Positions 1-35,646 of a stretch of DNA of 35,646 bases are shown in pieces. A model generated the notes under the pieces. That model saw only the letters and a list, made by a program, of their open reading frames with translations. It was not told where the DNA came from and searched no databases. Origin of the DNA: an uncultured Lachnospiraceae bacterium (GTDB lineage Bacteria > Bacillota > Clostridia > Lachnospirales > Lachnospiraceae); assembly GCA_944380185.1 (NCBI GenBank), contig CALWGV010000001.1:1-35646 (forward strand). The letters are read 5' to 3'. The stretch's first letter is position 1; the number at the start of each line of letters is the position of its first letter. A program made the position numbers and the translations under genes.

Positions 1-25
1 ACATTAGCTTAAGGAGGAACCATTC

Positions 26-583
26 ATGGTATCAGCTGGCGATTTTAGAAACGGCGTTACGATCGAAATTGACGGCAACATCTATCAGATTATCGAATTT
101 CAGCATGTAAAGCCGGGCAAAGGCGCAGCATTTGTCAGAACGAAACTGAAGAACATTATCAGCGGCGGCGTGGTGGAGAAAACTTTCCGTCCCACCGAGA
201 AGTTTGAGAATGCTCACATCGACCGTGTGGACATGCAGTATCTGTATTCCGACGGCGATCTGTATTATTTCATGGATGTCAACACCTACGATCAGATTGC
301 ATTGAATAAGGATCAGATCGGTGACACCCTGAAATTCGTCAAGGAGAATGAGATGGTTAAGATCTGCTCTCACAAGGGCAATGTGTTTGCCATCGAACCT
401 CCGCTGTTCGTGGAGCTGGAGGTAACGGAGACCGAGCCCGGCTTCAAGGGCGATACCGCTACCGGTGCGACGAAGCCTGCCACCGTGGAGACTGGGGCTA
501 CCGTATATGTGCCTCTGTTCGTGGATCAGGGCGACAAAATCAAGATTGACACCAGAACGGGTGAGTACCTGTCTCGCGTGTGA
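26..583 (+). CDS. efp: Elongation factor P
   Basis: EF-P binds stalled ribosomes between the P and E sites and promotes peptide bond formation at polyproline stretches. The 185-residue length is normal for the family. The N-terminal KOW-like domain has the PGKG tip loop with Lys32. This is the residue that carries the post-translational modification in Bacillus EF-P, and it reaches the P-site tRNA. Two OB-fold domains follow, and the C-terminal end ([17 protein letters not shown]) is typical. The ATG has a strong AAGGAGGA ribosome binding site at about 11-18. It is followed by a hairpin and argS on the same strand. The identification is secure; the modification of Lys32 is inferred from relatives. 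Confidence 0.98.
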
Positions 584-610
584 TGAGATAGGCAAGATCG
601 AATTTCTTTG

Positions 611-668
611 TACCGCATATCATGTTCTGCCGCCGGCCTCTGCCGCCCGCGGAGTGTGGTATGCGGTA
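611..668 (+). other. Hairpin between efp and argS
   Basis: Twelve bases at 611-622 pair with 657-668 (core ACCGCATA / TATGCGGT, one G-U or mismatch), leaving a 34-nt loop rich in C and G. No run of T follows, so this is not a standard intrinsic terminator. It could be an RNA processing site or a weak attenuator between efp and argS. Confidence 0.35.
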
Positions 669-715
669 TATGTTTATCAGGCAATTCCATGAACAAGGAA
701 AGGCGGATTATAGTC

Positions 716-2521
716 ATGAAAAAATTATTGGATGTCCTGTCCGGCCTGGTCGGGCAGGCTTTTGCAGACTGCGGCTACGACAGCTCCTACGGCAAGGTGA
801 CAGTATCCAACCGTCCGGATCTGTGCGAGTTTCAGTGCAACGGTGCTTTGGCGGCGGCCAAGGCTTACCGCAAGGCGCCGATAAAAATCGCTTCGGAGGT
901 GGTAGAGCGTCTGACCGGCAAAACCGACCAGGCAGAGACGAAGCCTGTGTGGCAGGAGGCCTCGGCGGTGCCTCCCGGCTTTATCAATCTGAAGCTGGAT
1001 GCCGGATTCCTGGCAGGGTGGCTGGGGCAGATGGCGGCAGATGAAAAGCTGGGATGTGATACCGAGGAGAAACCGCAGACCATGGTTATCGACTATGGCG
1101 GACCCAATGTGGCCAAGCCTCTGCATATCGGCCATCTGCGCAGTGCGATCATTGGTGAGAGCATCAAGCGGATTTGTCGTTTTATGGGCAATCATGTCAT
1201 CGGCGATGTTCATCTGGGAGACTGGGGACTGCAGATGGGGCTGATTATGCAGGCGGTGAAGGAGGAACACCCGGAGCTTCCCTATTTTGATCCGGATTTT
1301 AGCGGCGATTATCCCGAGGAGGCGCCTTTTACCATCGGTGAACTGGAGCAGATCTATCCGGCGGCCAGTGCCAGAGCTAAGGAAGACGAGGAGTTCAGCC
1401 GCAGAGCTCACGACACGACTTATCAGTTTCAGAATGGCGACAGAGGTCTGCGGGCTCTGTGGCAGCATATCATCCGTGTGTCGGTGGCGGATCTGAAAGA
1501 AAATTATCGCCGGCTTAACGTGGATTTTGACGTGTGGTACGGTGAGAGCGACGCTCAGCCGTTTATCCCCGACATGGTGGAGCGGATGAAAAAAGAGGGC
1601 TACGCCCATGAGAGTCAGGGGGCGCTGATCGTGGATGTGGCCGAGGAGACAGATACCAAGGAAGTCCCGCCCTGTATTCTGGTCAAGTCCGACGGGGCGA
1701 CGCTGTATGCTACCACAGATTTGGCTACCATTGTGCAGCGTGTCCGGGAGTTTGATCCTGACGCCATCATCTATCTGACGGATAAGCGTCAGGAGATGCA
1801 TTTCACGCAGGTGTTTCGCGTAAGCCGCAAGACCGGCCTGGTGGATGACCATGTAAAGCTTGTCCATATCGGTTTCGGCACGATGAACGGAAAGGACGGA
1901 AAGCCCTTTAAGACCCGTTCCGGCGGGGTCATGCGGCTGGAATATCTGATCGGTGAGATCGAGGATGCGGTCTACAACAGGATTATGGAAAACCGGACGA
2001 TGGAGGAGGCGGAAGCGAGACAGACAGCTGCCGTAGTGGGGCTGGCAGCTCTCAAATACGGCGATCTGTCCAACCAGGCTTCCAAGGATTATGTGTTTGA
2101 CATAGAGAGGTTTTCCTCCTTTGAAGGCAATACGGGTCCTTATATTCTCTATACCATTGTCCGCATCAAATCCATTTTGGCCAAGTATCGGGCTAATTTT
2201 GGAGAGGAGGCAGAGAGCAGAGCGGCCTCCGAGGCGGCCATACTGCCTGCCGCAGGTGAGGCTGAACATCAGCTGCAGCTGTGTCTGGCCCAATTCGCGG
2301 AGACCATAGATGTGGCCTATCATGAGCTGGCGCCGCATAAGATCTGTCAGTATGTCTATGAGCTGTCCAATGCCTTTAATCAGTTTTATCATGGGACGAA
2401 GATACTGGCGGAGGAAAATGAGGAGAGAAGAGAGAGCTACATCCGTCTGATTACGCTGACAAGACAGGTTCTGGAGACCGGTATCGATCTGCTGGGATTT
2501 TCTGCTCCCGATCGGATGTGA
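716..2521 (+). CDS. argS: Arginyl-tRNA synthetase
   Basis: This enzyme charges tRNA-Arg with arginine (class I aminoacyl-tRNA synthetase, cytoplasm). From the chosen start the protein has 601 residues. It shows the N-terminal tRNA-binding additional domain, the HIGH signature at residues 137-140 (AKPLHIGHLRSAIIGE), and the DALR-type anticodon-binding domain at the C-terminus (HELAPHKICQYVYELSNAFN). The KMSKS loop is replaced by the KPFKTRSGG version usual for ArgRS. The ATG at 716 (MKKLLDVL) is preferred because AAGGAAAGGCGG lies upstream. An in-frame ATG at 689 would add nine residues. The gene follows efp by about 130 nt. The function is secure and only the start is uncertain. Confidence 0.97.
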   Translation: MKKLLDVLSGLVGQAFADCGYDSSYGKVTVSNRPDLCEFQCNGALAAAKAYRKAPIKIASEVVERLTGKTDQAETKPVWQEASAVPPGFINLKLDAGFLAGWLGQMAADEKLGCDTEEKPQTMVIDYGGPNVAKPLHIGHLRSAIIGESIKRICRFMGNHVIGDVHLGDWGLQMGLIMQAVKEEHPELPYFDPDFSGDYPEEAPFTIGELEQIYPAASARAKEDEEFSRRAHDTTYQFQNGDRGLRALWQHIIRVSVADLKENYRRLNVDFDVWYGESDAQPFIPDMVERMKKEGYAHESQGALIVDVAEETDTKEVPPCILVKSDGATLYATTDLATIVQRVREFDPDAIIYLTDKRQEMHFTQVFRVSRKTGLVDDHVKLVHIGFGTMNGKDGKPFKTRSGGVMRLEYLIGEIEDAVYNRIMENRTMEEAEARQTAAVVGLAALKYGDLSNQASKDYVFDIERFSSFEGNTGPYILYTIVRIKSILAKYRANFGEEAESRAASEAAILPAAGEAEHQLQLCLAQFAETIDVAYHELAPHKICQYVYELSNAFNQFYHGTKILAEENEERRESYIRLITLTRQVLETGIDLLGFSAPDRM

Positions 2522-2529
2522 TTCTTAAC

Positions 2530-2558
2530 TTGCCAGGTTTCTTTAAAAATGGTATACT
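2530..2558 (+). promoter_or_regulatory. Sigma-A promoter for the zinc-ribbon gene
   Basis: TTGCCA (2530-2535), a 17-bp spacer and TATACT (2553-2558). It lies just after the argS stop and about 100 nt before the next start codon. Confidence 0.65.
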
Positions 2559-2656
2559 GGTTCCGATAGAGTTATCTGCAAGCGTTCGCCGACCGTCGGC
2601 CGGGGTGCCGTGACGGCCGGGACGCTGTGGAACAGAAAGCTTTGGGGAGGTGCAGT

Positions 2657-3073
2657 ATGGCGGAAAAGTGGGAAGACCGGGTGAGATATATTTGTCCCAT
2701 ATGCGAGAAAGAGCTGAAATACGGCAAGCGTTTCTGCTGGAATTGCAAGTGCCGCGTGGAGCCCTGGAAGTATACCGGGGGACTTCTTCCCAATGAAAGC
2801 CACAGTGAATACCATGTGCCGCAGACTTATTTGAAACCTCGGTCGGGACAGGGACAGCCCAGCCATATGTATGGGGGAAGGCGTCAGCCGAAAGAGTATA
2901 CATATGCCAGGCCTAATCCGGCGGCAGATCAGAGAGGGCCGCAGATGCAGACGCGGCAGAACGCCTACGGCAGCAGAGCACCCCGCAAGGGGGTCACCGG
3001 CTGCGCCAGCCTGATCGTGGTGCTGCTGATTTTTTGGATGTTAATCCAATTTTTGATTGGCATTATGATGTAA
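2657..3073 (+). CDS. Small zinc-ribbon protein with C-terminal membrane helix
   Basis: The 138-residue protein has a zinc ribbon at its N-terminus: CPIC at residues 13-16 and CWNC at 27-30. A polar, Pro/Gly/Gln-rich linker follows, and then one hydrophobic C-terminal helix from about residue 115 to the end, so it looks tail-anchored with the zinc ribbon in the cytoplasm. The ATG at 2657 is chosen because GGGGAGG sits 6 nt upstream; a GTG at 2627 in frame lacks such a site. Promoter-like sequence follows argS, so it is probably transcribed on its own. The function is unknown. Zinc ribbons of this type often mediate protein or nucleic acid contacts, but nothing here shows a substrate. Confidence 0.75.
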   Translation: MAEKWEDRVRYICPICEKELKYGKRFCWNCKCRVEPWKYTGGLLPNESHSEYHVPQTYLKPRSGQGQPSHMYGGRRQPKEYTYARPNPAADQRGPQMQTRQNAYGSRAPRKGVTGCASLIVVLLIFWMLIQFLIGIMM

Positions 3074-3085
3074 AAGCAGACAATT

Positions 3086-3162
3086 AAGACTTTTCCTTTG
3101 AGAAGGTTTGTGATATACTTATCAAGTGAGTGCATCGCGGCATCCTCCAAAGGAAAAGTCTT
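3086..3162 (+). terminator. Terminator-like inverted repeat with a promoter in its loop
   Basis: A perfect 15-bp inverted repeat (3086-3100 and 3148-3162) ends in a run of five T. The 47-nt loop holds an extended -10 element, TGATATACT (3111-3119). Transcripts from the zinc-ribbon gene would form the hairpin, while transcripts starting inside the loop would lack the left arm and pass. The rest of 3163-3280 is GC-rich leader. I see no T-box or SAM riboswitch signature there. Confidence 0.5.
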
Positions 3163-3280
3163 TTTGGCATAAAAGCCCCGGACGGCGGCCGCCGGCGTGC
3201 GCATTGTGCGCTGTCGGGAGAGCATCGGACGGGCGAGAAAACGCCGCGGTATCTGCGGCAGGCAGGAGGATAGTTTTATT

Positions 3281-4570
3281 ATGAAGAAAAGAGGATTGGG
3301 TACAGTCTGTATCCAGGGAGGCTATGAGCCGAAAAAAGGAGAGGCGAGGATCCTCCCCATCTATCAGAGCACTACATTCAAATATGACACCAGCGAGCAG
3401 ATGGCCAGGCTTTTCGATCTGGAAGACAGCGGATACTTCTATTCCCGCCTGCAGAATCCTACCTGCGACGCGGTGGCGGCTAAAATCTGTGAGCTGGAGG
3501 GAGGAGTGGGAGCCATCTTGACTTCTTCCGGTCAGGCCGCTTCGTTCCTGGCGGTCTTTAATCTCTGCGGAGCGGGTGATCACATTGTAAGTTCGGCGGC
3601 TATCTACGGCGGCACCAGCAATCTGTTTACCGTGACGCTGCGGAAACTGGGTATCGAAGTGACACTGGTGGATCCGGATGCTTCAGCGGAGGAGCTGAGC
3701 GCTGCTTTCCGGCCCAATACCAAAGCTCTTTTTGCCGAGACACTGTCTAATCCCACCATGGAGGTGCTGGATATTGAAAAGTTCGCGGAGGTGGCTCATG
3801 AACATGGAGTGCCGCTGATTGTCGACAATACCTTTGCCACGCCGGTCAACTGTCGGCCTTTCGAGTGGGGAGCAGATATTGTGACGCACTCTACGACCAA
3901 ATATATGGATGGCCATGCGATGACAGTAGGCGGCTGCATTGTGGACAGCGGCAATTTTGACTGGATGGCGCATAAGGATAAGTTTCCCGGACTGACTACG
4001 CCGGATGAGTCCTATCACGGTCTGGTTTATGCCGAGAGCTTTGGCCGCTCCGCCTATATCATGAAGGCTACGGCTCAGCTGATGAGGGATCTGGGGACCT
4101 GTCAGTCTCCGCAGAATGCCTTCCTTCTCAATGTGGGATTGGAGACGCTGCATCTGAGGATGCCGCGCCATTGTGAAAACGCCCTGCGCGTGGCTCAGTG
4201 GCTTTCTGCTAATCCCCATGTCGCATGGGTCAATTACCCGGGGCTTGCGGGCGACAAATATTATGAGAGAGCAAAGAAATATATGCCGAATGGTACCTGC
4301 GGCGTCATCGCTTTCGGCCTGGAAGGCGGCAGAGAACAGGCTATTGATTTTATGGATCATCTGCAGCTGGGGGCCATTGTCACCCATGTGGCCGATGCGC
4401 GCACCTCAGTGCTTCACCCGGCCAGCCATACCCACCGTCAGCTGAGTGATGAGCAGCTCATGGAGGCGGGCGTGCGTCCTGACTTGATTCGTCTGTCCGT
4501 GGGAATTGAAGACGCGGAGGATATTCTGGCGGATCTGGACCAGGCAATGAAGCATGTTTACGGCGGTTGA
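3281..4570 (+). CDS. metY: O-acetylhomoserine sulfhydrylase (Cys/Met metabolism PLP enzyme)
   Basis: The protein has 429 residues and belongs to the PLP-dependent Cys/Met metabolism family. The PLP-binding lysine is Lys207 in HSTTKYMDGH, and DNTFATP precedes it. The internal segment PDESYHG...YIMKATAQLMRDLG and SPQNAFLL..GLETL, together with the length near 430, fits the O-acetylhomoserine aminocarboxypropyltransferase branch. Cystathionine gamma-synthase or methionine gamma-lyase is usually nearer 380-400 residues. The expected reaction is sulfide plus O-acetylhomoserine to homocysteine, in methionine synthesis. The ATG at 3281 follows AGGAGGA. Sixteen bases separate it from the aminotransferase gene, so the two are co-transcribed. 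A lyase activity cannot be excluded from sequence alone. Confidence 0.85.
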   Translation: MKKRGLGTVCIQGGYEPKKGEARILPIYQSTTFKYDTSEQMARLFDLEDSGYFYSRLQNPTCDAVAAKICELEGGVGAILTSSGQAASFLAVFNLCGAGDHIVSSAAIYGGTSNLFTVTLRKLGIEVTLVDPDASAEELSAAFRPNTKALFAETLSNPTMEVLDIEKFAEVAHEHGVPLIVDNTFATPVNCRPFEWGADIVTHSTTKYMDGHAMTVGGCIVDSGNFDWMAHKDKFPGLTTPDESYHGLVYAESFGRSAYIMKATAQLMRDLGTCQSPQNAFLLNVGLETLHLRMPRHCENALRVAQWLSANPHVAWVNYPGLAGDKYYERAKKYMPNGTCGVIAFGLEGGREQAIDFMDHLQLGAIVTHVADARTSVLHPASHTHRQLSDEQLMEAGVRPDLIRLSVGIEDAEDILADLDQAMKHVYGG

Positions 4571-4586
4571 GACGAGGAGGAATGAA

Positions 4587-5855
4587 ATGAAAAAAGTAGA
4601 AGAATACAGCAAGGAAGAGCTGGTTTATCTGCAGAATAAGCTGCTGAAAAAATACGCCGATTTTAAGAATAAGAATCTGCATCTGGATATGTCCCGGGGC
4701 AAACCTTCGTCAGAACAGCTGGACCGCAGCAATGGCATTTTGACTGTTTTGGACGATTACAAGCTGGAAAACGGCGTGGATGCCAGGAACTACGGCATCT
4801 TGGATGGCATTCCCGAGGCGAAGCGGCTTTTCTCCGATCTTCTGCGGATTCCGTCAGCAAATATTATTGTGGGCGGCAATTCCAGTCTGAACTTGATGTA
4901 CGATACGATTGTCCGTTTTATGCTCTTCGGTTCATTGGGCAGCACGCCCTGGTGCCGCCTGCCGAAGATCAAATGGCTCTGCCCCAGCCCCGGCTATGAC
5001 CGCCATTTTTCCGTGACGGAATCCATGGGAATCGAGATGATTACCATTCCCATGACCGAGAACGGGCCGGATATGGATATGGTGGAAAAACTGGCAGGGG
5101 AGGACGAGGCGGTCAAGGGGATCTGGTGCGTGCCCCTCTATTCCAATCCGCAGGGGATCTGCTACAGTGACGAGACGATCGACAGGCTCTGTTCCATGAA
5201 AACGGCGGCGCCGGATTTCCGCATTATGTGGGATAATGCCTACGGTGTTCATGATATCTATGAGAAAATCCGTCTGAAGGATGTGTTCCTGACAGCCAAA
5301 CAGTATCGCAACGAAGATCGGATTATGTATTTCTTTTCTACGTCGAAAATCACTTTCCCCGGAGCCGGGGTGGCGCTGATGGCGGCCAGTGAGAAGAATG
5401 TGGCGGAGATCAAAAAGCATCTGGCTGTCCAGACGATCGGCTTTGACAAGCTCAATCAGCTGCGCCATGTGAAGTATTTCAAAACGGCTGACGGCATTCG
5501 GGCCCATATGGCAGATCTGGCCTCCCGCCTGCGCCCTAAATTTGATGTGGTGCTTAACACGCTGGAGGATGAAATCGGCGACAGCGGCTTTGCTACCTGG
5601 ATGAAACCCAAAGGGGGATATTTCATTGCGGTGGATACTCTGCCCGGCTGCGCAAAAGCGACGGTGGAGCTGGCCAAAGAGGCTGGCGTGGTGCTGACCC
5701 CTGCCGGAGCCACCTACCCTTACGGGAAGGATCCGAGGGACAGCAATATTCGCATCGCGCCGTCTTATCCTACCATAGAGGAGCTCACGCAGGCCATGAA
5801 ACTGTTTTGCCTGTGCGTCAAGCTTGCCGGAGTAAATAAGCTTTTGGAGATTTGA
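4587..5855 (+). CDS. Aspartate aminotransferase, type Ic (PLP fold type I)
   Basis: The 422-residue PLP enzyme has the candidate Schiff-base lysine Lys254 in FFSTSKITFPGAG, the cofactor-facing Asp in IMWDNAYGVHD, and SNPQG. The MSRGKPS start, the NYG..DGIPEAKRLF block and the C-terminal RDSNIRIAPSYP resemble the clostridial type of aspartate aminotransferase (Asp_aminotransf family) rather than AspC. It probably interconverts aspartate and oxaloacetate, linking amino acid synthesis to the sulfhydrylase just upstream through the aspartate-homoserine route. GAGGAGG lies 6 nt before the ATG at 4587. An overlapping ATG at 4582 is in another frame. The substrate is inferred from the family. Confidence 0.85.
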   Translation: MKKVEEYSKEELVYLQNKLLKKYADFKNKNLHLDMSRGKPSSEQLDRSNGILTVLDDYKLENGVDARNYGILDGIPEAKRLFSDLLRIPSANIIVGGNSSLNLMYDTIVRFMLFGSLGSTPWCRLPKIKWLCPSPGYDRHFSVTESMGIEMITIPMTENGPDMDMVEKLAGEDEAVKGIWCVPLYSNPQGICYSDETIDRLCSMKTAAPDFRIMWDNAYGVHDIYEKIRLKDVFLTAKQYRNEDRIMYFFSTSKITFPGAGVALMAASEKNVAEIKKHLAVQTIGFDKLNQLRHVKYFKTADGIRAHMADLASRLRPKFDVVLNTLEDEIGDSGFATWMKPKGGYFIAVDTLPGCAKATVELAKEAGVVLTPAGATYPYGKDPRDSNIRIAPSYPTIEELTQAMKLFCLCVKLAGVNKLLEI

Positions 5856-5889
5856 CACCGCTGCTGTTTTTGCTGCGAACATTGATCTT

Positions 5890-5907
5890 ATGCGGTCAAA
5901 ACCGCAT
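5890..5907 (+). other. Small hairpin before the Nfn gene
   Basis: ATGCGGT (5890-5896), loop CAAA, ACCGCAT (5901-5907), with no T run. It lies in the 85-nt gap between the aminotransferase and Nfn genes. The stem sequence is nearly that of the efp-argS hairpin. Confidence 0.3.
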
Positions 5908-5940
5908 TAACAATAAAGAAAAGAATGGGGGAGCATAGAA

Positions 5941-8208
5941 ATGTTTAAGATTTTGAAAGCAGAGAAATTAGCTGACAGAACCTGGGAAATGGTTGTCCAC
6001 GCGCCGTGGGTGGCCCGGTCCTGTCATCCGGGACAGTTTATCATCCTGCGTGTGGACGAGGAGGGTGAGAGAGTTCCTCTGACGATCTGCGATTATGATC
6101 GGGAAGAGGGAAATATTACTATCGTCTTCCAAACCATCGGCGTATCCACAGAAAAGCTGGAGAAGCTCAAGGCAGGAGACGAAATCCTGGATTTTGTGGG
6201 TCCTCTGGGCAAGGCATCCGAGTTCATCGAGGAGCCGGTGGAGGAACTGAAAAAGAAGAAATTTCTCTTTGTGGCCGGAGGCGTGGGCGCGGCCCCTGTG
6301 TATCCGCAGGTGAAATGGCTCCACAAGAGAGGCATTATGGCCGACGTCATCATCGGCGCCCGTACCAAGGATCTGGTGATCCTGGAAAAGGAGATGGCGG
6401 CCGTGGCCGGCAATCTCTATGTGACGACCGATGACGGCAGCTATGGCCGTTCCGGTATGGTGACTAAGGTCATCGAGGATCTGGCGGCTGAGGGCAAACA
6501 CTACGATCACTGTGTGGCGATCGGCCCGATGATCATGATGAAATTTACCTGCATGACGACGAAAAAACTGGGCATTCCCACTACAGTCAGCCTGAATCCG
6601 ATTATGATTGACGGCACCGGTATGTGCGGCGGCTGCCGTGTGATGGTGGGAGGCGAGGTGAAGTTCGCCTGTGTGGACGGTCCCGAGTTTGACGGCCATC
6701 TGGTGGATTTCGATCAGGCCATGAAGCGTCAGCAGATGTATAAGACCGAGGAGGGCCGCAAAAAGCTGGAATATGAGGAGGGCGAGACCCATCACGGCGG
6801 CTGCGGTTACTGCAAGGCTGAGGATGTGCTGAAGCGGGTCCCCGTGCGCGAGCAGGATCCCCGGGTGCGTGCCACCAATTTCGATGAAGTATGTTACGGC
6901 TATAATGAAGAAGAGGCCCGCACTGAGGCGAGCCGCTGCATTAAGTGCAAAAATCCCCGCTGCATGAGCGGCTGCCCCGTGTCGATTAATATCCCCGCTT
7001 TTATCACTCATGTGGAAAAAGGCGAGTTTGCTGAAGCTTTCAATGTGATCAGCGAGGCTTCTGCCCTGCCGGCAGTTTGCGGCCGTGTCTGCCCTCAGGA
7101 AACACAGTGCGAAGGCGTATGTATCCGGGGCATCAAAGGCGATCCCATCGCCATTGGCAAGCTGGAGAGGTTCGTGGCGGACTGGGCCAGAGAAAATGGC
7201 ATCAAGCCCAAGAAGCCTGAGACCAAAAACGGCAAGCGCGTGGCTGTGGTGGGCAGCGGTCCTGCCGGCCTGACCTGCGCCGGCGACCTGGCTAAGATGG
7301 GCTACGACGTGACTATTCTGGAAGTGCTTCACAAGCCCGGCGGAGTGCTGACTTACGGTATCCCCGAATTCCGTCTGCCTAAGGACGGCGTAGTCCAGCC
7401 GGAGGTCGATAACGTGAAGGCTCTGGGCGTACACATTGAGACCGATGTGGTCGTGGGCAAATCCATCACGGTGGATGAGCTTCTGGAGAAGGAGGGATAC
7501 GATGCTGTGTTTATCGGTTCCGGCGCCGGCCTTCCCATGTTTATGGGTATCCCCGGTGAGAATGCCAATGGCGTTTACTCGGCCAACGAGTATCTGACCA
7601 GGAGCAATCTGATGAAGGCGGGGGATGAGAAGACCGATACGCCCATGCCTCATTCCAAGAAGGCTGTCATCGTGGGCGGAGGCAATGTGGCTATGGATGC
7701 CGCGCGCACGGCTCTGCGCATGGGTGCTGAGACCCATATTGTATACCGCAGAAGTGAGGCGGAGCTGCCTGCGCGTACAGAGGAAGTCCATCATGCCAAG
7801 GAGGAAGGCATCATCTTCCAGCTGCTGACCAATCCTACTGAGGTGCTGGTGGATGATGACGGCTGGGTCAAGGGCGTGCGCTGTATCCGCATGGAACTGG
7901 GCGAGCCTGATGCTTCCGGCAGAAGACGTCCGATCCCGGTGGAGGGTTCGGAGTTTGATATCGAGGCGGATATGGTGATTATGGCTCTGGGTACCACACC
8001 CAATCCCCTGATCTCTGACTCTACCAAGGGACTGGAGGTAAACAAGAGGAGATGCATTCTTACCGATCCGGAGACTGGCCGTACCAGCAAGGAAGGTGTG
8101 TTTGCCGGAGGAGACGCAGCCACTGGCTCCGCTACGGTTATCCTGGCGATGGAGGCCGGACGCAAGGCGGCTAAGGGCATCGATGAATATCTGAAAGCTA
8201 AGGGCTGA
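5941..8208 (+). CDS. Fused NADH-dependent ferredoxin:NADP+ oxidoreductase (NfnAB-type) / glutamate synthase-like flavoprotein
   Basis: The 755-residue protein joins two subunits usually encoded separately. Residues 1-280 are the FAD/NAD and [2Fe-2S] subunit (NfnA, dihydroorotate dehydrogenase electron-transfer type). Its VAGGVGAAPVYPQ nucleotide site and the Asp224, Cys229, Cys232, Cys244 set fit the three-Cys-one-Asp cluster known in Nfn. Residues from about 290 are the glutamate-synthase small-subunit type (NfnB). They have two cysteine clusters (CIKCKNPRCMSGCP and CGRVCPQETQCEGVC), an FAD Rossmann motif at 434 (VAVVGSGPAG) and an NADPH site at 576 (VIVGGGNVAMD). The likely role is bifurcating electron transfer between NADPH, NAD+ and ferredoxin. 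Codons favour C-ending forms, as in highly expressed genes. GGGGGAG precedes the ATG. Such genes are often labelled as glutamate synthase, but no large subunit is nearby. Confidence 0.9.
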   Translation: MFKILKAEKLADRTWEMVVHAPWVARSCHPGQFIILRVDEEGERVPLTICDYDREEGNITIVFQTIGVSTEKLEKLKAGDEILDFVGPLGKASEFIEEPVEELKKKKFLFVAGGVGAAPVYPQVKWLHKRGIMADVIIGARTKDLVILEKEMAAVAGNLYVTTDDGSYGRSGMVTKVIEDLAAEGKHYDHCVAIGPMIMMKFTCMTTKKLGIPTTVSLNPIMIDGTGMCGGCRVMVGGEVKFACVDGPEFDGHLVDFDQAMKRQQMYKTEEGRKKLEYEEGETHHGGCGYCKAEDVLKRVPVREQDPRVRATNFDEVCYGYNEEEARTEASRCIKCKNPRCMSGCPVSINIPAFITHVEKGEFAEAFNVISEASALPAVCGRVCPQETQCEGVCIRGIKGDPIAIGKLERFVADWARENGIKPKKPETKNGKRVAVVGSGPAGLTCAGDLAKMGYDVTILEVLHKPGGVLTYGIPEFRLPKDGVVQPEVDNVKALGVHIETDVVVGKSITVDELLEKEGYDAVFIGSGAGLPMFMGIPGENANGVYSANEYLTRSNLMKAGDEKTDTPMPHSKKAVIVGGGNVAMDAARTALRMGAETHIVYRRSEAELPARTEEVHHAKEEGIIFQLLTNPTEVLVDDDGWVKGVRCIRMELGEPDASGRRRPIPVEGSEFDIEADMVIMALGTTPNPLISDSTKGLEVNKRRCILTDPETGRTSKEGVFAGGDAATGSATVILAMEAGRKAAKGIDEYLKAKG

Positions 8209-8271
8209 CGGATGACAAGGCTTTTTCGGGGAATGCACAGCGAGCTGCAGAACATTTTAAGAAAAGCAAAC

Positions 8272-8303
8272 CGGCCCGGCGGGAGACCGCCGGGCCGATT
8301 TAA
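8272..8303 (+). terminator. GC-rich terminator hairpin after the Nfn gene
   Basis: A perfect 11-bp stem (8272-8282 with 8287-8297) closes a GAGA loop and is followed by only a short ATTTAA tract. It is very stable, but the T run is weak. Confidence 0.6.
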
Positions 8304-8325
8304 GGTCAGAAGTTAAGGTCAGAAG
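8300..8325 (+). repeat. 13-bp perfect tandem duplication
   Basis: TTAAGGTCAGAAG occurs twice back to back (8300-8312 and 8313-8325), directly before the ribosome binding site of the cupin gene. Confidence 0.9.
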
Positions 8326-8338
8326 GAGGGATTAAATT

Positions 8339-8683
8339 ATGGTAAGGCAGGAGACGCTGACGGTGCGCCGCCAGGTGCATGGAGGAAACGGCGAGGTATA
8401 TATGTACGGTGTGCTGACACCGGAGGAAATGATGGGACATGGCACCATGTACAGCCGTGTGGTATTGCCGCCGGGCAGCAGCATCGGCTATCACACCCAT
8501 GTGGGAAATACGGAGCCCTATTATATCCTGCGGGGAAAAGGTATATTTACCGGTCCCGATGGAGAAAAGGTCGAGGTGAAGGCAGGAGATGTCTGCCTGA
8601 TTGCTTGCGGCCAGAGCCATGGCATCGAGAATGCCGGGCAGGATGAGCTGGAGATGATGGCGCTGATTCTGAATGAAGCGTAA
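8339..8683 (+). CDS. Small single-domain cupin protein
   Basis: The 114-residue protein is one cupin barrel. Motif 1 has the metal ligands in GYHTHVGNTEPYY, and motif 2 has GDVCLIACGQSHGIEN, so two His, one Glu and a third His are all present. It probably binds a divalent metal, but the substrate cannot be read from the sequence. The ATG has an AGAAGGAGGG site upstream. It precedes the phosphofructokinase by 44 nt and is probably co-transcribed with it. Small cupins like this include sugar isomerases, dioxygenases and sensors, and none is favoured here. Confidence 0.85.
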   Translation: MVRQETLTVRRQVHGGNGEVYMYGVLTPEEMMGHGTMYSRVVLPPGSSIGYHTHVGNTEPYYILRGKGIFTGPDGEKVEVKAGDVCLIACGQSHGIENAGQDELEMMALILNEA

Positions 8684-8727
8684 GCGATCAGCGCTGGGGA
8701 AAGGCCTGGAAAGTTTCGGGAGGATAT

Positions 8728-9657
8728 ATGATCTACACGGTGACACTTAATCCGGCTATTGACAAGACGGTGGAGATAGCGGGCTTTGCGGTGGATGCAG
8801 TAAATCGGGTAGCGCGGATGCGGATGGATCCCGGAGGAAAAGGGCTCAATGTCTCCCGTGTGATAGAGAGCCTGGGAGGATACAGCTGCGCACTGGCCGT
8901 GCTCGGCGGGAATAACGGGGCAAGATTGTGCGCAATGCTGGATGGCAGAAGCTTTCGGTTGGAGAAAATCTGCGGAGAAGGCGAGACCAGAACGAATCTG
9001 AAAATCGTAGATCCAGTGCTGCATACAAATACCGACATCAATGAACCGGGCAGCTGCCTGGGGGAGAGGATCCTTTCCCGGACAGAGAAAAAGCTGGAGG
9101 CTATGCTAGGGCCGGAAGATATTCTGGTGCTCTCCGGCAGTGTGCCGCCGGGCACCGACTGCTGTATATATCGCCGGCTTATCGAGACAGCCCATGCAAA
9201 AAAAGCCAGGACTCTGGTGGATGCGGATGGCCCTCTGTTTGCGGAGGCGCTTAAAGGACGGCCTTTCTTAGTCAAGCCCAATCTCCACGAGCTGGAACAA
9301 TGGGCAGGATGCAGCCTGTGCAGAACGGAGGACATCCGGCGGGCAGGTGAGAGGCTTTTGCAGCAGGGCGCGACACAGGCTCTTATCTCTATGGGAGGAG
9401 AGGGAGCCATGCTCTGCACTGAAACAGGGTGCATGATGGCGGAGGGCCTGTCTGTACCGGTGATCAGCACTGTGGGGGCAGGGGATTCCATGGTGGCGGC
9501 TTTTGCCTGGGGACTGGAACAAAAGATGAATGCGGAGGATATCCTGCGCTTATCGGTAGCAGCCGGCACAGCCGCGGTGTCTCTGCCGGGAACCCAGGCT
9601 CCTGAACGCGGACAGGTGGAGAAGCTGCGTGCGCAGGTGAAGCTGTGCAGACTGTGA
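8728..9657 (+). CDS. fruK: 1-phosphofructokinase family (PfkB) hexose-phosphate kinase
   Basis: The 309-residue protein of the ribokinase/PfkB fold starts MIYTVTLNPAIDKTV, typical of FruK and LacC. It has the PGGKGLNVSRV sugar-binding segment and the C-terminal GAGDSMVAAF signature with the catalytic base at Asp253. The expected reaction is ATP plus fructose 1-phosphate to fructose 1,6-bisphosphate. Tagatose 6-phosphate kinase is the main alternative because the two families are close. No fructose phosphotransferase system gene or DeoR regulator is adjacent, which is unusual for fruK. CGGGAGGATAT precedes the ATG. A strong terminator follows. Confidence 0.85.
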   Translation: MIYTVTLNPAIDKTVEIAGFAVDAVNRVARMRMDPGGKGLNVSRVIESLGGYSCALAVLGGNNGARLCAMLDGRSFRLEKICGEGETRTNLKIVDPVLHTNTDINEPGSCLGERILSRTEKKLEAMLGPEDILVLSGSVPPGTDCCIYRRLIETAHAKKARTLVDADGPLFAEALKGRPFLVKPNLHELEQWAGCSLCRTEDIRRAGERLLQQGATQALISMGGEGAMLCTETGCMMAEGLSVPVISTVGAGDSMVAAFAWGLEQKMNAEDILRLSVAAGTAAVSLPGTQAPERGQVEKLRAQVKLCRL

Positions 9658-9713
9658 GGCCCCTGGAATAAATGCGGCAGTCAGAGCAGGGAGAAGAGGT
9701 CCGTTAAGAAGAG

Positions 9714-9759
9714 AAGCTGAGATAAAAGGTTTTAAAATTCCCTTTTACTCAGCTTTTTT
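9714..9759 (+). terminator. Terminator after fruK
   Basis: A stem of about 15 bp with one bulge (9714-9729 with 9741-9755) closes an 11-nt loop and ends in a run of six T. It ends the cupin-fruK transcript ahead of the oppositely oriented gene. Confidence 0.85.
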
Positions 9760-9786
9760 GTTGAGAAATTTGTGCCTTTTGTCTAA

Positions 9787-10338
9787 TTATGTAAGGTTTT
9801 CCTCGAACAGCATGTTGTAAACATCTTCGCAGAGCTGATCGAGGAATTCTTCATCCAGGCATTTGCTGTATTCTCTGGTAATTAATATACGGATCATATC
9901 CAGCCTTTTTAAACACAGAATCTCTGCCGTGTCGCCGAGAGATGTAATCGCGTCAATTTGGTGGTCGATTTGTTCCCGGGAGTAGGTGGTGATGAACCAC
10001 TCCACCAGTTCGTTGGCCAGGCTGCGATCCTTTTCCGCCTGGATTTTTAACTCCTGGCTGTAGTGCAGAGAGCGGCGGCCGAATATGACAAGGACAAGCC
10101 CTCCTGACAGCGAGATAATAAAAAATAAAAGCTGAGGGAAAAGACGATGGTTGTTGACCAGATCGAGCAGCTGGGTCAGAGAAATATACAATAAAATACA
10201 GCCTACGCCCAAGAGGGCCCAGGCGGAGGAGCGAGTATCCAAATATTTTTGTTCTGCCAGCTGGTAAGTCCGCAGAGGAGGGGCGGGATTTTTGCCTTCC
10301 CTATGGGAAATGGGCTGGGAGGTATTGGATTTTGACAT
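9787..10338 (-). CDS. Unknown protein with two membrane helices and a cytoplasmic helical tail
   Basis: I do not recognise the family. The 183-residue protein has a polar N-terminus, two hydrophobic helices at about residues 39-59 and 67-87, and then a charged, helix-forming tail of about 95 residues. The tail ends in an acidic segment (DEEFLDQLCEDVYNMLFEE). The positive residues between and after the helices suggest that both ends are cytoplasmic. The start has GAGGAG 8 nt upstream. It is divergent from rlmH and has its own promoter and a long, well-folded leader (see 10353-10435), which suggests post-transcriptional control. It is not obviously related to its neighbours in function. Confidence 0.7.
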   Translation of the reverse strand: MSKSNTSQPISHREGKNPAPPLRTYQLAEQKYLDTRSSAWALLGVGCILLYISLTQLLDLVNNHRLFPQLLFFIISLSGGLVLVIFGRRSLHYSQELKIQAEKDRSLANELVEWFITTYSREQIDHQIDAITSLGDTAEILCLKRLDMIRILITREYSKCLDEEFLDQLCEDVYNMLFEENLT

Positions 10339-10352
10339 AGGATCTACTCCTC

Positions 10353-10435
10353 AGGGCATTCGCCCTATGCGCATTCACCCATCCAGGGATTTGTCTGTAC
10401 CCCTGGCACAGCCATCCCTTCCTGGCTGTATGCGC
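10353..10435 (-). promoter_or_regulatory. Structured leader RNA: three-way junction plus hairpin beside the ribosome binding site
   Basis: On the - strand, a closing helix (10430-10435 with 10369-10374, GCGCAT/ATGCGC) encloses two hairpins: 10423-10429 with 10408-10414 (ACAGCCA/TGGCTGT, 8-nt loop) and 10401-10406 with 10383-10388 (CCAGGG/CCCTGG, 12-nt loop). A separate AGGGC-GAAT-GCCCT hairpin (10353-10366) abuts the GAGGAG ribosome binding site (10347-10352). All stems are perfect. It matches no riboswitch class that I know, so a class is not assigned. Confidence 0.4.
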
Positions 10436-10457
10436 GCACTGCTCATTGCTTATGCAC

Positions 10458-10486
10458 ATTATAGCATGGTGGGGTGGGGATGGCAA
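10458..10486 (-). promoter_or_regulatory. Sigma-A promoter of the two-TM protein gene
   Basis: On the - strand, TTGCCA (10481-10486), a 17-bp spacer and a perfect TATAAT (10458-10463). It implies a leader of about 110 nt. Confidence 0.75.
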
Positions 10487-10496
10487 GGTGGAGGCA

Positions 10497-10525
10497 TTGC
10501 TTTCGGGGGGCTTTTTTTGTATAAT
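10497..10525 (+). promoter_or_regulatory. Sigma-A promoter of rlmH
   Basis: TTGCTT (10497-10502), a 17-bp spacer and TATAAT (10520-10525), divergent from the previous promoter and about 40 nt before the rlmH start. Confidence 0.75.
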
Positions 10526-10564
10526 GACTGCAAAAGTAAAAGGTTAAATAAGGGCGAATTATAT

Positions 10565-11044
10565 ATGAAAATTACCGTGATATGTGTGGGAAAAATCAAG
10601 GAGGATTACTTTACGGGAGCTGTGCGGGAATATGAAAAGAGGCTCAGCCGATATTGCCGTCTAGAAATCATAGAGGTTCCCGATGAAAAAACGCCGGATC
10701 AGGCGCCAGAGGCGATTAATCGTCAGATCCTGGAGAAGGAAGGAAAGAAAATCTTGGCGAAAATCCCGGCGGATGCCTATGTGATTGCTCTGGCAGTGGA
10801 GGGAAAACAGCCGGATTCTCTTGGATTGGCAGCTAAGATAGAGAGAATGGGCGTACAGGGGGTCAGTCATATTGCATTTATTATCGGTGGGTCTCTGGGG
10901 CTGCATGAGGAGGTGATGAGACGGGCTGATGAGGCGATGAGCTTCTCGCGGTTGACGTTTCCTCATCAGTTGATGCGCGTGATTTTGTTGGAGCAGGTGT
11001 ATCGGGCTTATCGCATTATCAATCACGAACCATACCATAAATGA
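10565..11044 (+). CDS. rlmH: 23S rRNA (pseudouridine1915-N3)-methyltransferase
   Basis: This SPOUT-fold enzyme methylates pseudouridine 1915 in helix 69 of 23S rRNA, using S-adenosylmethionine. The protein has 159 residues, the usual length. It contains the SAM-binding knot IIGGSLGL, the MSFSRLTFPHQLMRVILLEQ block and the invariant C-terminus INHEPYHK. The ATG at 10565 gives the canonical MKITVICVGKIKE start; the upstream in-frame extension has no family support. The GNAT acetyltransferase follows after 30 nt, so the two are probably an operon. Confidence 0.97.
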   Translation: MKITVICVGKIKEDYFTGAVREYEKRLSRYCRLEIIEVPDEKTPDQAPEAINRQILEKEGKKILAKIPADAYVIALAVEGKQPDSLGLAAKIERMGVQGVSHIAFIIGGSLGLHEEVMRRADEAMSFSRLTFPHQLMRVILLEQVYRAYRIINHEPYHK

Positions 11045-11074
11045 AGGCGGTTTAACGATGTTGCGGAGGAAACA

Positions 11075-11635
11075 ATGAGATTAACTGTGGAACATATTAC
11101 AAAAGACAGTCGTTTTTGGAATGAAGTGAATATACTTGCAAAAGAGGCGTTCCCTCCGGAAGAATACCTCGCACCTGCAAAGCTGGCAGAAATGGCAGAG
11201 GCAGACGGGTTTGATTTTCTGGCGCTGAAGGAAGGGGAATCTTTTGTCGGATTTATGGCCGTCATGATTTACGAAAATCTTGCTTATCTGTTCTTCTTGG
11301 CAATCGCTCCTTCCTGCCGTTCAAAAGGCTATGGAAGCCGGGCAATCGAAACGTTGAGAGCGGAATATCCTGAGAAGAAGCAGGTGGTAGACTTTGAAAT
11401 GCTTGATGAGACGGCAGATAACAGCAGGCAAAGAGAGAAGCGCAGAAATTTTTACCTGCGCAATGGGTATAAAGAGACGGGCTTCTTTTTGTCCTATCTG
11501 GGCGTGGACTATGAAGTCTTTTGTATGGATGACGATTTTGAACCGGAAGTTTTCAAGGCAATGATGAAGACGATTCGGGTGGAAGGATTTAATCCAAAAT
11601 ACTTTTGGCAATCAGACAAAGAGCGGCGGATATAG
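11075..11635 (+). CDS. GNAT-family N-acetyltransferase
   Basis: The 186-residue protein has the GNAT acetyl-CoA site in the segment LAIAPSCRSKGYGSRAIETL (R/Q-x-x-G-x-G/A pyrophosphate loop) around residues 75-95. The following FEMLDETADNSRQREKRRNF block and the aromatic C-terminal half fit small-molecule acetyltransferases. The acceptor is unknown. GCGGAGGAAAC precedes the ATG. It sits 30 nt after rlmH and 24 nt before a cupin gene, so the three are likely to be one transcript from the rlmH promoter. Confidence 0.85.
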   Translation: MRLTVEHITKDSRFWNEVNILAKEAFPPEEYLAPAKLAEMAEADGFDFLALKEGESFVGFMAVMIYENLAYLFFLAIAPSCRSKGYGSRAIETLRAEYPEKKQVVDFEMLDETADNSRQREKRRNFYLRNGYKETGFFLSYLGVDYEVFCMDDDFEPEVFKAMMKTIRVEGFNPKYFWQSDKERRI

Positions 11636-11659
11636 TGGATTTATTGTGGAGGAAATGAG

Positions 11660-12001
11660 ATGCTGATTGATTTTAACGAGATAAAACAGATACGTATTCC
11701 GGGAATGAACAACGGTACGGGTGAGATGTCGGCGAAGATCTATGGGGATGAAAAAGGAAAAATTATCCCCTGCACTATCCACGTCGGAGGCTCTATTGGC
11801 CTGCATAGTCACCCGACAAGCGATGATATCAATTATATTCTTGCCGGAACAGGCAAAGCGATCTGTGATGGAACAGAAGAAATCCTTAGTCCGGGGACCT
11901 GTCATATCTGCAAGAAGGGCTCGGAACACAGCATTATCAACACAGGGGGCAAGGATCTGGTTATGCTGACTGTGGTTGTTGAAAGATTACCGGCAAATTG
12001 A
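11660..12001 (+). CDS. Small cupin protein
   Basis: The 113-residue single cupin domain has motif 1 ligands in IGLHSHPTSDDINYILAG and motif 2 in GTCHICKKGSEHSIIN. The usual motif-1 glutamate is replaced by Asp in this alignment. It resembles the 8339-8683 cupin in length and layout and may be a distant paralogue. GTGGAGGAAATGAG lies before the ATG. It ends the rlmH-acetyltransferase-cupin run. The substrate is unknown. Confidence 0.82.
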   Translation: MLIDFNEIKQIRIPGMNNGTGEMSAKIYGDEKGKIIPCTIHVGGSIGLHSHPTSDDINYILAGTGKAICDGTEEILSPGTCHICKKGSEHSIINTGGKDLVMLTVVVERLPAN

Positions 12002-12106
12002 CGGAGACGAGATTATTTTCCCAACCGTCTGTACGGTATTTATCCGGATAAGGTGCCGGGAGAATGAGAATCGAGCGGATTTCTCAGAATGTTCACAGAA
12101 ATAGCA

Positions 12107-12137
12107 TTGACTTAGAGCTAGCTTCAAGGAGTAAACT
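12107..12137 (+). promoter_or_regulatory. MerR-type promoter with 19-bp spacer
   Basis: TTGACT (12107-12112), a 19-bp spacer and TAAACT (12132-12137). The spacer holds an imperfect dyad, CTTAGAG-CTAG-CTTCAAG. A 19-bp spacer with a central dyad is the hallmark of promoters activated by MerR-family regulators. The -35 and left half-site closely resemble those of the NmlR/AdhR type. The cupin start is about 100 nt downstream. No MerR gene is adjacent. Confidence 0.6.
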
Positions 12138-12143
12138 TTAGAA

Positions 12144-12188
12144 AGATCGAAACGGGATGAGGGAAAGGTCGCAGAGAGATCGAACCGG
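12144..12188 (+). repeat. Near-direct repeat in the cupin leader
   Basis: AGATCGAAACGG (12144-12155) and AGATCGAACCGG (12177-12188) recur with a 33-bp period in the leader between the MerR-type promoter and the cupin gene. The role is unknown. Confidence 0.5.
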
Positions 12189-12236
12189 AGTCCAGCGGGA
12201 TCGCAAATAATGCTATGGATTAAGGAGGCAGATATC

Positions 12237-12656
12237 ATGGATACAGAAAAAATGAAAAAGGATCTGGGCGGTGGAGCTGTGTTTGAGGTGGGAGAACCCA
12301 ACACGGCATTTGCACAGTATTTTATCGGTCAGAGTTATCTGAAAATGCTCACGACAGAGAGAGTCGGGGTTGGAAATGTGACTTTTGAGCCCGGATGCCG
12401 CAACAACTGGCATATCCATCACAAGGGAGGACAGATTCTTCTGGTGACAGGCGGCAGAGGCTGGTATCAGGAGTGGGGCAAACCTGCCAGAGCTCTGAAG
12501 GCCGGAGATGTGGTCAACATTCCGCCGGAGGTAAAACATTGGCATGGTGCGGCAGCTGACAGCTGGTTCCAGCATCTGGCTGTAGAGGTACCTGCGCCGG
12601 GGGCTTCCAACGAGTGGCTTGAGGCGGTTACCGATGAAGAATACCAGAAGCTTTGA
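12237..12656 (+). CDS. Cupin protein of the MerR-linked redox/aldehyde type
   Basis: The 139-residue cupin has motif 1 in NNWHIHHKGGQILLVTGGRG and motif 2 in GDVVNIPPEVKHWHGA, with a conserved tryptophan before the last histidine. Proteins with this start (MDTEKMKKDLGGG) and this ending are commonly found with carboxymuconolactone decarboxylases and MerR regulators. The usual decarboxylase is absent here. The ATG at 12237 is chosen for AAGGAGG 8 nt upstream; the ATG at 12214 is out of place. A MerR-type promoter lies upstream. The reaction is unknown. Confidence 0.85.
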   Translation: MDTEKMKKDLGGGAVFEVGEPNTAFAQYFIGQSYLKMLTTERVGVGNVTFEPGCRNNWHIHHKGGQILLVTGGRGWYQEWGKPARALKAGDVVNIPPEVKHWHGAAADSWFQHLAVEVPAPGASNEWLEAVTDEEYQKL

Positions 12657-12687
12657 GCGGCGGACTTACAGATAAGGAGAAGGCCGT

Positions 12688-13929
12688 TTGAAGACAAGCA
12701 GATACCTGATTTTTAGTATTGTTTTTGCCCTTCTTTTATCCGCCTGCGGAGCAAATCAGGGGGCAGGGGCGGCCTCAGCCGCCCCGCCTCAGCAGGAAGC
12801 GGCGGCGGAATCGGAAACAGAGCCGGATACTCTGCCTGAGCAAGTGCAGGGGGCTGTGGCGGAGATCGACAGAGAGGCAGATCGCCTGTATTTTCTCAAT
12901 GGCAATGATATATCCGTCAATGAGGACGGGGGACTGGTCCGCGTCCAGAGCGACTGCATTGTCCTGCGCAGCAACGGACAGTACGGTATGATTGATACCG
13001 GGCTGGATGGATTTGACGGTGTGGAGGCTAGGCTTTCGCAGCAGCTGCAAGAGCTGGCGGAGGAAAACGGCGGGCAGATTTCACTGGATTATCTGGTGAT
13101 TACTCATGCGCATATGGATCATGGCGGCTATTTTGCTGAGCTTTTTGCCGACAATCCATCTATCACGCTGTCGGATGACTGCCGGATCTTCCTGAAACCC
13201 TATGAAGACAACAACCCTTCTTACTCGGATCCGGAGGCGGAGCCCCTTTACAACAATGCCCAGGTCTATGAGGAAATCATGGAGGTGCTCACGGAGCGTT
13301 ATGGGAATGATTTGTCCGAACATCTGTGGCAGGAGAATCCTGGGCAGTGGCAGATGGGGGATTTTACATTGACTTTTTATAATACGGCTCCGGAAGCAGC
13401 GGAAAGCGGCAGACTCAATGACAACAGCATTGTGACGCTGATTGCCCATGCAAACGGGACGACGGCTCTTTTGATGGGCGACTGTGAGCTGTCTGCGGAG
13501 GATAATCTGATTGCCGGTGAACTGTCAATGCTTCGGGACGTGGATATTCTAAAAACCGGACATCATGGCATGGGAACGTCATCCGGCATTACTTTTTTGG
13601 AGCAGATGAATCCGCAAGTTGTGGTTGCCACCGGTATAGAAGGAATGTACGGACAGGGATATGGAGGTTCCCTGGCGGCAAAATGCCGGGATCTGGGAGC
13701 GGCACTCTATTCTACCTATCAGAATGAAGAGGGAGTTGTCATCGATTTCGGCACGGATGAAGGAGAATACCAGGTGTACAATGGCCTGGGGTGTGAGGTG
13801 CCGGCGGTGACCTGCCCGATGGAATCAGGCTGGATAGAGCTGGAGGATGGACTCAGGATTTTTGTAGACGATAACCTGTTAAAGACGGATGAGGAAATTC
13901 TGAACGCAGGACAGGCTGAGGAAAGCTAA
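12688..13929 (+). CDS. Lipoprotein with ComEC-like metallo-beta-lactamase domain
   Basis: The 413-residue protein has a signal peptide with lipobox LLSAC (Cys20) and an acidic linker, followed by a metallo-beta-lactamase fold from about residue 85. The zinc ligands are visible: HAHMDH at 140-145, Asp265 in LMGDCE, and GHHG (His292, His293) in the context ILKTGHHGMGTSSG. This last block and FLEQMNPQVVV are characteristic of the C-terminal domain of the DNA-uptake protein ComEC. It could be a surface nuclease or a phosphodiesterase acting on a wall polymer; the substrate is inferred only. The start is TTG with AAGGAGAAGG just upstream. An amidase-like lipoprotein follows after 21 nt, so the two are one operon. 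Confidence 0.85.
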   Translation: MKTSRYLIFSIVFALLLSACGANQGAGAASAAPPQQEAAAESETEPDTLPEQVQGAVAEIDREADRLYFLNGNDISVNEDGGLVRVQSDCIVLRSNGQYGMIDTGLDGFDGVEARLSQQLQELAEENGGQISLDYLVITHAHMDHGGYFAELFADNPSITLSDDCRIFLKPYEDNNPSYSDPEAEPLYNNAQVYEEIMEVLTERYGNDLSEHLWQENPGQWQMGDFTLTFYNTAPEAAESGRLNDNSIVTLIAHANGTTALLMGDCELSAEDNLIAGELSMLRDVDILKTGHHGMGTSSGITFLEQMNPQVVVATGIEGMYGQGYGGSLAAKCRDLGAALYSTYQNEEGVVIDFGTDEGEYQVYNGLGCEVPAVTCPMESGWIELEDGLRIFVDDNLLKTDEEILNAGQAEES

Positions 13930-13950
13930 CGGGATGGAGGGAAAAGCGGC

Positions 13951-15309
13951 ATGATAAACGCGAAAAAAATAAAGAAACTGACGGCGATGGCCGTCGCCCT
14001 CATCCTGCTGGCAGGCTGCAGTGTGTCCGGAACGGATGAGCAGCAGATGGGCGCCTCGGAGAGTACGGTCAGTACAGGCAGTGAGGCAGCAGCTGAAAGC
14101 GAGACCGTGCCGGAAGCTGAGACAATGGCAGAGACGATGTCGCCGACGGTTACAGGCAGCGGAGCAGTCTCCGGGGATACGGTGACTTCCGTCACGGGTG
14201 AGGGAAGCTTTGTCTCCGGTCAGGAACAGCTTACACAGGAACAACAGGAATTTATTCTTTCTTTTATGGACTGTTATTATCAGTCATTAGCTGCCCTGAA
14301 TCCTGTGGATCCGTCCGAATATTTTGCGGAGGAGGCATATACACAGGCCATTGGCAACGAGATCGTCTGGGAGTATCAGATTGAATTGCGGGCGATTCAG
14401 CAGACAGATTTGTCTCTGACACATTATGTGTATGAGCTGACGGTGGATTCAGTAGATGAGCAGGCAGATGGAAGCCTGGAAGTGTGGATTGATGAGTACA
14501 GTATCCAGAATTTTGCCGCTTATCCGGGAGTGGATTCGGAGTGCGGCAATGTCCGTCACCATTTCGTGATGGAAGAGACGGAGGATGGGATAAAGCTTCT
14601 GGAACATGTGCAGTGGGACAGCCTGTACTGGCAGGTAATGCTCCCTTATTTCTGGGAGGCGGCGCCTTCTGCTGAGGATGCCAGAGAGGTCTTTACCGAA
14701 AGAAAAGACGAGTTGATTGCCCAGGCGAGGGAACATCTGGCGATGAAGGCTACCCAGGGAGAAACAGGACAAAATATCACGGTTGACCATGAGTACGACA
14801 GAGAGGCCGCCGTCGAATATGCGCTGACCTGGGCACTGGACCGCAATGACGACTGGCTGGATTACAGCCGTTCCGGCGGCAACTGTCAAAACTTTGTGTC
14901 TCAGTGCCTGTTAGCAAGCGGAATCCCCATGGACACAACAGGCGGTGCGGTCTGGAAATGGTATGGGAGAACACCGAATAATTCTGCTTCTGCATCGGGG
15001 CGCTCTGCTTCCTGGACGGGGGTGGAAGGCTTCCTGGCCTATGTGCAGAATAATGAAGGAGGCACAGGCATAGCGGCCACAGCAGATGCTCCCTTTTATG
15101 AGGGACAGGTGGGCGATGTGATCCATATGGCCTACGATGACGAAGAATGGCGTCATGCCGTCATCATCACGGATGTGATGACGGATGAGGAGGGCAATGT
15201 GGTGGATTATCTGATTTGCTCCAATACGGCGGATCAGAGAAATTTTCCGGTCAGCGCTTATGTTTACACCAGACAGATTCTGATTCAGATCCATGGTTGG
15301 AATGATTGA
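13951..15309 (+). CDS. Lipoprotein with amidase-like (Amidase_6) C-terminal domain
   Basis: The 452-residue protein has a lipobox LLAGC (Cys23) and a long Ser/Thr/Glu/Ala spacer to about residue 90. A middle region of unknown fold follows. From about residue 285 there is a putative amidase domain: AVEYALTWALDRND, GGNCQNFVSQCLLASG with the likely nucleophile Cys312, and RHAVII with His402. This cysteine-histidine pair is that of the Amidase_6 family, often found in surface proteins of Clostridia and Bacilli and thought to act on amide bonds in the wall. The middle region may be an NTF2-like or immunity-type domain, which I cannot confirm. GGAGGG precedes the ATG. A clean terminator ends the operon. 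Confidence 0.85.
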   Translation: MINAKKIKKLTAMAVALILLAGCSVSGTDEQQMGASESTVSTGSEAAAESETVPEAETMAETMSPTVTGSGAVSGDTVTSVTGEGSFVSGQEQLTQEQQEFILSFMDCYYQSLAALNPVDPSEYFAEEAYTQAIGNEIVWEYQIELRAIQQTDLSLTHYVYELTVDSVDEQADGSLEVWIDEYSIQNFAAYPGVDSECGNVRHHFVMEETEDGIKLLEHVQWDSLYWQVMLPYFWEAAPSAEDAREVFTERKDELIAQAREHLAMKATQGETGQNITVDHEYDREAAVEYALTWALDRNDDWLDYSRSGGNCQNFVSQCLLASGIPMDTTGGAVWKWYGRTPNNSASASGRSASWTGVEGFLAYVQNNEGGTGIAATADAPFYEGQVGDVIHMAYDDEEWRHAVIITDVMTDEEGNVVDYLICSNTADQRNFPVSAYVYTRQILIQIHGWND

Positions 15310-15324
15310 CCGAAGAAAAAAATG

Positions 15325-15356
15325 AGGAGTCGGGATAAAACCTGACTCCTTTTTTG
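15325..15356 (+). terminator. Terminator of the two-lipoprotein operon
   Basis: AGGAGTCGGG (15325-15334), a six-base loop, CCTGACTCCT (15341-15350), with one G-U pair, then a run of T. Confidence 0.92.
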
Positions 15357-15415
15357 CGCTGGATATATTTATTATGCTTATCTCTTTTGAATAGCTTTGC
15401 GAATGTGATAAAGAT

Positions 15416-15799
15416 TCAGGCGTGCGGTTCGTGGATGTGAATCTGCCGCGTAGCCTTTTCGTTTTCGCTGTCTTCGGCCTCTGTCTTGATCTCCCAGTGA
15501 AGCAGGAAGGTAAGCGCTGCACGCAGGGCGATAATGAAGGCAACACGGACACAGTCCTGCAGCTCGCTGACGGTCACTGTATGCAAAATCTCGCTGCCGA
15601 GCTTAAACTCAAGCCCCATGGCCATTCCTTTGGCCAATTCCAGACGGGTTTGCGGATTCTTCGTGCAGTAATTGATGATGCCCTTGATGCCGGAAACAAA
15701 AAGAACAATGACACCGGCCAGCTCAAAGAAAATGACGCCATAGTTAACGATAACTTCCAGCAGAGAGTGCAAAGACTCTGAACTCAACATATCTAACAT
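15416..15799 (-). CDS. DUF1622 family membrane protein
   Basis: The 127-residue protein has hydrophobic helices at about 15-40 and 85-105. It carries the family core ELAKGMAMGLEFKLGSEILH between them, then a Glu-rich tail and a His-rich end (IHIHEPHA). The family is widespread, its members are about 120 residues long, and no function is established. The ATG at 15799 is chosen over an upstream in-frame start at 15880 because GAGG lies about 8 nt upstream and because the family begins near there. The upstream promoter overlaps the longer form, which supports the shorter one. Confidence 0.8.
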   Translation of the reverse strand: MLDMLSSESLHSLLEVIVNYGVIFFELAGVIVLFVSGIKGIINYCTKNPQTRLELAKGMAMGLEFKLGSEILHTVTVSELQDCVRVAFIIALRAALTFLLHWEIKTEAEDSENEKATRQIHIHEPHA

Positions 15800-15851
15800 A
15801 CCTTTATCCTCGTTGTGCAATAATTGCTGTCTGCAATAAACAGCCTTATAT

Positions 15852-15880
15852 ATTCTAGCACGCATCGATCTGTTTGACAA
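15852..15880 (-). promoter_or_regulatory. Sigma-A promoter of the DUF1622 gene
   Basis: On the - strand, TTGTCA (15875-15880), a 17-bp spacer and TAGAAT (15852-15857). A 7-bp inverted repeat, GATCTGT / ACAGATC (15867-15873 and 15891-15897), brackets the -35 and could be an operator. Confidence 0.65.
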
Positions 15881-15953
15881 GAAAAAACTGACAGATCATA
15901 AAAACGGAAAGGACAGTAAAATAAGAGCGGCAATAGTGGGCGAAGGATGAAAA

Positions 15954-16838
15954 TCAATAGGGTTCATCTGTGAAGCTGACGGCAGAATTTAAGGAAAATT
16001 GGGAGCCGTCGTAGTCTATCGTTCCTTCCAGAAAGCTCAGATACAGGCCATCTTCATCACAGGCACCGTATTCGGCGAAGATCAGACTTCCTTCCACGGT
16101 GTACTGAACGTAGTCAAACAGCCTGTAGTCCTGGTCCATTCCAATCTCGGCAAAGTGAGCGTCGAAAAGTGCACGCATATTTTGCTCATATGCAGCATCC
16201 TGCGTATAAATAGGTACCACGGTCATGCTGTCCAGATCGATGATCTGAAGATCTTCGATATCTATACCGCTGCCGGTTTCCACAGGCATGACCATGACCA
16301 GCTGATTTCCGCCGCTGCCCATAAAATCTCCGGTATATAGACTGAGAAACAGATATTCCACATTGAAGCGGCAGGTGAAGGGGAGTTCCAGCATGCGATT
16401 GTCATAGAATAACTTTGCCTCGCTCCCGTCCTCTTTGGCGAGAAGTGCCAGCCCATTGTAGGAGAGCATCAGATAATCTTCCCCCCCGTAGGCAGCCTGG
16501 CAGATGGAGTAATCGCCAAACAGCTGTGTTTCGTTGCAAGTAAAAAAGTCGTAGTCCCCGATCTGTCCGTCATGACTGACCACGGTGATTTCGGAAGCTT
16601 CGATCATGGATTCCATATCTACTGTTTCTTCTGGTTCGGTAAAAGTAGCTGCCGTTTCCAGGGAGACGGCAGTTGTCTCGACGGCAGCGATGGGAGGTGT
16701 TTCCACAGGCAGTTCCTCCGTGGCGGACTGAACCTGCGCGCAGGCAGTAAGAAGGGAGGCTGCACAGACAGCGGCAGCCCCCGTGAGGATTACTTTTTTG
16801 GAATTTACTTTGGAATTTATCGAAAACATTTTCATCAT
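15954..16838 (-). CDS. Lipoprotein of unknown function
   Basis: The 294-residue protein has a signal peptide with lipobox LLTAC (Cys33) and a Thr/Glu/Val-rich linker to about residue 75. A beta-rich globular region follows (DYDFFTCNETQLFGDYS, YDNRMLELPFTC, LFLSLYTGDFMGSGGNQLV). The aspartate-rich DFMGSGGNQLV segment resembles a calcium-binding or FG-GAP-like loop, which is a guess. I do not recognise the family. AAAAGGGG lies about 6 nt before the ATG at 16838. It is transcribed alone from a promoter about 190 nt upstream and ends near the DUF1622 promoter region. Confidence 0.75.
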   Translation of the reverse strand: MMKMFSINSKVNSKKVILTGAAAVCAASLLTACAQVQSATEELPVETPPIAAVETTAVSLETAATFTEPEETVDMESMIEASEITVVSHDGQIGDYDFFTCNETQLFGDYSICQAAYGGEDYLMLSYNGLALLAKEDGSEAKLFYDNRMLELPFTCRFNVEYLFLSLYTGDFMGSGGNQLVMVMPVETGSGIDIEDLQIIDLDSMTVVPIYTQDAAYEQNMRALFDAHFAEIGMDQDYRLFDYVQYTVEGSLIFAEYGACDEDGLYLSFLEGTIDYDGSQFSLNSAVSFTDEPY

Positions 16839-17032
16839 GTCGGGCCCCTTTTATTGAATTTCTTTAGTGACGGCGGAAGGCCTGAACAGGATGACAATAT
16901 ATGACAAGACAGCTCTGCGGCGCCGCGTGGTGCGGCGGGCAGATCCTGCAATAGAGAGTTTTTATGGTCATGTATCTATAAAAAATGCAAAAATGCACTG
17001 GAAATCCTTCCGCTTCACTCATTTACATTATA

Positions 17033-17061
17033 ATTATAAAGAAGAAAGCGGGGCAAGACAA
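17033..17061 (-). promoter_or_regulatory. Sigma-A promoter of the unknown lipoprotein
   Basis: On the - strand, TTGTCT (17056-17061), a 17-bp spacer and a perfect TATAAT (17033-17038), giving a leader of about 190 nt. Confidence 0.6.
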
Positions 17062-17156
17062 GGAGAGATTGTTTACAATTATGTTAAGTTTTGGTGACGA
17101 ATCTTAAGAAATGACAATAAAATAGGGAATATATGGTAATCCTTGAAAAGCGAAGG

Positions 17157-17185
17157 GTGACAGAGCCGGAAAAGTGTGGTAAGAT
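17157..17185 (+). promoter_or_regulatory. Sigma-A promoter of the nitroreductase gene
   Basis: GTGACA (17157-17162), a 17-bp spacer ending in TGTGG, and TAAGAT (17180-17185). Confidence 0.55.
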
Positions 17186-17259
17186 AAATCTATCTTTGAG
17201 ATTTACAGCGAGATAGTTAAGGAATGGAAGAACAGGAAAAGAATAGGAGGACGCAGGAA

Positions 17260-17778
17260 ATGAATGAAGTAATGCAGGCTATTTTGAATCGCAGAAGCAT
17301 ACGGGCCTTTACCGGCCAGCATATTGAAAGGGAAGAGCTCCAACAGATTATCGATGCGGCCGTCTATGCTCCCAGCGCAAAGAATGGGCAGAGCTGGCAT
17401 TTCACTGTGGTGAGAAACAGGGAAAAGATCGAAGAGCTGTCAGCCGCCGTGGGTGCTGCGCTGGAGAGAGACGGTTACAATATGTACAGCCCGGATACGA
17501 TCATTTTAGTCGGAGCAGATCGCGATAATCCTCATGGTCAGCTGGATACGGGCTGCGCGATGGAGAATATTTTTCTGGCAGCCTATTCTTTGGGTATAGG
17601 CTCTGTCTGGATTAATCAGCTAAAGGGCATATGCGATGAGCCGGAGATTCGCGCGGTGCTGACGAAGCTTGGCATGCCGGAGAACGAACTGGTATGGGGC
17701 GTGGCAGCTTTAGGCTATCCGGCCAAGGAGACGCCTGTCAAGCCGCGCAGAGAAGGCACGGTAAATATTGTGGAGTAA
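17260..17778 (+). CDS. Nitroreductase family protein
   Basis: The 172-residue FMN enzyme starts with AILNRRSIRAFTGQHIE, where the RRSIR arginines contact the FMN phosphate. It has the YAPSAKNGQSWHF active-site loop and the C-terminal WGVAALGYPAKETPVKPRR flavin-binding strand. Such enzymes reduce nitro compounds, quinones or other acceptors with NAD(P)H; the physiological substrate is unknown. The ATG at 17260 has AGGAGG 9 nt upstream; an earlier in-frame ATG at 17224 is too close to its purine tract. The glycosyltransferase gene starts 32 nt further on. Confidence 0.92.
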   Translation: MNEVMQAILNRRSIRAFTGQHIEREELQQIIDAAVYAPSAKNGQSWHFTVVRNREKIEELSAAVGAALERDGYNMYSPDTIILVGADRDNPHGQLDTGCAMENIFLAAYSLGIGSVWINQLKGICDEPEIRAVLTKLGMPENELVWGVAALGYPAKETPVKPRREGTVNIVE

Positions 17779-17810
17779 AAATGCAGGGGGATGCAGCAGG
17801 GAAAGAGCGT

Positions 17811-19136
17811 ATGAAGGAAAAATTGAATGTGGGTCTGCTGAATGACTCTTTTCCGCCGGTGATCGACGGAGTGGCGAATGCAGTGCTCAATTATGCCCGG
17901 ATCATTGAAGCTGAGTATGGGCATGCAGTAGTGGCCACTCCCTACTACCCGGATGCGGTGGATCATTATCCTTTTCCGGTGATTCGCTATCGAAGTGTAG
18001 ACACCACAAAGTTAGTAGGTTACCGCACAGGATATCCTTTCAGCGCCTCGGCTATGAAACAGCTGGAGGAAGAGAAGCTGGATATTATTCACAGCCACTG
18101 TCCGATTATGTCCACTTTTCTGGCCAGGACTCTGCGCAAGACGGTGGAGGCGCCTATTGTGCTGACATATCATACCAAGTTTGATGTCGATATAGCCAGG
18201 GATATTCGCCCGGCAATTCTGCAGACTGCGGCCATTAAGCTGCTGGTGAAAAATATTGAGGCCTGCGATGAAATTTGGGTGGTCAGCAGAGGTGCCGGCG
18301 AAAATCTGAAAAGTCTGGGTTACCAGGGGGATTACCTGGTAATGGAAAACGGCGTGGATTTTCCGCGGGGCAGAGTAGGGGCAGAGGCATGTCTGGAAGT
18401 CAGCCGTGCCTGTCACATCCCGGCGGGAGCCTTTGTTTTTCTGTTTGTGGGCAGACTGATGTGGTATAAGGGGATCCGCTTGATTCTGGATGCCTTGAGC
18501 CGCCTGAAAAAACAGGGGCGTTCCTTTGTGATGCTTTTTGTGGGCGACGGCATGGACCGGCGGGAAATAGAAGAGTATGCGGAGCAGCTGGGTCTTTGGC
18601 AGGATTGTGTCTTTACGGGGGCCGTGCGTGACAGAGAAAAACTGCGGGCCTATTTTTGTCGGGCAGATCTGTTTTTGTTTCCTTCTACTTTTGATACCAA
18701 TGGAATCGTGGTCAGAGAGGCGGCGGCCTGCGGTCTGGCCAGCGTGCTGATTCGGAACAGCTGCGCAGCGGAGGGCGTCACGGACGGCAGAAACGGCTAT
18801 CTGATTGAAGAGGATGTCCGGGCGATGGCCTCCTGTCTGACGGCCCGCATGGATGATCCGGAGGGAACCAGGCAGGCGGGACAGCACGCTATGGAGGAGA
18901 TTTATCTGTCCTGGGAGGAATCGGTGCGTCGGGCTTATGAGCGCTATCATGTGGTGCTAGAGCGGTGCAAAAGCGACGGCTGGGCAGAATGGGAGAGAGG
19001 CCGTGACGAAGTCTTTGAGGTTATCTCCGACGGCATTGATCTGCTCAACAAGATCCGGCGTGCCAATACAGAAATAAAAAACAAAGGGAGTTCGCTGTAC
19101 GACCGGCTGTGGGACAGCTGGGAGCGCTATCGATGA
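17811..19136 (+). CDS. GT4-family glycosyltransferase, likely glycolipid synthase
   Basis: The 441-residue protein has the GT-B fold of family GT4. Its N-terminal domain starts VGLLNDSFPPVIDGVANA with the acceptor glycine loop, and HSHCPIMSTFLART follows. The C-terminal nucleotide-sugar domain has FLFVGRLMWYKGI and FPSTFDTNGIVVREAAACG. In the last block the first Glu of the E-x7-E motif is Asp, as seen in several Firmicutes relatives. Closest in style are diacylglycerol glucosyltransferases, which make membrane glycolipids. The acceptor is inferred. The ATG at 17811 has AGGGAAAGAG upstream; an ATG at 17781 with GGAG would add ten residues. It is co-transcribed with the nitroreductase. Confidence 0.88.
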   Translation: MKEKLNVGLLNDSFPPVIDGVANAVLNYARIIEAEYGHAVVATPYYPDAVDHYPFPVIRYRSVDTTKLVGYRTGYPFSASAMKQLEEEKLDIIHSHCPIMSTFLARTLRKTVEAPIVLTYHTKFDVDIARDIRPAILQTAAIKLLVKNIEACDEIWVVSRGAGENLKSLGYQGDYLVMENGVDFPRGRVGAEACLEVSRACHIPAGAFVFLFVGRLMWYKGIRLILDALSRLKKQGRSFVMLFVGDGMDRREIEEYAEQLGLWQDCVFTGAVRDREKLRAYFCRADLFLFPSTFDTNGIVVREAAACGLASVLIRNSCAAEGVTDGRNGYLIEEDVRAMASCLTARMDDPEGTRQAGQHAMEEIYLSWEESVRRAYERYHVVLERCKSDGWAEWERGRDEVFEVISDGIDLLNKIRRANTEIKNKGSSLYDRLWDSWERYR

Positions 19137-19178
19137 CCATCCGTATCGGTAAAGAAAGGATTTATTGCCATATGTTCA

Positions 19179-19236
19179 GACTGCCGCAGGCTCACAGCAT
19201 AGAAATGGACTGCGGCAGTCGTCCGTCTTTTTCATT
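19179..19236 (+). terminator. Terminator after the glycosyltransferase
   Basis: A perfect 11-bp stem, GACTGCCGCAG / CTGCGGCAGTC (19179-19189 and 19210-19220), with a 20-nt loop, then T-rich sequence. Confidence 0.75.
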
Positions 19237-19282
19237 CTTTTTCATTTCAAAATAAACAGGAATAAACAGTTGCGTTCTGCAC

Positions 19283-19311
19283 TTGTTTCACTTTTTATTC
19301 ACCGATAAAAT
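19283..19311 (+). promoter_or_regulatory. Sigma-A promoter of the prepilin peptidase gene
   Basis: TTGTTT (19283-19288), a 17-bp spacer and TAAAAT (19306-19311), 33 nt before the start codon. Confidence 0.55.
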
Positions 19312-19343
19312 TTTGGAAAAACAAAAAACGGACAGGAGAAAAT

Positions 19344-19811
19344 ATGCCGGGTAAAATTTTGCTGAGGGCGTTTTTTGCCCTGGGCTTTTTGTGCGTTCTC
19401 GCGGCAGCCGCCCGTGAAGACAGGCAAAAAGGCCGGATAGAAAATTATTATATCGGGAGTGTTTTGGCCCTGGGATTTTTAGCCTGTGTGATGGGAATAT
19501 CTCCCGGTCTGGGAGCGCGGGTGGAAGGGCTGTGGGCTGCCGGGCTTCCTCTCTGTGCGGCGGCAGTTATCTGGCCGGGGTCTCTTGGCGGAGGAGATGT
19601 AAAGCTGTCGGCGGCCTGCGGTTTCTTTTTGGGGCTGCGGGGCGGGCCTGTTTTTCTCGCGGCGACTTTCGGTGCGGCGGGAATCTGGGGCGGTTTGCTT
19701 TTTTTGACCGGCAGAAAGGAACGCGGCGAAAGACTGCCGCTGGGACCGTTTTTCGTCATCGGGGCGGCAGCGGCACTGGGAAGAGAATTTTTTGGTCCGG
19801 CTTTTTGTTAA
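19344..19811 (+). CDS. Minimal prepilin peptidase (A24 aspartic peptidase)
   Basis: The 155-residue polytopic membrane protein has the two catalytic aspartates of A24 peptidases: Asp26 in AREDRQKGRI and Asp85 in the GGGDVKL motif. It lacks the N-terminal methyltransferase domain of full PilD, so it resembles CpaA/TadV or ComC cores. It would cleave leader peptides of type IV pilin-like proteins at the inner face of the membrane. No pilin or secretion ATPase lies nearby. GACAGGAGAAA precedes the ATG. It is flanked by a terminator and promoters, so it is probably monocistronic. Confidence 0.85.
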   Translation: MPGKILLRAFFALGFLCVLAAAAREDRQKGRIENYYIGSVLALGFLACVMGISPGLGARVEGLWAAGLPLCAAAVIWPGSLGGGDVKLSAACGFFLGLRGGPVFLAATFGAAGIWGGLLFLTGRKERGERLPLGPFFVIGAAAALGREFFGPAFC

Positions 19812-19858
19812 GAGAATATAAGAAAAATCTAAAGTTTACAGAAACGATCCGAAACACA

Positions 19859-19887
19859 TTGCAAAATGGATGGAATATCGCTACAAT
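19859..19887 (+). promoter_or_regulatory. Sigma-A promoter of the patatin gene
   Basis: TTGCAA (19859-19864), a 17-bp spacer and TACAAT (19882-19887). Confidence 0.65.
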
Positions 19888-19971
19888 AGCAGACAAAAGA
19901 AACAAGGAAAACCGGACAGGTAAGAATACAGGGCGGTGCCTGGTACAAATAAAAAAGGAAGAGCGGGATTT

Positions 19972-21171
19972 ATGGAACGACAGATGGACTTGTCAAAAGA
20001 ATATGGATTGGTCCTGGAGGGCGGAGGAGCAAAGGGAGCCTATCAGATCGGAGCCTGGCAGGCTCTGCGGGAAGAAGGCGTAAAGATCAGAGGAATTTCC
20101 GGTGTCTCAGTAGGTGCGCTCAACGGCGCACTGATCTGCATGGATGATCCGGACAAGGCGCGGGAGATTTGGGAAAATATTTCCTATTCACAAGTGATGG
20201 ATGTGGACGATGCCAAGATGGATTCCATTGTCCGGGGGGATTTGAAAAATATCAACCTCAATGAGGTGGTGCAGGACGGACTGAAGCTGATTCGGGAGAA
20301 GGGGATGGATGTGACCCCGCTGAAAAATCTGATTGCCCGGGTGTGCGACGAGGAGGTTATTCGGAATTCGCCCATTGATTTGTATATTGTAACGTATTCC
20401 TTGTCGGACCATCAGCTGCTGGATATCAATGTGAAGGATGTGCCGGATGGGCTGATCGGAGACATGCTCTTGGCCAGCGCCTATCTGCCTACGTTTAAAA
20501 GGGAACCTTTGCACGGCAAAAGATATATAGATGGAGGTGTTCAGGACAGGGTTCCTTTGGACTCTCTGATAAAAAGGGGATATCATGATATCATTGTACT
20601 GCGGATATATGGCTTCGGCGTGGAGAAGAGAATCAAGATTCCGGAGGATGTGCAGGTGACAGATATTGCACCCCGCAAGAATCTGGGAGGAGTGCTGGAG
20701 TTTGACAGTGCCCGCAGCCGCCGCAACATGAAGCTGGGATATTATGATGCGAAGAGGGTGATCTACGGTCTGGCCGGCAGTGAGTACTACCTGGACATGA
20801 AGCTCTCGGAAGAGGCGGCCTATGAGCGGCTGATCAATATGGCGATCCGCTATGACAGATGGGCGGAGAATAATCCCGAGAAGGCAGCGGAAATGCCGGC
20901 GTCTCTGCGCCAGGATGAGGAGACGGTATCCCGTCTGCGCCGGGTCAACGAGGTAATCCTGCCGGGGGCAGGCAGACGGCTGTGCCATACCAAAGATTGG
21001 ACCTACAGCGGGCTGTATATCGCGCTGCTGGAGCAGACTGCCATTGCTCTGCGGATTTCGCGCTACCGAATCTACACGGAGGAGGAGCTTTTGCATAAGA
21101 TAAAGGTGAAGAAGGAGAGCTATGAGGATACGGAGCGAGTGCTGCCGATATGGGCTTTTTTCTTTGAATAA
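19972..21171 (+). CDS. Patatin-like phospholipase
   Basis: The 399-residue protein has the full catalytic set of bacterial patatins. The oxyanion loop is EGGGAKGAYQIG at 16-27. The nucleophile elbow GVSVG contains Ser46, and the catalytic Asp187 lies in YIDGGVQDRVP. Such proteins hydrolyse acyl ester bonds of membrane lipids. There is no signal peptide, so it is likely cytoplasmic or membrane-associated. The C-terminal 150 residues (from about RRNMKLGYYDAKRV) are a helical extension common in Clostridia. The ATG at 19972 follows GGAAGAGCGGGA; an ATG four codons later is less well placed. It has its own promoter. Confidence 0.92.
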   Translation: MERQMDLSKEYGLVLEGGGAKGAYQIGAWQALREEGVKIRGISGVSVGALNGALICMDDPDKAREIWENISYSQVMDVDDAKMDSIVRGDLKNINLNEVVQDGLKLIREKGMDVTPLKNLIARVCDEEVIRNSPIDLYIVTYSLSDHQLLDINVKDVPDGLIGDMLLASAYLPTFKREPLHGKRYIDGGVQDRVPLDSLIKRGYHDIIVLRIYGFGVEKRIKIPEDVQVTDIAPRKNLGGVLEFDSARSRRNMKLGYYDAKRVIYGLAGSEYYLDMKLSEEAAYERLINMAIRYDRWAENNPEKAAEMPASLRQDEETVSRLRRVNEVILPGAGRRLCHTKDWTYSGLYIALLEQTAIALRISRYRIYTEEELLHKIKVKKESYEDTERVLPIWAFFFE

Positions 21172-21177
21172 AATCGC

Positions 21178-21206
21178 TTGCTTTTTTACCGTGCAGGCCT
21201 TACAAT
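21178..21206 (+). promoter_or_regulatory. Sigma-A promoter of the small unknown gene
   Basis: TTGCTT (21178-21183), a 17-bp spacer and TACAAT (21201-21206). Confidence 0.7.
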
Positions 21207-21238
21207 AAAGAACATGTGCAATGCAGGAGGGGTTTGTG

Positions 21239-21481
21239 GTGAAATACAGATTTGAAATCGAAGAATTTACGACCAAAAAAAAACTGCCCCGGGATGAACG
21301 GTACGATATCACGCAGTACATCACCTCGGTGGAGATAGAGGCGGAGGATGTAAAGAAGGCATTCCGTCGGCTTGCCGATCAGACCAACGGGCGCCTGGCT
21401 CGCGGCGCGGAAGGTGCGCAGGCGGTGATCACGCTGCCGGACTATGATAATTGCCGTCTGGTGCTGAGAGCAGTCAATTAA
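21239..21481 (+). CDS. Small unknown protein of about 80 residues
   Basis: I do not recognise the family. The start is taken as GTG at 21239 (MKYRFEIEEF), because AGGAGG at 21225-21230 is 8 nt upstream. An ATG at 21221 overlaps that site and is unlikely. The protein is charged and soluble, with alternating beta and helix propensity (KYRFEIEEF, VEIEAEDVKKAFRRLADQ, AVITLPDYDNCRLVLRAV). It has no signal, metal or nucleotide motif. It has a good promoter of its own and shares a two-way terminator with aroB, so it looks like a real gene. Confidence 0.65.
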   Translation: MKYRFEIEEFTTKKKLPRDERYDITQYITSVEIEAEDVKKAFRRLADQTNGRLARGAEGAQAVITLPDYDNCRLVLRAVN

Positions 21482-21560
21482 TCGAGTTGAAAGCTTCGGA
21501 TAGTGATTGTGCGTCTTTGAGAAGATAAAACAGGTCATAAAATATGCATGTAAATTTATA

Positions 21561-21610
21561 AAAAAGGATGGCCGATGGGAAAGTGATTTTTCCTCTCGGA
21601 CATCCTTTTT
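21561..21610. terminator. Bidirectional terminator between the small gene and aroB
   Basis: AAAAAGGATG (21561-21570) pairs with CATCCTTTTT (21601-21610). An inner CCGA/TCGG stem lies between them. A/T runs on both sides serve both strands. Confidence 0.8.
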
Positions 21611-21621
21611 CTCTTGTTCTG

Positions 21622-22734
21622 TTATTTGGCTGCATCCGTGTCAATGGCTGTACCTGATTTGCTGAAGAAAGCTTCCAGCTGATCGATATCCATTTTCTGC
21701 AGATAAGTGTCGCCGATCTGCCGGGGAATGACCAGATTGATAGTGTGGCCGGAGCGCTTTTTGTCCCGCCGGATGACTTCGCACAGTTCCTGCGCCGAAT
21801 AGGGGCAGGAGACAGGCAGGTCATAGGCGCCAAGAGCCGCTGCAATATCGTCAGAGCAGTCTGAGGGGGAAAAGCCGGCCGCGTAGGCGCATTTTGCGAT
21901 GGCCACCATACCGACTCCCACAGCGTTTCCGTGGCTGACGGCGTAATGACTCAGCCTTTCCACAGCGTGCCCTATGGTATGCCCCAGATTCAGCAGCTGC
22001 CTGCTGCCGGTGTCATACTCATCCTTTTTAACCAGATCTCTCTTGATGGAGACGCATCTCTGGATAATGAAATCCAGATGCCGGCGAGCTTCCCCTTTCT
22101 TAACCAGCGCAAACAGCTCGGGATCACAGAGTACACCGTACTTGATGACTTCAGCCATACCGCAGGAAAATTCGCTGTCCGGCAGGGTGTCCAGGGTACG
22201 GATATCGCACAGGACCAGGCGAGGCTGGTAAAAGGTGCCGGCCAGATTTTTGCCGGCGTTCAAATCCACGGCTGTCTTGCCGCCCACAGAGGAATCTACT
22301 GCGGCGAGAAGAGAGGTGGGAATTTGAATATAGGGTATGCCTCTTAAATAGATGGAAGCGGCAAAACCGGCCATGTCTCCGGTGACTCCTCCGCCTAAGG
22401 CTATAATCAGATCGGAGCGGGTGACGCCTTGTTCAGCCATAAACTCCAGCAATTCAAAGAGAGTGGAGGCATTTTTGGAATCTTCGCCGTGGGGAAAGGT
22501 CCACAGGAGAGTAGCGACTCCTTCTTTTTCGAGAGAATCCGCTACGATCCGGGCGTAGAGCGGCGCCACATTGTCATCGGAGACAATGACTGCCGTGGCG
22601 GGCGAGACAACCCGGCAGACATAGCTGCCGGCATCTCGCAAAAGATTTTCTCCGACGATGACTTCATAGCTGTGTGAGGCGATTACAGTGATGCTCCTTG
22701 GATTTCTCGGATCTTTCTTGGTCGAATCTGTCAT
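21622..22734 (-). CDS. aroB: 3-dehydroquinate synthase
   Basis: This enzyme is the second step of the shikimate pathway and converts DAHP to 3-dehydroquinate, using NAD and zinc. The 370-residue protein shows the FPHGEDSKN substrate loop, the GGGVTGDMAGFAASIYLRGI dinucleotide block, QIPTSLLAAVDSSVGGKTAV, and the metal ligands in the LNLGHTIGHAVE histidine motif. The start MTDSTKKDPRN at 22734 lies 7 nt after the psuG stop, so it is translationally coupled to psuG. The ribosome binding site is weak (AAAGACAG). No other shikimate gene is present here. Its dependence on the pseudouridine operon is unusual. Confidence 0.95.
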   Translation of the reverse strand: MTDSTKKDPRNPRSITVIASHSYEVIVGENLLRDAGSYVCRVVSPATAVIVSDDNVAPLYARIVADSLEKEGVATLLWTFPHGEDSKNASTLFELLEFMAEQGVTRSDLIIALGGGVTGDMAGFAASIYLRGIPYIQIPTSLLAAVDSSVGGKTAVDLNAGKNLAGTFYQPRLVLCDIRTLDTLPDSEFSCGMAEVIKYGVLCDPELFALVKKGEARRHLDFIIQRCVSIKRDLVKKDEYDTGSRQLLNLGHTIGHAVERLSHYAVSHGNAVGVGMVAIAKCAYAAGFSPSDCSDDIAAALGAYDLPVSCPYSAQELCEVIRRDKKRSGHTINLVIPRQIGDTYLQKMDIDQLEAFFSKSGTAIDTDAAK

Positions 22735-22741
22735 ACTGTCT

Positions 22742-23662
22742 TTATTTGCACAGCTCGCAGGCGATCTGAGAGGCCAGCTTGGCGTTGTTGAATACCAGCT
22801 GAATATTGGCGTCCAGGCTGCTGCCGCCGGTGATCTCCTTGACCTTGGCGAGCAGGAAAGGAGTGGTCTCTTTTCCCTTGATGCCCTTGGCATTCATTTC
22901 TTCGATCGCTTCGTCTATGCATTTGTTGATATAGTCGTGATCCATGGAGTATTCTTCCGGGATGGGATTGGTCACCAGCATGCCGCCCTTCATATGCAGA
23001 TCCAGCTTAGCTTTCCAGGCAGCTGCGATCTCAGCGGGGGTGTCCAGCTCATAATCCACGGAGAAGCCGCTCTTTCTGGTATAGAAAGCGGGCAGTTCCT
23101 TGGTCTGATAGCCGATAACCGGCACGCCCTTGGTCTCCAGGTACTCTAAGGTGAGCCCCAAATCCAGGATGGCCTTGGCGCCGGCGCAGACAACCATTAC
23201 AGGAGTCATCGCCAGTTCTTCCAGATCGGCGGAGATATCCATGGTCACTTCGGCTCCTCTGTGGACGCCGCCGATTCCGCCGGTGGCGAAGATCTTGACG
23301 CCGGCCATGGCGGCGATCAGCATAGTGGTGGCTACCGTGGCGGCGCCATCTTCTTTTTTGGCAACCAGTACAGGTACGTCGCGGCGGCTGGCCTTGATCA
23401 CGGCGAGACCTTTTTTGCCCAGATAGTCAATCTCGTCCTTGGTAATGCCGACTTTCAGGCGGCCGCCCAGGATGGCGATGGTAGCCGGCACGGCTCCGTT
23501 TTCGCGGACGATATTCTCCACAGCCAATGCGGTTTCCACGTTCTGGGGATAGGGCATGCCGTGGGAGATGATGGTGGACTCCAGAGCGACTACCGGCTTG
23601 CCGGCGGCCAGAGCCTCTGCTACCTCAGGTGCTACGTCCAGATACTTGTTGAGCTGTTCCAT
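22742..23662 (-). CDS. psuG: Pseudouridine-5'-phosphate glycosidase
   Basis: This enzyme cleaves the C-C bond of pseudouridine 5'-phosphate to uracil and ribose 5-phosphate. The 306-residue length fits. The residues Glu28 (VALESTIISHG), Lys90 (VIKASRRDVP) and Lys163 (CAGAKAILD) keep the spacing of the catalytic Glu31, Lys93 and Lys166 that I recall for the E. coli enzyme, where the last forms the covalent intermediate. GGIGGVHRGAE is also typical. The ATG at 23662 has a strong AAGGAGG 7 nt upstream; the longer in-frame form is not supported. It is the second gene of psuK-psuG-aroB, 99 nt after psuK. Confidence 0.96.
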   Translation of the reverse strand: MEQLNKYLDVAPEVAEALAAGKPVVALESTIISHGMPYPQNVETALAVENIVRENGAVPATIAILGGRLKVGITKDEIDYLGKKGLAVIKASRRDVPVLVAKKEDGAATVATTMLIAAMAGVKIFATGGIGGVHRGAEVTMDISADLEELAMTPVMVVCAGAKAILDLGLTLEYLETKGVPVIGYQTKELPAFYTRKSGFSVDYELDTPAEIAAAWKAKLDLHMKGGMLVTNPIPEEYSMDHDYINKCIDEAIEEMNAKGIKGKETTPFLLAKVKEITGGSSLDANIQLVFNNAKLASQIACELCK

Positions 23663-23761
23663 TTTTTGTCCTCCTTGAAATAATGGATTGATAGATTGAT
23701 ATAGTTTCACAAAAAAGTGATAATAGTCTTTTATGAGAAATCTTCCGTCTGTTTCGGCGGC

Positions 23762-24880
23762 CTATTCTGTGGTCCAGTCTTCCTCGGCATCATCGGGATA
23801 ATGTATTCCGGCTCTTTCGTAAAGTGAGCGTTCGGAAAGCTCTTCATTGATAGTGCGCTCGCCTTCGGAACAGATGGAACCGGCGGCCAGCGCGATTTGC
23901 GCAGAATCGACCAGCGAGAGTCCCCTTTTGTAGGCGTAGGCCAGGCCAGCCATAAAGCAGTCGCCTCCTCCGGTGGTGTTGCGCACTTGGGTGGGAATGG
24001 CGGGAAGAAGAACACTGGCGCTGTGATCGGCAGCGAAGACGCCGTTTTCTCCCAGGGAGATAAAGACCCGCTTCATACCTGTGTTGAGAAGCATGCCGGA
24101 CGCCAGCTTTAAGGAGCTCTCATCGGTAATATGAATACCCGTCAGAAGCTCAGCCTCCAGCCGGTTGGGCTTGAAGGTGTGGATCCTGCCCAGAACATTT
24201 TGCAGTTTGTGCATTTTGGTGGTGGACACCGGATCCACGAACAGAGGAACGGTAGCCTTCTCCGCCAGAAATTCGATGGTTTCCTGGGGAATGTTGGTAT
24301 CCACAACACAGAGAGCCGCCCGATTGATCAGGTCAAGCTTGCCGGACAGGAACTCGGGGGTCAAATGGCTGTAGATCTCCATATCGGAGACAGCCAGCTG
24401 CATCTCACCGTTTTCATCCGTAATAAATAAGTAGCTGGATGTGGCTGCACCCGGCACAACCAGGGAATCGCTGACGTCAATGCCTAAGTCCAGGCAGCTC
24501 GTCTGAATCTTGGAAGCATTCATATCGTCGCCAAAGGCTGTGATCAATCGGACCGACTGAGATAAAAGCCGTAGGTTATGAGCAATATTGCGCCCGACGC
24601 CTCCCAGCGACATGGTCACATGACCTGGGTTTGAGTCGGCGGGAATCAGGGCCTGCTTGGGCGTGCCGCAGATATCCATGTTGACGCCGCCCACAACGAC
24701 GATATCGTCCTCCTCGCGGATAATATAGCCTTTGCCCAGTATGATTCCTTTTTTCATCATATTGGAGATATGTACTGCTGCCGATGACCGGGCGATGCCG
24801 GCTTTTTCGGCCAGCTCCTGCTGAGAAATCATGGGATTTTCACGGATCCAGCCAAGAATCTGTCGTTCTCTTTCTGTCAT
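23762..24880 (-). CDS. psuK: Pseudouridine kinase with N-terminal winged-helix DNA-binding domain
   Basis: The 372-residue protein has two parts. Residues 1-57 are a winged helix-turn-helix (ISQQELAEKAGIARSSAAVH, then KKGIILGKGYII). Residues 58-360 are a PfkB kinase, with VVVGGVNMDI at 61-70, GGVGRNIAHNL, and the NTTGGGDCFMAG signature with the catalytic base at Asp307. Its partner psuG indicates that the substrate is pseudouridine, phosphorylated at the 5' position with ATP. The helix-turn-helix suggests that it also binds DNA and senses substrate or flux. The ATG at 24880 is chosen for GGTGGAG 6 nt upstream; the GTG at 24892 is less likely. An inverted repeat overlaps its promoter. Confidence 0.93.
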   Translation of the reverse strand: MTERERQILGWIRENPMISQQELAEKAGIARSSAAVHISNMMKKGIILGKGYIIREEDDIVVVGGVNMDICGTPKQALIPADSNPGHVTMSLGGVGRNIAHNLRLLSQSVRLITAFGDDMNASKIQTSCLDLGIDVSDSLVVPGAATSSYLFITDENGEMQLAVSDMEIYSHLTPEFLSGKLDLINRAALCVVDTNIPQETIEFLAEKATVPLFVDPVSTTKMHKLQNVLGRIHTFKPNRLEAELLTGIHITDESSLKLASGMLLNTGMKRVFISLGENGVFAADHSASVLLPAIPTQVRNTTGGGDCFMAGLAYAYKRGLSLVDSAQIALAAGSICSEGERTINEELSERSLYERAGIHYPDDAEEDWTTE

Positions 24881-24918
24881 CTTTTTCTCCACCTGTCAGT
24901 TAGCATACACAAAAAAAT

Positions 24919-24953
24919 TAAACATTTACTTAGATGATACAATCAAATGTTTA
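24919..24953. promoter_or_regulatory. Candidate operator: 9-bp inverted repeat over the psuK promoter
   Basis: TAAACATTT (24919-24927) and AAATGTTTA (24945-24953) are perfect inverted repeats with a 17-bp gap. They straddle the -10 and reach into the spacer of the psuK promoter. The DNA-binding domain of PsuK is the obvious candidate ligand. Confidence 0.5.
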
Positions 24954-24962
24954 TTATGTCAA
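24934..24962 (-). promoter_or_regulatory. Sigma-A promoter of psuK-psuG-aroB
   Basis: On the - strand, a perfect TTGACA (24957-24962), a 17-bp spacer and TATCAT (24934-24939). Confidence 0.8.
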
Positions 24963-25041
24963 GGGATTTTTCTTCATTTTGAAGGTTTTTTCTCTGTGAA
25001 ATTCCGAGGAATATTTTTGCTCGGTTTTTGAAAAAAAGGTA

Positions 25042-25070
25042 TTGATCTTTTTAAAAGGCAATGATATAAT
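25042..25070 (+). promoter_or_regulatory. Promoter of the first tRNA-Leu gene
   Basis: TTGATC (25042-25047), a 17-bp spacer and a perfect TATAAT (25065-25070), ending 11 nt before the tRNA. Confidence 0.85.
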
Positions 25071-25081
25071 ACTACCGTTGC

Positions 25082-25165
25082 GCGGGAGTGCTGGAATTGG
25101 CAGACAGGCAAGACTAAGGATCTTGTGGGTGTATGCTCGTGTGGGTTCAAGTCCCATCTCCCGCA
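25082..25165 (+). tRNA. tRNA-Leu (anticodon AAG)
   Basis: The 84-nt class II tRNA has the acceptor stem GCGGGAG / CTCCCGC and discriminator A, with no encoded CCA. The anticodon stem is CAAGA / TCTTG with loop CTAAGGA, giving anticodon AAG (25116-25118). The long variable arm and the GGGTTCAAGTCCC T-arm are those of tRNA-Leu. It reads CUU, and also CUC if A34 is converted to inosine. Confidence 0.95.
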
Positions 25166-25200
25166 GTTTGAAATTTTTTTGAGAATTTCGAAAAAATCTA

Positions 25201-25229
25201 TTGACATATGCGACAAATTCGTGTATGAT
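25201..25229 (+). promoter_or_regulatory. Promoter of the second tRNA-Leu gene
   Basis: A perfect TTGACA (25201-25206), a 17-bp spacer and TATGAT (25224-25229), ending 14 nt before the tRNA. Confidence 0.85.
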
Positions 25230-25243
25230 CTTATAAGTGTGAC

Positions 25244-25328
25244 GCAGTTGTGGCGGAATTGGCATACGCGCATGATTCAGGTTCATGTGAGCATTACGCT
25301 CGTGAGGGTTCAAGTCCCTCCAACTGCA
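25244..25328 (+). tRNA. tRNA-Leu (anticodon CAG)
   Basis: The 85-nt class II tRNA has the acceptor stem GCAGTTG / CAACTGC and discriminator A, with no encoded CCA. The anticodon stem is CATGA / TCATG with loop TTCAGGT, giving anticodon CAG (25278-25280) for CUG codons. The long variable arm is present. Confidence 0.96.
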
Positions 25329-25338
25329 CTTCTGAAAT

Positions 25339-25408
25339 AGTTTGGGATTTTCCTATGGGGACCGGATGAATGCCGGTGTCTGCGAGAGGAGAATTTCAAA
25401 CTTTTTTT
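25339..25408 (+). terminator. Long terminator after the tRNA-Leu pair
   Basis: A 16-bp stem with several G-U pairs (25339-25354 with 25387-25402) is capped by an inner ACCGG / CCGGT hairpin and followed by a run of seven T. Confidence 0.85.
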
Positions 25409-25470
25409 ATTTGCATAAACCGTGGAGACGACAGAGAAAAGAGATGGGATGAAAGTGGAGGACCATAGCT

Positions 25471-26406
25471 ATGGAGATACGTCAGCTGAAGTATTTTATC
25501 CGGGCAGCAGAGTATTTAAACTTTACCAGAGCGGCCAAGGAATGCGGTATTGTTCAGACGGCGATGACGCAGCAGATCGCCAATCTGGAAAATGAGATCG
25601 GCATTCGGCTTTTTGACCGAAACCGCAGGGGATTAAAGCTCACTGAGGCGGGCGAAGGCTTTCTGCGGGAGGCCAGAACTATTGTCAGCAGAGCAGAACG
25701 GGCGGTGGAAGCGGCCCGCGGCTATGCGCAGGGGAGGACAGGACTTCTCCGCATCGGTTTTCACGGCGAGATGTTCAAGCGGGATTTGGCGCTTCTTTTG
25801 CGGGAGTACCGGGGGAGAGAGCCCCAGGTGCAGGTGATTCCCAGTCAGCTTTCCCAGGCGCGTGTCCTGGAGGGATTGGATGCGGGGGAGATTGATCTGG
25901 GGATTTCTCTCTATAGTCCGCATTACGCCATGGTGCCCGGACTGCGCAACTGGATTCTGGAGACGGATCGGCTGATGCTGGCGGTGGCAAAGGATCACCC
26001 TCTGGCCGGGAGAGAGCGCGTGACCATGAAAGAGCTGAAGGATTATCCGGTGGTGGGGTTTCGGGAGAAGAGCAACGAGGAACGCTTTATTACCTTGGCC
26101 CAGGCGGGAGGCAGGCTGAAAAACTACGGCTATGTGGAAGACCATACCAGCGCTGAGCTGCTGGTGGAGAGCGGATATGCGGCGGCTGTCTGGATCAGCC
26201 GCCTGTGCCGAAGGGATATCTATCCCCGATTGGATTTTTTGGAAATCAGCGATCATCCCAGTACCGAGCAGGTCTGCGCTTCCTGGCGGGAGGACAATGA
26301 CAATTTGGCGCTGTCGGCTTTCCTCTCCCTTTTAGGAGAACATTTCCCCCGGGAAATCACAGAGAAAAAGGATGAGGGAAAGAAACGGCAGGATGGCCTC
26401 AGATAA
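25471..26406 (+). CDS. LysR-family transcriptional regulator
   Basis: The 311-residue protein has the LysR winged helix-turn-helix at residues 2-60 (RQLKYFIRAAEYLNFTRAA, QTAMTQQIANLENEIGIRLF, RRGLKLTEAG). A periplasmic-binding-like effector domain starts at about residue 90 (GLLRIGFHG). It probably controls the secreted flavoprotein gene that follows on the same strand, as LysR proteins commonly act on neighbours. Most such pairs are divergent, so the tandem layout weakens the inference. GTGGAGGACC precedes the ATG. The effector is unknown. Confidence 0.93.
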   Translation: MEIRQLKYFIRAAEYLNFTRAAKECGIVQTAMTQQIANLENEIGIRLFDRNRRGLKLTEAGEGFLREARTIVSRAERAVEAARGYAQGRTGLLRIGFHGEMFKRDLALLLREYRGREPQVQVIPSQLSQARVLEGLDAGEIDLGISLYSPHYAMVPGLRNWILETDRLMLAVAKDHPLAGRERVTMKELKDYPVVGFREKSNEERFITLAQAGGRLKNYGYVEDHTSAELLVESGYAAAVWISRLCRRDIYPRLDFLEISDHPSTEQVCASWREDNDNLALSAFLSLLGEHFPREITEKKDEGKKRQDGLR

Positions 26407-26434
26407 TCTGAGTGTGATATCAGAAATAATTATT

Positions 26435-26462
26435 TTGCAAAGAGAAAAAGCAGTGTTAGAAT
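26435..26462 (+). promoter_or_regulatory. Promoter of the secreted flavoprotein gene
   Basis: TTGCAA (26435-26440), a 16-bp spacer and TAGAAT (26457-26462). AT-rich symmetric sequence AAATAATTATTT lies just upstream of the -35, where a LysR protein could bind. A leader of about 80 nt follows, with a CCGGG/CCCGG hairpin. Confidence 0.55.
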
Positions 26463-26551
26463 AATAACGTAACATTTAATGCGGGAAACCGGGGGCTGCA
26501 CAGACCCGGCGCACCCCGTAAAAAGCAATTTTTCATGAGAAGGAGGACACA

Positions 26552-28927
26552 ATGAAAAGACTTGCAAGCTTGCTCCTCGTGCTGGTAATGGTTCTCTGCG
26601 CGGCCGGCTGCGGTTCGAACACAGACCAGACCCAGGCCCCTACGGAGGCAGGAACCACAGCAGAGGCGGCGGAGACCGCCGGCGAGGGAACCGGGACTTA
26701 TACGCCCGGCACTTACACAGCCACCGTTCCCGGCTTTGGCGGGGATATCACGGTGGAGATGACCTTTGATGAGACATCCATCACGGATGTGAAGATTACC
26801 GGTGACGATGAGTCGGAGGGCTACGGCGCACTGGCGGTGGAAGAGATGCCTGCCCAGATTCTGGAGGCCCAGTCCGCTGAGGTCGACGGACACAGCGGAG
26901 CTACCGTATCCAGCAATGCGATCCGCACGGCGGCTGCCGACTGCATCGCTCAGGCTTCCGGCCAGAGCGGCACGGCGGAGGTAAAGATGGCCCCCGGCAC
27001 CTATACGGCTTATGCCGAGAGCTACCGTGCCAGAGACGGCCTCAATGTAACGGTTACTGTTTCTGAGACGGAGATCGAATCCATCGAGGTGGACACTGAG
27101 AATACTTCCGATACGCCTACGATCCTGCAGGCGGCTATCGACAACCTGATTCCTCGTATGCTTCAGTATCAGTCCGTAAGCATTGATGCAGTCTGCGGAG
27201 CCACCGCTTCTTCCAACGCCATCAAGGCGGCCACGGAGGATGCCGTAAAGCAGGCCCTGGTTGCCGGAGGCAGCGACGAGTCCGCTATCAGCAATTTCTA
27301 TGTTTCGATTCCGGAGAGTTCGGAAACCGTTGAACTGGAGACCGAAGTCCTGGTGGTGGGCATGGGCGGCTCCGGCACCACGGCGGCCCTGTCTGCGGCG
27401 GAGTCCGGTGCGCAGGTTCTTGCCATCGACAAGGCGGGCCGGTACGGCGGCACCTCCTCCATCACTTCGGAGGCCCTGTTTGTCAATCCGCCCCGTTTCC
27501 AGGAGGAGCATAACAACGGTGAGGATTATACCGACGCGGATGTGATGTACAACGACTGGATCGAGTATGCCGAGGGCGATGCCAAGGAGGAGATCGTGCA
27601 CCGCATGATCTACGAGTCCGGCGAGGTCCTGGACTGGCTGGTCTATGACCACGGCGTAGGCTTTGCCGAGCCGATGACCGGTTTCACCGAGACCGACGTA
27701 TATCTGACCAAGTATCAGTGGCTGCCCAATGACATTATGTACAATAAGGCTGAGATCGGCGCTTACTTCGACGGAATGTACGACGATTATGAAGAGCTGG
27801 GCGGCACCTACATGCTGGAGACCGAGGGCTATGAGCTGATCTACGATGAGGAGACCAACACCGTGACCGGCGTTAAGGCCAGAAGCATGGTGGACGGCAC
27901 CGAATATGTAATCACGGCCGACGCTGTGGTGATCGCTACCGGCGGCTATGCCGGCAGCCCTGAGATGGAGCTGGAGCTTCTGCGCAACGATTATTATCCG
28001 CTGAACGGCGTCTGGAAACATCTGGGTTCCACGCAGAACGACGGCAAGATGCTGCAGGCGGCAATGGATATCGGAGCCGGCGTTTACAACATCAGCATGC
28101 CTCCGGAAGTACATAATTCCGGTACTGAGAGCTGGATGACCACCCAGTTTGAGGCCCATTATATTGACGGAGAGGTGGGTAAAGTCACCGGACGTCCGGC
28201 TTTCTGGACGGAGGGCGACCTGCCGGCCAACATGGGCTGGAGTGCGGACAGCTTGGCTGTGGATGGAAACGGCGAGCGCTTCACCGCTGAGACCGGTGTT
28301 TCCTTCCTGGATCCCTGGATTGCAGGGCCGAATTATTACAGCATCTGGAGCAGCAGCCAGATTGACAAGCTGGTCAGCGAAGGCTTCGACACCGATCGCT
28401 CCGGCCCGTCCGCTGAGTTTTTGAGCTCCGGTACGCCGATCCCGATTGGAACGCCGATTGAGAACGCCTATGAGGTGCTGGATGCGGCTGTTGAGGCCGG
28501 CATTGCGGTAAAGGGCGATACCATTGAGGAGCTGGCCGAGCAGCTGGGCATGGATCCCGCGACCCTGTCCGCCACCGTTGCAACCTATAATTCCTACTGC
28601 GAAAGCGGTGTGGACGAGGAATTCGGTAAGGCCGCTGAGCTTCTGGATCCCGTTGAAGAAGGCCCTTACTACGCCATCATCATGGCCTCTTACTGCTACG
28701 GCAGCTGCGGCGGCCTGGATATCAACGAGCATTTCCAGGTACTGCAGGAGGGCGGCGAGACCGTGATTAACGGCCTGTACTGCGTGGGCACCGACGCCAT
28801 GGGCGTGCTCTTCACCGAGAAGAAGCCTTACGTGACCTACGGCGGCGCCAACAACGGCTGGGGCCTGGTATCCGGCTATCTGTGCGGCAGAGAGATCGCC
28901 GAGGCGCTGGGATATTCCTACGAGTAA
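26552..28927 (+). CDS. Secreted lipoprotein flavoprotein reductase with two FMN-binding domains (fumarate-reductase-like)
   Basis: The 791-residue protein has lipobox CAAGC (Cys20) and an Ala/Thr/Glu linker. Two tandem FMN_bind domains follow, with motifs DGHSGAT (Thr118) and DAVCGAT (Thr218). Then comes an FAD-binding domain from VLVVGMGGSG at 266, in the fumarate reductase/flavocytochrome c and urocanate reductase family, ending with GLYCVGTDAMGVLFTEKKP and a Gly-rich FAD loop. FMN is expected to be attached to the threonines by ApbE, and electrons would pass from FMN to FAD to an external acceptor. The acceptor is unknown. The strongly C-ending codon use suggests high expression. AGAAGGAGGACAC precedes the ATG. 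The LysR gene lies upstream. A long terminator follows. Confidence 0.9.
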   Translation: MKRLASLLLVLVMVLCAAGCGSNTDQTQAPTEAGTTAEAAETAGEGTGTYTPGTYTATVPGFGGDITVEMTFDETSITDVKITGDDESEGYGALAVEEMPAQILEAQSAEVDGHSGATVSSNAIRTAAADCIAQASGQSGTAEVKMAPGTYTAYAESYRARDGLNVTVTVSETEIESIEVDTENTSDTPTILQAAIDNLIPRMLQYQSVSIDAVCGATASSNAIKAATEDAVKQALVAGGSDESAISNFYVSIPESSETVELETEVLVVGMGGSGTTAALSAAESGAQVLAIDKAGRYGGTSSITSEALFVNPPRFQEEHNNGEDYTDADVMYNDWIEYAEGDAKEEIVHRMIYESGEVLDWLVYDHGVGFAEPMTGFTETDVYLTKYQWLPNDIMYNKAEIGAYFDGMYDDYEELGGTYMLETEGYELIYDEETNTVTGVKARSMVDGTEYVITADAVVIATGGYAGSPEMELELLRNDYYPLNGVWKHLGSTQNDGKMLQAAMDIGAGVYNISMPPEVHNSGTESWMTTQFEAHYIDGEVGKVTGRPAFWTEGDLPANMGWSADSLAVDGNGERFTAETGVSFLDPWIAGPNYYSIWSSSQIDKLVSEGFDTDRSGPSAEFLSSGTPIPIGTPIENAYEVLDAAVEAGIAVKGDTIEELAEQLGMDPATLSATVATYNSYCESGVDEEFGKAAELLDPVEEGPYYAIIMASYCYGSCGGLDINEHFQVLQEGGETVINGLYCVGTDAMGVLFTEKKPYVTYGGANNGWGLVSGYLCGREIAEALGYSYE

Positions 28928-29026
28928 AGGTAAGCATCTGCTGCCCGACGGAGGCAGTGAAATGGCTGCGGGGGTAAAAGAAGGGCAAAAATCTCTTCTT
29001 CCCGCCTCATAAGTTTTGAAAGAACA

Positions 29027-29075
29027 AAAAAACGGTTTCTCACTTCGCTTGGGCAAAAGTGAGAAACCGTTTTTT
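29027..29075. terminator. Bidirectional terminator, 19-bp perfect stem
   Basis: 29027-29045 pairs perfectly with 29057-29075 around an 11-nt loop, with A and T runs at the ends. It separates the flavoprotein gene from the oppositely oriented SorC regulator. Confidence 0.93.
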
Positions 29076-29096
29076 GCAAACAATAATGGGGCCGTC

Positions 29097-30080
29097 TTAT
29101 TTTTTCCCTTCCTCTCCATCGGCCAAGACCATCATCTTCTCTGCTGTCTGATAATCGGTGATCAGTACATCCAGGTAACGGCCATTCAGCGCCCCCAGCA
29201 GAGAGCGGACCTTGCCGGGGCCGCCGCCCACACCGATGACTTTTTTATGGCGAGGCAGATCGCGAATATCGATGGAGACAATGCGGTTATTTAGAGAAGT
29301 CTGGCAGGGAATGCCGTGGATATCAAAAAAGTTGCCGCAGATGTCCCCCACGGCTCCCGCGTCGACCAGCTCCTCGATGACGGCGCCGTCGAAAGGATAA
29401 TCGCTCAAAACCTGGGTGCCGCGCACCGGTTCTTCACCTATGCCGACCATCGTCAGGTCCAGTCCGGCGACAGCGCTGAGAATTTCGGCAATTTGCGGCT
29501 CCTTTTTTATGGCCTGACACAGATTTGCACTTTGACACATGAAGGGAGCTGTGATAATATGAGTGGAACCACTATATTTTTGTACGACAGTCTGTGCTAT
29601 AATATTGGGTTGAAAGGCGGCGTTGCTTGCCGAGCCGCCCAAGAGGGTATACACGTCCAGATTGCCGATAGAATGATTTTCCGGAAGATCTTTTACCATC
29701 TGAAACAAAGTCCGTCCCCAGGTAAAACCGATTTTCATTCCGTCCCGCAGCTGGGCCTGAAAATAAGCGGCTCCCTCTGAAGCGATGCGCCGCAGAATCC
29801 CCTCCCGGTCCAGATTCTGGCAGTCTACCAGCTTGATGTCTTTTAAGCCGAAGCGGCGGCGGATCTGTTCTTCCAATTTGAGCAGCCGCATAGAGCCGCG
29901 GACATCGACAATTTCGATTTTGACCATGCCCTCCCGTCTGGCCTCGTCCAGTAATTTTCCCAGAGTGACCCGGGAGATACCCAGAAGCTTGGCGATGTCC
30001 GTTTGGGTATAATTTTTTTCATAAAGATAGTACAGAGCTTTCAGCTTTAAATAATAGCGCTGATCCTGCTGAATCGGCAT
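29097..30080 (-). CDS. SorC/DeoR-type sugar-binding transcriptional regulator
   Basis: The 327-residue protein has an N-terminal helix-turn-helix (YTQTDIAKLLGISRVTLGKLL, residues about 23-43). A C-terminal sugar-phosphate-binding domain related to glucosamine-6-phosphate isomerases follows (GMKIGFTWGRTLFQM, VYTLLGGSA, MVGIGEEPVRGTQVL, GDICGNFFDIHG, VIGVGGGPGKV). Family members bind phosphorylated sugars or polyols and repress or activate adjacent operons. The ATG at 30080 has AAAGGAG 7 nt upstream. It is divergent from the E1-alpha/E1-beta/E3 operon and is its likely regulator. Confidence 0.92.
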   Translation of the reverse strand: MPIQQDQRYYLKLKALYYLYEKNYTQTDIAKLLGISRVTLGKLLDEARREGMVKIEIVDVRGSMRLLKLEEQIRRRFGLKDIKLVDCQNLDREGILRRIASEGAAYFQAQLRDGMKIGFTWGRTLFQMVKDLPENHSIGNLDVYTLLGGSASNAAFQPNIIAQTVVQKYSGSTHIITAPFMCQSANLCQAIKKEPQIAEILSAVAGLDLTMVGIGEEPVRGTQVLSDYPFDGAVIEELVDAGAVGDICGNFFDIHGIPCQTSLNNRIVSIDIRDLPRHKKVIGVGGGPGKVRSLLGALNGRYLDVLITDYQTAEKMMVLADGEEGKK

Positions 30081-30184
30081 AAGTTTTCTCCTTTGATGTT
30101 TGATGGGAAACCGGCCTGCGGCCTGCTCCGATAACATAAGACCTTTATTCTAATATATGTTAAACAGGCTTACATTTGCAAACC

Positions 30185-30213
30185 ATTATAATACGGGAAT
30201 AAAGATTTGGCAA
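30185..30213 (-). promoter_or_regulatory. Sigma-A promoter of the SorC regulator
   Basis: On the - strand, TTGCCA (30208-30213), a 17-bp spacer and a perfect TATAAT (30185-30190). It lies just upstream of the divergent E1 promoter. Confidence 0.75.
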
Positions 30214-30221
30214 GGTGACTG

Positions 30222-30250
30222 TTGACAGGAGAGAAGAAAAGAGTTATCCT
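30222..30250 (+). promoter_or_regulatory. Promoter of the E1-alpha/E1-beta/E3 operon
   Basis: A perfect TTGACA (30222-30227), a 17-bp spacer and a weaker TATCCT (30245-30250). Confidence 0.55.
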
Positions 30251-30264
30251 AGTACCAGAAGAAG

Positions 30265-30292
30265 TTTACAAATTTAAAGTGTATTTACAAAT
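30265..30292 (+). promoter_or_regulatory. Direct repeats downstream of the E1 promoter, candidate SorC operator
   Basis: TTTACAAAT occurs at 30265-30273 and 30284-30292, a 19-bp period. A 7-bp inverted pair, TTAAAGT (30274-30280) / ACTTTAA (30297-30303), lies in the same place. Both fall just past the expected transcription start, where a repressor would block elongation. SorC proteins such as CggR bind direct repeats. Confidence 0.4.
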
Positions 30293-30341
30293 GATAACTT
30301 TAAGTCAATGTAAAAAATGTATGGAAAAGGAGACTGCAGAA

Positions 30342-31376
30342 ATGTCAGGAATCAGCGACAAAAGCCTGCTTTCGGACAGAAAATTTCTGAGAGAGCTGAT
30401 GGTACGGATGATGACGGTCAACCAGTTTGAGGAAAAAATATTCGAGCTTTTTGGCCAGGGACTGATTCACGGTACGATGCACCTGTGTATCGGCGAGGAA
30501 GCCACAGGTGTAGGTACCGGAGCAGCGCTTAAGAAAGAAGACTACTTGCTGGCGACCCATCGGGGACATGGACATGCCCTGGGCAAAGGCGTGGATCTGC
30601 GCGCTATGATGGCGGAGATTCTGGGCCGGGCGGGAGGAACTAACCATGGAAAGGGCGGCTCCATGCACATCTGCGATTTTGACAATGGTATGCTGGGGGC
30701 CAACGGTATTGTGGGGGCCAATGGCCCTATTGCCTGCGGAGCAGCGCTGACGATCAAGATGAAAAAGATACCGGACCGGGTCTGCGCGGCATACCTGGGA
30801 GACGGCGCTTCCAACGAAGGGGCGATTCTGGAGTCCATGAATCTGGCGGCTGTCTGGGATCTGCCGGTGCTGTTTATTTTGACCAACAACACTTACGGGC
30901 TCTCCACTCCCCTCGAGCGGGCGGTGCGCAATACGGATCTTAAGCAGAGGGCCAAAGCCTTCGGCTTTCCGGCCTGGGAGTGCGACGGCAATGATGTGCT
31001 GGCGGTCTATGAGACGGTGAAGAGAGCCAGGGACTATGTGATCCAGGAGAAAGGGCCGGTGATGGTAGTGGAGTACACCTACCGCACCTCCGGACATTCC
31101 AAAAGCGATAAAAATCTTTATCGTTCCCAGGAGGAGATCAAGTATTGGCAGGAGAGAAATCCCATCACTCGTTTCCGCTGTTTCCTGACAGAAAACAATA
31201 TTTTTTCGGATGAGGAGATCGACAGGATGCAGGTCGAGGCGGTGCAGGCAGTGTCAGATGCGGTAGACTATGCCTTGGCTTGTCCGGAGCCTTCCGCCGA
31301 GTATCTGGAAAAAGATGTGTATGCAGGAGAATATGCCGGAGTATACGGCGGTCCGGCTGCCGGGGAGGAGTCGTGA
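30342..31376 (+). CDS. Thiamine-diphosphate-dependent dehydrogenase E1 component, alpha subunit (acetoin/pyruvate type)
   Basis: The 344-residue protein has the ThDP signature from GDG at 153-155 to NN at 182-183, with ASNEGAILESMNLAAVW between. Around it are HRGHGHALGKG, GGSMHICD and TYRTSGHSKSD. Together with the beta subunit it decarboxylates a 2-oxo acid or acetoin and passes the acyl or aldehyde unit to a lipoyl domain. Acetoin dehydrogenase is favoured because the length and blocks resemble AcoA, but pyruvate or branched-chain substrates remain possible. The ATG at 30342 has AAAGGAGA 8 nt upstream. The stop TGA overlaps the E1-beta start. Confidence 0.92.
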   Translation: MSGISDKSLLSDRKFLRELMVRMMTVNQFEEKIFELFGQGLIHGTMHLCIGEEATGVGTGAALKKEDYLLATHRGHGHALGKGVDLRAMMAEILGRAGGTNHGKGGSMHICDFDNGMLGANGIVGANGPIACGAALTIKMKKIPDRVCAAYLGDGASNEGAILESMNLAAVWDLPVLFILTNNTYGLSTPLERAVRNTDLKQRAKAFGFPAWECDGNDVLAVYETVKRARDYVIQEKGPVMVVEYTYRTSGHSKSDKNLYRSQEEIKYWQERNPITRFRCFLTENNIFSDEEIDRMQVEAVQAVSDAVDYALACPEPSAEYLEKDVYAGEYAGVYGGPAAGEES

Positions 31377-32359
31377 TGGGTGCGGTGAGAGAGATTACTT
31401 ATCGTGAAGCGGTGCGCGAGGCCATGTGTGAGGAGATGCGCCGCGATGAAAATGTGTTCCTGATGGGGGAGGATATCGGTGCTTACGGCGGCGGCTTTGG
31501 CGTTTCTCTGGGGATGCTCCAGGAGTTCGGGCCGGAGCGTGTTCGTGAGACGCCGATCTCGGAGACTGCTTTTGTGGGCGCCGGCGTAGGTGCTGCTATC
31601 ACCGGGATGCGCCCCATTATCGATCTGATGTTTTCGGATTTTATGGCGGTCTGCTATGATCAGATCATCAACCAGGCGGCCAAGATGCATTTTATGTTTG
31701 CCGGAAAGATCAGTGTGCCCATGGTAATCCGCGGGGCTGCCGGAGGAGGCACCGGGGCGGCGGCCCAGCACTCTCAGTCCCTGGAGCAGATGTACTGTCA
31801 TGTTCCTGGCCTCAAGGTGGTGGTGCCCTCCACCCCATATGATGCCAAGGGCTTGCTCAAGGCGGCGATCCGTGACGACAACCCGGTGGTTTTCCTGGAG
31901 CAGAAAAAGCTGTATAATGTAAAAGGGCCTGTGCCCGATGAGGAGTATTTGATTCCCCTGGGAAAGGCTGATGTGAAAAGAGAAGGGACAGATGTGACCC
32001 TGATTACTTACGGCAGGATGGTGCCCTATTGCCTGTCTGTCGCGGAAAAGCTGGTAAAGGAGGAGATCAGAGTGGAAGTGCTGGACCTGCGCTCTCTCAG
32101 TCCCCTGGATAAGCCGGCTATCATAGAGTCCGTGAAAAAGACGGGCCGGGCCGTGGTAGTTCACGAGGCGGTGGAGTTTGCCGGTTTCGGCGGTGAGATC
32201 GTCAGCGTGATCATGGACAGCGATGCCTTCTGCCAGTTGAAAGCTCCGGTGAAGCGGGTGGGAGGCCGGTTCTGTCCTGTGCCGTTTAACGCGAATCTGG
32301 AAAAGGAGGCTTTCCCGACGGAGGAGAGGATCGAAGCGGCGGTGCGGGAGATCCTGTAA
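31376..32359 (+). CDS. Dehydrogenase E1 component, beta subunit (transketolase-like)
   Basis: The 327-residue protein has the pyrimidine-binding domain (ENVFLMGEDIGAYGGGFG, ETPISETAFVGAGVGAA, RGAAGGGTGAAAQHSQSLE) and the C-terminal transketolase domain (LRSLSPLDKPAI, VVHEAVEFAGFGGEI). The start ATG shares its A with the alpha stop codon (TGATG), so translation is coupled. GGGGAGGAG lies upstream. It forms the alpha2-beta2 E1 with the previous gene. Position and sequence both fit acetoin or pyruvate dehydrogenase. Confidence 0.93.
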   Translation: MGAVREITYREAVREAMCEEMRRDENVFLMGEDIGAYGGGFGVSLGMLQEFGPERVRETPISETAFVGAGVGAAITGMRPIIDLMFSDFMAVCYDQIINQAAKMHFMFAGKISVPMVIRGAAGGGTGAAAQHSQSLEQMYCHVPGLKVVVPSTPYDAKGLLKAAIRDDNPVVFLEQKKLYNVKGPVPDEEYLIPLGKADVKREGTDVTLITYGRMVPYCLSVAEKLVKEEIRVEVLDLRSLSPLDKPAIIESVKKTGRAVVVHEAVEFAGFGGEIVSVIMDSDAFCQLKAPVKRVGGRFCPVPFNANLEKEAFPTEERIEAAVREIL

Positions 32360-32444
32360 CTTAAGATTTGGCCGGCCAGGGTAAACACGGGAAAAGAAAT
32401 GCCGGCTATTTTGTCAAACGATTAAGTATGGGGAGGAAGACAAG

Positions 32445-33887
32445 ATGGAGAAGGATTGGACAAAAACAGCCGAGGAAGAGAGGCTGCAGAGGCAGGGAGA
32501 GTACGATGTAGCCGTCATCGGCGGCGGCCCGGCCGGCTACGTGGCGGCGATTCGGGCGGCCCAGCTGGGGGCGAGGGTGGTTCTCTTTGAGCGGGACACG
32601 GTGGGAGGCACCTGTCTGAACCGGGGCTGCATTCCCACGAAGACCTATCTGAAAACAGCCGAGTATATCCGTCATATCAAGGGGGCGGCGGCCAGGGGAA
32701 TTATTGCCGATTCCCATGTTCAGGTGGACATGCCCAAGGTAGTTTCCTATAAGGATCGGGTGGTAAAGACCCTGACTGCCGGGGTGTCCGGCCTCTTAAA
32801 GGGAAATCAGGTGGAGGTGGTAAAGGGAGACGCCCGCCTGGGCTCGGCTCTGGCCACGGGGGAAAAGGCGGTGGAGTGCGGGGACCGTACCTATACGGCG
32901 GCCAAGGTGATTCTCTGCGGGGGCTCCCGCGTGATGGAGCTGCCGATTCCCGGAGCCGACGGTCCCGCGGTGATGACCAGCGATGAGATCCTGGATTTAA
33001 AGGAGCTCCCCGGCCGTCTCGCCGTCATCGGCGGCGGCGTGGTAGGCTGCGAGCTGGCCTCGGCCTTCGCTTCCTTTGGCTGCAAGGTGACGGTGGTGGA
33101 GCTGTGCGATCGGATTTTAGCCAATATGGATGCGGACATCTCGGCTGAGCTGGAAAAGAGCCTGAAAAAAAGCGGCGTCAAGGTATTGTGCGGCCGCCGG
33201 GTAGAAGGGATCGAGAGCCGGGACGGGGAGACGGCGGTAGTCACCGACCAGGGCGAAGTTCCCTGTGACCGGGTGCTTCTTGCCGCCGGCCGGGCGGCCG
33301 ACCTGTCCTGCCTGGGCGATATGGCAGGGGAGATTCAAACGGAAAAGGGAAAGGTGATCGCGGACGATGCCATGCGCACCAGCGTGCCGGAAATCTATGC
33401 CTGCGGCGATATCACTGGGAAAATCATGCTGGCCCATGCTGCCTCCCGGATGGGAGAGACGGCGGCGGAAAATGCCGTGACCGGGGAGGATAAGGCCTGT
33501 GACCTGCGCTTTGTCCCCAGCTGCATTTACACCCATCCCGAGGCTGCCGGCGTAGGGCTTACCGAGGAGCAGGCCAGGGCCGCGTACCCGGAGGGGCTCC
33601 GGGTGGGCCGCGTGGCCCTGGCGGCCAACGGCAGAAGCGTGGCCGCCGGGGAGAGGCAGGGCTTTGTGAAGGTCATTGCCGGGAAGGACGGAGAGCTTCT
33701 GGGCGTTCATATGGTCGGGGGAGACGCCTCGGAGATGATCGCCGAGGCAGCCGCCCTGATGGCTGTCGGGGCCACGGTGGATGCGATCACGGAACATGTT
33801 ATCCATCCCCATCCCAGCTATTCGGAGGCCTTCGCAGAGGCCTGCGCCGACGTTCTGGGCCGGGCGATCCACCAGCCCGTCGGCTGA
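32445..33887 (+). CDS. lpdA: Dihydrolipoyl dehydrogenase (E3)
   Basis: The 480-residue FAD enzyme reoxidises the dihydrolipoyl group and reduces NAD+. The FAD site is VAVIGGGPAGYVAA. The redox disulfide is in GGTCLNRGCIPTK (Cys57 and Cys62). The NAD site is LAVIGGGVVGCELA, and the active-site His-Glu pair is in HPHPSYSEAF. A 15-20-residue N-terminal extension precedes the FAD domain, but it is far too short to be a lipoyl domain. GGGGAGGAAGAC precedes the ATG. It lies 85 nt after E1-beta. No E2 acyltransferase gene lies between or after, so the partner must be encoded elsewhere. Confidence 0.95.
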   Translation: MEKDWTKTAEEERLQRQGEYDVAVIGGGPAGYVAAIRAAQLGARVVLFERDTVGGTCLNRGCIPTKTYLKTAEYIRHIKGAAARGIIADSHVQVDMPKVVSYKDRVVKTLTAGVSGLLKGNQVEVVKGDARLGSALATGEKAVECGDRTYTAAKVILCGGSRVMELPIPGADGPAVMTSDEILDLKELPGRLAVIGGGVVGCELASAFASFGCKVTVVELCDRILANMDADISAELEKSLKKSGVKVLCGRRVEGIESRDGETAVVTDQGEVPCDRVLLAAGRAADLSCLGDMAGEIQTEKGKVIADDAMRTSVPEIYACGDITGKIMLAHAASRMGETAAENAVTGEDKACDLRFVPSCIYTHPEAAGVGLTEEQARAAYPEGLRVGRVALAANGRSVAAGERQGFVKVIAGKDGELLGVHMVGGDASEMIAEAAALMAVGATVDAITEHVIHPHPSYSEAFAEACADVLGRAIHQPVG

Positions 33888-33908
33888 TTCGCCGGAGCGG
33901 TTTGTCGG

Positions 33909-33941
33909 TCCATCCGTCGGCGGATCCGGCCGATGGGCGGA
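33909..33941. terminator. GC-rich hairpin between convergent lpdA and serpin genes
   Basis: 33909-33921 pairs with 33929-33941 (13 positions, one mismatch, two G-U) around a 7-nt loop. No clear T run is present, so termination is only probable. Confidence 0.4.
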
Positions 33942-33945
33942 TCGG

Positions 33946-35421
33946 TTAGCTCACCGGCTGATTGACGATGCCGGCAAAGAGGGGGGAGCCGTCGTAGCCG
34001 GTGATGACAAAGAGGAAGGGGCGGTCCAGGACAAAGTCCACCTCTTCATCCGGCGGGGCTCCCGCCCCGGCTGTCGCTATCACCGTGTAGGCTGCGGCGG
34101 TAACGCCCTCTTCATCCACCGCCACCCGAGCGGCGTGATCGGCCTGGGACAGATAGATCTCATCCGCCTCGTAGGTCATCGGGGAGAAGTCGGCGGCATA
34201 AGGGTCAAAAACATCGGTGATCCCCATGGCCTGCAGGCTTTCTGGCAGGCGCAGGTCGGAGGAGACGTCGAATTTGGGCATCGCCAGGTTGACGATCAGA
34301 TAGCGGCTGTCGGTCCAGCTTTCCCGCTCAAAGAGCAGGCGGGGCACATTTTCATCGGTCAGCAGAGCCTCCGCCTCCACGCCTTCGTCCGGGAGGAAGA
34401 GCCACATGGAGCCGCTCTCTTCCAGGCGAAGGGCCACGGCGGCGAACTGGTCGCTCCAGTAATAGTTTCTTGTGCCGCTCTGGTGCATGAAATCACAGGA
34501 AATATCCCCGGAGGGCGAATGGAAAACGCCCTCTTTTGTGTTGCTTTCCGAAAATTCCCCGTCCCATTTGGCCCGGAAATAGATGGTGCTGGCCAGAGCC
34601 AGGATAGTTTCCTCCGGCATCGTGATATCCTGGGCCTGTTCTGCCAGGAGGCCTCCGGTCTGCTCGTTCAGCCAGTCCTTCAGCTGCCGGTCGAAGGCGG
34701 CAGAGCCCATCTCGCCCCGGTAGGCGGAGGCGTAGTAGACGGAGGCCAGACGATCCATCGTCTCCTGGCGAAAGATCACGTCCTCATTCAGCCACAGGGA
34801 GTTGGCCAGGATGCTGGTGACGGCCCCGTCGTCGCAGTAACTGGCATTCCACAGGGCCGAGGCTTTCTCCCGCAGAGCTTCAATATCCGCTGTGCCCAGG
34901 ACGTCCAGGATCTGCTCCCGGCTCTGTCCGTCGGTGAGTTCGGCCAGCATCGAGAGGGCCATATAGAGGTTCAGCGGAGAATAGACCCGGTTTTCCCCCT
35001 CTGCCCCGGACAGAAGGGCCGCAGAGGCGGCGGGAAAGAAGGATTCCAGCCCGTCCTGGTAGCCCTCCGGCTGGTCGAGCTGGGCCTGGCGGCTCTCTCT
35101 CCAGGCGTCGTACACCTGGGAAAAGCCCTCGTCGTCAAAATCGCCGGTGAGGGAGATGTAGTCCGACTCATCGGGATAGGGGGCCATTTCTGGATAAGCT
35201 GCCTCGGCGATAACGGAGGCCTGAGACGGCGAACCCGGCAGCAGGAGCCAGGTGACAAACAGACAGATACAGGCGGCCGCGGCCGTCCCTGCGACCCACA
35301 GAGGACGTTTTCCCCTGTGCTTTTTTTTGTCGTTTGCTTTCTTGCTCCGCATTTCATCGGCGGCAGAAGTCAGTTCCTCGTCCAGCATACCAATGGCATC
35401 GCTTAAAGTTTCCGGTTTCAT
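33946..35421 (-). CDS. Membrane-anchored serpin, candidate anti-sigma partner
   Basis: The 491-residue protein has a charged N-terminal segment of about 39 residues (MKPETLSDAIGMLDEELTSA), a Lys/Arg-rich stop and one membrane helix at about 41-61. A serpin domain follows from about residue 105. Serpin blocks visible are NRVYSPLNLYMALSMLA, a YFRAKWDGEF block, and RPFLFVI. The hinge EEGVTAAAYTV at 437-447 has the small residues that allow insertion of the reactive loop, so it should inhibit. P1 by standard counting is Ala453. The start ATG overlaps the stop of the sigma factor gene (ATGA). The N-terminal-in, serpin-out topology is inferred from the charge pattern. An inhibitor, a sensor, or both are possible. 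Confidence 0.9.
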   Translation of the reverse strand: MKPETLSDAIGMLDEELTSAADEMRSKKANDKKKHRGKRPLWVAGTAAAACICLFVTWLLLPGSPSQASVIAEAAYPEMAPYPDESDYISLTGDFDDEGFSQVYDAWRESRQAQLDQPEGYQDGLESFFPAASAALLSGAEGENRVYSPLNLYMALSMLAELTDGQSREQILDVLGTADIEALREKASALWNASYCDDGAVTSILANSLWLNEDVIFRQETMDRLASVYYASAYRGEMGSAAFDRQLKDWLNEQTGGLLAEQAQDITMPEETILALASTIYFRAKWDGEFSESNTKEGVFHSPSGDISCDFMHQSGTRNYYWSDQFAAVALRLEESGSMWLFLPDEGVEAEALLTDENVPRLLFERESWTDSRYLIVNLAMPKFDVSSDLRLPESLQAMGITDVFDPYAADFSPMTYEADEIYLSQADHAARVAVDEEGVTAAAYTVIATAGAGAPPDEEVDFVLDRPFLFVITGYDGSPLFAGIVNQPVS

Positions 35422-35646
35422 AAGGCAAATCCCTCCTTTTCAAGGTGTGCCCGCAGGCCGATTCGCGTCCGGTGCAGGGCGCTTTTGACCATGGACTGGG
35501 AGACGCCGAAGAAGTCTGCGATCTCCCGCACCGGATCCAGGAAATAGTAGCGGCAGATAAAGATATCGCGGGTCTGCTTCGGGCAGGAGCGAAGATAAGT
35601 GCCGATTGCCTCCGCCAGGGCGGCAAGCTCGATCTGTTCCTGCGGG
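35418..35646 (-). CDS. ECF RNA polymerase sigma factor, C-terminal part (cut by the window edge)
   Basis: The last 75 residues of a protein run off the window end. They hold sigma region 4: PKQTRDIFICRYYF, then the helix-turn-helix VREIADFFGVSQSMVKSALH and RTRIGLRAHL. This binds the -35 element. The stop TGA overlaps the serpin ATG, which indicates a translationally coupled pair. Region 2 and the promoter lie outside the window. The assignment as sigma-70 family, ECF type, rests on region 4 and the neighbour. Confidence 0.88.
   Translation of the reverse strand, partial: PQEQIELAALAEAIGTYLRSCPKQTRDIFICRYYFLDPVREIADFFGVSQSMVKSALHRTRIGLRAHLEKEGFAL

Follow-up and report, generated by a model that had tools for sequence, protein, structure and literature searches.

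A serpin coupled to an ECF sigma factor in gut Clostridia: a likely membrane anti-sigma factor and candidate protease sensor

The stretch of DNA analysed here (the window; 35,646 nucleotides, one entire contig, G000:C1 of 35646 bp) carries at its right end the gene for a membrane-anchored serpin that overlaps the gene for an ECF sigma factor (Table 1). The best explanation of this arrangement, toward which we lean by a modest degree, is that the protein is a RsiV-like transmembrane anti-sigma factor with a serpin ectodomain, in which the trapping of a protease starts regulated proteolysis and frees the sigma factor. The parts of this reading differ in strength. From comparison of sequences, the sigma-serpin pairing and the N-terminal module are well supported, and an anti-sigma role of the serpin N-terminus is likely; that the serpin does the sensing, with protease trapping as the signal that frees the sigma factor, is what we infer.

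The overlap of the sigma stop codon with the serpin start codon, read by the initial annotation, was confirmed, as were a charged N-terminus with the string DAIGMLDEEL, one hydrophobic helix (at low AF2 confidence) and a serpin domain. Residues 140-489 of the window protein match Pfam Serpin with an E-value of 7.4e-66, which places it in the serpin superfamily. The contig, all of which the window covers, ends inside the sigma gene and so leaves it incomplete. A complete factor is encoded in a 96% relative (L003): it has 202 amino acids with region 2 (PF04542, E 3.5e-8) and region 4 (PF08281, E 1.3e-6), and SigW and CnrH are among its matches to solved structures, in agreement with the initial assignment as an ECF sigma factor. 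The serpin is encoded beside a sigma gene, spans the membrane once and has a cytoplasmic N-terminus, an orientation inferred because a basic stretch precedes the helix; these are the attributes of a transmembrane anti-sigma factor. In the window's genome (84% complete) one serpin gene was found, namely this one.

Table 1. Positions in the window of the serpin gene, the sigma gene remnant and the features they contain.
Feature	Position	Strand	Basis or remark
Serpin gene, 491 aa	33946..35421	-	Cytoplasmic anti-sigma-like segment, one transmembrane helix, N-terminal extension and serpin domain
ECF sigma factor gene, 3' end, 75 codons, region 4 only	35418..35645	-	Pfam Sigma70_r4_2, E 1.8e-7
ATGA overlap of sigma TGA with serpin ATG	35418..35421	-	
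Shine-Dalgarno-like AAAAGGAGGG for the serpin, within the sigma gene	35431..35440	-	By eye
21-residue N-terminal motif KPETLSDAIGMLDEELTSAAD, proposed sigma-binding segment	35356..35418	-	Matrix score 20.9 (read from the own-contig copy, L155) versus 9.7 at the 99.9% shuffle level
Single transmembrane helix, about residues 41-61, basic stretch before it	35239..35301	-	AF2 helix 43-59 (low confidence), hydropathy
Juxtamembrane segment ASVIAEAAYPEMAPYPD with AxA site, candidate site-1 region; modelled strand 69-72 at its start	35170..35220	-	
N-terminal extension, residues 66-120	35062..35226	-	Modelled at high confidence from about residue 71
Serpin domain proper, residues 123-489	33955..35055	-	Pfam, AF2 model, fold comparison
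Reactive centre loop P17-P4', EEGVTAAAYTVIATAGA/GAPP, P1 Ala453, P1' Gly454	34051..34113	-	P1 placed by counting from P15

We scanned one-genome-per-species contigs with an alignment of six fused serpins as the query and took the best 80 of 168 loci, a set skewed to near relatives and drawn, by title, mostly from gut or rumen genomes. The initial annotation had suggested a search for other ECF sigma/serpin pairs, and such pairs proved frequent: an ECF sigma gene lay directly upstream of the serpin in 62 of these 80 loci (best 80 of 168), the sigma factor being of the window's class (class a) in 53 and of a second class (class b) in nine (L108, L110, L111, L112, L116, L120, L123, L133 and L138). 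The class-b-coupled serpins have another N-terminus, of the kind RYKxANEGIHAPEELKEK. The gap between the two genes was -4 (ATGA) in 54 of the 62 coupled loci, and otherwise -14 (three loci), -11 (one), +3 (two) or larger (the class-a loci L107 and L134). The other 18 serpins, lipoproteins and membrane serpins among them, have no sigma gene directly upstream, and for three of these (L076, L093 and L094) a class-a sigma gene lies elsewhere in the locus. Across the family as a whole the picture is another one: serpins were present in 140 of 397 genomes, and among 29 general family serpin loci (30 were fetched, L049 repeating L028), searched with two sigma profiles, L040 alone was directly fused, and to a third kind of N-terminus.

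In relatives, class-a sigma genes are also followed, mostly at -4, by partners that are not serpins. These are single-pass proteins with very diverse ectodomains; by Pfam, ten of them gave Ig-like domains (two), a beta-propeller (one), sub-threshold matches to DUF4179 (two) or no match (five). From 30 of the 31 non-serpin class-a partners we built a 21-residue matrix, leaving out L042, which is short in the alignment; L196 and L106, which were in the wrong frame, are not among the 31. The matrix was run along the N-terminal portions of all 80 serpins with the 99.9% level of 8000 shuffles as the cut-off. It marked 52 of the 53 class-a-coupled serpins and none of the 27 others, of which nine are coupled to class b and 18 have no sigma gene directly upstream (best 80 of 168 loci). 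Over 149 serpin rows, kinship being ignored, the motif was present in 56 of 58 serpins directly after a class-a sigma gene versus one of 91 others. This count takes in the G008 rows (L021_1407p and L166), which go against a perfect match, as well as L003, L004 and the window; L003 is nearly a copy of the window, and L021_0p and L166 represent one gene. Without seven of 150 rows (L003, L004, L155, L166, L168 and two of L021), some of them duplicates, it becomes 53 of 54 versus 0 of 89.

Motif presence and sigma adjacency agree in 146 of the 149 rows, the three that disagree being L114, L021_1407p and L166_2055p. In L114 the motif is weak (matrix score 5.2) yet visible by eye, and the single motif-bearing row among the 91 (L021/L204) belongs to a sigma operon. 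In G008 a secreted serpin without the motif adjoins the sigma gene, and the motif is found on the next serpin of the same operon. A 50-residue HMM of the N-terminus gave poor separation, with several clear motif proteins near or below zero, which we put down to the hydrophobic helix and to bias correction. The comparison supports the view that residues 1 to ~25 form a module linked to sigma and common to other membrane partners of class-a sigma factors and, in the operons looked at, that there is one such module per sigma gene. In the tandem loci L093, L100, L136, L120, L138 and L076, the serpin just downstream of the sigma gene has the module of its class and the other copy lacks it, the module-less copies often being, by eye, still membrane-anchored. 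In L202, L203, L205 and L208 a membrane protein distinct from the serpins bears the motif, and the serpins resemble free lipoproteins; therefore serpins also appear to be a plain output of such operons.

On a tree of the serpin domains containing 58 fused rows, fused and unfused forms alternate many times. At least nine changes of the fused label are forced by well-supported branches and 22 occur on the best tree, counts that may shift by one owing to a single row label (L021_0p). Well-supported branches provided eight independent pairs; on average 6.9 of these showed the motif going with the sigma gene, and none showed the reverse (p 0.016). Among 56 fused class-a pairs, the distance between N-terminal motifs correlated with sigma distance at r 0.66, compared to 0.28 with serpin-domain distance. 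The partial correlation of motif and sigma factor given the serpin was 0.62 (p 0.0005, 2000 permutations), and that of motif and serpin given the sigma factor was -0.05 (p 0.83). These partial correlations indicate that the motif is tied to the product of the neighbouring gene and not to the rest of its own protein; co-inheritance through the motif's nearness to the sigma gene may add to the motif-sigma correlation. The sigma-serpin pairing is thus an architecture that recurs and has been remade repeatedly, for the most part in gut Clostridia. The proposal of the initial annotation, that the N-terminus is a putative sigma-binding segment and the serpin the ectodomain of an anti-sigma factor, has strong comparative support from the motif scan, the independent pairs and the partial correlation.

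If the arrangement were a chance neighbourhood, an unrelated sigma gene would overlap, by accident, the gene of a serpin whose signal anchor is of the ordinary sort. Nothing was found in favour of this beyond the 18 of 80 related serpins without a sigma gene directly upstream, and it is refuted by the motif scan and the independent-pair test; with 62 of 80 loci coupled (best 80 of 168), agreement of motif and sigma gene in 146 of 149 rows and a partial correlation with the sigma factor, we find it scarcely credible. The initial annotation had held that serpins of the same type found routinely without a sigma partner and with ordinary signal peptides would speak against its proposal. Such serpins do occur (18 of 80), yet the motif was found in 0 of the 18, and since the sigma-less serpins all lack it they count in favour of the pairing.

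Another alternative is that the N-terminus restrains the sigma factor while the serpin, mounted on an anchor that happened to suit, is no more than an effector or has ceased to inhibit; the sigma factor would then answer some other membrane signal. The operons in which another membrane protein bears the motif and the serpins seem to be free lipoproteins (L202, L203, L205 and L208) agree with this, as does the aromatic P9 residue of the reactive centre loop. We nevertheless judge it improbable, given the architecture changes forced by the well-supported branches and the attachment of serpins to two different N-terminal modules; together, these indicate selection for the fusion as such.

The reactive centre loop was compared over 54 class-a proteins. 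P17 is Glu and P15 is Gly in all 54; Ala occupies P12 in 51, P11 in 46 and P10 in 53, and Thr occupies P8 in 53. P14 is Val or Cys in 49 of the 54, and P9 is aromatic in every one (Tyr in 32, Phe in 22), including the window protein, whose hinge reads EEGVTAAAYT with Tyr at P9. Inhibitory hinges usually have small residues at P9 and P14. The 'intact hinge' of the initial annotation therefore holds from P17 to P10 and does not hold at P9. A plainly dead loop is not supported, as all 54 proteins retain P17 and P15 and 53 of them retain P8, but the aromatic P9 leaves doubt. Counted from P15, P1 is small (Ala, Ser, Gly, Thr or Cys) in 51 of 54 proteins, the ProPro spacing at P3'-P4' that fixes P1 well being present in only 26 of 54. 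The small P1 suggests elastase- or subtilisin-like proteases as targets.

The AF2 model of the window protein had a mean pLDDT of 82 and a pTM of 0.79. Two N-terminal helices and the membrane helix were modelled at low confidence, after which come a strand (residues 69-72), a helix (residues 97-115) and the usual serpin, the blocks within residues 71-120 scoring 88-95; the fold comparison covered mainly residues 113-491. The strand at 69-72 belongs to a conserved segment, AxAxAxYPEMAPYP. Where the YP segment was usable (65 of 69 sigma-coupled rows and 29 of 80 other rows), an AxA within the 10 residues before YP occurred in 55 of 65 sigma-coupled serpins versus 15 of 29 others. Ala stood at -2, -4 and -6 from the Tyr in 60, 45 and 44 of the 65 sigma-coupled serpins, and in 19, 16 and 11 of the 29 others. 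With kinship ignored, the enrichment in sigma-coupled serpins reached p 0.002 at -2 and p 0.012 at -6; at -4 it was not significant in these 65 versus 29 rows (p 0.24). AxAxYPEM is also seen in serpins without a sigma gene, and therefore the segment has at least one other role. The window's own genome contains matches to one M50 site-2 protease and to three signal peptidase genes.

The distance from the membrane helix to YP ranges from 14 to 70 residues among the 54 class-a proteins, a variability that means some stalks could be accessible. This bears on an alternative in which the N-terminus is likewise the anti-sigma segment and the signal is a protease cutting the exposed stalk directly; the serpin would then set only a threshold, by trapping some proteases first, and would not be the switch. 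The evidence for the anti-sigma module is identical under this alternative, and the presence of quite other ectodomains (Ig-like, beta-propeller) on the same module is in keeping with it. It is harder to reconcile with the conservation of the juxtamembrane segment, with a model that is confident from about residue 71, and with the near invariance of P17, P15, P10 and P8, since a mere shield need not be so strict. We consider direct cutting of the stalk unlikely, but worth keeping in view.

A 38-column promoter matrix was seeded from five class-a operons that lack a fused serpin. Training used 18 of 33 operons of this kind, after which the matrix was frozen; the training operon L208 has a separate serpin downstream, and L094, a cut serpin operon, is among the 33 but outside the 18. 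Applied to 57 regions upstream of serpin loci, close relatives among them, the matrix reached the 99% shuffle level in 24 (0.6 expected) and the 95% level in 30 (2.9 expected), leaving 27 of 57 below. Two of the 57 regions belong to second class-a sigma genes in L096 and L127, and with one of each removed the count at the 99% level is at least 22 of 55. The sites consist of a TGTAA-like element and, ~16 bases on, GCGAC or GTAG, then TATAGGTGA; they begin 22-86 bases before the sigma start, with one at 137. General word counts upstream returned mostly ribosome-binding sites. The window's own promoter falls beyond the contig end. In the nearest relative, L063, no promoter site was seen by eye in the ~184 bases available; a 77% relative, L064, has a match by eye, but its matrix score, obtained under the label L004, is only 0.9.

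In six whole genomes, picked for carrying the pattern, the 19-base core of the promoter gave 12 matches: six before serpin operons, two before other sigma genes (named by eye) and four elsewhere. From these 12 matches, the regulon is probably narrow. Since many class-a sigma genes have an ECF-like promoter, the operon probably feeds itself. The ECF-like promoter upstream of the operon, the scarcity of further sites, and an operon whose overlapping genes encode the sigma factor, the anti-sigma segment and the inhibitor together would also suit a scheme of consumption without any conformational relay, in which each trapped protease removes one serpin from the membrane by shedding and turnover, and the drop in anti-sigma factor frees the sigma factor, which refills the pool; sensing would then amount to a tally of used-up inhibitor. 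The suicide chemistry of serpins, which is established, fits this scheme too. However, the N-terminal segment must also go, so that some proteolysis is still required, and for the closest relative no promoter was seen. We hold consumption alone to be rather improbable.

The reading we prefer, a RsiV-like anti-sigma factor opened by protease trapping, would work as follows. At rest, the N-terminal helices would hold the sigma factor at the membrane, and outside the cell the loop with its small P1 would serve as bait for elastase- or subtilisin-like serine proteases. A protease that cut the loop would make the serpin snap irreversibly into the relaxed form, the protease staying attached. The juxtamembrane segment (AxAxYPEM) would then be undocked, or the complex shed, and a site-1 protease, with signal peptidase as the candidate, would gain access to the stalk. 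A site-2 protease would next cut within the membrane and so free the sigma factor. The freed sigma factor would transcribe the operon that encodes it, so that spent serpin would be replaced and the neighbouring serpins added where these are present. Such a serpin would be a one-shot inhibitor that otherwise worked like RsiV.

A bolder form of this proposal, which we advance only tentatively, takes the serpin as a one-shot mechanical trigger: its spring-loaded change would open the anti-sigma factor to proteolysis, so that proteases would be counted one by one and the spent inhibitor rebuilt through a sigma factor directed at its own operon, the fusion having arisen or been remade repeatedly on at least two, perhaps three, sigma-linked N-terminal modules. 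If the preferred reading is right, one widespread protein would join defence, sensing and gene control, and through it one could ask directly what proteases bacteria of the gut actually encounter. It would be, to our knowledge, the first case of a serpin conformational change signalling across a bacterial membrane. Serpins are widespread in bacteria, yet a 2019 review calls their physiological functions elusive and data on their regulation lacking (PMC6718151).

We found no sigma-serpin pair in the PMC literature by title or abstract start, among the matches listed, a scope outside which most subscription papers fall. Three cellulosome papers name both elements, and in the parts of their text covered here serpins and anti-sigma factors are unconnected. 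Siropins are reported in sections of one paper to inhibit neutrophil elastase and proteinase 3, and those sections mention no sigma partner; the text of that paper has 0 matches to 'transmembrane' (PMC5127057). The serpins of Clostridium thermocellum are suggested, in the passage cited, to protect cellulosomes from subtilisin-like proteases (PMC12484212). In Bifidobacterium breve, according to an excerpt of the report, transcription of a gut serpin operon is induced by protease (PMC8012564). There a separate two-component system takes part, whereas here the serpin appears to be built into the regulator, with one molecule seemingly serving as both sensor and inhibitor.

The initial annotation had offered SigI/RsgI as its example of an ECF pair; SigI is not a classical ECF sigma factor, and SigV/RsiV is the closer parallel. 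The window pair would be like SigI/RsgI in joining a sigma factor to a membrane anti-sigma factor that carries an extracellular part, and in RsgI the sensors bind polysaccharide. As stated in passages on the C. thermocellum system, the carbohydrate-binding module of RsgI detects polysaccharide (PMC12484212), and RseP cleaves RsgI in its membrane helix (PMC12203970). RsgI-type Pfam domains gave no match in the window protein at E-values up to 1. DUF4179, the domain that in the RsiV family starts at the membrane helix and continues beyond it, likewise gave none in the window protein (E up to 1) or in 54 aligned serpin proteins (E up to 0.001), so that the domains tested place the window protein in neither the RsiV nor the RsgI family. 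Two of the ten non-serpin partners of the same sigma class do have sub-threshold matches to DUF4179.

Tengpin of Thermoanaerobacter tengcongensis (PDB 2pee) offers a likeness of another kind, as a bacterial serpin with a functional N-terminal region; native tengpin aligns to model residues 66-489, a range given by the first and last aligned residue only. The N terminus of tengpin reportedly traps the metastable native state, and we know of no joining of tengpin to a sigma module. In Bacillus subtilis, RsiV is at once an inhibitor and a sensor of lysozyme and keeps sigma V in check; signal peptidase and, after it, RasP cleave RsiV, the signal peptidase cutting only with lysozyme bound (PMC5014341, PMC6066255). 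It is because RsiV is cut only with lysozyme, because the N-terminal region has a role in tengpin and because the alignment starts at residue 66 that we propose release of the juxtamembrane segment by a loop-cleaved serpin. The window pair would thus resemble SigV/RsiV as a sigma factor with a single-pass anti-sigma factor whose ectodomain is an enzyme inhibitor, both the inhibitory and the anti-sigma role of the serpin being predicted. It would differ from RsiV in that the inhibitor is a serpin, of an unrelated sequence family and irreversible in action, and in that the expected ligand is a protease and not lysozyme.

A third kind of sigma-serpin fusion is found in L040, a locus of genome G125, where a 720-aa frame overlaps another sigma gene by 17 bases. 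This frame has a membrane helix and a serpin at its C-terminus, and its N-terminus differs from those of the other fusions. The sigma class of most serpin-coupled loci (class a) and the N-terminal module of the fused serpins also occur together with other ectodomains, which among three such frames are a beta-propeller, an Ig-like domain and one of unknown type. Each of these ectodomains is a candidate for an uncharacterised sensor.

At L042 and L062, two loci from the family search, the motif is on a membrane protein distinct from the serpin, and both proteins are encoded, along with a class-a sigma factor, within ~4 kb. Directly upstream of the serpin triplet of L075, a sigma gene is absent.

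By eye, the three dehydrogenase-like genes beside the serpin in the window are transcribed toward it. The last of them, the dihydrolipoamide dehydrogenase-like gene, also adjoins the serpin in L004, the locus of the 77% relative.

Coordinates of features in the window and in loci of relatives
Feature	Location	Remark
E1 alpha-, E1 beta- and dihydrolipoamide dehydrogenase-like genes	window 30222-33887	strand opposite serpin; by eye
tRNA-Leu pair, adjoining	window 25082-25329	anticodons aag and cag
Three serpin genes in tandem	L075:5893-9884	lipobox-like starts by eye
Serpin with two N-terminal dockerin-like repeats	L132:5401-7251	repeats by eye
Non-serpin protein with class-a sigma partner and N-terminal module	L176:1089-2591	
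Same	L167:86-1501	
Same	L172:2046-3170	

In L132, a weak sigma match lies in a frame ending 164 bases upstream of the serpin, whose dockerin-like repeats, seen by eye, are its likeness to cellulosomal serpins.
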